Source of the DNA: Streptomyces sp. NBC_01353
GTDB lineage: Bacteria; Actinomycetota; Actinomycetes; Streptomycetales; Streptomycetaceae
NCBI RefSeq assembly: GCF_036237275.1
Contig: NZ_CP108352.1
Coordinates: forward strand, 3,100,001 to 3,164,000
DNA length: 64,000 nt
Reading direction: 5' to 3'
A program made the translations under genes and the position numbers. The notes under the pieces are model-generated. The model did no database searches, was not told the DNA's origin, and worked only from the letters and a program-made list of their open reading frames with translations. This document shows, piece after piece, positions 1-64,000 of this stretch (positions are counted from its first letter, which is position 1; every line of letters starts with the position of its first letter).

Positions 1-201
1 GTCGCCGAGGGCGCGGTGGACATCTGCGCCGAGCCCGAGCTGTCCCTCTGGGACATGGCGGCCACGGCGATCGTCGTCCAGGAGGCGGGCGGCACCTTCA
101 CCGGCCTCGACGGCCGGCACGGTCCGCACAGCGGCAACGCGGCGGCGTCGAACGGCCTGCTCCACGGCGAACTGCTGAGCTATCTGAACCAGAAGAGCTG
201 A
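1..201 (+). CDS. hisN: Inositol-monophosphatase-family protein, C-terminal end (histidinol-phosphatase type), cut by window edge
   Basis: Only the last 66 codons are present; the gene begins before the window. The frame is open from base 1 and ends at TGA 199-201. The motif ELSLWDMAA followed by VQEAGG is the conserved C-terminal metal and substrate-binding region of the inositol monophosphatase superfamily, in which the Asp of WD binds a catalytic metal. In actinomycetes the close relative with this C-terminus is HisN, which dephosphorylates L-histidinol phosphate in histidine synthesis, in the cytoplasm. The HisN assignment over a generic IMPase comes from family memory and is not proven by this fragment. 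The gene downstream is a CBS-domain protein. Confidence 0.7.
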
Positions 202-217
202 CCCCCGCGCGCGGGGG
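202..217 (+). terminator. Short GC palindrome just after the hisN-type gene
   Basis: A perfect 16-bp palindrome (five C, alternating CG, five G) starts one base after the stop codon. It could form a six-pair stem with a tight loop. There is no T-run, so it is a weak terminator candidate. Confidence 0.3.
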
Positions 218-378
218 CGCCTCGCACGCCCCCCGCGCCGCCCGGGCCCCACGCACTTGGTCGCGCCCTCTTGTCGACCCTCTCGACCGATGCCACGCTG
301 AGAGTCCGCCCACTTGTGAACTTGTGAAACCGTTCTCGTTGAAGGCGGGGACGGTTCACGAAGGAGGTGGCTCCCTTC

Positions 379-780
379 ATGCTCGTCCGTGACGCCATGA
401 GCACGGTGGTCCTCACCATCGGCCCCGCCCACACGCTCCGCCAGGCCGCCAGACTGATGTCCGCGCGCCGCGTCGGCGCGGCCGTCGTCCACGACACCGA
501 CGCCGGCGGGTTCGGAATCCTCACCGAGCGCGACATCCTCAACTCGATCGGCGCCGACCAGAACCCCGACCACGAGACCGCGAGCTCCCACACCACCACC
601 GACGTCGTCTTCGCCGCACCCACCTGGACCCTGGAGGAGGCGGCCGCCGCCATGACCCACGGCGGCTTCCGCCACCTCGTCGTCCTCGACGGGCACGGGC
701 CCGTGGGCATCGTCTCCGTACGCGACATCATCCGCTGCTGGACCCCGGCACACCGGCACGCGGCGCCCATGGCGAGCTGA
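379..780 (+). CDS. CBS-domain-pair protein
   Basis: A 133-residue protein made of two CBS motifs: residues about 3-57 (MLVRDAMST to LTERDIL) and about 70-125 (VVFAAPTWTLEEAA to SVRDIIR). CBS pairs bind adenosyl ligands such as AMP, ATP or SAM and regulate partner proteins; stand-alone pairs in Streptomyces have mostly unknown partners. The start is the ATG at 379, 11 nt after the AAGGAGG at 361-367. An in-frame GTG at 367 overlaps that ribosome site and is unlikely to be the start. The family assignment is firm; the ligand and target cannot be read from sequence. Confidence 0.85.
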   Translation: MLVRDAMSTVVLTIGPAHTLRQAARLMSARRVGAAVVHDTDAGGFGILTERDILNSIGADQNPDHETASSHTTTDVVFAAPTWTLEEAAAAMTHGGFRHLVVLDGHGPVGIVSVRDIIRCWTPAHRHAAPMAS

Positions 781-787
781 CACCGGA

Positions 788-821
788 GCGGGCCGGACCT
801 CCGTACGGAAGTCCGGCCCGC
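788..821 (+). terminator. Intrinsic terminator after the CBS gene
   Basis: An 11-bp perfect stem (788-798 with 811-821) lies 7 nt beyond the CBS stop codon and is followed by CCCCTTCG. Confidence 0.6.
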
Positions 822-935
822 CCCTTCGCCACGACAAGCGCCCTCGGCCGCGCAGGGCCTGGACGGCGGCGTCGAGCCGCTTGCCGAAGTCACCGTTGGC
901 TTCAGCCTTGGCCGATGCCGTACGTGATCTTACGA

Positions 936-948
936 TGGACAATGTCCA
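936..948. promoter_or_regulatory. Perfect 6-1-6 palindrome, candidate Fur-family operator
   Basis: TGGACA-A-TGTCCA lies about 70 nt upstream of the Fur-family start codon. Fur/CatR-type regulators usually repress their own promoters through such inverted repeats, so autoregulation is inferred. It does not match a box I can name with certainty. Confidence 0.4.
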
Positions 949-1015
949 AGTCAAGCCGACTTCCAAAGTAACACCCGTTCGGGACCCCGATGCCGCCACT
1001 GTTAGTCTGGTCCTT

Positions 1016-1435
1016 ATGAGCGACCTGCTGGAACGACTGCGCGGCCGCGGCTGGCGAATGACCGCGCAGCGGCGCGTCGTAGCCGAGGTCCTCGACGGGG
1101 ATCATGTGCATCTGACCGCCGACGAGGTCCATGCCCGCGCCGTGGAGCGACTGCCCGAGATCTCCCGGGCGACCGTCTACAACACGCTGGGCGAGATGGT
1201 CACCCTCGGTGAGGTCATGGAAGTGGCGACGGACGGTCGCGCCAAGCGGTACGACCCGAACGCCCACCGCCCGCACCAGCACCTGGTCTGCGGGCGTTGC
1301 GGTGCCATCCGTGACGTCCACCCCTCCGGCAACCCGCTGGCGGACCTGCCGGACACGGAGCGCTTCGGCTTCACGATCTCGGGCGTCGAGGTCACGTACC
1401 GCGGCCTCTGCCCGAACTGCGCCGCCACGGCCTGA
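1016..1435 (+). CDS. Fur-family metalloregulator (CatR/PerR/Fur type)
   Basis: A 139-residue Fur-family repressor. Residues 1-80 form the winged helix (MTAQRRVVAEVL, then SRATVYNTLGEM as recognition helix). Residues 84-139 form the dimerisation and metal domain, with HRPHQH and two CxxC pairs, C92/C95 (VCGRCG) and C132/C135 (LCPNC), the classic structural zinc site. Such proteins sense iron, peroxide, nickel or zinc. This one is not next to a catalase or uptake gene, so its signal is not given by context. The ATG at 1016 is chosen because it matches the family N-terminus; the frame is open further upstream but that part has no family character. A palindrome at 936-948 may be its operator. Confidence 0.88.
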   Translation: MSDLLERLRGRGWRMTAQRRVVAEVLDGDHVHLTADEVHARAVERLPEISRATVYNTLGEMVTLGEVMEVATDGRAKRYDPNAHRPHQHLVCGRCGAIRDVHPSGNPLADLPDTERFGFTISGVEVTYRGLCPNCAATA

Positions 1436-1445
1436 GACGACGACG

Positions 1446-1471
1446 AAGCCCCCACCGGACGGTGGGGGCTT
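1446..1471 (+). terminator. Intrinsic terminator of the Fur-family gene
   Basis: An 11-bp perfect stem (AAGCCCCCACC with GGTGGGGGCTT) and GGAC loop, 10 nt beyond the stop codon, followed by CTTCC. Confidence 0.7.
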
Positions 1472-1523
1472 CTTCCGTGCCCGTCCGCGTGAACGCGCAA
1501 CCCCTCCGCGTGGGCACGCACGA

Positions 1524-1560
1524 CGAAGGCCCGGATCCAGTGACTGGATCCGGGCCTTCG
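1524..1560 (-). terminator. Intrinsic terminator downstream of the first initiator tRNA
   Basis: A perfect 17-bp stem with a TGA loop sits 11 nt beyond the tRNA 3' end on the minus strand. The inner stem (GGCCCGGATCC) recurs in the terminator of the second tRNA copy at 3795-3830. Confidence 0.75.
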
Positions 1561-1571
1561 TTGCTACTGAG

Positions 1572-1645
1572 TAGCGGGGACAGGATTTGAACCTGCGACC
1601 TCTGGGTTATGAGCCCAGCGAGCTACCGAGCTGCTCCACCCCGCG
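1572..1645 (-). tRNA. Initiator tRNA-fMet (CAT), copy 1
   Basis: 74 nt. On the minus strand it runs from CGCGGGGTGG to CCCCGCTA. The anticodon loop CTCATAA carries CAT. The initiator features are visible: three consecutive G-C pairs at the anticodon (GGG/CCC in CTGGG-CCCAG) and an unpaired first position (C1 opposite U72). The TTCAAATC T-loop is intact. CCA is not encoded. The second copy at 3838-3911 is identical over all 74 nt. Confidence 0.97.
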
Positions 1646-1657
1646 TCGGTGAACCCA

Positions 1658-1686
1658 ACCTTACGGGACGCCCACGACCAGCGCAA
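1658..1686 (-). promoter_or_regulatory. Promoter of tRNA-fMet copy 1
   Basis: On the minus strand there is a -35 of TTGCGC (1686-1681), 17 nt spacing, and a -10 of TAAGGT (1663-1658), ending 12 nt before the tRNA 5' end. The -35 abuts the stop codon of the Sel1-repeat gene, so the tRNA probably has its own promoter rather than being part of that transcript. Confidence 0.55.
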
Positions 1687-1691
1687 ATCAC

Positions 1692-3632
1692 TTAAGCGGT
1701 CAGCTCCTGGTGCAGCGCCTCGCTCAGTCGGGCGGCCCGCTCGGCCACCTCCGCCGGGCCGAGCTCCACGGCCGTCGCACACCAGCGACGGCCCTCCGAC
1801 AGCTCACCCCGCCGGGCCGCGAGCAGCGCGAGCCGCAGGGCGGCGCGGCCGTGCCCGGCGCGGGCGGCGCGGGTCCACCACAGCGCGGCCTCCCGCTCGC
1901 TGCCCTCACGGGCGAGGAGCAGGCCGAGGTTGAAGGCTCCGTTACGACTGCCGGCCTCGGCCGCCTCGCGGTACCAGTGGGCCGCCTCCGCCACGTCGCC
2001 ACGCGCGGCGGCGAGCATCCCCACCCTCACCTGGGCGCGCCGGTGGCCCTGCTGGGCGGCCCGCTCGTACCACTCCTCGCACTCGGTCTTCTCCTCCTCG
2101 CGCGGGGCCCCGAGCGCGGGCGGGCCGGGATCCGGCCGGCGCGCGTCGAGGACGGTGGCGAGCCGGAACGCGGCCTCGGCGCTGCCGCCGCCCGCCGCGC
2201 ACCGCAGATGCCGCTCGGCGGACTGCTCGTCGCCGTCGCGCAGGCCGGCGATGCCGACCTGGAGGGCGGCCTCGGTGTGCCCGGCCGCGGCCGCCCGCTC
2301 GTACCAGCTCAGCGCCGTACGGTCGTCGTCGCGACCCGCGTAGAGGATGCCGAGATTGAAGGCGGCGTCGACGCTGCCGGCCTCCGCAGCCTTGGAGAAC
2401 CACGGCTCGGCGCCGTCCGTGTCCCCGGCCTGGAGGAGGAGCACGGCGAGCGCGTTGGCGGCCTCGCGGTGACCCGCGTAGGCGGCGCGGCGGTACCACT
2501 GCTCGGCGTGCTGGACGCGGTCCTGGGCGGCGCAGAGCAGCCCGAGGTTGTACGCCCCGTTCACATCGCCCGCGTCCATGGCGGCGCGGTACCAGCGCTC
2601 GGCGGTCTGCTGCTCGCCCCGGGCCGCGTGCAGGGCACCGAGCGCGTTGGCGGCGTTGCCGTCGCCGTCCTGGGCGGCACGCAGCCACCACACGGCGGCG
2701 CTCTCCTCGTCGCCGGCGTCGCGCAGCAGGAAGCCGAGCGCGCAGGCGGCCTTGGCCTCGCCCTCCTTGGCGGAGCTCAGATACCAGCGGCCGGCCTCCT
2801 TGAGCTCGCCCCGCTTCTCCAGGATCGCCCCGAGGTGCAGCGCGGCCCGTCGGTGTCCGCGCGCGGCGGCCTGCCGGAACCACTGCTCGGCCTCGGTGAG
2901 TTCACCGGAGGGCGCACCGGCGGCGCCGGACTCGCCCTTGACCGTGTCGGCCTGCGCGGTGTCGTGGGCGAGCGCGTCGCGGGCCGAGAGGCCGGAGGCG
3001 GACGGGCCTCGGGTCACTTCCTGGGCGCGCCGCTCCAGGGCGAGGGCGAGTCGGTACGCGGCCTCGCGGTGACCCCGCTCGGCGGCGGCGCGCAGCCAGC
3101 GCTCGGCGCCGACGTCGCTGCGGTGCTCCAGGAGGTCGGCGAGCGCGTAGGCGCCCAGGGCGTGGCCCTGCTCGGCGGACTGGCGCAGCCAGTACTCGGC
3201 GGCGGGCTCGTCGCCGCGCTCGCGGTGGTGGCGGCCGAGCGCGTGGGCGGCGGGCGCGGAGCCCGCGACGGCGGCGACCCGCCACCAGCCTGCGGCCTCT
3301 TCGGCGTAGCCACGCTGGTGCAGCAGGACACCCAGGTTGTTGGCGGCCGCGCGGTCCCCCTCGGCGGTGGCGCCACGCAGATACGGCTCGGCGCCGTCCA
3401 GGTCACCGCGGCGCAGCAGCAGCGCGCCGAGCACGCTCATGGACGCGGCGTCGCCGCTCTCGGCGGCACGCCGGTGGCGCGCCTCGGTCTCGGTCTCGTT
3501 CTCGGCGGTGGTGTCGACGGCCTCACCGCCGGCCACCACGGCCTCGATGATGTCGTCTGCGGCACTCTTGACATGCCGCTGCACAAACCGCCCTGTCTCC
3601 AACAGAGTTGCCCTGTCCCCCATACATTCCAT
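1692..3632 (-). CDS. Sel1-like/TPR repeat protein, about 16 repeats
   Basis: A 646-residue soluble protein built almost wholly of 33-36-residue helical repeats from about residue 60 to the end. I count about 16, each with a G(H/D/S)xxAAxxLG core and a following W-Y-R-x-A-A stretch (for example AEQWYRRAA and SWYERAA), the Sel1 subclass of tetratricopeptide repeats. Such solenoids are protein-interaction scaffolds; the partner is unknown. Residues 1-60 are non-repeat (MGDRATLLETGRFVQ, then an acidic stretch). The start could be ATG 3632 or ATG 3623 three codons later; the latter begins MGDRATLL, as I remember for relatives. It lies alone between two identical tRNA genes on the same strand. Confidence 0.85.
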   Translation of the reverse strand: MECMGDRATLLETGRFVQRHVKSAADDIIEAVVAGGEAVDTTAENETETEARHRRAAESGDAASMSVLGALLLRRGDLDGAEPYLRGATAEGDRAAANNLGVLLHQRGYAEEAAGWWRVAAVAGSAPAAHALGRHHRERGDEPAAEYWLRQSAEQGHALGAYALADLLEHRSDVGAERWLRAAAERGHREAAYRLALALERRAQEVTRGPSASGLSARDALAHDTAQADTVKGESGAAGAPSGELTEAEQWFRQAAARGHRRAALHLGAILEKRGELKEAGRWYLSSAKEGEAKAACALGFLLRDAGDEESAAVWWLRAAQDGDGNAANALGALHAARGEQQTAERWYRAAMDAGDVNGAYNLGLLCAAQDRVQHAEQWYRRAAYAGHREAANALAVLLLQAGDTDGAEPWFSKAAEAGSVDAAFNLGILYAGRDDDRTALSWYERAAAAGHTEAALQVGIAGLRDGDEQSAERHLRCAAGGGSAEAAFRLATVLDARRPDPGPPALGAPREEEKTECEEWYERAAQQGHRRAQVRVGMLAAARGDVAEAAHWYREAAEAGSRNGAFNLGLLLAREGSEREAALWWTRAARAGHGRAALRLALLAARRGELSEGRRWCATAVELGPAEVAERAARLSEALHQELTA

Positions 3633-3794
3633 CGTCGCACCACCCGCAACGCGCGTACACCTGGTATACCGCAGCCAGTGAGGTCACTTCAGCGTTTTGT
3701 CGACATGCCCACAGAGAGATAAGTCAAACACGTCTCACCCCAACTCGCCCCATCCCCACCGTGCTTCGCGGCCCCCGCGCCCCCGCCGAGCACG

Positions 3795-3830
3795 ACAAGG
3801 GCCCGGATCCTGATGGATCCGGGCCCTTGT
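3795..3830 (-). terminator. Intrinsic terminator downstream of the second initiator tRNA
   Basis: A perfect 16-bp stem (ACAAGGGCCCGGATCC with its complement) and TGAT loop, 7 nt past the tRNA 3' end on the minus strand. Confidence 0.75.
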
Positions 3831-3837
3831 CTTTCAG

Positions 3838-3911
3838 TAGCGGGGACAGGATTTGAACCTGCGACCTCTGGGTTATGAGCCCAGCGAGCTACCGAGCTGC
3901 TCCACCCCGCG
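3838..3911 (-). tRNA. Initiator tRNA-fMet (CAT), copy 2
   Basis: 74 nt, identical to copy 1 at 1572-1645, including the GGG/CCC anticodon stem and the C1/U72 mismatch. CCA is not encoded. Upstream on the minus strand GATACCTTAAAG supplies a possible -10 about 16 nt before the 5' end; no clear -35 is visible. Confidence 0.97.
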
Positions 3912-3963
3912 TCGTTGTGTCTTTAAGGTATCACGACGCGGGGGTGGTGCCTGACCAGTCCGA

Positions 3964-6900
3964 TCAGCCGCTCGGTGGGGTCGCGCTGGTCGACGGGCTC
4001 GGGCTGGTCGACGGGGTCGCCCCCGGCTTCTGCTCACCCGGCTTCTGCTCCGCCGGCTTCTGGTCGGACGGGGTCAGCTTCGCACCCGCGTCCGCCGCCC
4101 GCCGGAGCGCGTCCTGCAGGGCCTCCTGGGCCTTGCCGTAGGCGGTCCAGTCACCCTTCTGCAGAGCCGCCTCACCGTCGTCGTACGCCTTCTGCGCATC
4201 GGCGATGGCCTGCTTCAGCGCAGCGTCGTTCGTGGTCGGCGTCGTCGGCGGCTTGGTGCCCGGCTGTTCCGGCTTCTCGGGCGGCGTCGCGCCCTCCACG
4301 CCGAAGACGGCGTTGAGCGCCGCGGTGAGGTTGTCCTCGAACACCGTGGTGTCCTTGGTCGTGTCACCGTCCGGCTGGTCCGCGTCCACGTACGACACCG
4401 CGACCTTCTTCAGCAGCGGGTAGTGCGCGTTACGGCCCTGGGCGTACACCGGCTCGACGTACAGGAATCCGCCGTCGAGCGGCACCGTCAGCAGGTTGCC
4501 GTACTGGATGTCGGAGTCGGCACCCTTCATGTCACGGACGAAGGTGGCCACCGACGGAAGGCTGTTGAGCTTGTTCTGCACCTGCTCGGGTCCGGGGACC
4601 TCGGAGGTGACTCTCAACAGCCTTATGCGGCCGTAGTCCTTGCTGCCCGCGTCGGCGTCGACCGCCATGAAGCCGCCCAGGTTGGGCCGCCCGTTCGGGG
4701 TGAACGTCGTCGTCAGCGAGAACCGCTGCTGCTGGTCCCCGGGCATCTTCATGCTCAGGTAGTACGGCGGGACCGCGTTGCCGTCCTTGTTGGTCGGGTC
4801 GTTCGGCACCTGCCAGGCGTCCGAGCCGCTGTAGAACTGCGCCGGGTCCTTCACGTGGTACCGGGTGAGCAGCTCGCGCTGGACCTTGAACATGTCCTGC
4901 GGGTAGCGCAGGTGCTGCATGAGGTCGGGACTGATCGACTCACGCGGCTGCACGGTGTCCGGGAACGCCTTCATCCACGTCTTGAGGACCGGGTCTTCCT
5001 TGTCCCACTGGTACAGCGTGACCGTGCCGTCGTAGGCGTCGACGGTGGCCTTCACCGAGTTGCGGATGTAGTTGACCTGGTTCTGCTGGGCGACCACCGC
5101 GCGCTGCTGGTTGCCGACCGTCAGCGCGTCGGCCGTGGACTCGCCCAGCGTGGTGCGCGAGGCGTACGGGTAGCCGTTCGTCGTCGTGTACGCGTCGACG
5201 ATCCACTGGATCTTGCCGCCGACGACGGCCGGGTAGGCGTCGCCGTCGATGGTCAGCCAGGGCGCGACCGCCTCGACGCGCTCCTTGGGCGTGCGGTTGT
5301 AGAGGACCCGCGAGCCCTCGCCGATGGCCCCCGAGTAGAGGATCTGCGGCTCGCTGAACGCGACCGCGTAGGCGGCGCGGTTGAAGGTGTTGGAGAGGTT
5401 GACCCCGCTCTTGCCCTCGTAGCTGGTGGTCTTCTCGCCGTTCTCCTCGTAGTCCAGCTCCTTCTGCGGGCCGCCGACGATCGAGTACTGATCCGTCTTC
5501 TCGCCGTAGTAGATCCGCTGCTGGTACGGGCCGAGCATCCCCGTGGTCGGGAGACCGGCCTCGGTGAAGACCGGGGAGCCGTTGGCGTCCGTCTGCGTGC
5601 CCGCCGCCATGATCGCGCCATAGCCGTGGGTGTACGTGAAGTGGTCGTTGATCCAGTTCCGCTTCGGGATGCCCTTGATGTTGAGCTCACGCAGGCCGAC
5701 GACGGTGTCCTGGCCCTTGTAGCGGTCGACGTCGAGGGTCGTCGGGAACTGGTAGTACTTCCGCTTCTGCTCCAGCTGCTGGAACGTCGGCGAGACGATG
5801 TTCGGGTCGATCAACCGGTAGCTGGCCGCCGTGTCGGAGTTCGCGCGGAGCTGGTCCTTGGCCTTGACCGTGGACTTGCCCGAGTAGTTCTCCGGCTCGG
5901 TGCTGTCGATGTCGTACGCCTTGCGCGTGGCATCGATGTTCTTCTGGATGTACGGCGCTTCCTTGGCCTGCTCGTTCGGCTGGACCTGGAACTTCTGCAC
6001 GATGGCCGGGTACAGGCCACCGATCAGGATCGCCGACAGGACCATGAGGCCGAAGCCGATCACCGGCAGCTGCCAGGTGCGGCGCCACAGCGTCGCGAAG
6101 AACAGCACGGCGCAGATCGCGGCGATGCAGAAGAGGATCGTCTTCGCCGGCAGGTACGCGTTGGCGTCGACGTACCGCAGACCCGTCCAGTTTCCGGCCG
6201 CCTTGAAGTCGCTGGACTTCACGGCGAGGCCGTACCGGTCGAGCCAGTACGCCACGGCCTTCAGCGAGACGAAGACGCCGAGGATCACCGACAGGTGGCC
6301 CGTCGCGGCGGCGGTGGCGCGGGCACCGGGGCTGGTGACGCGCAGTCCGCCGTACAGGTAGTGCGTCAGCGCGGCGGCGACCAGCGACAGGACGGTGGCG
6401 GCGAAGCCGAAGGCCAGCAGGAAGCGGTACCAGGGCAGGTCGAAGGCGTAGAAGGACACCTCCAGGTGGAACTGGGGGTCCTTCTGGCCGAACGGAACCC
6501 CGTTCACCCACATCAGCCAGGTCCGCCACTGGCCGGAGGCCGAGGCTCCGGCGATCAGGCCCACCAGAGCGGTGATCGCGAGGAGCACCCACTTCTTGTA
6601 GGGGGCCAGGCCCATCCGGTACCGGTCGAGGCTCTGCTGCTCCAGCGACATCGCGCTCAGCGGCGGCCGCAGTCGGTGCGCCAGCCAGATGTTGAACCCG
6701 ACGGCGAGCCCCATGAGGAGACCGAAGACGGCGAAGAGGCCGATCTTGGTCCACAGGGTGGTGGTGAACACGGACGAGTACTGGACCGAGCGGTACCAGA
6801 GCCAGTCGGTCCAGAATCCCGCGAACATGACGAACAGCATGGCCAGGACGGCCAGCACGCCCAGGGTCATGAGCAGCGTCCGGGCCCGCCGGGAAGGCCG

Positions 6901-6966
6901 GCCGACTCTGATCCTTGGCCCGGACGGACCTCCGCCGCCTCCGCGGTCCGGCATCTGGAAAGCCAA
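3964..6966 (-). CDS. UPF0182 family polytopic membrane protein
   Basis: A 1000-residue membrane protein of the UPF0182 family, conserved across actinobacteria, function unknown. It begins with a basic cytoplasmic stretch, then about seven hydrophobic segments up to about residue 330 (the first around [19 protein letters not shown]). A long extracytoplasmic region follows with family blocks such as [11 protein letters not shown] and [15 protein letters not shown]. The C-terminus is a low-complexity Pro/Thr/Lys tail with [10 protein letters not shown]-type repeats. Start choice: TTG 6966 has GAGGGG six nt upstream and gives [15 protein letters not shown] at 7023 six nt downstream of TAAGTT (7035-7030) would be a leaderless alternative, and ATG 6954 lacks a ribosome site. 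It is divergent from the PPA1309 gene. Confidence 0.85.
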
Positions 6967-7089
6967 CGTGCGCCCCTCGAGGTTGATGCGTCGATAAGCA
7001 GGCTCCGCGATCGTAGAGCCCACTGGTGCAACTTACTGAGGCTTTACCTAGTTCCCGTCTTCGGGGGCAAAGGAGGCAGGATATGGGTC

Positions 7090-7644
7090 ATGTCCAACGT
7101 TTCCTCCTCCGGCACCCCCATGGCCGCGAGCCCCCTCACCCGCGCGGTGCTCGAGATCGACGAGTACGCCTCCGGTCTCGGCTGGGACCGGCCGGCCCGG
7201 CTCTTCGCCCTCGTCGACACCGCCCGACTGCGTGCCAAGGAGCCGGGACTCGCCTCCCAGCTCGGTCTCCAAGGCGCGGAAGCCGCCGCCTTCACCCCCA
7301 TCGAGCAGGAGGAGCTGCCGAAGGGGAAGGCCCTCGACGAGTTCCTCGGCACGATCGCCTGGCCGGACGCTGTGGCCGGCTGCGCGCTGACGGTGGAGCG
7401 GCTGATGCTGCCGCCGTCGGCCGAGGCAGCCGTACCGGACGGCCTGGACGAGGCCGGTCTGGCGAAGTGGGTGGCACGGCACCCGGACCGCCAGGAGGTC
7501 CGGATGACCGTGGCCGTCCTCCGTGACGGAGCCCGCGAGGCGGCCATCCGGCTGCGCGAGAAGGACTCCCCGAACGAGGTGCTCACCGGGGCCGACCTGG
7601 TGCCGGGGCTCGCGGACGCCCTCGCGGCGACCTTCGAATCCTGA
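7090..7644 (+). CDS. PPA1309 family protein, function unknown
   Basis: A 184-residue soluble acidic protein of the conserved actinobacterial PPA1309 family (ending DALAATFES). Recognisable stretches are VLEIDEYASGLGWDRPARL near the N-terminus and EVRMTVAVLRDGAREAA near residue 145. No catalytic motif is visible. The start ATG 7090 is 13 nt after AAGGAGG; an ATG at 7083 is out of frame. It is divergent from the UPF0182 gene and convergent with the PDZ protease gene, sharing a strong bidirectional terminator. The family name is from memory; no biochemical role can be assigned. Confidence 0.8.
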   Translation: MSNVSSSGTPMAASPLTRAVLEIDEYASGLGWDRPARLFALVDTARLRAKEPGLASQLGLQGAEAAAFTPIEQEELPKGKALDEFLGTIAWPDAVAGCALTVERLMLPPSAEAAVPDGLDEAGLAKWVARHPDRQEVRMTVAVLRDGAREAAIRLREKDSPNEVLTGADLVPGLADALAATFES

Positions 7645-7651
7645 GGCATAT

Positions 7652-7694
7652 GTGAAGGGGGCGCCCCGGTCGTCGACCGGGGCGCCCCCTTCAC
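7652..7694. terminator. Bidirectional terminator between convergent genes
   Basis: A perfect 20-bp stem (7652-7671 with 7675-7694) and three-base loop, placed between the PPA1309 stop and the PDZ protease stop, serving both. Confidence 0.8.
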
Positions 7695-7742
7695 GTACTG
7701 GCGCGCGATCCAGGGCCCCGGCCATGATCCGCCGGACACCCC

Positions 7743-8831
7743 CTAGCTCTTGGAGCAGCTCGGCAGGCTCTTCGTGTCGCCCTTGCGGAGCTTCTCGAGC
7801 GACTTCGTCGCGTCGTCGATGGTGTCCACCTTGATGAGCGTGAGGCCGTCCGGGATATCGGAGGCGGCGGCCTCGCAGTTGTCGGCCGGGGTGAGGAAGT
7901 ACCGGGCGCCCGCGTTGCGCGCGCCGACCAGCTTCATCTCGATACCGCCGATCGGGCCGACCTTGCCCTTCTCGTCGATGGTGCCGGTACCGGCGATGAA
8001 CTTGCCGTCGGTGAGGCTCTCGGGCGTCAGCTTGTCGACGATGCCGAGCGCGAACATCAGACCGGCGCTGGGGCCGCCGACGTCGGCGAGCTTGATGTCG
8101 ATGGTGAACGGGAAGACGTGGTCGGTGCCGGCCTGGATGCCGACGATCGCCCGGTCGCCCTCCTGGGACTTGACCGTGGTGATCGTGACCTTCCCGGTGG
8201 CGGTGGGCTCCTTGCCGGCCTTCTCGGCCGCGGCCGCCTCCTTGGCGGGGACGATCGTGAACTCGACCGGGTCGCCCGGCTTGCGCTTGGTCACCTGCTT
8301 GGCGACGTCACCCGGCTCCTTCACGGCGACACCGTCGACGGCCTTGATGACGTCCCCGGCGTGCAGCTTGCCCTGGGCGGGGCTGTCCTTCACGACGGTG
8401 GCGACGACCACCCGGGTGGTCACCGGGATCTTCAACTCGTTGAGGGCGGCGACCTTGGCGCTCTCCTGGGACTGGGAGAACTCCTCGGCGTTCTCCTGGC
8501 TCGACTGCTCCTCCGTCTTGCCGTCCGGGTAGAGGGTCTCCTTGGGGACCACGACGTTGTCGTGGGCGAGCCAGCCGTAGACGGCCTCGACCACGTTCAT
8601 GCGGTAGTCCGCACTGGTGACGCGGACCGTCGTCATGTTGAGATGCCCGTCGGTGGGGTACGTCTGGTGACCCGAGATCTGGAGGACCGGCTCCCCGCCG
8701 GCCTCGCCGAGGGTGTTGACCGTCGGACCGGGGCTCATCTCCGCGTACGGCACCGGCACCAGGACGCCCACACAGAGCAGAGTGATCAGGACCAGGGTGG
8801 AGGCGAGCATCGTCGCGGTGCGGCGTGGCAT
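7743..8831 (-). CDS. PDZ-domain Lon-like serine protease (YlbL family), membrane anchored
   Basis: A 362-residue protein. Residues 8-30 form one membrane segment, with the rest outside the membrane. A PDZ domain spans about 130-200 (VVKDSPAQGKLHAGDVIKAV). A Lon-type protease domain covers about 225-345, with catalytic S255 in GGPSAGLMF and K300 in GGIEMKLVGA, the Ser-Lys dyad of the Lon/YlbL group. Family members are thought to process or degrade envelope proteins. Its place next to UPF0182 and DUF2342 genes matches the mycobacterial Rv3193c-Rv3195 order as I recall it. ATG 8831 gives a normal N-terminal anchor. Confidence 0.9.
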   Translation of the reverse strand: MPRRTATMLASTLVLITLLCVGVLVPVPYAEMSPGPTVNTLGEAGGEPVLQISGHQTYPTDGHLNMTTVRVTSADYRMNVVEAVYGWLAHDNVVVPKETLYPDGKTEEQSSQENAEEFSQSQESAKVAALNELKIPVTTRVVVATVVKDSPAQGKLHAGDVIKAVDGVAVKEPGDVAKQVTKRKPGDPVEFTIVPAKEAAAAEKAGKEPTATGKVTITTVKSQEGDRAIVGIQAGTDHVFPFTIDIKLADVGGPSAGLMFALGIVDKLTPESLTDGKFIAGTGTIDEKGKVGPIGGIEMKLVGARNAGARYFLTPADNCEAAASDIPDGLTLIKVDTIDDATKSLEKLRKGDTKSLPSCSKS

Positions 8832-8905
8832 GGAACGACAGTACGGGACCGGTCTGTGAGTGCACCTGTGGGGCGGGTCCGTACGAGGCGGCCGGCGGTG
8901 GGAGA

Positions 8906-9136
8906 TCAGCCGGAGACGTGGCTACTGCGTACGGTGGACGGCGACGTCGCCGCGGTCATCTGAGGGTCGGTACCTGCGATACCGGCATGGGAACGCTCCA
9001 TCGCGTCCCGGAACCGTGCGTAGCCCGCGAGCTCGGCCACGTCCCCGGTGGTCTTGTTCCTTTGGGCCCAGCTTCCCCATATCGCCGCGCCGACGACTGC
9101 GAAAAGCGGAATCAGCAACCAGGCAAGCGCTGCCAT
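8906..9136 (-). CDS. Small single-span membrane protein
   Basis: A 76-residue protein with one hydrophobic helix at residues 3-22 (ALAWLLIPLFAVVGAAIWGSW), followed by a polar tail with AELAGYARFRDAMERS. The ATG at 9136 is chosen because GGGAGG sits 7 nt upstream; an ATG nine codons earlier (9163) has no ribosome site. I do not recognise a functional family. The tail may interact with cytoplasmic partners. It is on the same strand as the PDZ protease gene, 74 bp upstream of it, so the two may be co-transcribed. Confidence 0.7.
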   Translation of the reverse strand: MAALAWLLIPLFAVVGAAIWGSWAQRNKTTGDVAELAGYARFRDAMERSHAGIAGTDPQMTAATSPSTVRSSHVSG

Positions 9137-9318
9137 CCCGCACCTCCCATCCCCAAAGAGCACCGCAATCGGCCGGGTCCCGGCCGATCAGCAGACTAAC
9201 GATCTGCTGCTCCAACGCTGCTGCCAGGGGGCCGGTTACGCAAATCGGGGCGTGCGACTACACGACGTCGGCGCGGCGCCTTGCCAAGCGTTTCCGAGCG
9301 CTCAGCCCTTGTGGGCGC

Positions 9319-9780
9319 TCAGCAGGAGCCGACCCACTCCTCGGTGCCGTCGGAGAAGGTCTGGTGCTTCCAGATGGGGACCTCGTGCTTGAGGTCGTCG
9401 ATCAGCTTGCGGCAGGCCTCGAAGGCCTCGCCGCGGTGGGGGCAGGAGACCGCGACGACGACCGCGAGGTCGCCCACCTGCAGATCGCCCACCCGGTGGA
9501 CGGCGGCCAGCGCGCGGACCGGGTAGTCGGCGACGACCTTCTCGGCGACCCGGCGCAGCTCGGCCTCGGCGGACGGGTGGCAGGAGTACCCGAGCGCGTC
9601 GACGTCCGCGCCGCCGTCGTGGTTGCGCACGGTGCCCACGAAGAGGGTCGTGCCCCCGGCCGCCTCGTCGCCGACGGCCCGGAAGACCTCGTCGACGGAG
9701 AGCGGGGTCTCACGGATCGCGAGCAGCTTGATCGGGTCGGCTGCGACCTGCTCGCCGGGGTGGTCATGGGTGCGTGCCAT
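9319..9780 (-). CDS. moaE: Molybdopterin synthase catalytic (large) subunit MoaE
   Basis: A 153-residue MoaE. With MoaD-thiocarboxylate it inserts the two dithiolene sulfurs into cyclic pyranopterin monophosphate to make molybdopterin. Family motifs are TLFVGTVRNHDGG (residues about 45-57), HRVGDLQVGDLAVVV and the active-site block KHEVPIWKHQ, in which K131 and K138 have the seven-residue spacing of the two catalytic lysines. No other moa gene is in the window; MoeZ at 42.3-43.5 kb could sulfurate its MoaD partner. ATG 9780 and ATG 9789 (adding MGP) are both possible and neither has a clear ribosome site. Confidence 0.93.
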   Translation of the reverse strand: MARTHDHPGEQVAADPIKLLAIRETPLSVDEVFRAVGDEAAGGTTLFVGTVRNHDGGADVDALGYSCHPSAEAELRRVAEKVVADYPVRALAAVHRVGDLQVGDLAVVVAVSCPHRGEAFEACRKLIDDLKHEVPIWKHQTFSDGTEEWVGSC

Positions 9781-9840
9781 GGGGCCCATGGTGCCGTACC
9801 GAACGGACATCCCGGAATAGAGCTTTCGACCGGTGGGACG

Positions 9841-9859
9841 GACCCTCCGTAGGAGGGTC
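9841..9859 (-). terminator. Hairpin immediately after the NAD-epimerase stop
   Basis: A perfect 8-bp stem (GACCCTCC with GGAGGGTC) and GTA loop, directly abutting the stop codon at 9860-9862. It separates the epimerase from moaE. There is no T-run. Confidence 0.4.
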
Positions 9860-10969
9860 CTACATGCCGCGCCGCTTCCGCATCTGACGCACGAGCGCAG
9901 CCGTGCCCAGCAGCGCCACCGTCGCACCGGCCGCGCCCGCCGCCGTCGCGTCCTTGCGGCCGAGCCGACGGCCCGCGACCGTGTGCCGGCCCTCGACCTC
10001 CTCCAGGAGCGCGGCGAGCACCTCCTCGTTGGTCCACCGAGGCCGCCAGCCGGCGTCGTGCAGCCGTCCGACGCTGACCACCCAGGGGTGCATCGTGTAC
10101 GCCAGGTCCCCCGCCGGGGAGGGTGTGAGCCCGATCCGGTGCAGCCGGGCCGCCGCGCCGAGGGCGACCGCGGAGGGCAGCTCCATGCGCCGGATTCCCG
10201 AGAGCTCCTCGACCTCCTCCTGCTCCAGCCACCCGTCGCAGCCGACCGCGAACTCGCCGTCGACCTTCTCCAGGGCCGCGTACTCCAGCGCGCTGACCAG
10301 GTCGTCGACGTGGCAGAACTGCCAGGTCGGGCGGGATCCGGCGACGACGAGCAGCCGCGGCGACTCGAAGTAGCGGGTCAGGGCCGTGTCCGTACCGCCG
10401 ACCAGGACCGCGGGCCTGACGACGGTGACGTGCAGGCCCGGGTGGGCACGGGGCGCGCGGCGGCCGAGCCGCTCGATCTCCAGCAGGTCGCCGACGCCGG
10501 TCGCCTCGGCCGTCGCCCGCAGCTCGGCGTCCTCGGAGAGCGGGATGTCGTTGTCGGGCAGCGCGCCGTAGACCATGGCGGAGGTGCAGAGCACCACCCG
10601 GTGCACCCCCGCCGCCGCGGCGGCGGTGAGGACGGTCTGCGCGCCGCGCACGTTGTAGGCCGTTCGGGCGGCGGCGTCCGACTCCAGGTCGAGGTCGACG
10701 GCGAGGTGCACGACGACGTCGGCGCCCCGCAGCTTCTCGGCGATCGCCGGGTCCCGGACATCGAGGATGTGCCACTGCGCCTCGGAGACCTCGCCGCGGC
10801 GCTCGTCGATCGCGATGACCTGCTTGATCTCCTCCGAGGCGGCAAGGCGCCTGGTCAGCAGGTCGCCGACCCCGGAGGCGGCGCCCGTGACCGCGACCAC
10901 GGGGCCGCGCCCGGCGGACCGGGTTGAGATGTTTCGCGCTGCGCGAACCTGAGGATCTGGGGAACTCAC
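9860..10969 (-). CDS. NAD-dependent epimerase/dehydratase-family protein (extended SDR)
   Basis: A 369-residue protein with a Rossmann N-terminus (VVAVTGAASGVGDLL, GxxGxxG-like, residues about 22-36) and SDR blocks VVHLAVD, VVLCTSAMVYGA and TVVRPAVLVGG. The canonical YxxxK is not obvious after the SAMVYG strand, so catalysis as a standard epimerase is uncertain. The C-terminal 40 residues are Ala/Gly-rich with a hydrophobic segment (TAAGAAGATVALLGTAALV) followed by basic residues, suggesting a membrane tail. GTG 10969 is chosen because GGAG lies 8 nt upstream; the frame upstream runs without family character. It is divergent from the DUF2342 gene. Confidence 0.8.
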   Translation of the reverse strand: MSSPDPQVRAARNISTRSAGRGPVVAVTGAASGVGDLLTRRLAASEEIKQVIAIDERRGEVSEAQWHILDVRDPAIAEKLRGADVVVHLAVDLDLESDAAARTAYNVRGAQTVLTAAAAAGVHRVVLCTSAMVYGALPDNDIPLSEDAELRATAEATGVGDLLEIERLGRRAPRAHPGLHVTVVRPAVLVGGTDTALTRYFESPRLLVVAGSRPTWQFCHVDDLVSALEYAALEKVDGEFAVGCDGWLEQEEVEELSGIRRMELPSAVALGAAARLHRIGLTPSPAGDLAYTMHPWVVSVGRLHDAGWRPRWTNEEVLAALLEEVEGRHTVAGRRLGRKDATAAGAAGATVALLGTAALVRQMRKRRGM

Positions 10970-11160
10970 CGGGCGTCTCCAGCGGTTGTCTTCAGTACGT
11001 ACACGAATGACGCGTACGTACCAGGTGGCGTCCATCCTGCCGCAGGCCACGGCCCGGCGGAGCACCGAGCCCATATCCGGCCCGGATGTCTACGCTGGTG
11101 GTGTGCAGCGGGCAGTCGCCGTCGGCAGGAAGCCGGCGGCCCTACGAGCCGAGGAAACCT

Positions 11161-12600
11161 GTGAGTGACACCCCATTCGGATTCGGCCTTCCGCCGGAGG
11201 AGCCGGAGAACGGCGACGAGGGCAAGAAGAAGGACCCCGCCGGAGGTGGCCAGGGGTCCGGTGGCCAGGGCGGCGACAACCCGTTCGGGGCCAATCCGTT
11301 CGGCTTCGGCGGTCTGCCGGGCATGGGCGGTCCCGGCGGCGCGGACAATCCCTTCGCCGCGATGTTCGGCTCGCTGAACCCCAACGACCTGGGTGCGGCC
11401 TTCCAGCAGCTCGGCCAGATGCTCTCGTACGAGGGCGGTCCCGTGAACTGGGACATGGCCAAGCAGATCGCCCGCCAGGTGGTCGCGCAGGGCACGCCCG
11501 ACGGCACCAAGGACGCCAGTGTCGGTCCGGCGGAGAAGGCCGCGGTCGAGGAGGCCGTGCGCCTGGCCGACCTGTGGCTGGACGGTGTGACCTCGCTGCC
11601 CTCGGGGGCGAGCACGTCCGTGGCGTGGAGTCGCGCGGAGTGGGTCGAGGCGACGCTGCCGGCCTGGCAGCAGCTGGTGGACCCGGTGGCCGAGCGGGTC
11701 GGCGCGGCGATGGGTGATGTGCTGCCCGAGGAGATGCAGGCCATGGCGGGCCCGCTGATCGGCATGATGCGCTCGATGGGCGGTGCGATGTTCGGTCAGC
11801 AGATCGGGCAGGCCGTCGGCGCGCTCGCGGGCGAGGTCGTCGGTTCGACGGATGTCGGTCTGCCGCTGGGCCCGGCCGGCAAGGCGGCGCTGCTGCCGCT
11901 GAACATCGAGACCTTCGGCAAGGACCTGGGTGTCCCCAAGGACGAGGTGCGGCTGTACCTGGCCCTGCGCGAGGCCGCCCACCAGCGGCTCTTCGCCCAT
12001 GTGCCGTGGCTGCGCTCGCATCTGTTCGGCGCGGTCGAGGGCTATGCCCGAGGGATCAAGGTCGACACCTCGAAGCTGGAGGAGGCGGTGGGTCAGCTCG
12101 ACCCGACGCACCCCGAGCAGCTTCAGGAGGCGCTGCAGCAGGGCATGTTCCAGCCCGAGGACACGCCGGAGCAGAAGGCCGCTCTGGCCCGTCTGGAGAC
12201 GGCGCTCGCGCTGGTCGAGGGCTGGGTGGACGCGGTGGTCCACGAGGCCGCGAAGTCCCGGCTGACCTCGGCGGACGCGCTGCGCGAGACGCTGCGCCGG
12301 CGCCGGGCGAGCGGCGGTCCCGCCGAGCAGACCTTCGCCACGCTGATCGGTCTCGAACTGCGTCCGCGCCGGCTGCGGGACGCCTCACGGCTGTGGGCCT
12401 CGCTCACGGACGCGCGTGGTGTCGACGGCCGCGACGACCTGTGGGAGCACCCGGACATGCTGCCGACGGCGTCCGATCTGGACGACCCGGACGGCTTCGT
12501 CCACCGCGAGCATCTCGACTTCTCGGAGATCGACAAGATGCTGGGCGAGGCGGCCCGCGGTGACGGCGACGACGAGGGCAAGGACGACAGCGCCAAGTGA
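11161..12600 (+). CDS. DUF2342 / zinc-dependent metalloprotease-annotated protein
   Basis: A 479-residue protein of the actinobacterial DUF2342 family, often annotated as a putative hydrolase or zinc-dependent metalloprotease. The first 90 residues are Gly/Asn/Pro-rich and disordered (NPFGANPFGFGGLPGMGG). The core contains LALREAAHQRLFAHVPWL and GWVDAVVHEAA. A canonical HExxH is not visible; VVHEAA and EAAH are the nearest, so protease activity is by annotation only. The start GTG 11161 follows GAGGAAACCT. A candidate -10 (TACGCT) lies at 11091-11096. Its stop overlaps the NUDIX start by four bases (GTGA), implying translational coupling. Confidence 0.85.
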   Translation: MSDTPFGFGLPPEEPENGDEGKKKDPAGGGQGSGGQGGDNPFGANPFGFGGLPGMGGPGGADNPFAAMFGSLNPNDLGAAFQQLGQMLSYEGGPVNWDMAKQIARQVVAQGTPDGTKDASVGPAEKAAVEEAVRLADLWLDGVTSLPSGASTSVAWSRAEWVEATLPAWQQLVDPVAERVGAAMGDVLPEEMQAMAGPLIGMMRSMGGAMFGQQIGQAVGALAGEVVGSTDVGLPLGPAGKAALLPLNIETFGKDLGVPKDEVRLYLALREAAHQRLFAHVPWLRSHLFGAVEGYARGIKVDTSKLEEAVGQLDPTHPEQLQEALQQGMFQPEDTPEQKAALARLETALALVEGWVDAVVHEAAKSRLTSADALRETLRRRRASGGPAEQTFATLIGLELRPRRLRDASRLWASLTDARGVDGRDDLWEHPDMLPTASDLDDPDGFVHREHLDFSEIDKMLGEAARGDGDDEGKDDSAK

Positions 12601-13127
12601 GTCTGCACGACGACGCCGTTCTCGTACTGAAGGCGTACGAGTCGAACGGGGCGCAGGACGAGCTGCGCCGGACGTATCTGGATCACCTCGCGGCGCACGA
12701 GGACGGGATGTGGAAGGCCTGCGAGGCCGGGCATCTGACGGCCAGTGCCCTGGTGGTGGACCCGGAGCGTGGGCGGGTTCTCCTGACGCTGCACAAGAAG
12801 CTCGGCATGTGGCTGCAGATGGGCGGCCACTGCGAGCCGGGTGACACGACGCTGGCGGAGGCGGCGCTGCGGGAGGCGACGGAGGAGTCCGGCATCCCGG
12901 GCCTCACGCTGCTGCCCGGTGGCCCCGTGCGGCTCGACCGGCATCCGATCCCGGCGCCGTGCCACTGGCATCTGGACGTGCAGTACGCGGCGCTGGCACC
13001 GGCCGGCGCGGTGGAGGCGATCAGCGAGGAGTCGCTGGATCTGCGCTGGTTCGCGTACGACGAGGTGGCGTCCGTGGCCGACACCTCGGTGGTACGGCTG
13101 CTGGAGGGCACCCGCAACCGCCTGTAG
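12597..13127 (+). CDS. NUDIX hydrolase
   Basis: A 176-residue NUDIX protein. The Nudix box lies at about residues 83-103, ending REATEESGI; it carries DTT where the consensus first Glu would fall, a mild departure. NUDIX enzymes cleave nucleoside diphosphates linked to another moiety; the substrate cannot be read here. The GTG start at 12597 overlaps the DUF2342 stop in the sequence GTGA, so the two are translated from one message. It ends before a strong bidirectional terminator shared with the AIM24 operon. Confidence 0.88.
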   Translation: MSLHDDAVLVLKAYESNGAQDELRRTYLDHLAAHEDGMWKACEAGHLTASALVVDPERGRVLLTLHKKLGMWLQMGGHCEPGDTTLAEAALREATEESGIPGLTLLPGGPVRLDRHPIPAPCHWHLDVQYAALAPAGAVEAISEESLDLRWFAYDEVASVADTSVVRLLEGTRNRL

Positions 13128-13138
13128 AGCAGGCACGG

Positions 13139-13172
13139 GTAAGGGGCGGCCTCCTGGGAGGCCGCCCCTTAC
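13139..13172. terminator. Bidirectional terminator between NUDIX and AIM24 genes
   Basis: A 16-bp perfect inverted repeat (GTAAGGGGCGGCCTCC and complement) with a two-base centre, between convergent stop codons. Confidence 0.75.
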
Positions 13173-13193
13173 CTGTGCCCGGTTCCCGGTGCG

Positions 13194-13949
13194 TCAGTTC
13201 CAGGCGTTGTTCTGGTTCTGCGCGTGCGACCCGTGCTGGCCCGCACCGAACTGGGCGGCGATGCCCTGTCCGATGGCCGCGTTCTGCGGCGGCATGACCT
13301 CGCTGGGCTGGACGAGGGCGAAGCCCTGTCCGAGGAAGCTGAGCTCCCAGCCCTCACCCGTGTCGCCACGGCGGCGGCGGATGCTGGAGTTGTGCGTCTG
13401 CGCCTGCATCTGCACCCGCAGCCCGGTGGACCAGGCGACGATCGCGTCCGCGTCGACGTTGACGTACTTGTCCGGGGTGACGTGCATCATCAGCGGCTGA
13501 CCGGAGGTCATCAGGGCGACCTTGCCGCGGCCGGAGATGTTGAGCTGGTACTTGCCGGAGCCGGAGATGCCGTACTGGCTGTCCACGGCGATGACCTCGG
13601 TGTGGAGGGTCGAGTCCAGCGCCAGGACGTAGGCGCTGTCGACGGTCATGCCCTCCTGCTCGACCTCCACGACGTGGATGTACTGGGCGAGGTTGGCGAA
13701 GTAGACCGTGCCCTGGCCGGAGCAGCGCATGAGGTCGAGGCCCTCACCGGTCCGGGACTGGGCGCGTCGCTGGCTGGGCGTCTTGTACTCGCCGTCGAAG
13801 TCGACGAGGCCCTGGTAGGCGACCATGGCGCCCTTGCGGGCGAGGATGTCGTCCGAGCCGTTCAGGGCGACCCGCAGCAGCTGCGGGTTCTGGATGACGT
13901 ACCGTTCCTGGCTCTGCTGCTCGGCGTAGTTGAAAAGCGGGCTCTGCAT
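13194..13949 (-). CDS. AIM24 family protein, copy 3 of the operon
   Basis: A 251-residue AIM24 (DUF124) protein with the repeated beta-strand pattern of the family: ILARKGAMVAYQGLVDF near residue 35, GLDLMRCSGQGTVYFA near 70, GKVALMTSGQPLMMHV near 140 and ELSFLGQGFALVQPSE near 205. A Gln/Asn/His-rich tail follows. AIM24 domains are double beta-helix-like folds of unclear biochemical role. The gene follows the second AIM24 gene by 19 bp and is the last of three. Confidence 0.85.
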   Translation of the reverse strand: MQSPLFNYAEQQSQERYVIQNPQLLRVALNGSDDILARKGAMVAYQGLVDFDGEYKTPSQRRAQSRTGEGLDLMRCSGQGTVYFANLAQYIHVVEVEQEGMTVDSAYVLALDSTLHTEVIAVDSQYGISGSGKYQLNISGRGKVALMTSGQPLMMHVTPDKYVNVDADAIVAWSTGLRVQMQAQTHNSSIRRRRGDTGEGWELSFLGQGFALVQPSEVMPPQNAAIGQGIAAQFGAGQHGSHAQNQNNAWN

Positions 13950-13968
13950 GGTGTGTTCTCGCTCCCCC

Positions 13969-14649
13969 TCAGCCCCGGATCCGCAGGCGGTCGGTGCTGT
14001 CCTCGCTCGGCTGTACGACGACGATGCCCTGGCCGGAGAAGGCCATCTGGTACGCCTCGCCGCTGCCCCGCCCGATCAGGGAGGAGGCCTTGAAGCTGCG
14101 CTTGCCCTTGACCTTGAGCGCCGGCGACCAGGCGACGAGCGCGTCGGGGTCGACGTACGTCTCGTCCTCGCCGCGGCCGCAGTCGACGACGATCGGCGTG
14201 CCGCGCGAGGTCAGGGCGACCCAGCCGGTACCCGCGATCTCGACGTTGAACAGGCCCTGCCCGGCGAACTTGGCGAGGCCCTTGACCTTCTCGACGCCCC
14301 ACTGGAGGTGGGCGTCGAAGGCCAGCAGGTTGGTGCCGTTGACCGACAGCGAGTCGTTGTTGAGGTTGATCACGACGACGTCCGCGCCGTAGTCGGCGAG
14401 GTAGAGCAGGCCGTCGCCCGAGCACTTCATGATGGGCGCGCCCTCGCCGGTGACCCACTGCTGGGCGACCTGGCGGGCGGCGGGCGGGTTGGGCTCGTAG
14501 GTCACGAAGCCCTCGTAGGCGACCATCGAGCCGGTGCGCGCGTAGAGGTCCTGGCCGGAGGCCATGGCCACCTTGAGCATCGTGCGGCCGTGGTTCTCCA
14601 TCCGGGCCGCCATCGGGGTCGGGGCGAAGCCCGCGAGTTGCTGGTTCAT
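13969..14649 (-). CDS. AIM24 family protein, copy 2 of the operon
   Basis: A 226-residue AIM24-family protein. Matching landmarks are LYARTGSMVAYEGFVTYEP, PIMKCSGDGLLYLADY, WVALTSRGTPIVVDCG and MAFSGQGIVVVQPSE. It begins at ATG 14649, 13 bp after the TerD-AIM24 fusion stop, and clearly belongs to that operon. The three AIM24 copies have diverged strongly from one another, so this is an old triplication rather than a recent tandem duplication. Confidence 0.85.
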   Translation of the reverse strand: MNQQLAGFAPTPMAARMENHGRTMLKVAMASGQDLYARTGSMVAYEGFVTYEPNPPAARQVAQQWVTGEGAPIMKCSGDGLLYLADYGADVVVINLNNDSLSVNGTNLLAFDAHLQWGVEKVKGLAKFAGQGLFNVEIAGTGWVALTSRGTPIVVDCGRGEDETYVDPDALVAWSPALKVKGKRSFKASSLIGRGSGEAYQMAFSGQGIVVVQPSEDSTDRLRIRG

Positions 14650-14662
14650 TCTTCGGGCTCCC

Positions 14663-16255
14663 TCAGACCTCGTACGGCTGGACGACGATGAAGTTGCCGG
14701 GGGCGCCCCGGAACTGAAGGTTGACCGTCTCCCCGCTGTGCCCGGGGTACGCGTTGCGGCGCAGCCGGACCTGGCTGGAGAGGATCACCTGCGACGCGGA
14801 CGACCAGGCGACGACGGCGTTGCAGTCGGCGAAGGTCGTCGGTGTGACGGGCAGGACGACCGGGATGCCGTGCGTCTTGACGACGACGGTGCCGGTGCCC
14901 TGGAACTGCATGGTGAACAGGGCGCCGCCGGGGATGCCGTGGCCCTCGACCCTCCGTACTTCGTACTGGAGGGACTCGTCGAAGGCGAGCACGTTCTCCG
15001 CGGAGACGCAGATGCCGTCACCCTGGAGCTCGATCGGGTGGAGGTGGGCGCCCTCCTCAGCCAGGAAGACCTGGCCGCGGCCGGTGCAGCGCATCAGCTG
15101 CATCTCCTGGCCGGTGGCGTTGCCGACGATCCGGCCGGTGAACCCGGCGCCCTTGTGGCTGAAGTCGACCTTGCCCTGGTACATGACCATGCTGCCCTGG
15201 CGGGCGAGGACGGGGACGCCGCCCATCTGCAGGTCGACCCGCATGAGCTGCTGGTTCTGCGGGGTCCAGCGGGCGCCGGTCGCGGTCTCCTTGTACGGCT
15301 GGAGCGCGGCGGCGAGCCCGGCGCCGGTGGCCGGCACGCCCTGCGGGACGCCCATCTGGCCCGGGGGCGTACCCGGAGGCGTGCCGGGGGGCTGCTGGCC
15401 GAACTGCGGCTGTCCGTACGGGGCCGGGGCGGGCTGACCGTACGCGGGCTGGCCGTACGGCGGGGCCTGGCCCGGGACCTGCCCGAACTGCGGCTGCTGC
15501 GGCATCGGCTGCTGCGGCTGGCCGTACGGGGACGGCGCGGGCGCCGGTGCGGCCGGCGGGGCCATGGGCGCGGCCATGGTGGGGGCCGCGTGCATCGGCT
15601 GGACCGGGGCCTGCGGGGCCGGAGCGGGCGCGGGCGCGGTGGGCGCACCGAACGCCGGCGGTGCGGTCGCTTGCGCGGGCGGGGCGAAGCCGGGGGCTCC
15701 CTGCGGTGCCTGGGCCGCGGGCTGCTCCTCGGCCACCTCGCCGCCGAAGTTCTTCAGCAGCGCGTCCAGGCCGCCGTCGAAGCCCTGCCCGATGGCGGCG
15801 AACCGCCAGACGTCCTTGAGGTAGAAGTCACCCAGCATGACGGCGCGCTCGGTGGAGAACTCCGCGCCCGTGAACGGGTAGCGGACGACCTCTTCACCAC
15901 CCGCCACGATGCGGATGTAGCCGGGTCCGACCTGCGACATCTGGCCGGCACCGTCGATGGTCGCGGTGAACGACAGCTTGTGGATGTTCGCCGGGATACG
16001 GTCCAGCGTGACGCGGAAGGACTCGGTGTCGCCCGACTGCGTGCCGAGCAGCTGAATGGACTCCTCCGGCGACTTCGGCTGGTTGAAGAAGATGAAGTAC
16101 CGGTCGTCCGACAGCTGCTCGTTGGCGTCGAGGCCGAAGCAGCTGATGTCGAAGGTCAGTCCGGGCGCGGAGATCTGCACCCCGACGTACAGATCGGTCC
16201 CCGGTGTCAGATCACTGATCTTGGCCTTGTGGCCGCGTTGGAATTCCCTGGCCAT
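14663..16255 (-). CDS. TerD-AIM24 fusion protein
   Basis: A 530-residue two-domain protein. Residues 1-165 are a TerD domain (KISDLTPGTDLYVGVQIS; FDISCFGLDANEQLSDDRYF, the calcium-binding type loop; AVMLGDFYLKDVWRFAAIGQGFDGGLDALL split over the end). Residues about 175-300 are a Pro/Ala/Gln-rich linker with PYGQP and QFGQ repeats. Residues about 310-530 are an AIM24 domain (VPVLARQGSMVMYQGKVDF to NFIVVQPYEV). TerD proteins belong to the calcium-dependent Ter stress-response system; fusion to AIM24 puts both into one chain. ATG 16255 is chosen because it gives the canonical TerD N-terminus MAREFQRG. It heads the three-gene AIM24 operon. Confidence 0.88.
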   Translation of the reverse strand: MAREFQRGHKAKISDLTPGTDLYVGVQISAPGLTFDISCFGLDANEQLSDDRYFIFFNQPKSPEESIQLLGTQSGDTESFRVTLDRIPANIHKLSFTATIDGAGQMSQVGPGYIRIVAGGEEVVRYPFTGAEFSTERAVMLGDFYLKDVWRFAAIGQGFDGGLDALLKNFGGEVAEEQPAAQAPQGAPGFAPPAQATAPPAFGAPTAPAPAPAPQAPVQPMHAAPTMAAPMAPPAAPAPAPSPYGQPQQPMPQQPQFGQVPGQAPPYGQPAYGQPAPAPYGQPQFGQQPPGTPPGTPPGQMGVPQGVPATGAGLAAALQPYKETATGARWTPQNQQLMRVDLQMGGVPVLARQGSMVMYQGKVDFSHKGAGFTGRIVGNATGQEMQLMRCTGRGQVFLAEEGAHLHPIELQGDGICVSAENVLAFDESLQYEVRRVEGHGIPGGALFTMQFQGTGTVVVKTHGIPVVLPVTPTTFADCNAVVAWSSASQVILSSQVRLRRNAYPGHSGETVNLQFRGAPGNFIVVQPYEV

Positions 16256-16376
16256 GCGTAACGACCGTCCCCCATCCCGAATGTGAATGCGTCGCGCCAG
16301 GCTAACGGCTGCACGTGACATTGAGCCAAGCTGGTACGCATTCGGTACAGGATTGACGAGCGGGGCGGGTGGGGTG

Positions 16377-16979
16377 CTACTCCCCGCGTGCGGCGGGCAG
16401 ATGCGGCAGTCGGTCCGCCGCGACCACGCCTTCGAGGTATCCGCGGGCCCGTTCGGTGCGCGGGTACGCCTCCAGGAGCCGCCAGAACCGGGGGCCGTGG
16501 CCCGGCACGAGCAGATGGGCCAGCTCGTGCACGAGGACGTAGTCGACGACGTACTCGGGCATTCCCTGGAGTCGGTGCGAGAGTCGGATGCTGCCTTCCG
16601 AGGGGGTGCAGGATCCCCAGCGGGTGTTCTGGTTGGTCACCCAGCGCACGGACGTCGGCCGTGCCCGGCCGGCGAAGTACTGCTCCGACAACCGCTCGGC
16701 ACGCTTGGTGAGTTCACTGTCGCCAAGGAGCCGCTTGCTCTCCTGGGCGGCCAGCTTGTCCAGCATGACCGTCACCCAGCGTTGCTCCTCCGCCTCGGAC
16801 ATCCTGGCCGGGATGAGCACGATGGTCCGGTCGCCCTCGCGGTAGGCGGAGACGGTTCTGCTCCGCCGGGAGCTTCTGCGGACCTCGACCGCACTCGTCC
16901 CCGAGCCGCGGGGCGGTTTGCTTGTCACGCTGCGCTGTGGGTCGGCGGGCACGGCCCCGACGTTACCCGCTGTCAGCAT
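16377..16979 (-). CDS. YgjP/WSS1-like (DUF45-type) zinc metallopeptidase
   Basis: A 200-residue protein with the family signature RWGSC (residues 120-124) and the zinc site H151-E-L-A-H155 with H161 and a following PRFW, matching the M48-like YgjP/SprT-related metallopeptidases. These are soluble, and the bacterial substrates are unknown. The start ATG 16979 has GGAGG 11 nt upstream; a GTG nine codons later (16952) has no ribosome site. It is separated by 121 bp from the TerD-AIM24 start downstream on the same strand, and a separate promoter is likely. Confidence 0.85.
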   Translation of the reverse strand: MLTAGNVGAVPADPQRSVTSKPPRGSGTSAVEVRRSSRRSRTVSAYREGDRTIVLIPARMSEAEEQRWVTVMLDKLAAQESKRLLGDSELTKRAERLSEQYFAGRARPTSVRWVTNQNTRWGSCTPSEGSIRLSHRLQGMPEYVVDYVLVHELAHLLVPGHGPRFWRLLEAYPRTERARGYLEGVVAADRLPHLPAARGE

Positions 16980-17165
16980 GGGAAGTCCCGCCTCCGGGAC
17001 GGTTCGGCCGTGATCCCTTCACACCGTGCACCATTTGAATGATTAATACCCCGCCCCTGTGGACAACTTTCCGCGTCCGTCTCGACTCCCGGGCAATCTG
17101 ATGGTCGGCCGGAGGGGAACGGCCGAGCGCGAAGAGGACGACCGATCAAGATCACGGGGGCGGAA

Positions 17166-18317
17166 ATGCATCCGATGCTGAAACCGGCGCTGCGGCGCGC
17201 CTGGCGGAATCTGCAGAGCGTGCAGTTCGGGGCCACTCCCGCACATGCGGTGGTGCTGGGCCCGGTCGACACGGCCACCGGCAGTCTGCTGGGTCTGCTC
17301 GACGGCACGCGCGGCATGGAACGACTGCGGGGCGAGGCCCGTGCGCTGGGGCTGCCGGACGGGGTGCTCGAGCGGCTGCTCGGGCGGCTGGCGGAGGCGG
17401 GGCTGCTCGCCGACGGCTCGGCCGGCCGTCCCGGAAAGGCCGGTGGCGCCACGCCGGCGAACAGCGCGCTCGATCCGCTCCGTGCCGATCTGGCCTCACT
17501 CTCCGTGATCCACCGGGAGCCGGACGGGGCGTTACGAAGACTGGCCGCCCGGCGCGCCCTGCGCGTCCAGGTCCGGGGGGCGGGGCGGGTCGGCGCGGCG
17601 GTCGCCGCCCTGCTCTCGGCGTCCGGGGTGGGCCGGGTGGAGGTGCTGGATTCCGGATCGGTGGAGCCATGGGAGGTGTCGCCGGGCGGGCTGCCGCCCG
17701 GCGCGGTCGGCGAACGGCGGGCGGTGGCGGCGCGCAGACTCGTGGCGCGGTCGGCCCCGGGCGGCCGCGCACCACGGGCGCCGCGGCGCGAGCCGGGTGA
17801 GAGCGGGCACGAGCCCGGACTCTCACTCGTGGTGGTGACACCGAGGGACGGCCTCGCCTCCTACCTCCCCGATCCCGCCCCCGCCGAGAGCTGGATCACG
17901 ACGGGAACTCCCCATCTCTACGCGGGCGTGCTGGAGGCCACGGGTGTCGTCGGACCGCTGGTGCTGCCGGGTGCGACGGCCTGCGCAAGGTGCATGCAGG
18001 AGACGCGGACGGACCGGGAGCCGGTGTGGCCGCGGATGCTGGCGCAATGGCGCTCGGGCGCGCCGCACGCTCTGCCGGCCTGTGATCTCGGTCTCGCGAC
18101 GGCGGTGGCCGGGTTGGCCGCGGCCCATGCCCTGGCTTTCCTGGACGGCGAGTTGCCCGCCGTCGCGGGGGCCCGCTTCGAGGCGTCGCTGCCGCTCCTG
18201 GAGTGGCGGGTGGAGCGGGTGAGGCCGCACCCGGCGTGTCCGTGTGGTGCGGTACGTCACTTAGAGGGGGAGCATGAGGCGGGGGCCCCGACCCCGCACG
18301 ACACAATGGCGGGGTAA
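17166..18317 (+). CDS. ThiF/E1-like protein resembling TOMM cyclodehydratase docking proteins
   Basis: A 383-residue protein. Residues 1-90 resemble the peptide-clamp-like N-terminus of azoline-forming E1-like proteins. Residues about 130-180 are a Rossmann strand with GAGRVGAAVAALL and EVLDSGSVEPWEVSPGG. The C-terminal part has VVGPLVLPGATACARC, then ETRTDREPVWPRML, CDLGLA and PACPCG, a four-cysteine zinc site typical of this group. The adenylation residues of true ThiF/MoeB enzymes (the N-x-x-R motif) are not evident, so it may bind peptide rather than activate it. No precursor peptide, YcaO or dehydrogenase gene is nearby. ATG 17166 follows GGGGGCGG closely. Confidence 0.75.
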   Translation: MHPMLKPALRRAWRNLQSVQFGATPAHAVVLGPVDTATGSLLGLLDGTRGMERLRGEARALGLPDGVLERLLGRLAEAGLLADGSAGRPGKAGGATPANSALDPLRADLASLSVIHREPDGALRRLAARRALRVQVRGAGRVGAAVAALLSASGVGRVEVLDSGSVEPWEVSPGGLPPGAVGERRAVAARRLVARSAPGGRAPRAPRREPGESGHEPGLSLVVVTPRDGLASYLPDPAPAESWITTGTPHLYAGVLEATGVVGPLVLPGATACARCMQETRTDREPVWPRMLAQWRSGAPHALPACDLGLATAVAGLAAAHALAFLDGELPAVAGARFEASLPLLEWRVERVRPHPACPCGAVRHLEGEHEAGAPTPHDTMAG

Positions 18318-18357
18318 CCGCCCTGCGCGGCACGGCATCTGGGTTTTGGAGGGGCAT

Positions 18358-19701
18358 ATGTCTGATCTACCCCGGAAGGCGGTCACCCGGACCGCCAGGT
18401 TGGCCGCGTTGCCCCTGGGCTTCGCAGGACGGGCCACCTGGGGCCTGGGCAAGCGGATCGGCGGCAAGTCCGCCGAGATCGTCGCCCGCGAGCTGCAACA
18501 GCGCACGGCCGAGCAGCTGTTCAAGGTGCTCGGGGAACTCAAGGGCGGGGCGATGAAGTTCGGGCAGGCCCTGTCCGTCTTCGAGTCGGCGCTGCCGGAG
18601 GAGGTGGCGGGCCCCTACCGGGCGGCGCTCACCAAGCTCCAGGAGGCGGCGCCACCGATGCCGATCCGCACGGTGCACGGGGTGCTCGAGGAGCGGCTCG
18701 GCGAGGAGTGGCGTGAGCTGTTCCTGGAGTTCGAGGACAAGCCCGCGGCGGCGGCCTCCATCGGCCAGGTGCACCGGGCGGTGTGGCACGACGGCCGCGA
18801 GGTGGCGGTGAAGGTGCAGTACCCGGGGGCGGGCGAGGCGCTGCTGTCGGATCTGACGCAGCTGAGCCGGTTCGCCCGGCTGCTGGGCCCGCTGATCCCC
18901 GGCATGGACATCAAGCCCCTGATCACCGAACTGCGCGACCGTGTCTCGGAGGAGCTGGACTACGGGCTCGAGGCACAGTCCCAGCGGGAGCACGCCGAGG
19001 TGTTCGAGGACGACCCCGATGTGGTGGTGCCGCGGGTCGTGCACCAGTGCGAGCAGGTCCTTGTGACGGAGTGGATCGACGGGATCCCGCTCTCCGAGGT
19101 GATCGCGGACGGCACCGAGGAGCAGCGGAACCGGGCCGGCCAACTGCTGGCGCGCTTCCTCTTCTCCGGCCCGGCCCGCACGGGGCTGCTGCATGCCGAT
19201 CCGCACCCGGGCAACTTCCGGCTGTTGCCGGGCGGTGACGACGGGGAGGGCCCGGAGAGCTGGCGGCTCGGGGTGCTGGACTTCGGCACCGTGGACCGGC
19301 TGCCGGGCGGGCTACCGGAGACGATCGGCACCTGTCTGCGGCTGACCCTGGAGGGCGACGCGGAGATGGTCTACGAGTTGCTCCGCGAGGAGGGGTTCGT
19401 GAAGGAGTCCATCGCTCTCGACCCGGACGCGGTGCTCGAGTACCTGCTGCCGATCATCGAGCCGGCCGAGGCCGAGGTCTTCGGGTTCACCCGGGGATGG
19501 ATCAGGACCCAGGCCGGCCGGATCGCGGACCCCCGCTCCCCCGCGCACCAGCTGGGCAAGCAGTTGAACCTGCCGCCGTCGTATCTCCTGATACACCGTG
19601 TGACGCTCAGCACCATCGGGGTGCTCTGCCAGCTGAACGCGAAGGTGCGGCTGCGGGACGAGCTGGAGGAGTGGCTGCCGGGCTTCGTCGCGGCCGAGTG
19701 A
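18358..19701 (+). CDS. ABC1/UbiB/ADCK-family atypical kinase
   Basis: A 447-residue atypical protein-kinase-like ATPase of the UbiB/ADCK family. Landmarks are KFGQ (67-70, the KxGQ motif), ASIGQVHRA (Ala-rich nucleotide loop), AVKVQ with K152, HADPHPGN (D281, N286) and LDFG (308-310). UbiB-type proteins support isoprenoid quinone biology; Streptomyces makes menaquinones, so the lipid substrate is uncertain. ATG 18358 has GGAGGGG upstream. As in mycobacteria (Rv3197 by memory) it neighbours the whiB7/wblC locus, though here it is convergent with it. Confidence 0.9.
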   Translation: MSDLPRKAVTRTARLAALPLGFAGRATWGLGKRIGGKSAEIVARELQQRTAEQLFKVLGELKGGAMKFGQALSVFESALPEEVAGPYRAALTKLQEAAPPMPIRTVHGVLEERLGEEWRELFLEFEDKPAAAASIGQVHRAVWHDGREVAVKVQYPGAGEALLSDLTQLSRFARLLGPLIPGMDIKPLITELRDRVSEELDYGLEAQSQREHAEVFEDDPDVVVPRVVHQCEQVLVTEWIDGIPLSEVIADGTEEQRNRAGQLLARFLFSGPARTGLLHADPHPGNFRLLPGGDDGEGPESWRLGVLDFGTVDRLPGGLPETIGTCLRLTLEGDAEMVYELLREEGFVKESIALDPDAVLEYLLPIIEPAEAEVFGFTRGWIRTQAGRIADPRSPAHQLGKQLNLPPSYLLIHRVTLSTIGVLCQLNAKVRLRDELEEWLPGFVAAE

Positions 19702-19732
19702 GCGGGCCGGGGAGACACTCCCGGGGCCGCCG

Positions 19733-19915
19733 TCACCACCAGGAGGAGTCGAGGCGGCCCTCGATGGACCGGATGTTCTCGCGGGCGCAGGCCTCGCAGA
19801 GGTAGTGGCGGGCGCCGTTCTCCACCGAGCAGGTCCACGTCACGGGGAGCTCCTCGGCGGTCTTCCCGCAGCGGGCGCAGACGATGGGCTCCTTGACGGG
19901 CGGGGCGTCGTTCAC
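19733..19915 (-). CDS. Small zinc-ribbon protein, leaderless GTG start
   Basis: A 60-residue protein with CARCG near residue 12, TWTCS, and CEACARENIRSIEGRLDSSWW at the end, a CxxC-CxxC zinc-ribbon pattern. Function unknown; conserved small proteins of this type occur in Streptomyces. The only plausible start is GTG 19915. TATCGT at 19928-19923 ends seven nt before it, fitting a leaderless transcript. Convergent with the ABC1 kinase gene. Confidence 0.75.
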   Translation of the reverse strand: MNDAPPVKEPIVCARCGKTAEELPVTWTCSVENGARHYLCEACARENIRSIEGRLDSSWW

Positions 19916-19922
19916 CCTCCTG

Positions 19923-19928
19923 ACGATA
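19923..19928 (-). promoter_or_regulatory. -10 element for a leaderless transcript (zinc-ribbon gene)
   Basis: TATCGT (TAnnnT), 7 nt before the GTG at 19915. No clear -35 is visible. Confidence 0.5.
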
Positions 19929-19961
19929 GTCCGGCGGCGCCCGCGCCGCGCCGCAACGCAC

Positions 19962-19995
19962 CGCGGGGGCCGGTCCGTTCGGACCGGCCCCCGCG
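19962..19995 (-). terminator. Terminator of the wblC operon
   Basis: A perfect 15-bp stem (CGCGGGGGCCGGTCC with complement) and GTTC loop, just after the stop of the small basic gene downstream of wblC. Confidence 0.7.
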
Positions 19996-20006
19996 AGGTT
20001 CTTTCA

Positions 20007-20330
20007 TCAGTGCATGACGGCCATGGCCAGCGCGCGGCGGGCGCGCAGGGACACACGCTCGGCACGCCGCTGCATCCGCCGGGCGGCGACCAGGCGCACG
20101 GCCTGGCGTTCCGCGTCGGCTTCCCGCAGGCGGTCGTGCATATGAGCACGAGCCAGGGCTTCTGGGATGAGTTGCATCTCACGGGTCCTGTTCTGACGCG
20201 AGGCGTTCGCGCCGGTGATCGAAACGTCTGGGGTCGCGGAGCCGGAGGGCTCGCTCGTGGAAGAGGTCATCGGGGCCTGCTTCTGGGGATCGTGCGTGAG
20301 GGGTCGGTCGATGGTTCCGGTGACGTTCAT
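20007..20330 (-). CDS. Small basic protein translationally coupled to wblC
   Basis: A 107-residue protein. The first half is Ser/Thr/Pro-rich and probably disordered. The second half is strongly helical and basic, with runs such as ALARAHMHDRLREADAERQA and AARRMQRRAERVSLRARRALA. Its ATG at 20330 overlaps the wblC stop in ATGA, so it is probably translated by the same ribosomes. A shorter product from the internal Met at MQLIPEALARAH is possible. I do not recognise the family. Co-expression with wblC suggests a role in the same antibiotic or stress response; this is inferred from position only. Confidence 0.65.
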   Translation of the reverse strand: MNVTGTIDRPLTHDPQKQAPMTSSTSEPSGSATPDVSITGANASRQNRTREMQLIPEALARAHMHDRLREADAERQAVRLVAARRMQRRAERVSLRARRALAMAVMH

Positions 20331-20695
20331 GCCGCGACCGGGTTCTTGCGCGGGCGACCACGCGGCCGCTTGCGGGCCACGACGACTCCCTGGACGAACA
20401 GCTCGCCGCCCCAGACGCCCCACGGCTCACGCCGCTCCTTCGCGCCGGCGAGGCATGCCTCCATCAGCGGGCAGGTGCGGCAGAGGGACTTGGCGTACTC
20501 GACATCGGCCGGGGACTCGGCGAAGAAGACCTCCGGGTCGAACGAGCGGCAGGGGACGGGTACGCCGAGGTTCTCGATGGCGTCGTCGAGCGCGGTGAGC
20601 GCGGTGAGGGGGGTCAAGGTGGAGTCCTCCGTGAGGCCGGGCGGGGGGATCGTTTCGGAAGGCGGTACGGACGGGGCGTGCGCTTCGAGTTGCAC
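20327..20695 (-). CDS. wblC: WblC/WhiB7-type Fe-S transcription regulator
   Basis: A 122-residue WhiB-like protein. The four cluster ligands are C49, C72, C75 and C81 (C-x22-C-x2-C-x5-C), followed by the GVWGGE turn (93-98) and a C-terminal basic AT-hook, RPRGRPRKN (RGRP at 112-115). The AT-hook plus GVWGGE identifies the WblC/WhiB7 branch, which with the principal sigma factor activates intrinsic antibiotic-resistance genes and its own promoter. GTG 20695 follows GAGGAAACACCACC; upstream codons in frame (to 20809) belong to the leader. Upstream are a terminator, a hairpin and an upstream ORF; downstream a small basic gene overlaps its stop. Confidence 0.93.
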   Translation of the reverse strand: MQLEAHAPSVPPSETIPPPGLTEDSTLTPLTALTALDDAIENLGVPVPCRSFDPEVFFAESPADVEYAKSLCRTCPLMEACLAGAKERREPWGVWGGELFVQGVVVARKRPRGRPRKNPVAA

Positions 20696-20810
20696 GGTGG
20701 TGTTTCCTCGTCTGGTCGTTCCGGCCTGTTGGCCGGGGTTTCGGCTGGTACCGGGTTCTGCTGGTCCCGAGGCCCCTTCGCTCCGTCGCCCCCGTTCGGG
20801 GACAAACAAA

Positions 20811-20845
20811 AGGGCCGCGGATCCCGGGTGGGGTTCCGCGGCCCT
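20811..20845 (-). terminator. Intrinsic terminator in the wblC leader (attenuator)
   Basis: On the minus strand a 10-bp GC-rich stem (AGGGCCGCGG with complement) is followed by TTTGTTTGTC. It lies 115 nt upstream of the wblC start and 24 nt downstream of the upstream-ORF stop, exactly where a premature terminator would regulate wblC. Confidence 0.8.
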
Positions 20846-20855
20846 GAAGGCGCCG

Positions 20856-20874
20856 GCCTGATCGTCGATCAGGC
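20856..20874 (-). promoter_or_regulatory. Hairpin spanning the stop codon of the wblC upstream ORF
   Basis: A perfect 8-bp stem (GCCTGATC with GATCAGGC) and three-base loop. The upstream-ORF stop codon (20871-20869) lies inside it, so a ribosome paused at the ORF end would prevent it from forming. Confidence 0.55.
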
Positions 20875-21243
20875 TGGATCACTCCAGGGTTCGAGCCCAC
20901 GGAAGGCCCACATCGTGTGGTGCTGGGTCGTCTGCTGCTTGGTTTCGGCACCGGTCGCCGCAAAGCCATAGGCCGTGGCCTTGACTGCTGCTACTCCTGC
21001 TTCCAGTGCCTTGGTCGGTCGCTCATTGCGCTCCATGACGAGCAGGCCCGCCAGGGCGGCGGCCGGCCGCAGGGCAGCGGCGGCGCCGGCCATACCAGCG
21101 CCGGACAGACCGGTGCCAGGAAGACCGCTGCCAATGAACGCCGAGCCGGAGAGGCCGAGCGAGCAGGCGGAGACGACCGAGCGATCGGTCATTTTGTCGG
21201 TGCCGACGAAACTGACGTTGGTGCTGTTGATGTTGCTGATCAC
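20869..21243 (-). CDS. Upstream ORF (124 codons) in the wblC leader
   Basis: An open frame of 124 codons between the probable wblC promoter and the leader terminator. The start GTG 21243 has an excellent ribosome site (GAGGAGG, 8 nt spacing). The product begins VISNINSTNVSFVGTDKM, has an Ala/Gly-rich hydrophobic middle (GMAGAAAALRPAAALAGLL) and ends MWAFRGLEPWSDPA. Its stop lies in a hairpin 24 nt before an intrinsic terminator. This suits a cis-acting uORF through which ribosome stalling controls read-through into wblC, as reported for whiB7/wblC genes. Whether the peptide itself has a function is unknown. An ATG at 21303 in the same frame lacks a ribosome site. Confidence 0.65.
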   Translation of the reverse strand: MISNINSTNVSFVGTDKMTDRSVVSACSLGLSGSAFIGSGLPGTGLSGAGMAGAAAALRPAAALAGLLVMERNERPTKALEAGVAAVKATAYGFAATGAETKQQTTQHHTMWAFRGLEPWSDPA

Positions 21244-21361
21244 TGGAATCGCCTCCTCTCGGCGTCTCGGAGGGCTCGGGGTGAGCCGGACCCTCATGTT
21301 CATTTGGACAAGTACAGCACGAAGGCAGGGCTTCGAAGAAGCCGCTGTTTCCGTGGTTAAG

Positions 21362-21401
21362 AACCTATGGGGCTTGACGGGGGGTGCGCAAACTATTTTT
21401 T
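21362..21401 (-). promoter_or_regulatory. Probable WblC-dependent promoter of the uORF-wblC transcript
   Basis: On the minus strand an A/T run (AAAAAATAG, 21401-21393) lies directly upstream of a -35 TTGCGC (21391-21386, sharing the adjoining T bases), then 18 nt, then a -10 TAGGTT (21367-21362). An AT-rich block touching the -35 is the known signature of WhiB7/WblC autoregulated promoters, where the AT-hook binds. The uORF starts about 110 nt downstream. Confidence 0.6.
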
Positions 21402-21411
21402 CGACGAGTTT

Positions 21412-23601
21412 TCATGAGTCCTCCTCGTCGTCTCCTCCAGGCGCCCCACCTGGCTCTTCGCCCGCGCAGATGGCGAGGACGTCGACCCCGAAGCGGTCGA
21501 GCTTGCGGACGCCGACCCCGGAGATCCCCGCGAGTTCGCCGTCGGTGGACGGCATGCGCTCGGCGATCGCCATCAGCGTCTTGTCGGTGAACACGCAGTA
21601 CGCGGGCTGCCCGAGCTCCTTGGCCTGGTCGGCACGCCAGTCACGCAGCCGCTCGTAGAGCGCCTCGTCCATGTCGGAGGGGCAGTCCTCACAGCGCATC
21701 AGCTTCATCTCACCGGCTTCGGTGAGCGTGGCGCCGCAGACGCGGCACAGCACCGGACCGCGGCGCTTGCGCCGGGCGGCGCCGCCCCTCTCGATGGAGC
21801 CGCCGCCGCCCGTGCTGCCCGCGCCGAGAGCGCCGGAGCCGGGGCGCAGCCCCTTGAGGAAGCGGGTGGGGCGCCGGGAGGCGCGGCCGCCCGGGGAGCG
21901 GGAGAGCGCCCAGGAGAGGGTGAGGTGCAGCCGGGCGCGGGTGACCCCGACGTACAGCAGGCGCCGTTCCTCCTCGACCTGTTCGTCGGTCTTGGCGTAG
22001 GTGATCGGCATCATGCCCTCGGTGAGGCCGACCAGGAAGACGGCGTCCCACTCCAGGCCCTTGGCCGCGTGCAGCGAGGCGAGGGTGACGCCCTGGACGG
22101 TGGGGGCGTGCTGGGCGGCGGCCCGCTCGTCGAGCTCTGCGACGAGGTCCGAGAGCGTGGCACCGCTCTTGGCTCGGGCGAAGTCCTCGGCGAGGCGGAC
22201 GAGGGCGGCGAGGGACTCCCAGCGGTCGCGGACGGCGCCGGAGCCGGCGGGCGGTTCGGTGGTCCAGCCCTTGGTGGAGAGCACGGCGCGGACCTGGGAG
22301 GGCAGGTCCTCGGCATCGTCGAGGAGGGAGTCGTTGCCCCCGGCGCGGGCGGCGCCGCGCAGGGCGATGCCTGCCTCCCGTACCTCCTGGCGCTCGAAGA
22401 AGCGCTCGGCGCCGCGCAGCTGGTAGGGCACGCCCGCGTCGGCGAGGGCCTGTTCGTAGACCTCGGACTGGGCGTTGATGCGGTAGAGCACGGCGATCTC
22501 GCCGGCCGGGACGCCGGCGGCGATCAGGTCGCGGATGCGGCGGGCCGTGCCCTCGGCCTCGGCGGGCTCGTCGGCGTACTCGGTGTAGACGGGCTCGGGG
22601 CCGGGGTCGCGCTGGGAGATCAGCTCCAGGCGGTGCTCGGCGGCGCGGCCGCGGGCCTGGCTGAGGAGTCCGTTGGCGAGGTGCACGACCTGGGGGGTGG
22701 AGCGGTAGTCGCGGACGAGCTTGACCACCGTGGCGTTCGGGTGCCGGGTGCGGAAGTTCAGCAGGTGGTCGGGGGTGGCACCGGTGAAGGAGTAGATGGT
22801 CTGGCTGGCGTCGCCGACGACGCAGAGGCTGTCGCGGTCGCCGAGCCACAGGTCGAGTAGACGCTGCTGGAGCGGGGAGACGTCCTGGTACTCGTCCACC
22901 ACGAAGTGCTGGTACTGGCTGCGGATCTGGTCGGCGATGTCGTGCCGGTCCTGGAGGATGCCGACCGTGAGCAGCAACACGTCCTCGAAGTCGATCACCG
23001 AGCGGTCGCGCTTGAGCTGCTCGTACACGGCGTAGATCTGACCGATCTCGGCCGGGTCACGGGGGGCGTCGCGGACCGACTTGGCGACGACCGCGGGATA
23101 GTCGGCGGGGACGGTCTGGGTGACCTTGGCCCACTCGATCTCGCTGGTGACGTCGCGCAGCTCGTTGCGGTCGAGCCGGACGCGGCAGCGCGCGGCGGAC
23201 TCGGCCACGAGCTGGATCTTGCGCTCCAGGAGCCGGGGAAGATCGCCACCGACGACTTTCGGCCAGAAGTACTGGAGCTGGCGCAGGGCGGCGGAGTGGA
23301 AGGTGCGGGCCTGGACCCCGCCCGCGCCGAGCTCCCGGAGACGTCCGCGCATCTCCCCGGCCGCCCGGTTGGTGAACGTGACGGCCAGCACACTGCCGGG
23401 CTGGAGTATCCCTGCCCGCACTCCGTAGGCGATGCGGTGCGTGATGGCCCGCGTCTTGCCCGTACCGGCTCCCGCCAGCACGCACACCGGGCCGTGCAGG
23501 GCCAGGGCGACCTCGCGCTGCTCGGGGTCGAGCCCGTCGAGCACCGCGTCGGCCGACTCGGGGACCTGCGGGAAGAGAGTGGAGTGCGTTGCTGCTGTCA
23601 C
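21412..23601 (-). CDS. uvrD2: UvrD2-type superfamily 1A DNA helicase with zinc motif and HRDC domain
   Basis: A 729-residue helicase. Motifs in order: Walker A GAGTGKT (about 45-51), TFTNRAA, the Walker B region VVDEYQDV, GDASQTIYSF, VKLVRDYRS, TLASLHAAKGLEWD and VGVTRA. After a Gly/Ser linker there is a four-cysteine motif (CRVCG, then CEDCP) and an HRDC domain at the C-terminus (MAIAERMPSTDGELAGISGVG). This layout is that of mycobacterial UvrD2, a 3'-5' DNA helicase. GTG 23601 matches the family start (VTAATHSTLFP); the ribosome site GGCGGG is weak. It is divergent from mycoredoxin and downstream neighbour to the wblC promoter. Confidence 0.92.
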   Translation of the reverse strand: MTAATHSTLFPQVPESADAVLDGLDPEQREVALALHGPVCVLAGAGTGKTRAITHRIAYGVRAGILQPGSVLAVTFTNRAAGEMRGRLRELGAGGVQARTFHSAALRQLQYFWPKVVGGDLPRLLERKIQLVAESAARCRVRLDRNELRDVTSEIEWAKVTQTVPADYPAVVAKSVRDAPRDPAEIGQIYAVYEQLKRDRSVIDFEDVLLLTVGILQDRHDIADQIRSQYQHFVVDEYQDVSPLQQRLLDLWLGDRDSLCVVGDASQTIYSFTGATPDHLLNFRTRHPNATVVKLVRDYRSTPQVVHLANGLLSQARGRAAEHRLELISQRDPGPEPVYTEYADEPAEAEGTARRIRDLIAAGVPAGEIAVLYRINAQSEVYEQALADAGVPYQLRGAERFFERQEVREAGIALRGAARAGGNDSLLDDAEDLPSQVRAVLSTKGWTTEPPAGSGAVRDRWESLAALVRLAEDFARAKSGATLSDLVAELDERAAAQHAPTVQGVTLASLHAAKGLEWDAVFLVGLTEGMMPITYAKTDEQVEEERRLLYVGVTRARLHLTLSWALSRSPGGRASRRPTRFLKGLRPGSGALGAGSTGGGGSIERGGAARRKRRGPVLCRVCGATLTEAGEMKLMRCEDCPSDMDEALYERLRDWRADQAKELGQPAYCVFTDKTLMAIAERMPSTDGELAGISGVGVRKLDRFGVDVLAICAGEEPGGAPGGDDEEDS

Positions 23602-23762
23602 CCCGCCATGCTGCCAGGTTCGCGAGGGGCGGTGCGTCGCGTTGTCCACAGGCCCGGGCGCGCAGTCATACGAATCACGGTCGTCCTCATTCGGGAATGG
23701 GGACGGCGGCGCGTACGTTCTCCTCCTCGGCACCTACCCCGCGAACAGAGGAGCGCCAGGCC

Positions 23763-24005
23763 ATGCAGGGCACTGTGACGATGTACAGCACCACGTGGTG
23801 CGGCTACTGCCGTCGGCTGAAGAGCCAGATGGACCGCGAGGGCATCGCGTACACGGAGATCAACATCGAGCAGGACCCCGATTCGGCAGCGTTCGTGGAG
23901 AAGGCCAACGGGGGCAACCAGACCGTCCCGACCGTCCTCTTCCCCGACGGCTCGACGCTGACGAACCCGTCGCTGGCCCAGGTCAAGCAGAAGGTCGGCG
24001 TCTGA
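23763..24005 (+). CDS. mrx1: Mycoredoxin (glutaredoxin-like, CGYC)
   Basis: An 80-residue glutaredoxin-fold protein with active site W-C13-G-Y-C16, the C-x-Y-C arrangement of mycoredoxin-1, followed by the TVPTVLFPDGS cis-proline loop. Mycoredoxin reduces mycothiol mixed disulfides in actinobacteria, which lack glutathione. ATG 23763 has GAGGAG 11 nt upstream. It is divergent from uvrD2 and convergent with nudC; the same trio occurs around Rv3198A in M. tuberculosis by memory. Confidence 0.93.
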   Translation: MQGTVTMYSTTWCGYCRRLKSQMDREGIAYTEINIEQDPDSAAFVEKANGGNQTVPTVLFPDGSTLTNPSLAQVKQKVGV

Positions 24006-24029
24006 CGCGACGCGCACGCAGACCGAGAA

Positions 24030-24062
24030 GAGCCCCCGCCCGGCAGTGCCGGGCGGGGGCTC
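24030..24062. terminator. Intrinsic terminator between mycoredoxin and nudC
   Basis: A perfect 15-bp stem (GAGCCCCCGCCCGGC and complement) with an AGT loop, followed by TTTT on the plus strand, directly after the mycoredoxin gene. Confidence 0.8.
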
Positions 24063-24084
24063 TTTTCAGCCATGGGTACGGACG

Positions 24085-25041
24085 TCAGACGACGTCGCCC
24101 GGCTTCGGCAGCGGCTTGCCGTACCAGAGCTCGATCAGCCGGGAGGCGATCGAGATGCCGTACGGAGGCAGCACCTCGCCCGACTCGAAGGCGGCGGCCA
24201 GCTCCTCGCGGGAGAACCAGCGGGCCTCGTGGATCTCCTCGCCGTCCACGTGTATCTCCGAGGAGGTCGCGTGCGCGATGAAGCCCAGCATCAGGCTGGA
24301 CGGGAAGGGCCAGGGCTGGCTGGCGACGTACTCGACCTCACCGACCGTGACACCGGCCTCCTCGAAGACCTCGCGGATCACCGCCGTCTCGATCGACTCG
24401 CCGGGCTCGACGAAGCCCGCGAGGGTCGAGAAGCGGCCCTCGGGCCAGTGCACCTGGCGGCCGAGCAGGATGCGGTCCTGGTCGTCCGTGACGGCCATGA
24501 TGACCGCCGGGTCCGTCCGCGGGTAGTGCTCGGCGCCGCAGGCCTGGCAGCGGCGGATGTGGCCGGCGGCCGCGATCACCGTGCGCTCGCCGCAGCGGGA
24601 GCAGAAGCGGTGGAGTCGCTGCCAGTTCTCCAGGGCCACGGCGTGCACCATGAGGCCCGCGTCCCGGGGCGAGAGCAGCAGGCCGGCCTCGCGCAGACCC
24701 GCGGGCCGGGCGGACTGGTCCATGCGGCCGGGCAGGGCGTCCTTCTGGAGGGCGAAGTAGGAGACACCGTCGGCGTCCGTGCCCAGGAAGTAGCGGTGGG
24801 TCTCGGTGACCGGCGCCTCGAAGGCCGGGGTCATGACGAGCTCGGTACGGCCGTCAGCGCCGTCTGCGGGTTCGTCGATCAGCACCTGACCGCCGGAGAC
24901 CACGAAGACGCGGGTCGTGGGGTGGCTCCAGGCCGCCGCGAGCCAGGCCTCGTCGAGACGGTGGTGGGCGGCGCGGTCGATGCCGCTCGGGGCGGTGAGC
25001 GAGATCGGCCGGTCCGCGAACTGGCTGTTCAAGGTGGACAC
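24085..25041 (-). CDS. nudC: NAD+ diphosphatase / RNA decapping NUDIX enzyme NudC
   Basis: A 318-residue NudC. It has a zinc ribbon (FCSRCGERT and RCQACGAEHYPR), a full Nudix box (GFVEPGESIETAVI then REVFEEAGV) and the substrate signature SQPWPFPSSLM that defines NAD(H) diphosphatases; NudC homologues also remove NAD caps from RNA. The start is probably GTG 25041 (GGGGGAG 12 nt upstream). ATG 25080 overlaps the dipeptidase stop in ATGA and would add 13 residues; either is possible. It lies directly downstream of the M20 dipeptidase gene on the same strand. Confidence 0.93.
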   Translation of the reverse strand: MSTLNSQFADRPISLTAPSGIDRAAHHRLDEAWLAAAWSHPTTRVFVVSGGQVLIDEPADGADGRTELVMTPAFEAPVTETHRYFLGTDADGVSYFALQKDALPGRMDQSARPAGLREAGLLLSPRDAGLMVHAVALENWQRLHRFCSRCGERTVIAAAGHIRRCQACGAEHYPRTDPAVIMAVTDDQDRILLGRQVHWPEGRFSTLAGFVEPGESIETAVIREVFEEAGVTVGEVEYVASQPWPFPSSLMLGFIAHATSSEIHVDGEEIHEARWFSREELAAAFESGEVLPPYGISIASRLIELWYGKPLPKPGDVV

Positions 25042-25076
25042 AGGTACTTCCAACTCCCCCGGATCGTTGTGTGGGT

Positions 25077-26510
25077 TCATCGCGCGGCTGTGTGGAGTGC
25101 GGCGGGCAGGTCGCTCCACAGATGGGCGGTGGTCTCGACGCCCTTGAGGAGAAGATCGAGCTCGATCTTCTCGTTGGGGGCGTGCCAGCCGTCGGACGGC
25201 ACCGAGATGCCGAGGAACAGCACCGGTGCGCCCAGGACGTCCTGGAGGTCTGCGGCGGGGCCCGAGCCGCCCTCGCGGGTGTAGCGGACCTTGGCGCCGT
25301 CGAAGGCGCGGCTCATCGCGCCCGCGACGGCCTTGAGGGCCGGGTGGTCGAGCGGGGTGAGGCAGGGCCGGGTCGGGGCGCCGAAGACGATCTCGTACCG
25401 GATGCCGGCGGGGACACGGGCGGCGAGCCAGTCCCGTACCGCGAGCTCGATCTTGTCCGGGTCCTGGCCCGCGACCAGTCGGAAGGAGAGCTTCAGGTGG
25501 GCGGAGGCGGGGACGATCGTCTTGCCGCCGGGGCCCTGGTAGCCGCCGCCGATGCCGTTGACCTCGGCGGTCGGGCGGGCCCACACGCGCTCCAGGGTGG
25601 AGAAGCCGGCCTCGCCGAGGGTGCCGTGGGACTTGGCGGTGGTCAGCCAGACCGCTTCGTCGAAGGGCAGCTCGGCGATGAGGGCGCGCTCGGCGTCGGA
25701 CAGCTCGGTGACACCGTCGTAGAACCCGGGGATCGCGACGTGCTCGTCCTCGTCGTGCAGGGCGGCGACCAGACGACCGGCGACGGTGGCCGGATTGGGC
25801 ACGGCTCCGCCGAAGGAACCGGAGTGGATGTCCTGGTCGGGGCCGTACAGCTCGATCTCGCAGTCCGCGACGCCGCGCATCCCGGTGCAGACCGTCGGGG
25901 TGTCCTCGGACCACATGCCGGTGTCGGAGACGATCACGGCATCGGCGGCGAGCCGGTCCGCGTGGGCCTCGACAAGGGCCCGGAAGTGCGGGGAGCCCGA
26001 CTCCTCCTCGCCCTCGATGATCAGCTTGAGGTTGACCGCGGGGGCGGTGCGCCCGGTCGCGGCGAGGTGGGCGCGGACCCCGAGGGTGTGGAAGAAGACC
26101 TGGCCCTTGTCGTCGGCGGCACCGCGCGCGTACATCCGGCCGTCGGTGACGTGCGGCTCGAACGGGTCCGTGTGCCAGCCGTCCTCGCGGGCGGCCGGCT
26201 GGACGTCGTGGTGGCCGTAGACGAGCACGGTCGGGGCGTCGGGGTCGTCGGAGGGCCACTCGGCGAAGACCGCGGGCGCGCCGTCCGTCTCCCAGACATC
26301 GACCGTCGAGAACCCCGTGTCGGACAGCTTGTCGGCGAGCCACCGGGCACTGCGCCGTACGTCCTCGGCGTGGGCGGGCTGCGCCGACACGGAGGGGATG
26401 CGCAGCCAGGCGGCGAGGTCGCCGAGGAAGGCGGCGCGGTGCTGCTCGATGTACGTGCGCACAGCCTGGGTACGTACGGTCTGGACGGCGTTGTCCGGGG
26501 TCTCGCTCAT
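25077..26510 (-). CDS. M20-family dipeptidase
   Basis: A 477-residue M20 metallopeptidase. Metal and catalytic landmarks are VLVYGHHDVQPA (first metal His and Asp), GRMYARGAADDKGQ (bridging Asp), IEGEEESGSPHF (catalytic Glu pair) and VSDTGMW. The dimerisation (lid) domain follows, with NGIGGGYQGPGGKT. Members hydrolyse dipeptides or related amides in the cytoplasm. ATG 26510 lies seven nt after TAGGCT (26523-26518), consistent with a leaderless transcript whose -10 includes the adnB stop codon. Nearly coupled to nudC downstream. Confidence 0.9.
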   Translation of the reverse strand: MSETPDNAVQTVRTQAVRTYIEQHRAAFLGDLAAWLRIPSVSAQPAHAEDVRRSARWLADKLSDTGFSTVDVWETDGAPAVFAEWPSDDPDAPTVLVYGHHDVQPAAREDGWHTDPFEPHVTDGRMYARGAADDKGQVFFHTLGVRAHLAATGRTAPAVNLKLIIEGEEESGSPHFRALVEAHADRLAADAVIVSDTGMWSEDTPTVCTGMRGVADCEIELYGPDQDIHSGSFGGAVPNPATVAGRLVAALHDEDEHVAIPGFYDGVTELSDAERALIAELPFDEAVWLTTAKSHGTLGEAGFSTLERVWARPTAEVNGIGGGYQGPGGKTIVPASAHLKLSFRLVAGQDPDKIELAVRDWLAARVPAGIRYEIVFGAPTRPCLTPLDHPALKAVAGAMSRAFDGAKVRYTREGGSGPAADLQDVLGAPVLFLGISVPSDGWHAPNEKIELDLLLKGVETTAHLWSDLPAALHTAAR

Positions 26511-26517
26511 GCTCCTG

Positions 26518-26523
26518 AGCCTA
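26518..26523 (-). promoter_or_regulatory. -10 element for a leaderless dipeptidase transcript
   Basis: TAGGCT, 7 nt upstream of ATG 26510; its first three bases are the adnB stop codon. Confidence 0.45.
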
Positions 26524-29500
26524 TCCGGCGTCCGGGGCGGGTCTGTCGGGGGTCGGTCCGCCCAGCAGGATCCACTCCAGCTCGGCACGGCCGGGCAGTG
26601 CCCGGGGCCGTACGACCTCTCCCGTCCGTACGTAGACGAAGGCGGCGGCGACGTCGTCGGGGGCGAGGCCGTGCTGCTCGGCCCAGGCGAGACGGTAGAT
26701 CGCGAGCTGGAGAGGGTCGGCGGTGCGCAGATGGCTGGTCTTCCAGTCGACGATCTCGTACGCGCCGGACTCCGGGTCCCGGTAGACGGCGTCGATCCTG
26801 CCTCGGACGACCCGGCCGGCGAGGGACAGATGGACGGGGACCTCGACGCGGTACGGGGTGCGGTGGGCGTACGGGGTGAGGGCGAAGGCGTCCTTGAGCG
26901 CGTCGAGGTCACGCTCGTCGACGATCTCCGGTTCGCCGGCGAAGTCCTCGCCGCCGGGGAGCTCGTCCGGGCCGAGCATGGGGAGCGGGAGCTCCTCGAA
27001 CCGTGACTCCACCCACGCGTGGAACCGGGTACCGCGGCGTGCGGCGGGCTGCGGGGGCCGGGGCATGGGCCGGGCCAGGTCCTGGGCGAAGCCGTCGGGG
27101 TCGGCGGCGAGGCGGAGGACCTGGGAGGCGGAGAGGTAGGCGGGCAGGAGGACGTCGCGGGTGGTGGCGCGGGCGCGGCGGAGTTCGGTGGTGAGGGCGG
27201 TGAGGTCGCGGTCCCAGGAGGCGATTGTTCTGGCTTCCTCGGGGGTGGTTCGGGTCTCCGGTGCCCGGGGGGCGGGGATGTCGTGGGCCTCGGGCTCGTC
27301 GCCCGTCGGCAGCTCGTCGTCCCAGAACGGGTCCTCGTCCCAGGGAGGTTCCTCGTCGGGCCAGAGGTCCTCGGGGTCCTGGGGTACGGGCCCTTGCGCG
27401 GGCAGCGCGTTCGTGGCGTTGTGCCCACCCTCCCCCGGACTTCGTCCGGGGGTACCCCCATCGCCCTGCGGAACGTATGCCCACAACGCGCGGTGCACTT
27501 GCTCCGCCGCCTTCCTGCGGCGCTCGAACGATGTCTCGTCCAAGGGGAGGGGCCAGGCCTGGTCCGCGAGGTGCTCTGTCAGGGAAGGGTTCTCCGCGTC
27601 CTTCTCCGGTTCGTCCGCCCACGCCTCGATCTCGCCGAAGCCTGCCGCGCAGTGGTCGTAGAGGGCATGGAGGAAGTCCGAGGGGCCGCGCGGCTTCTTC
27701 TGGGCCGGGCCCCACCAGTGGGCGGAGCCCAGGAGGAGGGAGCGGGGGCGGGTGAAGGTCACGTAGCCGAGGCGGAGCTCCTCGGTGTGCTGGTGGTCGC
27801 GCATCGACTCCTTGAAGGTCTTCAGGGAGGCCGCGTCCCAGGTCGTGATCTCGGGCAGCGTCGCCGTGTCGCCGCGCAGGGCGTGCGGCAGCACCTGGGG
27901 CTGGGAGGTCCACGACTCGCGGGACCTGGTGCTCGGGAACTGGGCGGAGACCAGGCCGGGCACCGCCACGACGTCCCACTCCAGGCCCTTGGACTTGTGG
28001 GCGGTGAGGACCTTGACCGTGTTCTCGCCGCCCGGGAGCGCGTTGTCGAGGCCCTTCTCGTACTGCGCGGCCGTGCGCAGGAAGCCGAGGAACGCCAGCA
28101 GGGTCGCCTCGCCGTCCAGGGAGGCGAAGCCGGCCGCGATGTCGAGGAAGTTCGAGAGGGTCTCGCGGCGCCGGGCGGCGAGGGCGTGCGGGGACGCGGA
28201 GAGTTCGACCTCCAGGCCGGTGGTGGCGAGGACCCGGTGCAGGACGTCCATCAGCGGGTCGGCGAGCGAGGAGCGCAGGGTGCGCAGCTCGGCGGCGAGC
28301 CGGGCGAAGCGGACGCGGGCCTCGGCGGAGAACGGCAGGCCGTCGTCCTCGCCGCCGGAGTCGAGGAACGTGTCGAGCGCGTCGGCGAGCGAGATGACCT
28401 CGGCCGGGTCGACGCCCTCGACCGCCGCCGCGAGCCGCTGGTCGGCGTCGGCGTCCACGCCCCGCTCCCGGTGGACGAGCAGCCGGGCGCGGCGGCCGAG
28501 GAGGGCCAGGTCGCGCGGGCCGATGCGCCAGCGGGGGCCGGTCAGCAGGCGGACCAGGGAGGCGTTGGCGCCGGGGTCCTGGAGGACCTCGCAGACCGCC
28601 ACCAGGTCGGCGATCTCGGGCAGGTGGAGGAGCCCCGAAAGACCGACGACCTCGACCGGTACGTCACGGGCGACCAGGGCGGCCTGGATGGCGGGGAAGT
28701 CGGTGGCAGTCCGGCAGAGGACCGCGATCTCGCCGGGCTCCTTGCCCGTGCGGACCAGGTGGGCGAGGGAGTCGGCGAGCCAGTCGATCTCCTCGGCGTG
28801 GGTGGGGAGGAGCGCGATCCGTACCGAGCCGTCGCGCTCCGCGCCGGGCGCCGGGCGCAGCGCCTCCACGCCCGCGTGCATGGCCCGCAGGGGCGTGGCG
28901 AGGCCGTTGGCCAGGTCGAGGAGGCGGCCGCCGCTGCGGCGGTTCTCCGAGAGCGCGTAACGGGTGGCGGGGCTGCCGTCCTCGTACGGGAAGTGGGTCG
29001 GGAAGTCGTCGAGGTTGGCGACGGACGCGCCGCGCCAGCCGTAGATCGCCTGGCAGGGGTCGCCGACCGCGGTCACGGCGTGCCCGGTGCCCGAGCCGAA
29101 CAGGCCGGAGAGCAGCAGCCGCTGGGCGACGGAGGTGTCCTGGTACTCGTCGAGCAGCACGACCCGGAACTCGTCGCGCAGGATGGCGCCGACCTCCGCG
29201 CGCGTGGTGGCGAGTTCGGCGGAGCGGGCGATCTGGTCGCCGAAGTCGAGCAGATCGCGGGAGCGTTTGGCCGCGCGGTAGCGGATCACGAGGTCCAGCA
29301 GCTCGCGACGGGCCGCGGCCGTCTCGGGGACCTTGCGCAGATCGGCGTTGGAGAGCTTGGCGCGGGAGAGGGTGTCGAGCAGCTCGGTGTCGTACGCCTT
29401 CAGCTCCTCGGGCCGTACGAGATGCTCGGCCAGCTCGGCGTCGAGCGCGAGGAGGTCGCTGACCAGCGTCGGGAACGACTTGGTCAGGGCGGGGTACGGC

Positions 29501-29961
29501 CCTGGCGCCTCGCGCAGGACGCGCGCGGCGAGCTGGTAGCGGGTGGCGTCGGCGAGGAGGCGGGAGGTGGGCTCCAGGCCGATGCGCAGGCCGTGGTCGG
29601 TCAGGAGCTGCCCGGCGAAGGCGTGGTACGTGGAGATGCGGGGCTCGCCCGGGGGGTTGTCAGGGTCGATGACGTCGGGGTCTGTGACGCCTGCACGGAC
29701 GAGGGCCGTGCGGACGCGTTCGGCGAGTTCGCCGGCGGCCTTGTTGGTGAAGGTGAGACCGAGGACCTGTTCGGGCGCGACCTGGCCCGTGCCGACCAGC
29801 CAGACCACCCGGGCGGCCATCACCGTCGTCTTGCCGGAACCGGCTCCGGCCACGATGACCTGCGGGGCGGGCGGCGCGATGATGCAGGCCGTCTGCTCCG
29901 GGGTGAACGGGATGCCGAGGAGCTCCTTGAGCTGCTCGGGGTCGGTGATGCGTGCGGTCAC
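26521..29961 (-). CDS. adnB: AdnB-type helicase-nuclease subunit
   Basis: A 1146-residue protein with an N-terminal UvrD-like motor and a C-terminal RecB-type nuclease. Walker A is GAGSGKTT near residue 40; LLDEYQDTS, GDPCQAIYGWRG, TAHKSKGLEWDVV and LGYVTFTRP follow. The nuclease region has GRIDAVYRD and EIVDWKTSHLRTADPLQLA (D and K of the PD-(D/E)xK site). An acidic Pro/Asp-rich linker separates the halves (PEDLWPDEEPPWDEDPFW). With AdnA it forms the dimeric helicase-nuclease that resects double-strand breaks in actinobacteria. GTG 29961 is chosen because TAGCCT lies seven nt upstream (leaderless) and the protein then starts MTARITDPEQ; a GTG at 29985 adds eight residues. Confidence 0.9.
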   Translation of the reverse strand: MTARITDPEQLKELLGIPFTPEQTACIIAPPAPQVIVAGAGSGKTTVMAARVVWLVGTGQVAPEQVLGLTFTNKAAGELAERVRTALVRAGVTDPDVIDPDNPPGEPRISTYHAFAGQLLTDHGLRIGLEPTSRLLADATRYQLAARVLREAPGPYPALTKSFPTLVSDLLALDAELAEHLVRPEELKAYDTELLDTLSRAKLSNADLRKVPETAAARRELLDLVIRYRAAKRSRDLLDFGDQIARSAELATTRAEVGAILRDEFRVVLLDEYQDTSVAQRLLLSGLFGSGTGHAVTAVGDPCQAIYGWRGASVANLDDFPTHFPYEDGSPATRYALSENRRSGGRLLDLANGLATPLRAMHAGVEALRPAPGAERDGSVRIALLPTHAEEIDWLADSLAHLVRTGKEPGEIAVLCRTATDFPAIQAALVARDVPVEVVGLSGLLHLPEIADLVAVCEVLQDPGANASLVRLLTGPRWRIGPRDLALLGRRARLLVHRERGVDADADQRLAAAVEGVDPAEVISLADALDTFLDSGGEDDGLPFSAEARVRFARLAAELRTLRSSLADPLMDVLHRVLATTGLEVELSASPHALAARRRETLSNFLDIAAGFASLDGEATLLAFLGFLRTAAQYEKGLDNALPGGENTVKVLTAHKSKGLEWDVVAVPGLVSAQFPSTRSRESWTSQPQVLPHALRGDTATLPEITTWDAASLKTFKESMRDHQHTEELRLGYVTFTRPRSLLLGSAHWWGPAQKKPRGPSDFLHALYDHCAAGFGEIEAWADEPEKDAENPSLTEHLADQAWPLPLDETSFERRRKAAEQVHRALWAYVPQGDGGTPGRSPGEGGHNATNALPAQGPVPQDPEDLWPDEEPPWDEDPFWDDELPTGDEPEAHDIPAPRAPETRTTPEEARTIASWDRDLTALTTELRRARATTRDVLLPAYLSASQVLRLAADPDGFAQDLARPMPRPPQPAARRGTRFHAWVESRFEELPLPMLGPDELPGGEDFAGEPEIVDERDLDALKDAFALTPYAHRTPYRVEVPVHLSLAGRVVRGRIDAVYRDPESGAYEIVDWKTSHLRTADPLQLAIYRLAWAEQHGLAPDDVAAAFVYVRTGEVVRPRALPGRAELEWILLGGPTPDRPAPDAG

Positions 29962-29968
29962 CCCAAAG

Positions 29969-29974
29969 AGGCTA
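29969..29974 (-). promoter_or_regulatory. -10 element for a leaderless adnB transcript
   Basis: TAGCCT, 7 nt before GTG 29961. No convincing -35 is visible. Confidence 0.45.
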
Positions 29975-30023
29975 ACGGGGACCACCGACAGCGCCGACCA
30001 CGGCAGAACGCGAGCGGGACGCC

Positions 30024-30866
30024 TCAGACCGCCCCGGTCGTCGCCCCCTGGTCGAGCTTGGTGAGGTCCACGGTCTCGTCCGGTGGCGGTACGACGACCT
30101 TCACCGGCTTGTCGTAGTCGGAGAAGACGATCGTCCCGGGCTCCTCGCCGCCGGTCTTGACCATCTTGAGGATGTAGGGCTTGCCCTCCTGGGAGACGGA
30201 CACCGTGGTCGTCTCACCGCCGGGCCTCTTCTTCACCAGGGTGGCGACGGGGGTTCCCTCGACCTCGGCGTCCGGTCCCCGGGTCAGACCCCTGCGCTCG
30301 CCTTCCTCCTTGTCCAGGTCGGCGAGGAGTTCCTTGAGGTCGCAGACCCCGCTCAGGTCGCCGCTGCCCGCCTGACCGGGGGTGATCTTCAGCCAGCGCC
30401 CTTTGAGGAGCTCGATCGTGGGGCCGATCTGGGGCTCCGGTATCCCCTGGGAGGTCATGGAGACCCGCCAGAACCGCTCGTCGCCCTTCATGTACGTGAT
30501 CCCGTCGGCCTGCCGCAGCTCCGCCGTGCCGCCGCCGATCGTCATCCGCCCGGTGCACTCGCGCTTGTCGTTGACGGCGAGGTCGATGTCCAGCGGCTGT
30601 CCGTCCGACTCGACCCGGCCGGTCATCCGGAGAGAGGTCGCGGACTGGGTGGCGGTGACGGCGCGGTCGCCGATCTGGTCGGCGGTCAGCTTCTCGAAGG
30701 GGTCGGGCGAGGGGCTGGGGGCTGCGGCCTGTACGGACGCCGGTGCAGGAAGTACCTGGGCCCCGGCCGCCGGAGCGGCCCCGACGATCACGGCCGTACA
30801 GACGGCCGTCGTGCCGGCCGCCACGGTGGCCGTCGCGGTGCGGAGCATTCGACGCTGGGACGCCAT
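30024..30866 (-). CDS. Secreted LppX/LolA-like protein lacking a lipobox cysteine
   Basis: A 280-residue exported protein. The signal peptide is at residues 1-35 (basic start, hydrophobic core, cleavage likely after APAAGA); there is no lipobox cysteine. The mature part matches the neighbouring lipoprotein across its length: TSLRMTGRVESDGQPLDIDLA, ITYMKGDERFW, ELLKGRWLKI, CDLKELLADLD, TLVKKRPGGETTTV and PGTIVFSDYDKPVKV. This is the antiparallel-beta layout of LppX/LprG/LolA-type lipid-binding proteins. ATG 30866 has GAGGAGG five to six nt upstream. It is a clear paralogue of the next gene, placed between adnA and adnB. Confidence 0.8.
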   Translation of the reverse strand: MASQRRMLRTATATVAAGTTAVCTAVIVGAAPAAGAQVLPAPASVQAAAPSPSPDPFEKLTADQIGDRAVTATQSATSLRMTGRVESDGQPLDIDLAVNDKRECTGRMTIGGGTAELRQADGITYMKGDERFWRVSMTSQGIPEPQIGPTIELLKGRWLKITPGQAGSGDLSGVCDLKELLADLDKEEGERRGLTRGPDAEVEGTPVATLVKKRPGGETTTVSVSQEGKPYILKMVKTGGEEPGTIVFSDYDKPVKVVVPPPDETVDLTKLDQGATTGAV

Positions 30867-30961
30867 GCGAGCCTCCTCGCGGATTCCCCTGTCCACCAGC
30901 GTCGCCCCTGTGACGTGCGCCCGCTACTTCGCTGCGGCGGGCGCACGTCGCGGCGGGTGCG

Positions 30962-31762
30962 TCAGCCGAGCTTCGCCGGGTCCATCACCTGGTCCGCCGG
31001 CGGCGCGGTGGCCGTGACGGGCTTGTTGAAGTCGGAGAAGACGAGCGTTCCGGGCTCCTTGCCGCCGGCATCGACCGACTTGAGGATGAAGGGCTCGCCC
31101 TCCTTGGCGACGTACACGGTGAGCGTCTCGCCGCTGCTCTTCTTCTTGATCAGAGTGACGGCGGGGCGGCCGTCGACATCGGCGTCGGCGCCCTTGGTCA
31201 TGCCCTTGCGCTCGGACTTGTCCTCGTCCATGTCATTGATCATGGCGTTGAGGTCGCACATGTCGGCCAGTTCACCGGCGTTGCCGTCGGACATCTTCAT
31301 CCAACGGCCCTTGAGGAGCTCGGCCATGGCGTTGCCCTCCTCGGCGGAGGAGCCCTCGCTCTTGGCCATGTTCTGCCAGAACTTGTCGTCGCCCTTCATG
31401 TACATGATCTTCTCGGCCTGAAGGAGGTCCGCGGTGGCTCCGTCGACGGTCATCTTGCCGACGCAGGCGCCCTTGTTGTCGAGCGCGAGGTCGATCTTCA
31501 TCTGCTCGCCGTCGGCCTTGCCGTCGCCGACCATCCGCAGCGAGGTCGCGCCCTTCATGGCCTTCATGGCCTGGTCCGCGATCGCGTCGGCGTCGAGGCC
31601 CTTGAAGGGGTCGACCGGGGCCTGCGTCGTGGTGGCGGACGCCGCCGGCTCCTTCTTGTCACCCTTGGCCTTGGTGTCGTCGCCCTTGGAACAGCCCGTC
31701 ACACCGACGACGGTGGCCGCACAGACCATCGCCGCGACCCAGATCTTCCGGTTGGCCCGCAT
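30962..31762 (-). CDS. LppX/LolA-like lipoprotein
   Basis: A 266-residue lipoprotein. The signal peptide ends in the lipobox VTGC (Cys about residue 21), followed by a Lys/Ala/Thr linker. The body has TSLRMVGDGKADGEQMKIDLA, IMYMKGDDKFWQNM, ELLKGRWMKMSDG, CDLNAMINDMD, TLIKKKSSGETLTV and PGTLVFSDFNKPV. It resembles LppX/LolA-fold lipid or lipoprotein carriers at the outer face of the membrane. ATG 31762 has GGAG seven nt upstream. Paralogue of the adjacent gene at 30024-30866. Confidence 0.85.
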   Translation of the reverse strand: MRANRKIWVAAMVCAATVVGVTGCSKGDDTKAKGDKKEPAASATTTQAPVDPFKGLDADAIADQAMKAMKGATSLRMVGDGKADGEQMKIDLALDNKGACVGKMTVDGATADLLQAEKIMYMKGDDKFWQNMAKSEGSSAEEGNAMAELLKGRWMKMSDGNAGELADMCDLNAMINDMDEDKSERKGMTKGADADVDGRPAVTLIKKKSSGETLTVYVAKEGEPFILKSVDAGGKEPGTLVFSDFNKPVTATAPPADQVMDPAKLG

Positions 31763-31881
31763 TGTGCACTCCTCATGGTTTCTCTTGACCCCGGGACAGT
31801 CCGACTCCTGTGAGGTCCCTATGGATGCACGGCGGGAGAGTGACCTCGGACACGTCGTACGGGCGGCTCTGGGGGAGGCCG

Positions 31882-34800
31882 TCATTCGAGGATGTGGCGG
31901 CCCTCGGGCTGCGCGCTGCACGAGGCGCGGAAGGTGCAGTGGGTGCAGTGCTGGCCCGTGGTGGGGGTGAAGCGCTCGTCGAGGACCCGGCCGGCCGCGG
32001 TGGCCAGGAGGTCGCCGACCCACTCCCCCGCCAGGGGTTCCTGTGCCTGGACCTTCGGGAGGGTCTCGCCGCCCTCCTTCTTGGGGGCGGGCTGGCGCAG
32101 CTGTACGAGTTCGGCGCCGCCGGGGTCGGGACGGTGGCCGTCGAAGACCTCGTCCAGGGCTCCTTCGCGTACCGCGAGCTGGTACACGGCCAGCTGGGGG
32201 TGGTGGGCGACCTCGTCCCTGGTGGGGGCGGACTTGCCGGTCTTGAAGTCGACGACGTAGGCGCGGCCGTGTTCGTCGGTCTCCACGCGGTCCATGGAGC
32301 CGCGGATCCGGACCTCGTACGCACCGGCTTCGAGGGTCACGTCGAAGTCGTGCTCCGTCGCGGCGGGGATGCGACCGCCGCGGTCCATGACGTGCCAGCG
32401 CAGGAAGCGTTCCAGCGCCACGCGCGCGTGCTCCTTCTCCTGCGCGGACTTCCAGGGGGCGTCGAAGGCGAGCGCGTCCCAGACCGAGTCCAGCCGGGCC
32501 ATGAGGACGTCGAGGTCGGCGGGGGTACGGCCGGAGGCGACCTCGTCGGCGAGGACGTGGACGACGTTGCCGAAGCCCTGGGCGGCGGTGGCGGGGGCGT
32601 CGGCCTTGACCTCGCGGCCCAGGAACCACTGGAGGGCGCAGGTGTTGGCGAGCTGGTCGAGGGCGGAGCCGGAGAGGGCTACGGGGTGGTCGCGGTCGCG
32701 GAGCGGGACCCGGCTGCGGGTGGGCTCGAACAGGCCCCACCAGCGGTCCGGGTGAGCGGCCGGGACCAACGGCTGGCCCTCGTCGTCGGTGAGCGCGGCG
32801 AGCTGGGCGAGGCGCTGGGCGGCGGCGTCGCGGAGGGCGTCGGAGGCGGCCGGGTCGACGGTGGTGGCGCGTAGTTCGGCGACGAGTGCGGCCACGGCGA
32901 GGGGGCGGCGGGGGCGGCCCGGGACGTCCTTGGGCTCGGTGCCGAGTTCGCCGAGGAAGCGGGAGGGCTGGTCGCCGTCGTCGGCGGGGGTCTTGACGGC
33001 GGTCACGACGAGCCGGTTGCGGGCGCGGGTGGCGGCGACGTAGAAGAGGCGGCGCTCCTCGGCGAGGAGGGCGCCGGGGGTGAGGGGTTCGGCGAGACCG
33101 TCGCGGCCGATGCGGTCGGCTTCGAGGAGGGAGCCTCGGCGGCGCAGGTCGGGCCAGAGGCCCTCCTGGACGCCGGCGACGACGACGAGGCTCCATTCGA
33201 GGCCCTTGGCGCGGTGGGCCGTCATGAGGCGGACGGCGTCGGGACGGGTCTGGCGCTTGGAGAGGGTGTCCGCGGCGATGTCCTGGGCGTCGAGCTCTTC
33301 GAGGAAGTTCAGGGCGCCGCGGCCGCCGACACGGTCCTCGGCGCGGGCGGCGGCCTCGAAGAGGGCGCAGACGGCGTCGAGGTCGCGGTCCGCGTTGCGG
33401 CCGGCCGAGCCGCCGCGAAGGGCCGCGCGCTCCAGCCGGCCCGGCCAGGGGGTGCCGTTCCACAGCAGCCAGAGGGCCTCTTCGGCGGTGCCGCCTGCGG
33501 CGAGGCGGTTGCGGGCCTGCCGGAGCAGATCGCCGAGCCGCTTGGCGCCGCGGGCGTACGACTGGTCGTGCGCGACGAGCCGCTCGGGCTCGGCGAGCGC
33601 ACGGGCGAGGAGTACGTCGGAGGGCGGCGGCACCTGGTTCCCGCCGGCCCGCTCCTCGTCACGCAGCGCGCGGCCGAGGCGGCGCAGATCAGCGGGGTCC
33701 ATACCGGCGAGGGGCGAGGCGAGCAGGGTGAGCGCGGTCTCGGTGTCGAGCCACGCCCCGGCCCCTTCGTCCCCTTCGGTACCGCCGCCGGAAGCCGAGG
33801 GCTCGGCGCCCGGGCCCGCGGCGGCGGCGGGCGCGTCGAATGCGGCACCCGGATCCGCCGCAGGGCGGGCCGAGTCGCCGTCGGCCCCCGCGGGCTCCTC
33901 GGCTCCGTCGGCCGGCTCCCCGGCTCCGTCGCCGGCCGCGTCGAGACCCGCCGCCCCCTGGGCGGCCGGGTCGTCCGTGCCCGGGGTTGCCGCTGTGCGC
34001 AGGGCGAGGAGGAGCGGGGCCACCGCCGGTTCGTGGCGGAGGGGGGTGTCGGCGGTGTCGGTTTCGAGGGGGACGCCGGCCGAGGTGAGGGCGCGGCGGA
34101 GGCCCGGGACGGTGGTGGCCGCGCGGACCAGGACGGCCATGTCCTGCCAGGGGACACCGTCCTCCAGGTGGGCGCGGCGCAGGAGGTCGGCGATGTTGTC
34201 GGACTCGGTGGAGGCCGTGGGGTACGTGTAGACCTCGACCCGGCCGCCCCCGCGCGTCGCCGCCGGCTCGCGGTGGGCGCGGACCTTGTCGCCGGGCAGC
34301 CGCGGCAGGGGCATCCGGCGGGTGAGTTCGCGCGTCGCGGCGAGCAGCCCCGCGCCCGAGCGCCGGGAGCCCGTCAGGACCCGGACGTCCGACGGCCGGC
34401 CGTCGAGCCGCCGGAACGTGTCGGGGAAGTCGAGGATGCCGTTCACATCGGCACCCCGGAACGCGTAGATCGACTGGTCCGGGTCACCGAAGGCGACCAC
34501 CGTGCGGCCGCCCCCCGCCAGTGCGCGCAGCAGCCGCACCTGCGCCGGGTCCGTGTCCTGGTACTCGTCCACGAAGACGGCGTCGTAGTCGGGCAGCGTC
34601 ACGCTCTCCGACAGCAGCACCGCCCTGTGCACGAGCTCCGTGTAGTCGAGGACCCCTTGCAGGTCCAGGACGTCGAGGTACTCCGCCAGGAACCCGGCCG
34701 CCGCCCTCCAGTCAGGGCGGCCCACCCGCTGGGCGAACTCGGCCAGCGCCCGCGGCCCGAGGCCCAGCTCGCGTGAGCGCGCGAGGACGGCCCTGACCTC

Positions 34801-35343
34801 GTCGGCGAAGCCGCGCGTCGTCAGGCAGGCCCGCAGCTCGTCGGGCCACCGGACGCGCGCGAGCCCCGCCTTCTCCAGATCGATCTGGCCCGCGAGGAGC
34901 TCCCGTACCGCGAGGTCCTGCTCCGGTCCGGACAGCAGCCGCAGCGGCTCGGCGAACAGTTCGGCGTCCTGGTGCGCGCGGATCAGGGCGTAGCAGTACG
35001 AGTGGAAGGTCGTCGCCTGCGGAGGCCGCGATCCTCCCAGCCGCGCCGCCATCCGGTCGCGCAGCTCCACGGCGGCCTTGCGGCTGAAGGTGAGGACGAG
35101 GATCCGCTCCGGGTCCGTCCCCTTCTCGACACGGGCCGCGACCGCCTCCACCAGCGTCGTCGTCTTGCCGGTGCCCGGTCCGGCGAGGACGAGCAGCGGT
35201 CCGCCCGCGTGGTCAACCACTTCCCGCTGTGCTGCGTCCAGCAGAGGGGGATCCACCTGGGTCGGGGCGGTGCGCACCAGTCGGTACGCGCCCGTGGTCC
35301 GCCCCTGGTACGGCGTGCGCCGGGTGGTGGAGGAGGAACTCAC
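31882..35343 (-). CDS. adnA: AdnA-type helicase-nuclease subunit
   Basis: A 1153-residue motor-nuclease. Walker A is GPGTGKTT (residues 55-62). Then VLTFSRKAAVELRDR, AVFVDEYQDTDPAQ, GDPDQSIYAFRG, LMTAHRAKGLEWS and FYVAATRARN follow. Residues about 460-550 are an Ala/Gly/Pro/Glu insertion of low complexity. The C-terminal nuclease has RGSMDRVETDEHGRAYVVDF and TGKSAPTRDE, plus cysteines in NTCALQWF and C1133, C1136 and C1142 (CTHCTFRASC), the arrangement of Fe-S-staple RecB nucleases. It acts with AdnB at DNA ends. GTG 35343 has no clear ribosome site; a slightly later start is possible. Confidence 0.9.
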   Translation of the reverse strand: MSSSSTTRRTPYQGRTTGAYRLVRTAPTQVDPPLLDAAQREVVDHAGGPLLVLAGPGTGKTTTLVEAVAARVEKGTDPERILVLTFSRKAAVELRDRMAARLGGSRPPQATTFHSYCYALIRAHQDAELFAEPLRLLSGPEQDLAVRELLAGQIDLEKAGLARVRWPDELRACLTTRGFADEVRAVLARSRELGLGPRALAEFAQRVGRPDWRAAAGFLAEYLDVLDLQGVLDYTELVHRAVLLSESVTLPDYDAVFVDEYQDTDPAQVRLLRALAGGGRTVVAFGDPDQSIYAFRGADVNGILDFPDTFRRLDGRPSDVRVLTGSRRSGAGLLAATRELTRRMPLPRLPGDKVRAHREPAATRGGGRVEVYTYPTASTESDNIADLLRRAHLEDGVPWQDMAVLVRAATTVPGLRRALTSAGVPLETDTADTPLRHEPAVAPLLLALRTAATPGTDDPAAQGAAGLDAAGDGAGEPADGAEEPAGADGDSARPAADPGAAFDAPAAAAGPGAEPSASGGGTEGDEGAGAWLDTETALTLLASPLAGMDPADLRRLGRALRDEERAGGNQVPPPSDVLLARALAEPERLVAHDQSYARGAKRLGDLLRQARNRLAAGGTAEEALWLLWNGTPWPGRLERAALRGGSAGRNADRDLDAVCALFEAAARAEDRVGGRGALNFLEELDAQDIAADTLSKRQTRPDAVRLMTAHRAKGLEWSLVVVAGVQEGLWPDLRRRGSLLEADRIGRDGLAEPLTPGALLAEERRLFYVAATRARNRLVVTAVKTPADDGDQPSRFLGELGTEPKDVPGRPRRPLAVAALVAELRATTVDPAASDALRDAAAQRLAQLAALTDDEGQPLVPAAHPDRWWGLFEPTRSRVPLRDRDHPVALSGSALDQLANTCALQWFLGREVKADAPATAAQGFGNVVHVLADEVASGRTPADLDVLMARLDSVWDALAFDAPWKSAQEKEHARVALERFLRWHVMDRGGRIPAATEHDFDVTLEAGAYEVRIRGSMDRVETDEHGRAYVVDFKTGKSAPTRDEVAHHPQLAVYQLAVREGALDEVFDGHRPDPGGAELVQLRQPAPKKEGGETLPKVQAQEPLAGEWVGDLLATAAGRVLDERFTPTTGQHCTHCTFRASCSAQPEGRHILE

Positions 35344-35492
35344 GTGGATCGACCGGTCCTGAGCGAAGAGGTGGAGAGGTGTACGGGGCGAACGACGACG
35401 TTACGGGAAACGGAGGGTGCCCGAGTCGTACTCCGTACGGGCCTCCGTGCCGTCATCGGGCCGCCCGGCCCGTCCTGCCATGGGCAAAGCCG

Positions 35493-35861
35493 TCACGTGT
35501 GAGTTCCCGCACGCGGATCCGGGTCGCCGACGTCCGTGCCGTCCCAGCGCGCCCGCCGCATGTCGAGCTTCGGTATGTGCCCCTCGGCGCTGCGCCCGGC
35601 CTGCCGGAGCGGGGTGCCCTCGTCCCGGTAGTGGTCGAGGGCGCGCAGCTCGTGGCCGGGCAGCAGCGTGCCGTCGGAGCGCACCACACGCCACCACGGC
35701 ACGGCCCCGCCGTACAGGGCCATCACTCGGCCGACCTGGCGCGGCCCTCCCTCGCCGAGCCATTCGGCCACGTCTCCGTAGGTCATCACCCGGCCCGGCG
35801 GGATCAGCTCGGCGACCTCAAGGACCCGCTCCGCGTACTCCGGAAGCTCCTCCACGCTCAT
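35493..35861 (-). CDS. Alkyltransferase-like (ATL) DNA-repair protein of the MGMT family
   Basis: A 122-residue MGMT-fold protein. The DNA-binding helix region VMTYGDVAEWLGEGGPRQVGRVMA is followed by PWWRVVRSDG. In true O6-alkylguanine alkyltransferases the motif is PCHRV with an acceptor Cys; here it is Trp, the mark of alkyltransferase-like proteins. These bind O6-alkylguanine and hand the lesion to nucleotide excision repair without repairing it directly. ATG 35861 (MSVEELPEYAERV) is preferred over ATG 35870. It lies 149 bp upstream of adnA on the same strand; an equivalent gene (Rv3204) sits near adnAB in M. tuberculosis by memory. Confidence 0.88.
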   Translation of the reverse strand: MSVEELPEYAERVLEVAELIPPGRVMTYGDVAEWLGEGGPRQVGRVMALYGGAVPWWRVVRSDGTLLPGHELRALDHYRDEGTPLRQAGRSAEGHIPKLDMRRARWDGTDVGDPDPRAGTHT

Positions 35862-35960
35862 CCGCCCCATCCTGCCTCACCCCACCGACAACCCCACCGA
35901 CAACGCCCTGATGCCTCCGTAGGGCGCCGCTTCGTGCCACCATCGTCCGGGCGGTGACTG

Positions 35961-38738
35961 GTGATACGAGATCAAGAGCGACAAGACGACCAAGAAGAAC
36001 AACAATTCGAAATGCAGGACGCGTCGCACGACGAGCACGCGGCACAAGCAGAGACGGACATGGTGATGGGGTACGACGCTCGGCCTCCTGAGGAGGGGGC
36101 TCACCCCGACCTGCCCTCGCCCGAGGGGGAGCCCAGCGAGCGGGTCTCGCAGGACGAACCGCTGCTCGCCGCCCGTGTGCACCGCCCCTCCGACCTGATG
36201 CGGCTCCTCGTCGGCGTCCTCGCCATCGCCGTTGTCATCGCCATCGCCGCCTTCGCCCACGGCACCACCTCAGGCCTCGAGCAGGACATCAACAAGGGCG
36301 CCGGCGGTGCGCCGGACGTCTTCGTCAAGATCGCCGGGCTCGTCTCCAGCATCGCCGTCCTGCTCGTGCCGGTGGCCTTCGCCATCGAGCGGCTGATCAA
36401 ACGGGACGGACTGCGGATCGCCGACGGCGTCCTCGCCGCCGTGCTCGCCCACGGTGTCACCCTCGCCACCGACCTCTGGGTCGCCAAGGCCGCGCCCGGC
36501 ACCATCCAGGACGCGCTGACCCAGCCGGCCACGGGCGGCGGGCTCACCGACCCGGTGCACAACTACCTCGCGCCCGTCATCGCGTACATGACCGCCGTCG
36601 GCATGGCGCGTCGGCCGCGCTGGCGGGTGAGCCTGTGGGCGGTGCTGCTGCTCGACGCGTTCACGATGCTGGTCGCCGGGTACACCACCGCGTTCTCGAT
36701 CATCCTGACCGTACTGATCGGCTGGACCGTCGCGTACGGAACGCTGTACGCGGTCGGCTCCCCCAACGTCCGCCCCACCGGGCAGACCCTCCTGGCCGGT
36801 CTGCGCCGGGTCGGCTTCCGGCCGGTCACGGCGCTGCGCGCCGAGGGCGCGGGCGTGCCCGACTCGGCCGACAGCAGCGACCGCGGCCGCCGCTACATCG
36901 TCACGCTCGAGGACGGGCCGCCGCTCGACGTCACCGTCGTGGACCGGGAACTGCAGGCGCACGGCTTCTTCTACCGGGTCTGGCGCAGGATCACCCTGCG
37001 CGCGATCACCACCCGCCGCTCGATCGTCTCGCTGCGCCAGGCGCTGGAGCAGGAGGCCCTCCTCGCGTACGCGGCGATCGCCGCCGGGGCCAACGCGCCG
37101 AAGCTGATCGCCACCTCCGAGCTCGGCCCGGACGCCGTGATGCTCGTGTACGAGCACCTGGGCGGCCGGACCCTGGACTCGCTGGACGACAAGGAGATCA
37201 CCGACGATCTGGTGCACAGCGCCTGGCGACAGGTGAAGGCTCTCCAGTCGCGCCGGATCGCGCACCGCAGGCTCGCGGGAGACGCGATTCTGGTGGATCG
37301 TTCCGGCAAGGTCATCCTGACCGACCTGCGGGGCGGTGAGATCGCCGCGGGCGACCTGATCCTGCGGATGGACATCGCGCAGCTGCTCACCACCCTCGGT
37401 CTGCGGGTGGGTGCCGAGCGGGCGGTGGCCGGGGCCGTGGCGGTGCTCGGCCCGGACGCGATCGCCGACTGTCTCCCCCTGCTCCAGCCGATCGCGCTGA
37501 GCCGCTCCACGCGAGCGACGCTGCGGAGGCTGGCCCGGGAGCGGTCGACGCGGGAGCGCGAGGCCGTGCTCGAGGCGTCGGAGGCGGCGAAGCGGGCGCG
37601 GGCCGAAGCGACGGCGGCGACCGCGGGCACCACGGAACTCAAGCCGGACCGCAAGTCCGACCGGAAGATCGAGAAGGCGGAGAAGCAGGCCGAGAAGCGG
37701 GCGCTCGACTCGGCGCTCGACGAGGCCCGCGAGGAGGATCTGCTGGCCCAGATCCGCCAGCAGGTGCTGCTGATCCGCCCCCAGGCACCGGTCGAACCGG
37801 TCCGTCTGGAGCGGATCAAGCCACGCACGCTCATCAGTCTCATCGCCGGCGCCGTCGCCGCGTACTTCCTGCTGTCGCAGATCGCCCGGACACCGCTGTC
37901 CACCATCAGCTCGGCCGACTGGCGGTGGGTGGCGGCTGCCGTGCTCTTCTCGGCACTGAGCTACGTCGCCGCCGCGATGAGCCTGCTCGGCTTCGTACCG
38001 GAGCGGGTCGGGTTCTGGCGGACGGTGGTCGCGCAGGTGGCAGGTTCGTTCGTGAAGATCGTCGCCCCGGCGGCGGTCGGCGGAGTCGCGCTGAACACCC
38101 GGTTCCTCCAGCGCTCGGGAGTGCGGCCGGGGCTCGCGGTGGCGAGCGTCGGCGCGTCGCAGCTCTTCGGACTCGGGGCGCACATCCTGCTCCTGCTCGC
38201 CTTCGGCTATCTGACGGGTACGGAGAGGTCCCAGTCCTTCACCCCGTCGAGGACGGTCATCGCCGGTCTGCTGACGGTGGCGGTGCTGGTGCTGGTGGTC
38301 ACGGCGATCCCGTTCATGCGGAAGTTCGTGTCGACGCGGCTGCGGTCGCTCTTCGCGGGTGTCGTGCCGCGCATGCTGGACGTGCTCCAGCGGCCGCTGA
38401 AGCTCCTCACGGGCATCGGCGGGATGCTGCTCCTGACCGGGCTGTTCGTGCTCTGCCTGGACGCCTCGATCCGCGCGTTCGGGCACGAGAGCCAGGGAAT
38501 CAGCTACGCCAGCGTGGCGGTCGTCTTCCTCGCGGGCAACGCGCTCGGCTCGGCGGCCCCGACGCCTGGCGGTGTGGGCGCGGTCGAGACCGCGCTGACC
38601 CTCGGTCTGGTCGCGGTCGGCCTCCCCATTGAGGTCGCGACCCCGGCGGTGCTGCTGTACCGGCTCCTGACGCTGTGGCTGCCGGTGTTGCCGGGGTGGT
38701 TGTGCTTCAACTGGCTGACGAAGCGGGGCGCGCTTTAG
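35961..38738 (+). CDS. Flippase-like (MprF/LPG-synthase TM family) protein fused to a degenerate kinase domain
   Basis: A 925-residue membrane protein. An acidic N-terminus is followed by about six hydrophobic segments (residues about 75-260). A cytoplasmic kinase-like region spans about 310-490 (LEQEALLAYAAIAAGANAPKL, VYEHLGGRTL, then HRRLAGDAILVDRSGKVILTDLRGGE where a kinase would have HRD-N and DFG). A charged coiled-coil-like stretch with EKAEKQAEKRALDSALDEA comes next, then a C-terminal LPG-synthase/flippase domain of about seven spans (AAPTPGGVGAVETALT is the family motif). It probably moves or modifies a lipid, with the pseudokinase sensing a ligand. The start GTG 35961 is uncertain; ATG 36012 is an alternative. 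Confidence 0.8.
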   Translation: MIRDQERQDDQEEQQFEMQDASHDEHAAQAETDMVMGYDARPPEEGAHPDLPSPEGEPSERVSQDEPLLAARVHRPSDLMRLLVGVLAIAVVIAIAAFAHGTTSGLEQDINKGAGGAPDVFVKIAGLVSSIAVLLVPVAFAIERLIKRDGLRIADGVLAAVLAHGVTLATDLWVAKAAPGTIQDALTQPATGGGLTDPVHNYLAPVIAYMTAVGMARRPRWRVSLWAVLLLDAFTMLVAGYTTAFSIILTVLIGWTVAYGTLYAVGSPNVRPTGQTLLAGLRRVGFRPVTALRAEGAGVPDSADSSDRGRRYIVTLEDGPPLDVTVVDRELQAHGFFYRVWRRITLRAITTRRSIVSLRQALEQEALLAYAAIAAGANAPKLIATSELGPDAVMLVYEHLGGRTLDSLDDKEITDDLVHSAWRQVKALQSRRIAHRRLAGDAILVDRSGKVILTDLRGGEIAAGDLILRMDIAQLLTTLGLRVGAERAVAGAVAVLGPDAIADCLPLLQPIALSRSTRATLRRLARERSTREREAVLEASEAAKRARAEATAATAGTTELKPDRKSDRKIEKAEKQAEKRALDSALDEAREEDLLAQIRQQVLLIRPQAPVEPVRLERIKPRTLISLIAGAVAAYFLLSQIARTPLSTISSADWRWVAAAVLFSALSYVAAAMSLLGFVPERVGFWRTVVAQVAGSFVKIVAPAAVGGVALNTRFLQRSGVRPGLAVASVGASQLFGLGAHILLLLAFGYLTGTERSQSFTPSRTVIAGLLTVAVLVLVVTAIPFMRKFVSTRLRSLFAGVVPRMLDVLQRPLKLLTGIGGMLLLTGLFVLCLDASIRAFGHESQGISYASVAVVFLAGNALGSAAPTPGGVGAVETALTLGLVAVGLPIEVATPAVLLYRLLTLWLPVLPGWLCFNWLTKRGAL

Positions 38739-38773
38739 CGCGCGGCGGGGGCGGCGGGCGGGGTCGTGCGGAG

Positions 38774-39025
38774 TCTGCGGGCCGGCGGTGGCTGGTCGCA
38801 CAGTTCCCCGCGCCCCTGACGGCCGGAGGCCAGGGCCGTACGACATCTGCAGGCGCGTCGTGGCTGAGCGCGCAGTTCCCCGCGCCCCTGGCAGGGCCCG
38901 CGTAGCCGGCGCCGTAGGGAGTCTGCCCGCGCGTCGTGGCTGAGCGCGCAGCTCCCCGCGCCCCTGAAGGGCAGGCGGGGCCGATGCCGTACGACGTCTG
39001 CGGGCCGCGCCCCTCACAGGGCCCC
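38774..39025. repeat. Intergenic array of about 75-bp REP-like units
   Basis: Three full units and a truncated fourth start at 38774, 38846, 38922 and 38997 (spacing 72, 76, 75). Each full unit begins TCTGC and contains (A/C)CAG(T/C)TCCCCGCGCCCCT in the middle; units 2-4 are each preceded by a GTACGAC- or CCGTAGGGAG-type end. The copies differ by substitutions, so they are not a recent duplication. The CAGTTCCCCGCGCCCCT core is a dispersed intergenic motif I recognise from Streptomyces genomes. The 350-bp gap 38739-39089 holds nothing else I can support. Confidence 0.75.
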
Positions 39026-39089
39026 CTTCGTGACACCCGTGTGGGTGCCCGCCCGCGCGGGGTGGCTTTGTTCGGCTCACGATGGTTTT

Positions 39090-40658
39090 ATGCCGATCTC
39101 CGCCGCGCAGCGTGCCGTCCTGCTCACCGCGACCACCGTGTTGCTCGCCGCCGGAGTCGCCGGATGCTCGGACAGTGGTGGGACGGCCTCCGACTCGCCC
39201 ACCGATCTCGCCGGGTTCGCCACGCAGGAGCTGGAGTGGGCCGCCTGTCCGCCCCCGTCAGCCGCGGAGGGCGGCGGTACCGCGCCCTCCCCGCTGCCCG
39301 GCGGGACCGCCTGGGAGTGCTCGTTCATGGACGCGCCGCTCGACTACGCCGACCCCGGAGGCGAGACCATCGAGCTGGCCCTGATCCGCGCCCGGACCAG
39401 CAACCCGGACCAGCGGATCGGCTCCATGATCTACAACTTCGGCGGCCCCGGCGGCTCCGGCGTCACCGGCCTGCCCTCCTTCGCCCCGGACTACGAGAAG
39501 CTCCGCACCCGCTACGACCTCGTCTCCTTCGACCCCCGGGGCGTCGGCCGCAGCGCGGACGTCCAGTGCCTGACCGACAAGGAGCTGGACGCCTACTACG
39601 CCATGGACTTCACCCCGGACGACGCCCCCGAGGAGCGGACGCTGTCCGACGGGCAGAAGAAGTACGCCGCCGGCTGCGAGAAGGAGTCCGGCGCGGTGCT
39701 CCCCCACGTCGGCACCGAGAACGCCGCCCGCGACCTGGACCTGATGCGCCAGGTCCTCGGCGACGACAAGCTCCATTACTTCGGCATCTCGTACGGCACA
39801 CAACTGGGCGGCGTGTACGCCCACTTGTTCCCCGAGAACGTCGGCCGCGCCCTCTTCGACGCGGTCGTCGACCCGAACTCCGGCACGGAGGCCGGCGCCC
39901 TCGGCCAGGCCCAGGGCTTCCAGCTCGCCCTCGACAACTTCGCCAAGGACTGCGTGGCCCGCGGCGACGCCTGCACGCTGCCCGGTTCGACGGTCGCCGA
40001 GATCGAGTCGTTCATCATCGGCCTCCTGGACGAGCTCGACGAGAAGCCGATCGCCGGGATCGGGGACCGCAAACTGACCCAGACCCAGGCCACCAACGGC
40101 ATCGCACAGGCCCTGTACTCCAAGGAGTTCTGGCAGTACCTGGAACAGGGGCTCGACTCGGCCGAGGGCGGCGACGGCGCGCTGCTGCTCGCCCTCTCCG
40201 ACTCCATGAACGGACGCGACCAGAACGGCAGTTACAGCAACATCCAAGCGGCGAACGCGGCCATCAACTGCGTGGACTTCAAGGAGCGCTACACCCTCGG
40301 CCAGGCCAAGGAGCAGCTCCCGGAGTTCCAGAAAACCTCCGCCGTCTTCGGTGACTACATGGGCTGGGCCCTGTCGGGCTGCTCCCAGTGGCCGGTCCCG
40401 GGCGCCTGGGAGCACCCCGACGTCTCCGCGCCCGGCTCCGCCCCGATCCTGGTGCTCGGCACGACGGGCGACCCGGCGACCCCGTACGCGGGGACCCGGG
40501 CGATGGTGGACGCGCTCGGCGAGGGCGTCGGCGTGGAGCTGACGTACGAGGGCGAGGGCCACGGCGCGTACAACGGCGGCAACGCGTGCGTGCAGAACAC
40601 CGTCAACGCGTACTTCCTGGACGGAAAGGTGCCGGCCTCCGGGACCATCTGCAAATAA
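39090..40658 (+). CDS. TAP-type alpha/beta-hydrolase lipoprotein peptidase, copy 1
   Basis: A 522-residue exported hydrolase. The signal peptide has the lipobox VAGC (about residue 26), then a Gly/Ser/Thr linker. The alpha/beta-hydrolase core has YNFGGPGGSGV (oxyanion region), FDPRGVGRS, the nucleophile elbow GISYGTQLGG, and GTTGDPATPY and GEGHGAY carrying the Asp and His of the triad. The C-terminal part matches tripeptidyl-aminopeptidase (TAP-like) enzymes such as those of the SlpD/E group, which trim peptides outside the membrane. ATG 39090 gives a normal signal peptide; ribosome site unclear. It is followed in tandem by a paralogue 54 bp later. Confidence 0.88.
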   Translation: MPISAAQRAVLLTATTVLLAAGVAGCSDSGGTASDSPTDLAGFATQELEWAACPPPSAAEGGGTAPSPLPGGTAWECSFMDAPLDYADPGGETIELALIRARTSNPDQRIGSMIYNFGGPGGSGVTGLPSFAPDYEKLRTRYDLVSFDPRGVGRSADVQCLTDKELDAYYAMDFTPDDAPEERTLSDGQKKYAAGCEKESGAVLPHVGTENAARDLDLMRQVLGDDKLHYFGISYGTQLGGVYAHLFPENVGRALFDAVVDPNSGTEAGALGQAQGFQLALDNFAKDCVARGDACTLPGSTVAEIESFIIGLLDELDEKPIAGIGDRKLTQTQATNGIAQALYSKEFWQYLEQGLDSAEGGDGALLLALSDSMNGRDQNGSYSNIQAANAAINCVDFKERYTLGQAKEQLPEFQKTSAVFGDYMGWALSGCSQWPVPGAWEHPDVSAPGSAPILVLGTTGDPATPYAGTRAMVDALGEGVGVELTYEGEGHGAYNGGNACVQNTVNAYFLDGKVPASGTICK

Positions 40659-40712
40659 GTCCACCCCGGCGCCTAGGATGGCGACTTTCCGGTCCGGATC
40701 ACGGGGGTTGTC

Positions 40713-42278
40713 TTGTCCAAACGGATACGGGTGGCGGCCGCGGTCGTCACCGGGCTGCTGGTCGCGGGCTGCACAAGCACCGGAACGCCCACCGAGACCC
40801 CTCGGAGCATCGGAAAGACCCCGCCGAGCGCGGACGCCAAGCAGCCGAGGGACGCCGCGCTGCCCGCCTCGCTCACCGGGCAGCGCCCCGAGTGGAAGCC
40901 CTGTGCCGCCCCCGAGGGCGGCGACAAGCCCGGCGCCGACTGGCGCTGCACCGAGGTGCGGGTCCCGCTCGACTACACGCGGCCCGACGGCGAGACGATC
41001 CCGATCGCGCTGATCCGCAAGGAGGCCCGCGACAAGAACCGGCGGCTCGGCTCCCTCCTCTTCAACTTCGGCGGCCCGGGCGCCTCCGGGGTCGAGATAC
41101 TCCCCCGCGCGGCCCAGGCGTACAGCGCGCTGAACCGCCGCTACGACCTGGTCGGCTTCGACCCGCGCGGCGTCCGGCAGAGCGCCGGTGTGGTGTGCCG
41201 GGACGACAAGGAGCTGGCCGCCGCCGAGACCGTCGACGCGACGCCGGACACGCCGGCCGAGGAGGCCGCGTTCCGCGCGGACGGCGCCTCCTTCGGCGCC
41301 GGGTGCGCCCGCCGCTCCGGCAAGGTCATCCCGCACACCACGACCAGCAACACCGCCCGTGACCTGGACCTGGTCCGGCACGTCCTCGGCGACGACAAGC
41401 TGAACTACTTCGGCATCTCCTACGGAACCCAGCTCGGCGGCGCCTACGCGCACCTGTTCCCGGCGCACGTCGGCCGGACCGTCCTCGACGCGGTCGTCGA
41501 CCCGACCGCCGACAGCACGGGCCACGCCCGCAACCAGACGATCGGCTTCCAGCGCGCCCTGGACAACTACCTGAAGAGCACCGGCGAGGACGCGAAGAAG
41601 GGAACGGCCCGGATCGCCCGTCTGCTGGAGCGGCTGGACGGCGACCCGCTGCCCGTCGGCGACCGGCAGCTGACCGACAGTCTGGCGCTCACCGGCATCG
41701 CGGTCACGCTCTACTCGCAGAGCAACTGGCCCCTGCTGACCTCCGCCCTGGAGCAGGCCCGGAACCGCAACGGCGCGGAGTTGCTGGCCCTGGCCGACTC
41801 GTACAACGACCGGGACGAGTCCGGGCACTACTCCACCCAGTCCCACTCCCAGCGGGCGATCTCCTGCGCCGACTCCGCCGAGCGGCCGACGACCGAGCAG
41901 GCGAAGGCGCTGCTGCCGGAGTTCCGCAAGCTCTCGCCGGTCTTCGGCGCGTTCCTCGCCTGGGACACGGCCGGCTGGTGCGCTCAGTGGCCGGTGAAGG
42001 GCGAGCGGGTCGACCCGGACGCCGGGGCGCCCGGCGCCGGCCCGATCCTGGTCGTCGGTACGACCGGTGACCCGGCGACCCCGTACGAGGGGGCCGAGCG
42101 GATGGCGAAGGAGCTGGGCACCGGCGTCGGCGTCCTGGTCAGCAACGAGGGCGAGGGCCATGGCGCGTACGGCACGTCGTCCTGTGTGACGAGGACGGTC
42201 GACGCGTACCTCCTGGACGGCAAGGTCCCCGCCTACGGCACGACCTGCTCCAGCGGGGCGGCGCGAAGCGGGGCATGA
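40713..42278 (+). CDS. TAP-type alpha/beta-hydrolase lipoprotein peptidase, copy 2
   Basis: A 521-residue paralogue of the preceding gene, starting with TTG 40713 (GGGGG seven nt upstream). Signal peptide RVAAAVVTGLLVAGC with lipobox VAGC, then a Thr/Pro linker. Core motifs are FNFGGPGASGV, FDPRGVRQS, GISYGTQLGG, GTTGDPATPYEG and GEGHGAYG. Both proteins are likely lipid-anchored exopeptidases acting at the cell surface. It ends before a strong terminator and is convergent with moeZ. Confidence 0.88.
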   Translation: MSKRIRVAAAVVTGLLVAGCTSTGTPTETPRSIGKTPPSADAKQPRDAALPASLTGQRPEWKPCAAPEGGDKPGADWRCTEVRVPLDYTRPDGETIPIALIRKEARDKNRRLGSLLFNFGGPGASGVEILPRAAQAYSALNRRYDLVGFDPRGVRQSAGVVCRDDKELAAAETVDATPDTPAEEAAFRADGASFGAGCARRSGKVIPHTTTSNTARDLDLVRHVLGDDKLNYFGISYGTQLGGAYAHLFPAHVGRTVLDAVVDPTADSTGHARNQTIGFQRALDNYLKSTGEDAKKGTARIARLLERLDGDPLPVGDRQLTDSLALTGIAVTLYSQSNWPLLTSALEQARNRNGAELLALADSYNDRDESGHYSTQSHSQRAISCADSAERPTTEQAKALLPEFRKLSPVFGAFLAWDTAGWCAQWPVKGERVDPDAGAPGAGPILVVGTTGDPATPYEGAERMAKELGTGVGVLVSNEGEGHGAYGTSSCVTRTVDAYLLDGKVPAYGTTCSSGAARSGA

Positions 42279-42282
42279 GAAA

Positions 42283-42310
42283 GGGCCGGACCTGATGCCA
42301 GGTCCGGCCC
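42283..42310. terminator. Bidirectional terminator between TAP peptidase and moeZ
   Basis: A perfect 12-bp stem (GGGCCGGACCTG with complement) and ATGC loop, between convergent stop codons; followed by CCTTCG on the plus strand. Confidence 0.75.
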
Positions 42311-42323
42311 CTTCGTCGTACGC

Positions 42324-43502
42324 CTAGTAGACCGGCTTCTCGGGCTCGATCTGGTGCACCCAGCCGATGACGCCGCCACCGACGTGCACCGCGTCCGCGA
42401 AGCCCGCGGACTTGAGCACGGCGAGGACTTCCGCACTGCGGACACCCGTCTTGCAGTGCAGGACGATCCGCTTGTCCTGCGGGAGGTCCTGGAGGGCGCT
42501 GCCCATCAGGAACTCGTTCTTCGGGATCAGCCGCGCGCCGGGGATCGAGACGATCTCGTACTCGTTGATCTCCCGGACATCGATGATGTCGATGTTCTCG
42601 CCCTCGTCGATCCACTCCTTGAGCTGCTTGGGAGTGATCGTCGAACCGAGCGCCGCCTCCTGGGCCTCCTCGGACACGACGCCGCAGAAGGCCTCGTAGT
42701 CGATGAGCTCGGTGACGGTCGGGTTCTCGCCGCAGACCGCGCAGTTCGGGTCCTTGCGGACCTTGACCTGGCGGTACTGCATCTCCAGGGCGTCGTAGAT
42801 CATCAGCCGGCCGACCAGCGGGTCGCCCACGCCGGCCAGGACCTTGATCGCCTCGGTGACCTGGATGGAGCCGATGGACGCGCAGAGCACGCCCAGGACG
42901 CCGCCCTCGGCGCAGGACGGGACCATGCCCGGCGGCGGGGGCTCCGGGTAGAGGCAGCGGTAGCAGGGGCCGTACTCGGACCAGAAGACGGAGGCCTGGC
43001 CGTCGAAGCGGTAGATCGAGCCCCAGACGTACGGCTTGTTCAGCAGCACGCACGCGTCGTTGACGAGGTAACGCGTGGCGAAGTTGTCCGTGCCGTCGAC
43101 GATCAGGTCGTACTGGCTGAAGATGTCCATCACGTTCTCGGCCTCGAGCCGCTCTTCGTGGAGGATCACGTTCACGTACGGGTTGATGCCGAGGACCGAG
43201 TCCTTGGCGGACTCCGCCTTGGAACGGCCGATGTCCGCCTGGCTGTGGATGATCTGGCGCTGCAGGTTCGACTCGTCGACCTCGTCGAACTCCACGATGC
43301 CGAGCGTGCCCACACCGGCCGCGGCCAGGTACATCAGGGCCGGCGAACCGAGGCCACCGGCGCCCACACAGAGCACCTTGGCGTTCTTCAGCCGCTTCTG
43401 CCCGTCCATCCCGACATCCGGGATGATCAGGTGGCGGGAGTACCTGCGGACCTCGTCTACGGTGAGCTCGGCAGCCGGCTCGACCAGGGGTGGCAGCGAC
43501 AC
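42324..43502 (-). CDS. moeZ: MoeZ: adenylyltransferase/sulfurtransferase (MoeB-rhodanese fusion)
   Basis: A 392-residue E1-like enzyme fused to a rhodanese. Residues 1-270 are the MoeB/ThiF domain (VLCVGAGGLGSPAL near 44-57, DNFATRYLVND, zinc cysteines in CYRCLYPE and CAVCGENP). Residues about 290-392 are a rhodanese with the persulfide cysteine in HCKTGVRS. MoeZ adenylates and sulfurates the C-terminus of small sulfur carriers (MoaD, CysO and related proteins) in actinobacteria, feeding molybdopterin, cysteine and thio-metabolite synthesis. GTG 43502 has GGAG six nt upstream. In M. tuberculosis the neighbour is the DUF3152 gene; here an 11.7-kb block separates them. Confidence 0.95.
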   Translation of the reverse strand: MSLPPLVEPAAELTVDEVRRYSRHLIIPDVGMDGQKRLKNAKVLCVGAGGLGSPALMYLAAAGVGTLGIVEFDEVDESNLQRQIIHSQADIGRSKAESAKDSVLGINPYVNVILHEERLEAENVMDIFSQYDLIVDGTDNFATRYLVNDACVLLNKPYVWGSIYRFDGQASVFWSEYGPCYRCLYPEPPPPGMVPSCAEGGVLGVLCASIGSIQVTEAIKVLAGVGDPLVGRLMIYDALEMQYRQVKVRKDPNCAVCGENPTVTELIDYEAFCGVVSEEAQEAALGSTITPKQLKEWIDEGENIDIIDVREINEYEIVSIPGARLIPKNEFLMGSALQDLPQDKRIVLHCKTGVRSAEVLAVLKSAGFADAVHVGGGVIGWVHQIEPEKPVY

Positions 43503-43565
43503 GGGGGCTCCGTTGGTCGGTATGTCAGTACGGTTGTTCTCCCCGTAACACTGCCACGGCCCTTC

Positions 43566-44315
43566 TCATTCCGAGACACCCGGTCCAATGCGCGAGACGA
43601 TTTCGTCCCAGTAGCCGGGCAGAGTTTGGAATGGATCGGTTTGTCCCGAGTGGTCCGCGTGGTCCGTGAAGAAGATCGTCCCCGCTCCCTGCCAGCGGGC
43701 GATCCGCATCGCTTCGTCGAGGTGACTGCGCGGCACCCCGTGGACGAGATGGACGAACTTCTCCGGCGGATACTCGGCGGTCCACTCGGCCACCTGCGAC
43801 CAGCGGTAGTCCGTCCACGGCCCGGAGAAGGTGACCAGCTGGTCGGCCGTCTCGGCGTAGCCCGGGTACGGATGGGTGCCATGGCCGAGAACGAGGTGAG
43901 CCTCGCCGTCGAGGACCGCCTCCAGGGTGGCCGTGACGCGCCTCACCTCGGGCAGGTCGACCCGGTCGGTGGGGCACCGGTCCAGGTAGAAGCCGTCGAC
44001 CTTGTACCAGTCGAGGAAGCGGTGGGCGTCCGAGACGATCTCGCCGAACTCGCGCGAGCCGTGGCAGAGGTCCAGATGCCCGAGGACCCTGATCCCCGCG
44101 TTCCGCAGCCGGCCGGACGCCTCCAGGCAGTGCGGGTCGGGCCGGTCGCCCGGCCCTTCGGCGACGTTGAGCACGGCCCAGTGCAGGGGGGTGCCGGGGC
44201 GGGTCAGTTCGGCCCATTCGACGGGGGCGATCAGCGGGTGGGCGTAGCCGGGGACCCCGAAGCCCAACTCCGCCATCTGTACGGCCCCGGTCGTGCTCGC
44301 GGTCAGATGCGACAT
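43566..44315 (-). CDS. Spherulin-4-like / GH135-family glycoside hydrolase
   Basis: A 249-residue protein with the Spherulin4 layout: FGVPGYAHPLIAPVEW at the start, WAVLNVAEGPGDRPD, RVLGHLDLCHGSREF, WYKVDGFYLDRCP and FFTDHADHSG along a TIM-barrel pattern. Fungal Sph3 of this family (GH135) cleaves galactosaminogalactan, and the hydrolase domain of PelA is analogous. No signal peptide is visible, so the activity may be cytoplasmic or export non-classical. Its ATG (44315) lies 13 bp inside the epimerase gene end, so it is co-translated with it. Last gene of the four-gene cluster. Confidence 0.8.
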   Translation of the reverse strand: MSHLTASTTGAVQMAELGFGVPGYAHPLIAPVEWAELTRPGTPLHWAVLNVAEGPGDRPDPHCLEASGRLRNAGIRVLGHLDLCHGSREFGEIVSDAHRFLDWYKVDGFYLDRCPTDRVDLPEVRRVTATLEAVLDGEAHLVLGHGTHPYPGYAETADQLVTFSGPWTDYRWSQVAEWTAEYPPEKFVHLVHGVPRSHLDEAMRIARWQGAGTIFFTDHADHSGQTDPFQTLPGYWDEIVSRIGPGVSE

Positions 44316-45289
44316 GCCGCCTCCATCCAGATGTCGGCGAGCGACTCCTCCAGGTTGATCCTGGGGCGCCAGCCGAGCCGGTCGCGTGCGGTGCGGACGT
44401 CGGCCTGCTGCCAGCTGCCGCAGCCGTCGGGGTACGGGTAGGGCGCGGCGGCCAGCTGTTCGGCGATGGTCTCGGTGCGGGGGGCGCCGATGACGGGTCG
44501 CTGGTGCGGGCCGTGCGGGCCGTGCGGGCCGTGCGGGCCGTCGAGTTCGTGCAGGGTCCCGGCGTATCCGGCGACGCGGGCCAGCACGGCGGCGGCGTCG
44601 CGCAGCCTGACCGCGCGGCCGGTGCCGATGTTGACGACACCCTGGGCGGCGGAGAGCGAGGCCGCGTGGACGGCGCGGGCCACGTCCCGTACGTCGACGA
44701 AGTCGCGCTGCACGCCGAGGCCGCTGAGCTTGAGCTCGCCGTCGCCTGCCTGCATGGCGCGGCGCATGGCCTCGGCGAGGCGGCCGAGCGGGGAGCCGGC
44801 GGGGGTGCCGGGGCCCACGGGCGAGAACACCCGAAGCACCACGGCGTCGAGGCCCGACCCCAGGACGAGTTCGGTCGCCGCCAGCTTCGAGACCCCGTAG
44901 GGGCCGCCGGGGCGGGGCACGGCGTCCTCGGCGGTGGAGGAGCCGGGCTGACTGGGCCCGTACTCCGAGGCGCAGCCGACCTGGACGAGCCGGGCGCCGC
45001 AGCCGCTGCGGCGCAAGGCCTCGCAGACGGTGGCGACGGCGACGGTGTTGTGCCGGGTCAGTTCGCGGGCGCCGCCGCGGGTGGCGCCCGCGCAGTTGAC
45101 GACGACTCCGGGGTGGACGGCGTCCAGGAACCGGGTCAGGGCGCCGGGGCTGCCGCCGGCGAGGTCGAACCGTACGTCGGCGTCGTCGCCCCGCCCGAGG
45201 GCGGTGAGGTGCACGGCCGGGTCGGCGAGCAGCCGGTCGGCGACGAAGCGGCCGAGGAATCCATTGGCTCCGAGCAGCAGCACCCTCAT
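44303..45289 (-). CDS. NAD-dependent sugar-nucleotide epimerase/dehydratase
   Basis: A 328-residue extended SDR. MRVLLLGANGFLGRFVADRL gives the GxxGxxG nucleotide site; VVNCAGATR, VQVGCASEYGPSQ, PYGVSKLAA (catalytic YxxxK), LRVFSPVGPG, QRDFVDVRDVARAV and a GIGTGR-like VNIGTGRAVRLRD follow. The pattern is that of UDP-sugar 4-epimerases or dehydratases. Four GPH tripeptides (GPHGPHGPHGPH, DNA 44508-44540) form a coding microsatellite. It overlaps the spherulin-like gene. In the cluster it would supply an epimerised UDP-hexosamine or hexose; the substrate is inferred. Confidence 0.87.
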   Translation of the reverse strand: MRVLLLGANGFLGRFVADRLLADPAVHLTALGRGDDADVRFDLAGGSPGALTRFLDAVHPGVVVNCAGATRGGARELTRHNTVAVATVCEALRRSGCGARLVQVGCASEYGPSQPGSSTAEDAVPRPGGPYGVSKLAATELVLGSGLDAVVLRVFSPVGPGTPAGSPLGRLAEAMRRAMQAGDGELKLSGLGVQRDFVDVRDVARAVHAASLSAAQGVVNIGTGRAVRLRDAAAVLARVAGYAGTLHELDGPHGPHGPHGPHQRPVIGAPRTETIAEQLAAAPYPYPDGCGSWQQADVRTARDRLGWRPRINLEESLADIWMEAACRI

Positions 45290-45416
45290 CGTGCGGCCCC
45301 TTCGTGCCGACCGGCCGTGGCTGGGGGTTGGGAGGTCATGTCTCTTTCGTCTCCTTGGGATGGGGTCCTGCGGGGTGGGTGCGCCCGCGGCGTCGGCTCC
45401 GCGGATGCGCCGGGGT

Positions 45417-47621
45417 TCAGGTGCCGGTGGCGGCGTGGGCCGAGGCCCGGGAGAGGGCGGCGGTGGCGTGGGCCAGCAGGCCGAGCGCCGCGGCGCCGCA
45501 GACGAGGGTGGGTACGGCGCCGGGGCCCCAGGTGTCGACGAGGGCGCGGACCGGGACGGCGAGGAGGTCACAGCCGGGCACGCGGCCCGCCAGGACGCTC
45601 GCGAGGGCGAGCGCCTCGGCGGCGCAGGCGGCGGCGAGGCCGCTCGCGGCGGTCTCGGGGAACTCATGGACGGTGAGGAGCCGGGCGAGGAGGAGGAGCG
45701 CGCCGAGGGCGAGGGCGCCGGGCGCGAAGCCTGTCAGGGCCAACAGGCCCGCGAGGGCGGCCAGATGGAGGGCCACGGTGGCCAGGAGCAGGGGACGGGT
45801 GCCGGCGGCGAAGTCCTCCAGGCCTCGGCTGACGGTGAGCCTGCGGCGGGCCCTTGCGGCGAAGAGCCGGGCGCACCAGGCGGCGGGGGCGACGGCGAGG
45901 GCGAGGCCCAGGAGGGGCTGGGGCGTGATGTCCCAGGCGCCGTCGGGTCCGCCGGCGAGCACCTGCTGGAGAAGACCGTCCCCGCCGACCGCGTACGCGA
46001 GGAGCCAGAGGGTCCAGACGCGGGCGGCGGGGACGGTGCGGCCGGCGGCGCGCAGGGGGCCGCGCCGGACGGCGACGGCGAGTGCGGCGGCCAGGCAGAG
46101 GACCCCGGCCGCGCCGACGGCGAGGCGCACGGGCCCTTCGGTGAGCGCGAGTCCGGTGACGGTGAGGGCGGCGACGGCCCCGGGCGCGAGGGCGGCCACG
46201 GTCCACCCGGCCCACCCGGAGCGCGTGCCGTCCTCGGTCGCGGGACGCGGGGGCGCCCCGTTCTGCCGGGGCACGCGCGCGTACAGCTCCTCGGCGAGCG
46301 AGAACACGTCCCGATGCCGAAACCGCGCCGCGGTCCGGTCGGTGACCCCGTGGGCCTCGAGCCCGGCGGCGATCTCCAACGGATCGACGGCCCGCTCACA
46401 CAGCTCCCGGTGCCGATGCATGAGCGCCTTGACGGGATCGGCGGAACCTCGCCGATTGGGCTTGGCGACGGCCTCGGGCGCCGGTGCCGGTCCGACGGCC
46501 TCGGGCGCCGGTGCCGGTCCGACGGCCTCGAGCGCCGGTGCCGGTCCGACGGCCTCGGGCGCCGGTGCCGGTCCGACGGCCTCGGCGCCGGGGACGGCGC
46601 GCGGGTGCGGGGCGGCCTGCGGCTGCGGGGCGATGCCGGAGCGGGAAGGGTTCTGCCGATGCGGGGCGGCGTGCGGGTCCGGCGCGAAGTCGGCGCCGGA
46701 CGGGGCCTGCCGATGCGGGGCGGCGTGCGGGTCCGGCGCGAAGTCGGCGCCGGACGGGGCCTGCCGGTGCGGGGCGCCGCCGTCGCCGGACGGGGCCTGC
46801 CGGTGCGGGGCGCCGCCGTCGCCGGACGGGGCCTCCCGGTCCGGCGCGCCGCCGTCGCCGGACGGGGCCTGCGCGGCCTCAGCCCTGGGCGGGGTCTGAC
46901 GGTGCGAGGTGTCACTGGCGCCGGACGAGGCCTTCTGGTGTGGGGTGCCGCCGGCCACGGGCGGACCGGGCGCGTCCCCCACGCCGGACGCGGCATGACG
47001 GTACTGCGCACCTCCGGCCACGGGCGGGCCGGGCGCGTCCCCCGCGCCGGACGCGGCATGACGGTACTGCGCACCTCCGGCAACGGGCTGGCCGGGCACG
47101 TCCCCCGCGCCGAGCCGGACCTGCGGGTGTGGCCTGTCCCCGGCCTGCCGGGCCGGCACGGCTTCGGCCTGCTGGGCCGGCACGGCCCCGGCCCCGGGCC
47201 GCGTGTGCGAGGCGTCGCTCGCCTCCCGGCTGCCGGGCAGGGCCGGCGCGTCCCACGCGCCAGGCGCGGCCCGCAGGTGCGAGCCCTCCGGTGCCCCGGG
47301 CGCGGGCATCGTCGCCGCTCCCGCCCACGCGCGGGAACGCGGTGCTTCGTCCGCGTCACGTGGCGCGAGCCGCGCCCGGGGGCCGGCCGATCGGTCCGCG
47401 TCCGGGCCGCCCATCGACCGCAGGTCGAGGTCCGCGCCGCCCCGCGGGTCCCCGGACTCCGCCGTGGCGGGCACCGGGTCGCCCGTTCCCCGGCGACCCC
47501 ACCCCGGGGTCACCGCCGGCGGCTGCCCGTCGGTCTTCACGGAGACCGTCACGGCAACGGTCAGCGCCGTCGTCTCGAGGAGCGCCTCGGCGTGGGAGTC
47601 CGGGGCGGCGGGGCCGCGCAT
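45417..47621 (-). CDS. Large repeat-rich N-terminal region fused to a polytopic membrane domain
   Basis: A 734-residue protein. Residues about 30-420 are low-complexity Ala/Pro/Gly with tandem repeats: GPAPAPEAV (four), SGDGGAPHRQAP (about four), a 15-18-residue unit with GADFAPDPHAAPHRQ (two), and a roughly 20-residue unit with GDAPGPPVAGG (three). A conserved block follows (HRELCERAVDPLEIAAGLE, then RFRHRDVFSLAEELYARV), then about eight hydrophobic segments. It sits between the glycosyltransferase and epimerase genes and may be the membrane component of the same polysaccharide system; I do not recognise the family. ATG 47621 is preferred because GGAGG lies eight nt upstream; ATG 47642 overlaps the glycosyltransferase end. 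Confidence 0.75.
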   Translation of the reverse strand: MRGPAAPDSHAEALLETTALTVAVTVSVKTDGQPPAVTPGWGRRGTGDPVPATAESGDPRGGADLDLRSMGGPDADRSAGPRARLAPRDADEAPRSRAWAGAATMPAPGAPEGSHLRAAPGAWDAPALPGSREASDASHTRPGAGAVPAQQAEAVPARQAGDRPHPQVRLGAGDVPGQPVAGGAQYRHAASGAGDAPGPPVAGGAQYRHAASGVGDAPGPPVAGGTPHQKASSGASDTSHRQTPPRAEAAQAPSGDGGAPDREAPSGDGGAPHRQAPSGDGGAPHRQAPSGADFAPDPHAAPHRQAPSGADFAPDPHAAPHRQNPSRSGIAPQPQAAPHPRAVPGAEAVGPAPAPEAVGPAPALEAVGPAPAPEAVGPAPAPEAVAKPNRRGSADPVKALMHRHRELCERAVDPLEIAAGLEAHGVTDRTAARFRHRDVFSLAEELYARVPRQNGAPPRPATEDGTRSGWAGWTVAALAPGAVAALTVTGLALTEGPVRLAVGAAGVLCLAAALAVAVRRGPLRAAGRTVPAARVWTLWLLAYAVGGDGLLQQVLAGGPDGAWDITPQPLLGLALAVAPAAWCARLFAARARRRLTVSRGLEDFAAGTRPLLLATVALHLAALAGLLALTGFAPGALALGALLLLARLLTVHEFPETAASGLAAACAAEALALASVLAGRVPGCDLLAVPVRALVDTWGPGAVPTLVCGAAALGLLAHATAALSRASAHAATGT
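46469..47100. repeat. Tandem coding repeats in the polytopic membrane protein gene
   Basis: Four copies of a 27-bp unit (46469-46582), two of a 54-bp unit (about 46660-46770), about three and a half of a 36-bp unit (about 46751-46870), and three of a roughly 60-bp unit (about 46930-47100). All unit lengths are multiples of three or nearly so, keeping the frame open. Such arrays can change length by slippage or recombination. Confidence 0.8.
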
Positions 47622-47634
47622 GGGGGTGCCTCCT

Positions 47635-49254
47635 TCAGGCATCGGGGTCTCCCGCGACGGCGGCGCTCACGGGCTGGTCCGCCCAGGTGCCGGGGACGTA
47701 CGCCTCCGCCGGGTGGGCGAAGGGGACGCCCTCGGCGGCATGGCGGCGCACGGGTGCGTGGGAGAGGAGTTCCAGGTAGATGCCGCGAAATGCCGCGAGG
47801 TTCTGCTCGACGGTGAAGAGTTCGAGCGCGCGGGCGCGGGCCGCGGCGCCCAGGCGGTAGCGGCGCTCGGGGTCGCGCAGGAGCGCAAGGCACGCGTCCG
47901 CGAGCGCCCGCGGATTGCGCGGGGGCACGACGAGTCCGGTGCCGCCGATGACCTCGACGACCGCGCCCACGTCCGTGGAGACCGTCGCCCGCGCGCAGAA
48001 CATGGCCTCGACCAGGCTGATCGGGAAGCCCTCGACGACGCTGGAGAGGACCACGACCGCGCCCGCCGCGTACGCCTCGGCGAGCGTCGGCGCCTCCGGT
48101 CCGCCGATCTCCTCGAAGGTGACCGGGTTCTCGCCGACGTCGTGCGCCCCGGCGGCCTCGTCGGGGAAGAGCTGCGCCGCGAGCGCCCGACAGTGCGCGA
48201 GGTACGCCTCGGCGCCGGACTCGCGCACCGGGGCCGCGATGATCCGCAGCCGGACGTCGGGCTGGGCCTTGCGCACCTCGGCGAAGGCGTGCAGCAGGGC
48301 GATCAGGTCCTTGGCGGGTTCGACGCGGCCGACCCAGACGAGGGTGGCCGGGTCGCCGCTCTCCTCGTCCTCGCCGACCTCGGTGAACCGCTCGGACTCC
48401 ATGCCCGGGTAGACCGTGCGCAGTTTGGCCCGGTCGGCCCCGCACTTCTCCTGCCAGCGGCGGGCGTGCGTGTTGCCGGGGGTGAGGAGCGCGGCCTGCC
48501 GGTAGACCTCGGCGGCGAGCCGGCCGTGGAAGGCGGCGAGCAGGGCGCGCACGGGCGCGGAGAGCGGTGCGTCGGTGGCGGCGAGGTAGTGCGCGCGCAG
48601 CTGGACGCCGTACTCGGTGACCAGCAGCGGAGTCCCGAAGAAGCGTTTGGCCAACAGGCCGGGAAGCGCCGCCGATCCGCCGGACGCGGCGTGGCAGAGG
48701 TCGACCGCGCCGAGGCCGTCCTCGCCGTACCAGTCGAGCGACATTGGGCGCAGGGCGCGCTCCAGCTGGTCGACGAAAGCGAGGTAGTCGGGCACGGTGG
48801 CGTCCGCCACACCCCGGCGTGCGCCGGGGGCGCGGCAGGCGGACTCCAGAGTGCGGACCGCGAGTTCGGAGCGGAGGGCCGCATAGAGACCGCCGCGCTC
48901 GCGGGCGAGCCCGGCCAGTCCGTAGAGCCCGTCGGCGAAGGCGCGCACGGCCACCGCGTCGTCCTCGGCGCAGACGCCGGTCGCGAGCGCTCCGAAGTGG
49001 CCGGCGAAGAAGCGCCGTTCGCGCCGGCCGTATGTGTGTCCGTCGTCCTCGGGCGCCCAGAGCGGGGCCGTGCGGACGCGCCGGACCTGCGGGGGCAGGT
49101 CGACCCAGCCGGCCTCCTCCTGCCGGGCGCTGCGGCTGAGGGCGTACAGGTCGAAGTCGTGCGGCGCGAGCCCGCGCACGAGCCGGTCGCACCAGAGCCT
49201 GGACTCACCCGTGGCGTACGGGTAGCCACCCTCCGTCAGCAGTCCGATCCGCAT
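47635..49254 (-). CDS. PelF-like GT4 glycosyltransferase (DUF3492 + glycosyl transferase 1)
   Basis: A 539-residue glycosyltransferase. The N-terminus RIGLLTEGGYPYATGESRLW and the following DUF3492 region, with VTEYGVQLRAHYL in the middle, match PelF-type enzymes. The C-terminal GT4 half has WVGRVEPAKDLIALLHAF and EGFPISLVEAMFCARA (the E-x7-E motif). PelF uses UDP-GalNAc/GlcNAc to build the Pel exopolysaccharide. ATG 49254 (GGGGG about seven nt upstream) or GTG 49260 starts it. First gene of a four-gene run on the minus strand. A strong hairpin upstream (49332-49369) isolates it from the ABC transporter operon. Confidence 0.85.
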   Translation of the reverse strand: MRIGLLTEGGYPYATGESRLWCDRLVRGLAPHDFDLYALSRSARQEEAGWVDLPPQVRRVRTAPLWAPEDDGHTYGRRERRFFAGHFGALATGVCAEDDAVAVRAFADGLYGLAGLARERGGLYAALRSELAVRTLESACRAPGARRGVADATVPDYLAFVDQLERALRPMSLDWYGEDGLGAVDLCHAASGGSAALPGLLAKRFFGTPLLVTEYGVQLRAHYLAATDAPLSAPVRALLAAFHGRLAAEVYRQAALLTPGNTHARRWQEKCGADRAKLRTVYPGMESERFTEVGEDEESGDPATLVWVGRVEPAKDLIALLHAFAEVRKAQPDVRLRIIAAPVRESGAEAYLAHCRALAAQLFPDEAAGAHDVGENPVTFEEIGGPEAPTLAEAYAAGAVVVLSSVVEGFPISLVEAMFCARATVSTDVGAVVEVIGGTGLVVPPRNPRALADACLALLRDPERRYRLGAAARARALELFTVEQNLAAFRGIYLELLSHAPVRRHAAEGVPFAHPAEAYVPGTWADQPVSAAVAGDPDA

Positions 49255-49331
49255 GAGCACACCCCCGATCTCCCTTGCCTGGCGGCGCCGTGGCTCGGCG
49301 ACTCGCAGCGGGAAGAACGTAAGCGGATATA

Positions 49332-49369
49332 CCGGTGGCGCGATGGACGGTTGTCCGTCGCGCCACCGG
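49332..49369 (-). terminator. Terminator of the ABC transporter operon
   Basis: A 17-bp stem (one T-G wobble) with GGTT loop, 75 bp past the ATPase stop codon on the minus strand and 78 bp before the glycosyltransferase start. It isolates the two operons. The rest of the gap holds a possible -10 (TATATC) overlapping the hairpin edge. Confidence 0.75.
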
Positions 49370-49443
49370 AAGGGGTGAATGCACGTAACTTTCCCACCCC
49401 GGTCGCGTTCCGTCGCGCTACGGGGTGCCGTGCGTACGGAGAG

Positions 49444-51043
49444 TCAGGCTGCGGCCAGTTCCTGGCGCCGTTCGCGGCGCGCGGTCGCGAGGACGGGATC
49501 GAGGGACGGGACGGCGGCGAGCAGCTGCCGCGTGTACGGATCCTGGGGGGAGCCGTACACCTCCTCGACCGTGCCCTGCTCGACGATCCGGCCCCGACGC
49601 ATGACCGCGACCCGGTCGCTGACCTGCCGTACCACGGCCAGGTCGTGCGCGATGAAGACCAGGGCGAGCCCGAGTTCGCGCTGGAGCTCCGCGAGGAGCG
49701 CGGTGACCTGTGCCTGGGTGGTCACGTCGAGAGCGGAGACGGGTTCGTCGCAGACGATCACCTTCGGTTCGGCGGCGAGCGCGCGGGCGATGCCGACGCG
49801 CTGGCGCTGCCCGCCGCTGAACTCGTGCGGATAGGCGTCGTAGCGGTCGGGATCGAGCCCGACCCGGTCGAGCAACTCCCGCACCCGGGTCCGGATCCGG
49901 GTGTCGTCGCGGCCGCCCACCGCACGCAGGGGGTCCGCGATCGACTCGCCGATCGACCTGCGCGGGTTGAGCGAGGAGACGGGGTCCTGGAACACCATCT
50001 GCAGTTCGCGCGAGAGGCCCCCGAGCTCCGCACCCCCGTACCGGAGCCGGCCGCCGGTCGGATCGAGCAGCCGCACCAGCATCCGCCCGAGCGTCGTCTT
50101 GCCGCTGCCGGACTCGCCCACGATCCCCAGGGTCTCCCCCGCCCGCACGGTGAGCGACACACCGTCGACGGCGGTGACGCGCGCCTTCCCGCGCCCGAAC
50201 TCCCGCCGCAGGTCCACCGCTTCGAGCAGCGGCTCGCCCACCGCCGGGGGCCGCTCGCGCAGGGGCCCGTCGAGGCGTGGCACCGCGGTGAGCAGGGTCC
50301 GGGTGTACGGCTCCGAGGGCGCGGCGAGGACCTCCCGTACCGGGCCGCGTTCGACCTCCCGGCCCGCCCGCATGACAAGCACCTCGTCCACGCTCTCCGC
50401 CGCCACGCCCACGTCGTGGGTGACCAGCAGCAGACCCATGCCTGTCTCGCGCCGCAGTTCGTGCAGCAGGTCGAGGATCTGGGCCTGGACGGTGACGTCG
50501 AGTGCGGTGGTCGGTTCGTCGGCGATCAGGAGCTGCGGCTCGCAGGCGAGCGCCATCGCGATGAGCGCCCGCTGGCGCATACCGCCGCTGAACTCGTGCG
50601 GGCGTGCGCGGGAGCGGCGCGCGGCGTCGGGGATGCCGACGCGGTCCAGGACCTCGACCGCGCGGGCACGGGCGGCCCGCCTGGATCCCGGGCGGTGGAT
50701 CCGGTACACCTCGGCGATCTGCTCGCCGACCGGGAAGTACGGATCGAGGGACGACAGAGGGTCCTGGAAGACCATCGCCGCCACCCCGCCCCGCAGCGCG
50801 CGCAGTTCGGCGGCGGAGGCACGGCCGACGTCGATCCCGCCGACCTCGACCGTCCCCGCCACCCGTGCGCCCGTCCCCCGGTGCAGCCCGAGGAGCGCGC
50901 CGGCCACCGTCGACTTGCCGCTGCCGGACTCGCCGACCAGGGCCAGCGCCCGTCCGGCGTCCAGCGTGAACGACAGGCCGTCCACGGCCCGTCGCCCCGT
51001 CGAACTCCACCGTGAGGCCGTCGACCTCCACCAGCGCGCTCAT
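49444..51043 (-). pseudogene. Dual-ATPase oligopeptide ABC transporter subunit, apparent frameshift near its 5' end
   Basis: Two ABC ATPase cassettes in one chain (GsiA/DppDF-like). Cassette 1 has [27 protein letters not shown] and VTHDVG; cassette 2 has [27 protein letters not shown] and IAHDLA. The ATG at 51043 overlaps the permease stop in ATGA and encodes [19 protein letters not shown], the expected first beta-strand, but the rest (from [15 protein letters not shown]) is in another frame from 50985. The 51043 frame stays open without meaning to about 49418. If GTG 50985 starts translation (weak GGGG upstream), the product is a 513-residue protein missing the first strand. A lost 5-bp GGGCC repeat would restore one frame (reading DGATGRAVDGL). 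Confidence 0.75.
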
Positions 51044-52029
51044 GTCAGAACCACCCTTCGGTCGGCGGCGGCGTACAGCAGGTCGGCGATCACGTTCGCC
51101 AGGACCACGGCCGTGCCGATCACCATCACCACACCCACCACCACCGGCAGGTCGATCTCCCGCACCCCGTCGATGAGAGTCTTGCCGAGCCCGGGGATGC
51201 CGAAGAGGGACTCGGTGAGCACCGCGCCGCCGAACATCGAGCCGAGGTCGACCGCGCTGAGCGCGATCACCGGCGGCACGGCGCCGCGCAGCGCGTGCCG
51301 CCCGACGACCGCCCGCTCGCCCACGCCGTACGCCCGGAAGGTGCGGATGTGGTCTTCGGCGAGCGTCTCCAGCGTGGAACTCCGGGTCAGCCGCGCGTAC
51401 TTGGCCGATTCGAAGAAGCCGAGGGTGATCCAGGGCAGGAGCATGTTCCACGCCCACTGCTCGGGGTCCTCGCCGAGCGGCACGTACGTGGGGAACGGCA
51501 GCCATTGCAGGTACGCGCAGACGGCCATCAGCAGGAGCAGTCCGAGGATGAAGACGGGCGTGCCGGTTCCGGCGAGGGTCAGCACGGTCAGCGTCCGCTC
51601 GGTGAGGCCGCCGCGGCGCAGCGCGGAGAGCAGCCCGGTGCCGACGCCGACGACGAGCCAGATGACCATCGCGCCCAGGGCGAGCGAGGCGGTGGCGGGC
51701 AGCCGCTCCAGGACGAGCTGGGTGACCTGCTGGTCTGTCTGGTACGACAGGCCGAGGCAGGGCGCGTCGCAGTGGAGCACGGAGGTGCCGGTGCTGTAGT
51801 CGCGGCCGACGAGGACGCCCTGGAGGAACTGTCCGTACTGCGCGAAGACGCTCTGGTTCAGGCCGAGTTGCTCGCGCACCTGGGCCACCTGCTGCGGGCT
51901 GCAGCGTTCGCCGCAGGCGAGCCGGGCGGGGTCGCCGGGCGCGAGGTAGAAGAGCGCGTAGACGAGGACGGACAGCGCGAGAAGGACGAGCACGGCCCCC
52001 GCGAGCCGCTTGAGGACGAAGCGCGTCAT
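51040..52029 (-). CDS. Oligopeptide/nickel-type ABC permease, DppB-like
   Basis: A 329-residue membrane protein of the DppB family. The N-terminal helix [30 protein letters not shown] carries the family PGDPA motif; about six spans follow. The cytoplasmic coupling loop includes [24 protein letters not shown] (EAA-like). ATG 52029 overlaps the upstream permease stop in ATGA, and its own stop overlaps the ATPase start in ATGA, so translation is coupled on both sides. Substrate not determinable. Confidence 0.9.
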
Positions 52030-53099
52030 GAGGACGCCTCCTTGCGGGGTCCCGTACGCGAGTCCCCGCGCGTGGCTGTACGTGGATGCTTGCCCGAACG
52101 TGTCGGCGCGTCCTCGCGCGGTCCCCTGCGCGCGTCCTTGCGGGTGCCGACGCCGAGCCGGCTCGCCTCGCGCGGGTCGAGGGCCGCGCGCACCGCGTCC
52201 CCGAGCACCGTGAAGGCGAGCACGGTCACGAAGAGCATTCCGGCGGGCAGCAGCACGTACGTCGGATCGGCACGGAACCAGGTCTGCGCGGTCGACAGCA
52301 TCTGCCCCCACGACGGCGTCGGCGGCTTCACCCCCACACCGAGGAAGGAGAGCGAGGCCTCGACGACCATGTTCACGGGCACGAGGATCGCCGCGTACGT
52401 GATGACGGGCGCCGCGAGCGAGGGGACGAGCTCGCGCCGGGCCACCCGCCACCGGCCGGAGCCCGCGAGCCGCGCCGCGGCCACGAAGTCCAGGCTCTTG
52501 AGGGTGAGGGTCTGCGCCCGCACGATCTTGGACGTACCGCCCCAGCCGAGGACGCCGATCACGAGGATCAGCAGCAGCGGGCGCGGGAAGTCCGGGGGGA
52601 CGACGGCGGTCAGGGCGATGGCGAGCACGAGCATCGGCAGCGCGACCAGGACATCGGTCAGACGGCCGAGGACGGCGTCGACGACACGGTTGCCGAGTCC
52701 GGCGGCCAGGCCGATCACGAGCCCGATGAGCACCTGGACGGCCGTCGCGCCGATGGCGACGAGGAGGGAGATCCGGGCGCCGTGGAGCAGCCGTACGAAC
52801 AGGTCGCGGCCCGTGCCCGGTTCGACGCCGAGCCAGTGGTCGGCGCTGATCCCGCCGAAGGAGCCGAGCGGGACCCCGCCACGCGCCGAGTCGACGAGGT
52901 CGTCGTGGTACGTGGTGGCGTCCTGACCGGCCAGCGCGGCGAGGAGCGGCGCGGCGGCCGCGAGGAGGACGAGCAGGGCGAGGACTCCGGCGGCGACGAG
53001 CGCCGAGGGGCGGGTGCGCAGGCGCCGCCATACCTGCCGGGCGGCGCCCGTGGCGGGGATCTCCGCCACGGGCACCGTCGCTTCGGTCAGCGCGGTCAC
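52026..53099 (-). CDS. Oligopeptide/nickel-type ABC permease, DppC-like, with a basic C-terminal tail
   Basis: A 357-residue DppC-family permease. An N-terminal cytoplasmic stretch precedes LVAAGVLALLVLLAAAAPLLAALA. The family blocks HWLGVEPGTGRDLFVRLLHG and SLDFVAAARLAGSGRWRVARRELV (coupling helix) are present, with about six spans. After the expected end (ALDPRE) there are about 45 extra Arg/Lys/Thr-rich residues, unusual for the family, possibly a disordered extension. GTG 53099 overlaps the substrate-binding-protein stop in GTGA. Confidence 0.88.
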   Translation of the reverse strand: MTALTEATVPVAEIPATGAARQVWRRLRTRPSALVAAGVLALLVLLAAAAPLLAALAGQDATTYHDDLVDSARGGVPLGSFGGISADHWLGVEPGTGRDLFVRLLHGARISLLVAIGATAVQVLIGLVIGLAAGLGNRVVDAVLGRLTDVLVALPMLVLAIALTAVVPPDFPRPLLLILVIGVLGWGGTSKIVRAQTLTLKSLDFVAAARLAGSGRWRVARRELVPSLAAPVITYAAILVPVNMVVEASLSFLGVGVKPPTPSWGQMLSTAQTWFRADPTYVLLPAGMLFVTVLAFTVLGDAVRAALDPREASRLGVGTRKDARRGPREDAPTRSGKHPRTATRGDSRTGPRKEASS

Positions 53100-54826
53100 T
53101 TGACCGCGACCTGCGAGATGTCGAGGACGCCGGTCCAGTCGCTGATGACGACGTTCTTGACGTCCTTGCCGACGAGCTGCTTGTAGACGGGGTGGAAGAG
53201 CGGCACGTCGAGCGCCTGCTCGCCGATCTTCTTGTCGAGCGCGCCCCAGCGGGCGGCGGCGTCCTTGAGGTCGGCCAGCTTGTTGATCTCGTCGATCTCC
53301 TTGTTGACCGCCGGGTCGTTCAGCTGCGCGTGGTTGTAGTTGGAGCCGTTGGTGACGATCTGGCGGCCGTCGAAGATCGGCGCGAGGAACGGGCCGCCGG
53401 CGGGCCAGTCGGCGCCCCAGCGGGAGAGGAAGAAGCCGGGCGCGTCCTTGACGCTCCACCTCTTCTCGTTGAAGGAGTTGGGCTCCTGGCCGTCCAGCTT
53501 CACCGTGATGCCGGCCTTGCCGAGCGCCTCCTGGACGGCGGTGGCGATCTCGGGGCTGGTGGTGCGGTTCTGCGCGGTGGAGTGCAGCAGCGTGACGGTG
53601 AGGCCGTTCGGGTGGCCGGCCTCCTTCAGGAGCTCCTTGGCCTTGGCCGGGTCACCGGTCTCGCCTGCCGGGAAGTGGTCGTAGGGCGTGAAGCCGAAGG
53701 CCTTCTGCTCGGGCAGGAAGGTCGTGGCGGGCTCGGCGAGCGCGGAGCCGCCGGCCGCGTTGACGACGCTGGTGCGGTTGATCGCGTACGAGATCGCCTG
53801 GCGCACCTTGATGTTGTCGAAGGGCTTCACCTTCGGGTTGAAGGCGATGTAGTTGGTGAAGCCGAAGTGGCCGGTGCCGACGCGGGCGGCGAGCTCCTTG
53901 TCGGAGCCGATCTGGGCGAGCTCGGCCGGGCCGAGGTTGGTGTCGGTGGTGAGGGCGGCGGCGTCGGCGCCCGAGGATGTGGACAGGCGCTGGTTGATGA
54001 CGGCCTCGTCCAGACCCGACCTGACGTCGATCGTGTCGGGGTATGCCTTGCGCTCCTCGTCGGTCTTGGGGTCCCAGTGCTCGTTGCGCTCGAGGACGAG
54101 GTGCTCGCCGTCGTTCTTGTTCGTGACGACCTTGTACGGGCCGGAGGAGACCGGGTGCTCCTCGTACTTCGCGCCGGTGTCCTTGGCCTTGGGGACCGGG
54201 GCGAACTGGGTCTGGGTGGCGAGGAACGGGAACTCGCCCTCGGGCTTCTTCAGCTTGAAGACGATCGTCTTCGCGTCGGGCGTGATGATCGAGGCGAGGC
54301 CCTTCTTGTCCTTGTACGGACCCTGGTAGGTGTCGCCGCCGACCAGCCAGTCACGCAAGTACGGTGCGCCGCCGGAGAGTTCGGCCGCGAAGGAACGCTG
54401 GATGCCGTACTTGACGTCGGCGCTGGTGATCGGCGTGCCGTCCTCGAACTTCAGGCCGTCCTTCAGCGTGTACGTCCACTCGGTGGCGTCCTTGTTGGGG
54501 CGGCCGGTGTCGGTGGCGAGGTCGGGGACGACCTGGGTGCCGGCGGCGCCCGCCTCGCGGTTGCGGGTGGTGAGCGTACGGAAGACGAGGGAGGGAACGT
54601 TGCCGCCGCCGGAGGTGTAGAGGCGGGCGGGGTCGAAGTCGGACTGCGCCTCGGCGTTGAGGACGGTCAGGGTGCCGCCCTTGCGCGGCGCGCCCTCGCT
54701 CGTACCACCGGCGGTCCTGTCGCCCGCTCCGTCCTGGGGGCCGGCGCAGGCGACGGCGCCCGAGGCCAGGACGAGACCGATGGCGGCCGCTGCCAGGCGG
54801 CGCGATATGACGGACGGTTGGCGCAT
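53096..54826 (-). CDS. Family 5 extracellular solute-binding lipoprotein (oligopeptide/nickel ABC transporter)
   Basis: A 576-residue lipoprotein. The signal peptide ends in the lipobox AVAC (Cys 27). The SBP_bac_5 body has KGGTLTVLNAEAQSDFDPA, WTYTLKDGLKFEDGTPITSA, HPVSSGPYKV and VRQAISYAINRTSVV. These proteins capture peptides or similar ligands and deliver them to the DppB/DppC permeases encoded just downstream. ATG 54826 follows GAGAGG. It heads the operon after a leader region (54827-55128) containing a short ORF and a strong promoter. Confidence 0.92.
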   Translation of the reverse strand: MRQPSVISRRLAAAAIGLVLASGAVACAGPQDGAGDRTAGGTSEGAPRKGGTLTVLNAEAQSDFDPARLYTSGGGNVPSLVFRTLTTRNREAGAAGTQVVPDLATDTGRPNKDATEWTYTLKDGLKFEDGTPITSADVKYGIQRSFAAELSGGAPYLRDWLVGGDTYQGPYKDKKGLASIITPDAKTIVFKLKKPEGEFPFLATQTQFAPVPKAKDTGAKYEEHPVSSGPYKVVTNKNDGEHLVLERNEHWDPKTDEERKAYPDTIDVRSGLDEAVINQRLSTSSGADAAALTTDTNLGPAELAQIGSDKELAARVGTGHFGFTNYIAFNPKVKPFDNIKVRQAISYAINRTSVVNAAGGSALAEPATTFLPEQKAFGFTPYDHFPAGETGDPAKAKELLKEAGHPNGLTVTLLHSTAQNRTTSPEIATAVQEALGKAGITVKLDGQEPNSFNEKRWSVKDAPGFFLSRWGADWPAGGPFLAPIFDGRQIVTNGSNYNHAQLNDPAVNKEIDEINKLADLKDAAARWGALDKKIGEQALDVPLFHPVYKQLVGKDVKNVVISDWTGVLDISQVAVK

Positions 54827-55032
54827 GGGAAAGACCTCTCGGATGAATGCCGATACCGCGTGGCGCGGCGCAGAAGGGAATGCGGGAATTCCGCACGCGG
54901 GCAGCGGCGACGAGAGGGATTACCCCGGTGAATACGTGAAAGCCGCGCCTGCGAGCGGAGGAAAGCCCGGGCGCGGAAATGCGGCGGCAGAGTCCGAGAA
55001 GGAGAAGAGGGCCGACGCGCGCTCGGGCGGAG

Positions 55033-55128
55033 TCAGCTACAGAGAACGTCGGACACGGTGTGTCCGGTCACGCCGATGAGCGCCAGCTCAATGGCGGCGC
55101 GCTCGAAGGTGACGTGACGGTGCGACAT
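55033..55128 (-). CDS. Short (31-aa) leader ORF upstream of the ABC transporter operon
   Basis: An ORF of 32 codons beginning MSHRHVTFERAA and ending VSDVLCS. Its ATG (55128) lies 7-9 nt after the -10 of a strong promoter, so the transcript would be leaderless or nearly so. It contains a perfect 7-bp hairpin (55050-55066, CGGACAC loop ACC on the minus strand). It ends 206 nt before the solute-binding-protein start. Short leader ORFs with a near-terminal Cys occur ahead of sulfur and transport operons in actinobacteria, but this peptide does not match a family I can name. No intrinsic terminator is visible between it and the operon. Confidence 0.45.
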   Translation of the reverse strand: MSHRHVTFERAAIELALIGVTGHTVSDVLCS

Positions 55129-55135
55129 GCCGAGA

Positions 55136-55164
55136 AATATCTACGACCGTGCGACCGATGTCAA
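55136..55164 (-). promoter_or_regulatory. Strong HrdB-type promoter of the ABC transporter operon
   Basis: On the minus strand a perfect -35 TTGACA (55164-55159), 17 nt, then GATATT (55141-55136); TAGATA at 55143-55138 is an alternative with 15-nt spacing. Transcription would start at or next to the leader ORF ATG 55128. Confidence 0.65.
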
Positions 55165-55240
55165 CGCGCGATCGATGAATTCGAGACACCCGTCTCGCGA
55201 TGCGGTCACCGTCGGCGGGGCCGGGCAGCCGGACGGGGCC

Positions 55241-56644
55241 TCAACTCCCGGGATGCACCCAGGGGTTGGGGCGGCACTTGATGCCGTCGATGTCCAGGGA
55301 CTTGGTCTGCTGCTGCATCACGGGGGCGAGGGCGCCGGGCGTACGGCAGGTCACGTGGCTGTGTCCGAGCCGGTGTCCGACCTCGTGGTTGATGAGCATC
55401 TGGCGATAGGCGAACATCGCCTTGTCGCCGAAGGTCTCCGAGCCCTGCGCCCAGCGGAATGCGTTGATCATCACCCGGGAGGTGGACGCGGAGTCGCAGG
55501 AGACATTGTCGACGGTGGTGTCCAGGTCGGACTTCGCGCACCAGACACCGGTGGTGCCGGGACTGGCGAGAGTGACCACGAACTCCGGGTCCCCGCTGGA
55601 AATCCGCTCGAAGGTCATCTCACCCTGACCGGCCCAGCTCCGCTCGTCGTTGAGGGTCTTCTGCACGGCCTGCGCGAAGAGTGCCGCGTCGAGCCCGAGC
55701 CCCTTCTCGACGTCGACCCGGTAGCGGATCTTCCTCCCCTTGCCCGGCGCCTTTTCGAAGCCGGCCACGGCCTCGAACTCGCCCGAGCCCTTGAGCTTGG
55801 GGTCGATGGGGAACTGACGTGACATCAGCTGCTCGTACGTGGGCAGCGGGGCGGGGGCGCTCGGTGCGGCCGGTGCGGCCTGCGTGGGTGTCGGCCGGCT
55901 GTCGGAGCGCGAGGCGCCGTCCTCGACGGCCCGGTCGGCGGAGCCGTCGGCCGAGTGGGCCAGCGGGCTGCCGGAGTCCCGTTCGGCCACCTGACCGGCC
56001 ACGACGACGGCGAGGACGGTGGTGACGGCGGCGGCCGCGATGCCGGTGAAGGTCCGGCCCTTGCCGCCGGTCTTGGCCGGCTGTTCCTCGGGAAGCTCCT
56101 CGGGACGGGACTCGCGCCGCTGACCGGGGATGAAGGGGGCCTGCGGTGCGGTCTCGTCCCGGGTCGGCCGGGGCGCCTCCCGCAGGTCCGTGTAGCGCTG
56201 GGGCCGCGCCGGCGTTTCGGTGTGCTCGGGATGCCCGCCCCGTACCGCCGTGTCGCCTGGGGCGGTGTAGATCGGCGTGCCGTGCATCGGGGTGTCCCAG
56301 ACCGGCCGGCCGCCGCCGGGCCCGTACGCCCCCTGTCCGTACCCGCCCTGTCCGTACCCGCCCTGGGTGCGCGCGCCCTGGATGCTCGGGCCCTGCGTGC
56401 TCGGGCCCTGCCCGTACGTGCCCTGGGCGTAGCCGGTCTGCCCGGCGCCTTGCTGCGGTCCCGCGCCGCCGTGGCGGCCGTGTCCGCTCTGCCCGTACGG
56501 ACTCTGCTGCCCCTGGGCCGCCGGGGTGTACCCGTCCTGGCCCGGCTCGCGCCTGCGGCGTCCCGTCCCCGACCCCGGCGCTTCTCGCTGCCCCGTATCC
56601 ACGGGGGGAGCGGGCGCGGGGCCCTTCCGACTATGTCGTCCCAC
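55241..56644 (-). CDS. DUF3152 secreted zinc metalloprotease-like protein
   Basis: A 467-residue protein. Residues 1-200 are disordered (Gln/Gly/Tyr repeats GGYGQGGYGQGAYG). A membrane anchor lies at about 208-230 (FTGIAAAAVTTVLAVVVAGQV). The extracytoplasmic DUF3152 domain spans about 275-467, with HEVGHRLGHSH (a perfect HExxHxxGxxH metzincin zinc site) and conserved Cys residues (GVWCAK, NVSC, VTCRTPG, IKCRPNP) likely forming disulfides. It corresponds to Rv3207c in M. tuberculosis by memory. Substrate unknown. It lies 8 bp downstream of the alpha/beta-hydrolase gene stop and may be co-transcribed. Confidence 0.88.
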   Translation of the reverse strand: MGRHSRKGPAPAPPVDTGQREAPGSGTGRRRREPGQDGYTPAAQGQQSPYGQSGHGRHGGAGPQQGAGQTGYAQGTYGQGPSTQGPSIQGARTQGGYGQGGYGQGAYGPGGGRPVWDTPMHGTPIYTAPGDTAVRGGHPEHTETPARPQRYTDLREAPRPTRDETAPQAPFIPGQRRESRPEELPEEQPAKTGGKGRTFTGIAAAAVTTVLAVVVAGQVAERDSGSPLAHSADGSADRAVEDGASRSDSRPTPTQAAPAAPSAPAPLPTYEQLMSRQFPIDPKLKGSGEFEAVAGFEKAPGKGRKIRYRVDVEKGLGLDAALFAQAVQKTLNDERSWAGQGEMTFERISSGDPEFVVTLASPGTTGVWCAKSDLDTTVDNVSCDSASTSRVMINAFRWAQGSETFGDKAMFAYRQMLINHEVGHRLGHSHVTCRTPGALAPVMQQQTKSLDIDGIKCRPNPWVHPGS

Positions 56645-56652
56645 GCCCCGGA

Positions 56653-57639
56653 TCAGCTCCCGCCGCTGTCGTGTGTGCCGTCTTCGCAGGCTTCGATCAG
56701 TTCCCGGACGGCCTCGGCGACCGTCTCGGGGTACTCCATCATGGCCACATGTCCGGCGTCCGGGAGCGTCAGGAGGCGCGAGCCGCGGAACGCGGCGGCC
56801 GCCTTGCTCGCCATCCGGTACGAAACGAGCTGGTCACGGCCACCGTAGATGAGCAGTGTCGGCGCGAGCACCCGTTCTGCCTGCCGCCAGAGACCGTGTT
56901 GACCACCGAGCGTGTACGCGTCGACGATGCCGCGCGAGGACCGGGCCATGGCGTCCCAGAAGTACGGGAGTTCCAGGCGCCGCTCCATCTCCTCCACGGC
57001 GTGTCGGAAGCCCTCGTCGGAGACCCGGCCGGGGTCTCCGTAACAGAGGGAGAGCACCCCGCGGACCCGCTGCTCCGGCGTCCAGCCCCTGGTCAGCTTC
57101 GAGAAGAGGGGCGCGACGCCCGGCACGGCGAGCATCACGGTCGGCCAGGCGGTGCGCTGGGCGCGCAGCTCGGGCAGGGCCGGGGCGACCAGGGTGAGGG
57201 TGCGGACCAGGTCGGGGCGGACCGCGGCGACGCGGGTGGAGACGGCGCCGCCGAGCGAGTTGCCGATCAGGTGGACCGGTCCGCGGCCGGCGGCGTCGAG
57301 AAGTCGGATGACCGCCCGGGCGTGTCCGGTGACCGAGTAGTTGCCGTCGTCGGGCGGCGGGGAGTCGCCGAAGCCGGGCAGGTCGACGGCCTCGCCGTCG
57401 ACCTGGTCGGCCAGCAGCGGCATCAGTGCCGACCAGTTCTGCGAGGAGCCGCCGAGCCCGTGGACGTAGAGCGCGGGCGGGAGGCCCGGCCGGTTACCGG
57501 GGCGGGCGCGCACGGTCAGCGTGAGCCCGGGCAGGGCGACGGAGCGCAACTCCTCGCCGTCCGCCACCCGTACGGCGCGGATTCGCGACGCGGGCGGTGC
57601 GGCGGCGGTCCGGGTTTCCGGCAGCTCGGTCGACGACAT
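56653..57639 (-). CDS. Alpha/beta-fold hydrolase, leaderless start
   Basis: A 328-residue hydrolase. Motifs are LYVHGLGGSSQNW (oxyanion HG), LPGFGDSPPPDDG, the nucleophile elbow LIGNSLGGAV, YGGRDQLVS (Asp) and PDAGHVAMMEYPE (His). No signal peptide, so cytoplasmic. The substrate, probably an ester or lactone, is unknown. ATG 57639 lies seven nt after TAATAT (57651-57646), a consensus-like -10, so the mRNA is probably leaderless. Divergent from the acidic small gene. Confidence 0.85.
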   Translation of the reverse strand: MSSTELPETRTAAAPPASRIRAVRVADGEELRSVALPGLTLTVRARPGNRPGLPPALYVHGLGGSSQNWSALMPLLADQVDGEAVDLPGFGDSPPPDDGNYSVTGHARAVIRLLDAAGRGPVHLIGNSLGGAVSTRVAAVRPDLVRTLTLVAPALPELRAQRTAWPTVMLAVPGVAPLFSKLTRGWTPEQRVRGVLSLCYGDPGRVSDEGFRHAVEEMERRLELPYFWDAMARSSRGIVDAYTLGGQHGLWRQAERVLAPTLLIYGGRDQLVSYRMASKAAAAFRGSRLLTLPDAGHVAMMEYPETVAEAVRELIEACEDGTHDSGGS

Positions 57640-57645
57640 GGCCGC

Positions 57646-57651
57646 AATATT
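57646..57651 (-). promoter_or_regulatory. -10 element for the leaderless alpha/beta-hydrolase transcript
   Basis: TAATAT, seven nt before ATG 57639; an unusually AT-rich hexamer in this GC-rich sequence. Confidence 0.6.
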
Positions 57652-57773
57652 ACGAGACGATCACGCGGAGGCGTGTGTGTGTGGCGTCACAGGTACGGGT
57701 GCGCCGCGCGAGGTGTGCTCCTACGCTCGAAGAGAGGGCCATCGGAGCGGACCCGCACGCCGGAAGGAATCGC

Positions 57774-57989
57774 ATGACTGTCGATCCGACCGAGCCGGAC
57801 ACATTCGCCGAGGAAGAGGTCGCGGTGCTCGACGAGGAAATCCCGGAGGCCGACGCCGCCGAGCAGCACACGGATGTCCAGCAGCAGGAGGAGGAGCATC
57901 CCACTCATCTCGAACAGGACTCCGCGAACCCGGCGGACGCGTCCGAGCAGGCACGGGTCGTCACCCAGGACGAAGACGACTACCGCTGA
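57774..57989 (+). CDS. Small acidic protein, function unknown
   Basis: A 71-residue very acidic and Gln-rich protein (TVDPTEPDTFAEEEVAVLDEE, then QQQEEEHPTHLEQD, ending QDEDDYR). It has no hydrophobic core and is probably disordered. ATG 57774 has GGAAGGA six nt upstream, which with its conserved-looking position supports a real gene. Divergent from the hydrolase. I do not recognise it. Confidence 0.65.
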   Translation: MTVDPTEPDTFAEEEVAVLDEEIPEADAAEQHTDVQQQEEEHPTHLEQDSANPADASEQARVVTQDEDDYR

Positions 57990-58136
57990 TTTGTTCGGTT
58001 TGATCTTGAATCGCCTGTCGCCTCGGACGTCCGGTCCGTGAAATTCTGCGTCCGCACCGCGCACAGCCGGGTTACCCAAAAGTACGATGGCGGGCGCGGC
58101 ACCACAGCGCGCATGGATCGATTTTTGGGAGGCGGC

Positions 58137-58796
58137 GTGACAGCCATCGAGCAGACAGAGGCAGCACGCCCTCGGGGCACGCGCCTGCCGCGCCGAGCCC
58201 GACGGAACCAGCTCCTGGGTGCGGCCCAGGAGGTGTTCGTCGCACAGGGGTACCACTCCGCCGCGATGGACGACATCGCCGAACGGGCGGGCGTCAGCAA
58301 GCCGGTGCTCTACCAGCACTTCCCGGGCAAGCTCGAGCTCTACCTGGCTCTGCTCGACCAGCACTGCGAGTCCCTCCTCCAGGCCGTGCGCACGGCGCTG
58401 GCGTCGACGACGGACAACAAGCTCCGGGTCGAGGCGACGATGGACGCGTACTTCGCGTACGTGGAGGACGAGGGCGGCGCGTTCCGTCTCGTCTTCGAGT
58501 CCGACCTGACCAACGAGCCGGCCGTACGCGAGCGCGTGGACCGGGTCAGCCTCCAGTGCGCCGAGGCGATCTCGGACGTGATCGCGGAGGACACGAACCT
58601 CTCCAAGGACGAGTCGATGCTGCTGGCCGTGGGCCTGGGCGGCGTCTCGCAGGTCGTGGCGCGCTACTGGCTCTCCAGCGAGTCCGCCATTCCCCGCGAC
58701 AAGGCGGTGGCGCTGCTGACCTCGCTGGCCTGGCGCGGTATCGCGGGCTTCCCGCTGCACCCGACGGACGGCCAGCCGATCACCGACGGCGGCTGA
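58137..58796 (+). CDS. TetR-family transcriptional regulator
   Basis: A 219-residue TetR regulator. The helix-turn-helix is at residues about 20-70 (RRNQLLGAAQEVFVAQGYHS, then MDDIAERAGVSKPVLYQHFPGK). The ligand-binding part has AYFAYVEDEGGAFRLVFESD and VARYWLSSESAIPRDKAV. GTG 58137 has GGGAGG four nt upstream; an ATG at 58113 has no ribosome site. It is next to DUF3107 on the same strand, like Rv3208-Rv3208A in M. tuberculosis by memory; its target genes are not evident. Confidence 0.88.
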   Translation: MTAIEQTEAARPRGTRLPRRARRNQLLGAAQEVFVAQGYHSAAMDDIAERAGVSKPVLYQHFPGKLELYLALLDQHCESLLQAVRTALASTTDNKLRVEATMDAYFAYVEDEGGAFRLVFESDLTNEPAVRERVDRVSLQCAEAISDVIAEDTNLSKDESMLLAVGLGGVSQVVARYWLSSESAIPRDKAVALLTSLAWRGIAGFPLHPTDGQPITDGG

Positions 58797-58944
58797 GCCC
58801 CACTCCCCCGGTCCCGGTTATTCCCTCCCGGCTGTTCGCTCCTGGCGTTCCGCAGGTGCGCCGTGCGGGTCCCCTCACCGGGCTAATGTGTGCACCGTAC
58901 GGCGCGGGAGACGCGCAACGCTGACCGTTCGGAGGGACATAGCC

Positions 58945-59172
58945 GTGGAGGTCAAGATCGGCGTGCAGCACGCACCCCGGGAGATCGTTCTGGAGAGCGG
59001 GCAGTCCGCCGAGGAGGTCGAGCGCGCCGTGGCCGACGCGCTCGCCGGCAAGGCAACGCTGCTCAGCCTCACGGACGAGAAGGGCCGCAAGGTCCTGGTG
59101 CCGGCCGAGAAGATCGCGTACGTGGAGATCGGTGAGCCCGCGGTCCGCCGCGTGGGCTTCGGCGCGCTCTGA
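58945..59172 (+). CDS. DUF3107 family protein
   Basis: A 75-residue small protein beginning MEVKIGVQHAPREIVLES and ending PAVRRVGFGAL, which matches the actinobacterial DUF3107 (TB9.4-like) family of unknown function. It is predicted to be mixed alpha-beta and soluble. GTG 58945 has GGAGGG nine nt upstream. A strong terminator follows. Confidence 0.85.
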   Translation: MEVKIGVQHAPREIVLESGQSAEEVERAVADALAGKATLLSLTDEKGRKVLVPAEKIAYVEIGEPAVRRVGFGAL

Positions 59173-59190
59173 GACGTACGGCCGAACAGG

Positions 59191-59225
59191 GGAAGGCCCG
59201 GCGGATCCGATCCGCCGGGCCTTCC
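59191..59225 (+). terminator. Intrinsic terminator after DUF3107
   Basis: A perfect 15-bp stem (GGAAGGCCCGGCGGA with complement) and five-base loop, 18 bp past the stop codon. Confidence 0.75.
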
Positions 59226-59366
59226 GTGCGTCCAGGCGCCCGCTCGCGCCTGCGCCGTGGGCGATTGTCCTGGTGAGGGGTGCCGAAGAGGATTGCGTCC
59301 GGGGCGGCCCGGGTAGGACGGCCTGTGACCGAATTGCCCGCCCCGCACCGCACGCGAGGTGATCCC

Positions 59367-59636
59367 GTGTTCTTGGAAGCTCTCGGCTCCGCCCTGCTCG
59401 GACTCGCCCTGGCCTGGGCCGCCGTGCACCGGCTGCCCGACCGCCTCCCCGCACGTGGGGTCGTCCTCACCACGGGCTCGCTGGGTGCCGTCTTCGGCGC
59501 CCTGGTGACGCACGGGGCCCTGGGCCCCGGTCACGCCCTGGCCACGCTGCTCGGCGCGGTCGCGGTCGCCACGGTCCTGCTCTCGCTGCTGATCCGCCCC
59601 GCCTCACGCCGGCTGCGGCGATCAGCGGCGGCGTGA
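59367..59636 (+). CDS. Small hydrophobic membrane protein
   Basis: An 89-residue protein with about three hydrophobic segments (FLEALGSALLGLALAWAAV, VVLTTGSLGAVFGALVTHGAL and LATLLGAVAVATVLLSLLI) and a basic C-terminus. Function unknown. GTG 59367 has GAGGTG about eight nt upstream. It is convergent with the ferritin-like gene, 31 bp away; no strong terminator hairpin is seen between them. Confidence 0.65.
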   Translation: MFLEALGSALLGLALAWAAVHRLPDRLPARGVVLTTGSLGAVFGALVTHGALGPGHALATLLGAVAVATVLLSLLIRPASRRLRRSAAA

Positions 59637-59667
59637 ACAGCGCCGCCACACAGACCCCGCGACCGAC

Positions 59668-60426
59668 CTACGCCGCCAGACCCAGCGCGGCCATCCGCTT
59701 GGTGTGCGCCTCGGTGATACGGGAGAACATCCGGCCGACCTCCGCCAGGTCGAAGCCGTCGGCGACACCGCCGACCAGCATCGTGGAGAGCGCGTCGCGT
59801 TCGGCGACCACGCGCTGCGCCTGGGAGAGCGCCTCGCCCATCAGCCGACGGGCCCACAGCGCGAGCCGCCCGCCGACGCGCGGGTCGGCCTCGATCGCGG
59901 CTCGGACCTTCTCCACGGCGAAGTTGCCGTGGCCCGTGTCGTCGAGTACCGAGAGCACCAGCCGGCGCGTGTCCGAGTCGAGGCGGGCCGCCACCTCCCG
60001 GTAGAAGTCGGAGGCGATCGAGTCGCCGACGTACGCCTTGACCAGGCCTTCCAGCCAGTCCGACGGAGCGGTCTGGCGGTGGAAGTCGTCCAGCGCCTTG
60101 GCGAACGGCTCCATCGCGGCCGTCGGCTCGGCGTCGACGGCGGCCAGCCGGTCCCGCAGCTGCTCGAAGTGGTGGAACTCCGCGGAGGCCATCTTCGCCA
60201 GCTCCGCCTTGTCCGCGAGCGTCGGCGCGAGCTTGGCGTCCTCGGCGAGCCGCTCGAAGGCCGCCAGCTCGCCGTAGGCCAGTGCGCCGAGCAGGTCGAC
60301 GACCGCGGCGCGGTACTGCGGCTCGGCGGAAGCCGTGGCCCAGTCCTGGGCGGCGATCCCGGTGAACTCTTCGGCGGTCTCCGCGGTGGTCTCTCCGGCG
60401 GGCGTGGCGTTGTCAGGCGTCTCCAT
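59668..60426 (-). CDS. Ferritin-like fold protein, leaderless start
   Basis: A 252-residue all-helical protein of the actinobacterial ferritin-like (MiaE-like) group. Helices carry carboxylate/His pairs such as ALAYGELAAFERLAED, ASAEFHHFEQLRD, YVGDSIASDFYREVA and LDDTGHGNFAVEK, the pattern of a di-iron or degenerate ferritin-like bundle. Function unknown. ATG 60426 lies seven nt after TATTGT (60439-60434), so the transcript is probably leaderless. It is divergent from the DEAD-box helicase, as the ferritin-like/RhlE pair is around Rv3211 by memory. Confidence 0.8.
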   Translation of the reverse strand: METPDNATPAGETTAETAEEFTGIAAQDWATASAEPQYRAAVVDLLGALAYGELAAFERLAEDAKLAPTLADKAELAKMASAEFHHFEQLRDRLAAVDAEPTAAMEPFAKALDDFHRQTAPSDWLEGLVKAYVGDSIASDFYREVAARLDSDTRRLVLSVLDDTGHGNFAVEKVRAAIEADPRVGGRLALWARRLMGEALSQAQRVVAERDALSTMLVGGVADGFDLAEVGRMFSRITEAHTKRMAALGLAA

Positions 60427-60433
60427 GAAGCGC

Positions 60434-60439
60434 ACAATA
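60434..60439 (-). promoter_or_regulatory. -10 element for the leaderless ferritin-like transcript
   Basis: TATTGT, seven nt before ATG 60426. Confidence 0.5.
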
Positions 60440-60602
60440 GCCCGCTCCCCGACCCGCGTAAGGCCCTGGTCAGTCACTGTGACCGCGCCCTCATCACGAA
60501 TTCCCCCAACACACATGCGCGAATCCGGGGTACAGTGGTAAAGCGCCTGCTGAGTATGCGGACATGCTTTCGCACGTTCGGACGTACCCGGTGGGCCGAC
60601 TC

Positions 60603-60827
60603 ATGAATGAGGATGCCCGGTCGGTGGCCCGACTGGCTCCGACCCGACAGCCCTCCCCGCGCACCTGCAGGAGAGGGTCCCTCAAGCGGCACGACGCTCG
60701 AGCGACGGCAGTGGTCCCGCGCCACCCGGCTGTGATCCATTCGTCGATCCGGCCGGAAGCGAATCGGCACGGTACGACCCCCAGCGTTCGCCTCGCGCCG
60801 CGTCTCACAGAAGAGGCAGCACCCTGA
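60603..60827 (+). CDS. Candidate small basic leader ORF overlapping the DEAD-box helicase start
   Basis: A 74-codon frame starting MNEDARSVARLAP and ending APRLTEEAAP, rich in Arg, His and Pro. Its stop TGA (60825-60827) overlaps the helicase CTG start (60824) as CTGA. The ribosome site (GGTGGG) is modest. It may be a translated leader that couples translation into the helicase, or merely an open frame in a long 5' region. The rest of 60427-60823 holds a -10-like TACAGT at 60531-60536 without a clear -35. Confidence 0.35.
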   Translation: MNEDARSVARLAPTRQPSPRTCRRGSLKRHDARATAVVPRHPAVIHSSIRPEANRHGTTPSVRLAPRLTEEAAP

Positions 60828-63031
60828 CTACGACTTTCCGAGAGCTCGGGATTCTTCCCGAGACGGCCGAGGCGCTCGAAGCCGTCGGCATCGTGACCCC
60901 CTTTCCCATCCAGGAGATGACCCTTCCGGTCGCCCTCTCCGGCACCGACGTCATCGGCCAGGCCAAGACCGGCACCGGCAAGACCCTCGGTTTCGGTCTG
61001 CCGCTCCTGGAGCGCGTCACCGTCCCCGCGGACGTCGAGGCCGGCCGGGCCAAGCCCGAGCAGCTGACCGACGCCCCGCAGGCCCTGGTCGTCGTCCCCA
61101 CCCGCGAGCTGTGCCAGCAGGTCACCAACGACCTGCTGACCGCCGGCAAGGTCCGTAACGTCCGCGTGCTCGCCATCTACGGCGGCCGGGCGTACGAGCC
61201 CCAGGTCGAGGCGCTCAAGAAGGGCGTCGACGTCATCGTCGGCACCCCGGGCCGCCTGCTCGACCTGGCGGGCCAGCGCAAGCTGGACCTGTCCCACGTC
61301 AAGGCCCTCGTCCTCGACGAGGCCGACGAGATGCTCGACCTGGGCTTCCTGCCCGACGTCGAGAAGATCATGAACATGCTTCCGGCGAAGCGTCAGACCA
61401 TGCTGTTCTCGGCGACCATGCCGGGCGCGGTCATCGGTCTCGCCCGCCGCTACATGTCGCAGCCGACGCACATCCGCGCCACCTCGTCCGACGGCGAGGG
61501 CGTGACGGTCGCCAACATCAAGCAGCACGTCTTCCGCGCGCACTCGATGGACAAGCCGGAGATGGTCTCCCGCATCCTGCAGGCCAACGGCCGCGGGCTC
61601 GCGATGATCTTCTGCCGCACGAAGCGCACGGCGGCCGACATCGCCGAGCAGCTGCAGCGGCGCGGCTTCGCCTCCGGCGCGGTCCACGGCGACCTCGGCC
61701 AGGGCGCTCGCGAGCAGGCGCTGCGCGCCTTCCGCAACGGCAAGGTCGACGTCCTCGTTTGCACCGACGTCGCCGCGCGCGGCATCGACGTCGAGGGCGT
61801 CACGCACGTCATCAACTACCAGTCGCCGGAGGACGAGAAGACGTTCCTCCACCGCGTGGGCCGAACCGGCCGCGCGGGCGCCAAGGGCACCGCGGTGACC
61901 CTGGTCGACTGGGACGACATCCCGCGCTGGCAGCTCATCAACAAGGCGCTCGGGCTGGACTTCCACGAGCCGGCCGAGACGTACTCCAGCTCGCCGCATC
62001 TGTACGAGGAGCTGGACATCCCGTCGGGCACCAAGGGCGTCCTGCCCCGCGCCGAGCGGACCCGTGCGGGTCTGGGCGCGGAGGAGCTGGAGGACCTGGG
62101 CGAGCCCGGCGGCCGCGGTGGCCGTGGGCGCAAGCAGGCCGCCCCGGCGGCCGAAGAGGCCCCGGCCCGTACGCGCACCCCGCGCCAGCGTCGCCGTACG
62201 CGCGGTGGATCCACCCCGGACGAGACGACGGCCGCCGTCGCCACTCCGGTGGCGGAGGACGCCCCCGCGGAGCCGCGCACCCCGCGCCGCCGTCGCCGTA
62301 CCCGTACGGCCGTCGCGTCGGGCGTGCCGGTCGCGGAGGCCACTGTCGCCACGGTGACGGAGGCCCCGGTGGCCCCCGCCGCCGCGGTCGCCACGAAGGC
62401 CCCGGTCGCCGCCAAGGCTCCCGCCGCTCCGGTGATCCCCGCCGCCGCTGCGGCCCCGGCGGTCGAGGAGGCCCCCAAGGCTCCGCGTCGTCGCCGTACG
62501 CGCATCGTGAAGCCCGACGAGACGGTGTCCTTCCAGACTCCGGAGACGGCCGCCGCCGCCCTTGCGACGCTCGCGCCGGCCGCGCCGGTGGAGACGGTCG
62601 CTCCGGTCGAGACCGTCGAGGAGCCCAAGAAGGCGCCCCGTCGCCGTACGACCAAGAAGGCCGCAGCCGCGGTGGTCGAGACGGCCCCCGTGGCCGCCGA
62701 GATCGTCGAGGAGGCCCCGAAGGCTCCCCGTCGTCGTACGACCAAGAAGGCCGTCGCCGCCGAGGCCCCGGCCGTGGAGGCTCCGGCCGCCGTGGTCGCC
62801 GAGGCCGCCCCGGTCGTCGAGGAGGCCCCCAAGGCTCCCCGTCGCCGTACGGCCAAGAAGGCCGTCGCCGCCGAGGCCCCCGACGCCTCGGAGCCGAAGG
62901 CGGCCCCGCGCCGCCGCACGGTGAAGAAGGCGGCCGCCGCTCCGGCGGAGGCCACCGAGACGGCCGAGGCCCCCAAGGCCCCGCGTCGCCGCACGACGAA
63001 GAAGGCCGCGGCCGCTCAGCCCGAGAGCTGA
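60824..63031 (+). CDS. DEAD-box RNA helicase with long basic repeat tail, probable CUG start
   Basis: A 735-residue ATP-dependent RNA helicase. Core residues 1-400: a Q-motif region (FRELGILPETAEALE to PFPIQEM), AKTGTGKT (Walker A), PTRELC, GTPGRLLD, VLDEADEML, LFSATMP and HRVGRTGRAG. Residues about 420-735 are Ala/Pro/Glu-rich with eight Arg/Lys clusters, five of the form PRRRT-x-KKA, likely an RNA-binding tail. The frame has no ATG or GTG upstream of the Q motif; CTG 60824 has GAGG seven nt upstream and yields MTTTFRELGIL, while GTG 60893 would delete the conserved start. The CTGA overlap with the upstream ORF mirrors the ATGA couplings elsewhere in the window. Confidence 0.9.
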   Translation: MTTTFRELGILPETAEALEAVGIVTPFPIQEMTLPVALSGTDVIGQAKTGTGKTLGFGLPLLERVTVPADVEAGRAKPEQLTDAPQALVVVPTRELCQQVTNDLLTAGKVRNVRVLAIYGGRAYEPQVEALKKGVDVIVGTPGRLLDLAGQRKLDLSHVKALVLDEADEMLDLGFLPDVEKIMNMLPAKRQTMLFSATMPGAVIGLARRYMSQPTHIRATSSDGEGVTVANIKQHVFRAHSMDKPEMVSRILQANGRGLAMIFCRTKRTAADIAEQLQRRGFASGAVHGDLGQGAREQALRAFRNGKVDVLVCTDVAARGIDVEGVTHVINYQSPEDEKTFLHRVGRTGRAGAKGTAVTLVDWDDIPRWQLINKALGLDFHEPAETYSSSPHLYEELDIPSGTKGVLPRAERTRAGLGAEELEDLGEPGGRGGRGRKQAAPAAEEAPARTRTPRQRRRTRGGSTPDETTAAVATPVAEDAPAEPRTPRRRRRTRTAVASGVPVAEATVATVTEAPVAPAAAVATKAPVAAKAPAAPVIPAAAAAPAVEEAPKAPRRRRTRIVKPDETVSFQTPETAAAALATLAPAAPVETVAPVETVEEPKKAPRRRTTKKAAAAVVETAPVAAEIVEEAPKAPRRRTTKKAVAAEAPAVEAPAAVVAEAAPVVEEAPKAPRRRTAKKAVAAEAPDASEPKAAPRRRTVKKAAAAPAEATETAEAPKAPRRRTTKKAAAAQPES

Positions 63032-63050
63032 CGCGACGTCGCACCGCTTT

Positions 63051-63086
63051 CGGCGGCCCGGTCCCTGCCCAGGGGCCGGGCCGCCG
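63051..63086 (+). terminator. Intrinsic terminator after the DEAD-box helicase
   Basis: An 11-bp stem (CGGCGGCCCGG with CCGGGCCGCCG) and a loop that can pair further (CCC with GGG), 20 bp past the stop codon. Confidence 0.6.
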
Positions 63087-63114
63087 TGCTGTCCGACCCC
63101 TTCCCAGCAGCGGT

Positions 63115-63120
63115 TACAGT
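63115..63120 (+). promoter_or_regulatory. -10 element for a leaderless hydrolase transcript
   Basis: TACAGT, six nt before ATG 63127, just downstream of the helicase terminator. Confidence 0.5.
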
Positions 63121-63126
63121 CCCTCT

Positions 63127-63987
63127 ATGAGCAAGCCCCGGTCCCTGGCGCCGCCGCCGCGCACCCGTGCCTACCGGCTGGTGACGGCCCGCGGCGATTT
63201 CGCGGTCCTGGACACCGCACCCGAGGGAGAGGCCCGCGGCACGGTGCTGCTGCTGCCCGGCTACACCGGCAGCAAGGAGGACTTCCTCGCGCTGCTCGGG
63301 CCGCTGAGCGACGCCGGCTACCGCGCCGTCGCGGTCGACGGCCGGGGCCAGCACGAGAGCCACGGGCCGCGGCATCGCGCCGCGTACAGCCGGCGGGCGC
63401 TGGCCCTCGACGCCGTCTCCCAGGCCCTCGCGCTCGGCGACGGGCCCGTGCATCTGCTGGGGCATTCCTTCGGCGGGCTGGTGGCGAGGGCCGCGGCCTG
63501 GCTGGCACCGGAGGCGTTCCGTTCGCTGACCCTGCTCTCGTCGGGGCCCGGCCGGGTCGCCCGGCCGCAGCGCGTCCGTGTCCGGGTGCTGCGCGGGGCG
63601 CTCGCGCTGCTGTCCAAGGAGCGGGTGTGGCGGGCGACGCGCTGGCTCGACAGCCGGGGCGAGGAGCCGGGCGCGACCGACCCGCCGGAGATCGTGAGCT
63701 TCCTGCGGCGCCGCTGGATGCGCACGCGGATCGTCCAACTGTCCTCCGCCGGGCGGCTGTTGAGGCGCGACCGGGACGGTACGGCTCAGCTGGCGCAGCT
63801 CACCGTGCCGCTGCACATCGCGTACGGGGACGAGGAGATGGTCTGGCCGACGGCGAGCCTGGCGGAGGCGGCGCGGCGCACCGGGGCCCATCACACGGTG
63901 GTCGCGGGCGCGGGCCACTCCCCCAACGTGTCCCATCCGCAGGAGCTGGCCGACCGGCTGACCGCGTTCTGGGAGCGCTGCCCCTAG
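63127..63987 (+). CDS. Alpha/beta-fold hydrolase, leaderless start
   Basis: A 286-residue hydrolase. Motifs are VLLLPGYTGSKEDF, AVDGRGQHES, the nucleophile elbow LLGHSFGGLVARA, YGDEEMVWP (Asp) and GAGHSPNVSHPQE (His). The surface is basic (many Arg in RVRVRVLRG). No signal peptide; substrate unknown. ATG 63127 lies six nt after TACAGT, with no ribosome site, so the mRNA is probably leaderless. The gene ends 13 bp before the window edge. Confidence 0.85.
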   Translation: MSKPRSLAPPPRTRAYRLVTARGDFAVLDTAPEGEARGTVLLLPGYTGSKEDFLALLGPLSDAGYRAVAVDGRGQHESHGPRHRAAYSRRALALDAVSQALALGDGPVHLLGHSFGGLVARAAAWLAPEAFRSLTLLSSGPGRVARPQRVRVRVLRGALALLSKERVWRATRWLDSRGEEPGATDPPEIVSFLRRRWMRTRIVQLSSAGRLLRRDRDGTAQLAQLTVPLHIAYGDEEMVWPTASLAEAARRTGAHHTVVAGAGHSPNVSHPQELADRLTAFWERCP

Positions 63988-64000
63988 GGGGTGTCCGGCC

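Follow-up and report, generated by a model that had tools for sequence, protein, structure and literature searches.

The window analyzed in this study is a stretch of 64,000 nucleotides from Streptomyces sp. NBC_01353, and its minus strand carries, between positions 43566 and 49254, four genes that we refer to as GT, MEM, EPI and SPH; they lie in this order and are followed by moeZ. The coordinates were confirmed, and so was the assignment made in the first-pass annotation, which had recognized a PelF/DUF3492 glycosyltransferase, a membrane protein, an epimerase-family SDR and a Spherulin4/GH135-like protein on one strand. Pfam supports this assignment for GT, EPI and SPH, and predicted helices support it for MEM. 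The features are as follows.

47635..49254 (alternative start 49260), minus strand: GT, a DUF3492/PelF-type GT4 glycosyltransferase of 539 amino acids (open reading frame, Pfam, NCBIfam)
45417..47621, minus strand: MEM, a membrane protein of 734 amino acids, or of 741 amino acids from 47642 (open reading frame, predicted helices)
45286..45339, minus strand: a 17-codon leader mini-ORF that has a Shine-Dalgarno-like site; its stop overlaps the EPI start (ATGA)
44303..45289, minus strand: EPI, an extended SDR of 328 amino acids (Pfam Epimerase)
43566..44315, minus strand: SPH, a Spherulin4/GH135-like protein of 249 amino acids (Pfam Spherulin4)
42324..43502, minus strand: moeZ (ThiF and rhodanese), a conserved neighbor 63 bp downstream

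Loci of the window type are called type B. For the counts, the best 80 of 352 relatives were retained, and these 80 loci, together with eight that come from further genera in the family, form the type B set (n = 88). Among the best 80 of 352, EPI, SPH and moeZ occur in every locus, MEM in 77 and GT in 72, the misses being loci cut by a contig end. All five genes are visible in 79 of the 88 type B loci and are collinear on one strand in 79/79; the co-occurrence of the four families elsewhere, on which the first-pass annotation had staked its proposal, thus held. The GT-MEM-EPI-SPH-moeZ arrangement is not a product of chance, and the cluster occurs in most Streptomyces genomes examined. The leader mini-ORF is present in 72 of the 79 sequences showing the EPI start, with a Shine-Dalgarno-like motif in 71 of these 72. 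moeZ is probably not part of the function of the cluster. The oligopeptide ABC genes upstream were rejected as part of the system because the upstream neighbors vary among the 88 type B loci (OppDF alone in 34, DUF3152 alone in 41, both in three and neither in ten, nine of which end early).

Pieces of the cluster are absent in some lineages. Three Streptomyces genomes have kept GT-MEM-EPI and lost SPH, and at locus L116 EPI and SPH remain beside moeZ, GT and MEM being absent and no DUF3492 having been found in that genome (93% complete). Such absences could suggest a functionless relic that hitch-hikes beside the housekeeping gene moeZ. However, dN/dS in five pairs was 0.14-0.25 for SPH, 0.04-0.11 for EPI and 0.19-0.33 for GT, values that indicate constraint and not decay. 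The selection data, as estimated from these sequence pairs, disfavor a relic, as does the unbroken collinearity, and we regard this explanation as very improbable. Conservation is strongest in EPI, with a median of 89.8%.

SPH matches Pfam Spherulin4 (PF12138) with 75.8 bits (cut-off 30.2). The window sequence alone gave no match against the PDB; the SPH profile A2 matches the GH135 hydrolase Sph3 (PDB 5c5g) with an E-value of 2.3e-9 over profile positions 23-242. In the alignment to Sph3, D112 stands at the nucleophile position and S164 at the position of Glu222, the acid/base residue of Sph3 (PMC12054363). The Glu occurs in none of 81 SPH sequences (the window and 80 close relatives), whereas the nucleophile Asp is kept in the window copy and in 80 of the 81, and E177 is invariant (81/81). 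SPH is thus a member of GH135 by Spherulin4 homology but not by the catalytic pair of Asp and Glu. The first-pass annotation had named a lack of the acidic GH135 residues as evidence against itself, and this was largely what we found: the Glu is gone and the Asp stays. A hydrolase that trims a GalNAc polymer is therefore not supported, and the earlier remark on the lack of a visible signal peptide agrees with a Kyte-Doolittle scan of SPH, in which no hydrophobic segment appeared.

In a tree of 64 SPH rows, the Glu was lost once, and ten changes at the nucleophile Asp came later; of the 41 rows without the Glu, 11 carry a changed Asp, as against none of the 23 rows that have it. The tree excluded eight duplicates and two G056 rows, the start of L084 was set by hand, both catalytic columns were kept in the alignment, and many rows come from short loci with unchecked gene order; L048 was left out of A3. 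An AlphaFold2 model of SPH built from 20 close sequences (pLDDT 44.6) was set aside as unusable, so a substitute acid elsewhere in the protein, such as E177, may exist.

GT matches Pfam DUF3492 (PF11997) with 100 bits (cut-off 23.3) and also glycosyltransferase group 1. Against the PelF equivalog NF038011 it scores 96, just below the cut-off of 100; its paralogue at L084, a second cluster of the same genome, scores 164.8. The kinship with unrelated GT4 enzymes that would have undermined the original proposal did not emerge. Among rows with a match covering >85% of the query (74 type B rows including the window), EX7E (E408/E416), R310 and K315 are invariant in 74/74, which points to a live transferase. 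The 'GGVS' loop is not kept and reads G-E-S-R in the window. Position 17, the second Gly of this loop, to which we presume a functional role in the family, is Glu in 47 rows, Asp in 23, Gln in one and a gap in three (Glu or Asp in 70 of 71 ungapped rows), versus Gly in 10/10 compared rows.

EPI scores 124.7 bits against Pfam Epimerase, and no NCBIfam model matched it above cut-off. GxxGxxG and YxxxK are kept in EPI. Among rows selected by the same >85% coverage (89 type B rows including the window), Cys106 occupies the catalytic Ser position in 89/89. That position is Ser in L116, in L117 and in the six other CE18-cluster rows; moreover, the RxxN motif of CE18-type relatives has its Asn where EPI has Ser156. 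We take the Ser/Thr-Tyr-Lys triad to be that of SDR 4-epimerases, and the Ser position to be catalytic in EPI as in the family; Cys is sometimes able to replace Ser. EPI keeps the Tyr and the Lys of the triad and has Cys in place of the Ser. Among solved structures, 4-keto-6-deoxysugar reductases are the best-matching relatives and 4-epimerases rank lower, and the relative in the CE18-type cluster L127 has galE as its best NCBIfam match, far below threshold. In CE18-type clusters the EPI relative adjoins a LegB-type 4,6-dehydratase and a nucleotidyltransferase. Given this company, the reductase-like structures and Cys106, the 'UDP-hexosamine 4-epimerase' of the first-pass annotation is not established; the last two points and the sub-threshold galE match also led us to drop a UDP-GlcNAc 4-epimerase as the main reading.

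GxxGxxG, YxxxK and EX7E are kept while other active-site positions are changed in all three proteins, a pattern consistent with a complex of pseudoenzymes. In such a complex GT, EPI and SPH would no longer catalyze but would act as binders of a sugar nucleotide, NAD(P) and a glycan, and jointly with MEM they would monitor or control the synthesis of envelope glycans. The strong conservation, that of EPI foremost, would suit such a complex, and so would the persistence of EPI and SPH at L116. However, the invariant EX7E, R310 and K315 of GT suggest catalysis, and Pfam found no signalling domain; we consider this explanation unlikely.

MEM has no Pfam family at E 0.1. Its conserved part consists of a domain of ~60 residues and 8-9 predicted membrane helices, and its N-terminal domain is common to CE18-type clusters; the model (pLDDT 67.3) was used for the helix count only. 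The earlier description as a repeat-rich membrane protein holds for the membrane protein, and the repeats are confined to the low-complexity, variable N-terminal part, which is much shorter in L006. An apparent absence of MEM from L006 was an effect of the BLAST filter, the frame being present, and matches in L116 and L177 (28% identity, low-complexity) were disregarded. PelG was rejected as an identity for MEM: a search of the same genome for PF16933 gave no match, in agreement with the annotated lack of a recognizable PelG. A Pfam search of this genome for Spherulin4 listed the paralogue only and missed the window SPH, which hmmscan and a protein search recover; for this reason a gene that such family or profile searches fail to show in a genome is weakly supported as absent, and in two of the genome profile searches scoring was limited to the top 6-7 candidates of each genome.

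In eight related clusters (L117, L125-L128 and L132-L134) the families of the window cluster are joined by genes for an Agd3-like (CE18-like) deacetylase, for a LegB-like dehydratase and for a nucleotidyltransferase; these three occur in 0/88 type B loci. The deacetylase count used the L084 protein as query, and the visible stretch upstream of GT, where the gene would be expected, varies in length (median 4.7 kb, minimum 46 bases in the 80 loci showing GT). GH114 occurs in 6 of 13 other loci and in 0/88 type B loci. The L117 cluster adjoins moeZ and keeps the CE18-type residues. In the trees of SPH, GT and EPI it branches beside type B; those of GT and EPI were built with 19 hand-chosen type B rows and rooted on CE18-type rows. 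The CE18-like protein of L084 matches Agd3_CE with 22.5 bits, under the cut-off of 27.6.

Bacterial exopolysaccharide operons with Agd3 (CE18) contain a cytoplasmic glycosyltransferase and a multi-spanning membrane protein, commonly GH114 and, in some Actinobacteria, a Spherulin-4 gene (PMC7229062). The eight clusters and L084 resemble these operons as there described; type B differs in a locus without deacetylase or GH114, an SPH without the catalytic Glu, and altered positions in EPI and GT. The fungal galactosaminogalactan (GAG) cluster comprises an epimerase, a synthase, a deacetylase, Sph3/GH135 and GH114 (PMC11356417, PMC7229062). It likewise groups an epimerase-like SDR, a glycosyltransferase and the Spherulin4 family, but its Sph3 is catalytic and has a transmembrane segment near the N-terminus, whereas SPH has neither a hydrophobic segment nor the acid/base Glu, and the type B locus has neither deacetylase nor GH114. 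The Gram-positive Pel operon, pelDEADAFG, shares a PelF-family glycosyltransferase with nearby epimerase and hydrolase accessory genes (PMC7112168); our genome differs in having no PelG match, the locus in having no deacetylase and MEM in having no Pfam match. Literature searches listed no paper on the window-type cluster; one by presumed locus numbers gave two papers with a single mention each.

The first-pass annotation had proposed a streamlined Pel/GAG-like system. In a working form of it, GT would polymerize GalNAc, EPI would supply UDP-GalNAc, MEM would export the polymer, which would stay neutral for lack of a deacetylase, and SPH would trim it by means of a substitute acid. Such a system would accord with the intact EX7E of a PelF-type enzyme and with the GH135 kinship and retained Asp of SPH, the invariant E177 could serve as the acid, and the CE18-like protein of L084 might act in trans. 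However, no row of the window clade has the Glu, the Asp changed about ten times after its loss, the Ser of EPI is replaced throughout, the 'GGVS' loop is altered, three genomes do without SPH, and SPH carries no hydrophobic export signal. We consider a working system of this kind quite improbable; what survives of the proposed relationship is kinship by descent and the co-occurrence of the families, not a GalNAc-polymer pathway with a trimming hydrolase.

We believe, with a probability of roughly 0.58, that type B instead descends from an exopolysaccharide operon of the Agd3 type that was cut down and reshaped, and that its SPH is non-catalytic. This reading builds on the kinship, gene content, residue changes, conservation and purifying selection demonstrated by the comparisons of sequences above. 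Because SPH lacks the catalytic Glu and the sites of EPI and GT are altered, the cluster probably performs a different job from that of the GAG pathway. The ancestral operon, of which L117 beside moeZ gives the best picture, would have had a CE18-like deacetylase, PelF, a membrane protein, a LegB-like 4,6-dehydratase, a nucleotidyltransferase, an SDR and an intact Spherulin4 hydrolase, and probably also GH114. In the line leading to type B, the locus would have lost its genes for deacetylase, dehydratase, nucleotidyltransferase and GH114, while the glycosyltransferase, SDR and hydrolase would have changed at conserved positions of their active sites. GT may still bind a nucleotide-sugar donor, its EX7E, Arg and Lys being kept, and would work at the inner membrane face with a donor or an acceptor that differs from the original one. 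MEM may anchor the complex or move the product, SPH would be a cytoplasmic, non-catalytic glycan-binding partner, and the SDR may have an altered function or a structural one. What the cluster makes would be some glycan or glycoconjugate, but not a GalNAc polymer with partial deacetylation.

A bolder form of this descent appears possible, although we put it forward only tentatively: the whole exopolysaccharide operon would have been converted a single time, in a forerunner of Streptomyces and of related genera in its family. The outcome would be a conserved complex whose enzymes are changed or inactive (a GT-B with an acidic G-loop, an SDR with Ser changed to Cys and a GH135 protein without its acid/base), which would make or sense an undescribed glycan and would now be standard in Streptomyces.

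Family names taken as annotation would suggest that the cluster makes a polymer of the GAG/Pel kind and trims it with a hydrolase, but the active sites disagree. The cluster, widespread in Streptomyces, offers a clear case of an operon that shed partner genes as its enzymes changed at conserved catalytic positions; L117 is an intermediate in which the older gene set is still present.

Several observations point away from the descent that we prefer, namely the retained D112, the invariant E177, the EX7E of GT in 74/74 rows and galE as the best match of the L127 SDR. The missing sugar-nucleotide enzymes could also come from elsewhere, although the best homologues in the same genome are 35% and 36% identical.

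The first-pass annotation placed the four genes of the cluster on one strand, and we confirmed them on the minus strand at unchanged coordinates. They are listed here with a leader mini-ORF and the upstream neighbors.

49254-47635, minus: PelF/DUF3492 glycosyltransferase (GT)
47621-45417, or starting at 47642, minus: membrane protein (MEM)
45289-44303, minus: SDR "epimerase" (EPI)
44315-43566, minus: Spherulin4/GH135-like protein (SPH)
45286-45339, minus: leader mini-ORF of 17 codons, its stop overlapping the EPI start (ATGA)
49444-54826, minus: oligopeptide ABC transporter genes, upstream of GT

Downstream of SPH, moeZ follows after a gap of 63 bp. We refer to loci of this GT-MEM-EPI-SPH-moeZ form as type B, and our comparisons show, at the level of sequence, that the type B cluster descends from an Agd3-type operon, has lost genes at this locus, carries altered active sites and is under ongoing selection. 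A Pel/GAG-related exopolysaccharide operon is already known as a kind; its remodelled form was not found in the accessible parts of the literature searched, mostly without subscription papers.

According to PMC7229062, all operons of Agd3, a CE18 deacetylase, contain a cytoplasmic glycosyltransferase and a multi-spanning membrane protein, GH114 is common, and a Spherulin-4 gene is present in those of some Actinobacteria. The genome of the window holds a paralogous cluster that resembles these operons (L084, at about C1:6.242-6.248 Mb), which was considered together with an INTERMEDIATE.

L084 5947-11629: CE18-like protein, PelF, MEM relative and SPH with Glu; GAG-like

Its PelF scored 164.8 against NF038011, over the cut-off, and its CE18-like protein matched Agd3_CE at an E value of 6.6e-5, under the cut-off. 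This cluster gave no matches to EPI, LegB or the nucleotidyltransferase, and the best relatives of the latter two in the genome are 35% and 36% identical, respectively. PelG had no match in the same genome, and its one GH114 copy is distant from both clusters.

Among ten further paralogue-type regions (L125-L134), seven carry CE18-like, GT, MEM, EPI and SPH genes, L129 carries GT, MEM, SPH and GH114, and two yielded SPH alone with the queries used. Ten orthologue-type regions (L115-L124) comprise eight of type B, one with only EPI, SPH and moeZ (L116), and a full cluster beside moeZ (L117). The order in L117 is CE18-like (C-terminal part only, at the edge of the locus), GT, MEM, LegB, nucleotidyltransferase, EPI, SPH, GH114, a frame on the opposite strand that we read as BioB-like, and moeZ, with 3.6 kb between SPH and moeZ. 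Each of the eight full clusters (L117, L125-L128, L132-L134) has a LegB-like 4,6-dehydratase and a sugar nucleotidyltransferase. Both enzymes are absent from 88/88 type B loci, where three weak LegB matches (26%) coincide with EPI itself; the L127 dehydratase scored 448 bits against TIGR04180 (cut-off 475). Together with the SDR, these two enzymes suggest a 6-deoxy amino sugar (FucNAc or QuiNAc type) in the polymer of the CE18-type clusters. GH114, present in L117, L126, L128, L129, L132 and L133, was likewise found in 0 of the 88.

The active sites differ as well. Sph3, the GH135 hydrolase of the fungal galactosaminogalactan system, has an Asp/Glu pair, printed as Asp196/Glu222 in PMC12054363. 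When the SPH profile is aligned with Sph3 (PDB 5c5g), D112 and S164 of the window occupy the Asp and Glu positions, respectively, and the L084 paralogue retains the Glu. For the Asp, the spacing of 56 residues in this alignment fits Asp166. In the window and 80 relatives, position 164 is S in 62, A in 8, T in 7, C in 2, R in 2 and E in 0, and position 112 is D in 80 and G in 1. Parsimony on a 64-row tree gives a single loss of Glu; the Asp is also gone from 11 of the 41 Glu-less rows (10 changes), whereas it is gone from 0 of the 23 Glu-bearing rows. Below type B, L117 (Glu) and then L116 (Asp at the Glu position) follow as successive branches.

In EPI, 89/89 type B rows have Cys106 at a position that is Ser in L116, in L117 and in six other rows from CE18 clusters. 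None of the 89 has the RxxN Asn, and YxxxK is retained (L116 has Phe for the catalytic Tyr). In GT, 21 positions invariant across ten CE18-type rows are never so in type B, including His215, replaced by Tyr, and Gly17, replaced by Glu (47), Asp (23), Gln (1) or a gap (3). EX7E, R310 and K315 are invariant in 74/74 type B rows. We presume that the changed EPI positions are the SDR triad Ser and the substrate-binding Asn, and that Gly17 lies in the GT-B G-loop. In GT and EPI trees rooted on the CE18-type rows, L117 adjoins type B, as in the SPH tree, with a long branch to type B (0.79 for GT).

GT would transfer a sugar, with donor or acceptor changed, MEM might anchor the complex or move the product, the SDR would be altered, and SPH may bind a glycan without cutting it. 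Alternatively, the cluster may concern a neutral polymer, or it may serve as a sensor.

Conservation of the remodelled cluster was assessed in 80 loci, the best among 352 relatives, and in 8 added from other genera of the family. EPI, SPH and moeZ are present in 80/80, GT in 72/80 and MEM in 77/80; the remaining loci start too close to a contig end for GT or MEM to be visible. All five genes are visible in 79 of the 88 and collinear on one strand in 79/79. Median identity to the window is 96.0 for moeZ, 89.8 for EPI and 77.1 for SPH (80 loci), 71.6 for GT (72 loci) and 63.4 for MEM (75 loci). In five pairs, dN/dS was 0.04-0.11 for EPI, 0.14-0.25 for SPH, 0.19-0.33 for GT, 0.27-0.45 for MEM and 0.01-0.18 for moeZ. 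The EPI leader mini-ORF was found in 72/79 sequences (15 or 17 codons in 64), with an SD-like motif in 71 of the 72; the other frame not used by EPI was open in a similar way in 4/79. Upstream of GT, the context is variable, since the 88 loci have OppDF alone (34), a DUF3152 gene alone (41), both (3) or neither (10). The N-terminal part of MEM (window 46467-47621, minus) is of low complexity, rich in repeats and different among species, and it is far shorter in L006.

The nearest named relatives of the window, whose genome is 8.57 Mb, are Streptomyces. In the family draw, SPH matched in 121/150 genomes; among those listed, 36 of the same genus match, 35 with a window-type copy, and two do not, with nine more no-match genomes outside the listing. 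As few candidates per genome were scored, the wider counts are lower bounds: at least 14/396 genomes for the SPH profile in the phylum draw (11 of the 14 of the same genus, the window's own included) and at least 31/296 for the MEM profile in the class draw (28 of the 31 of the same genus, and three matching only in the N-terminal domain).

In three Streptomyces genomes, each about 6 Mb in size, GT-MEM-EPI-moeZ is retained and the window-type SPH is missing, with a 47-residue remnant in one and nothing in two. Genome G010 has the following next to moeZ:

L116 6278-8064: EPI and SPH, without GT or MEM

DUF3492 was not found in this genome (93% complete). From these genomes, SPH seems to be accessory to the cluster and not to belong to its core. 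A contig labelled Microtetraspora glauca (L057) carries a Streptomyces-type cluster with EPI 94.5% identical, and this strain is possibly mislabelled or misclassified.
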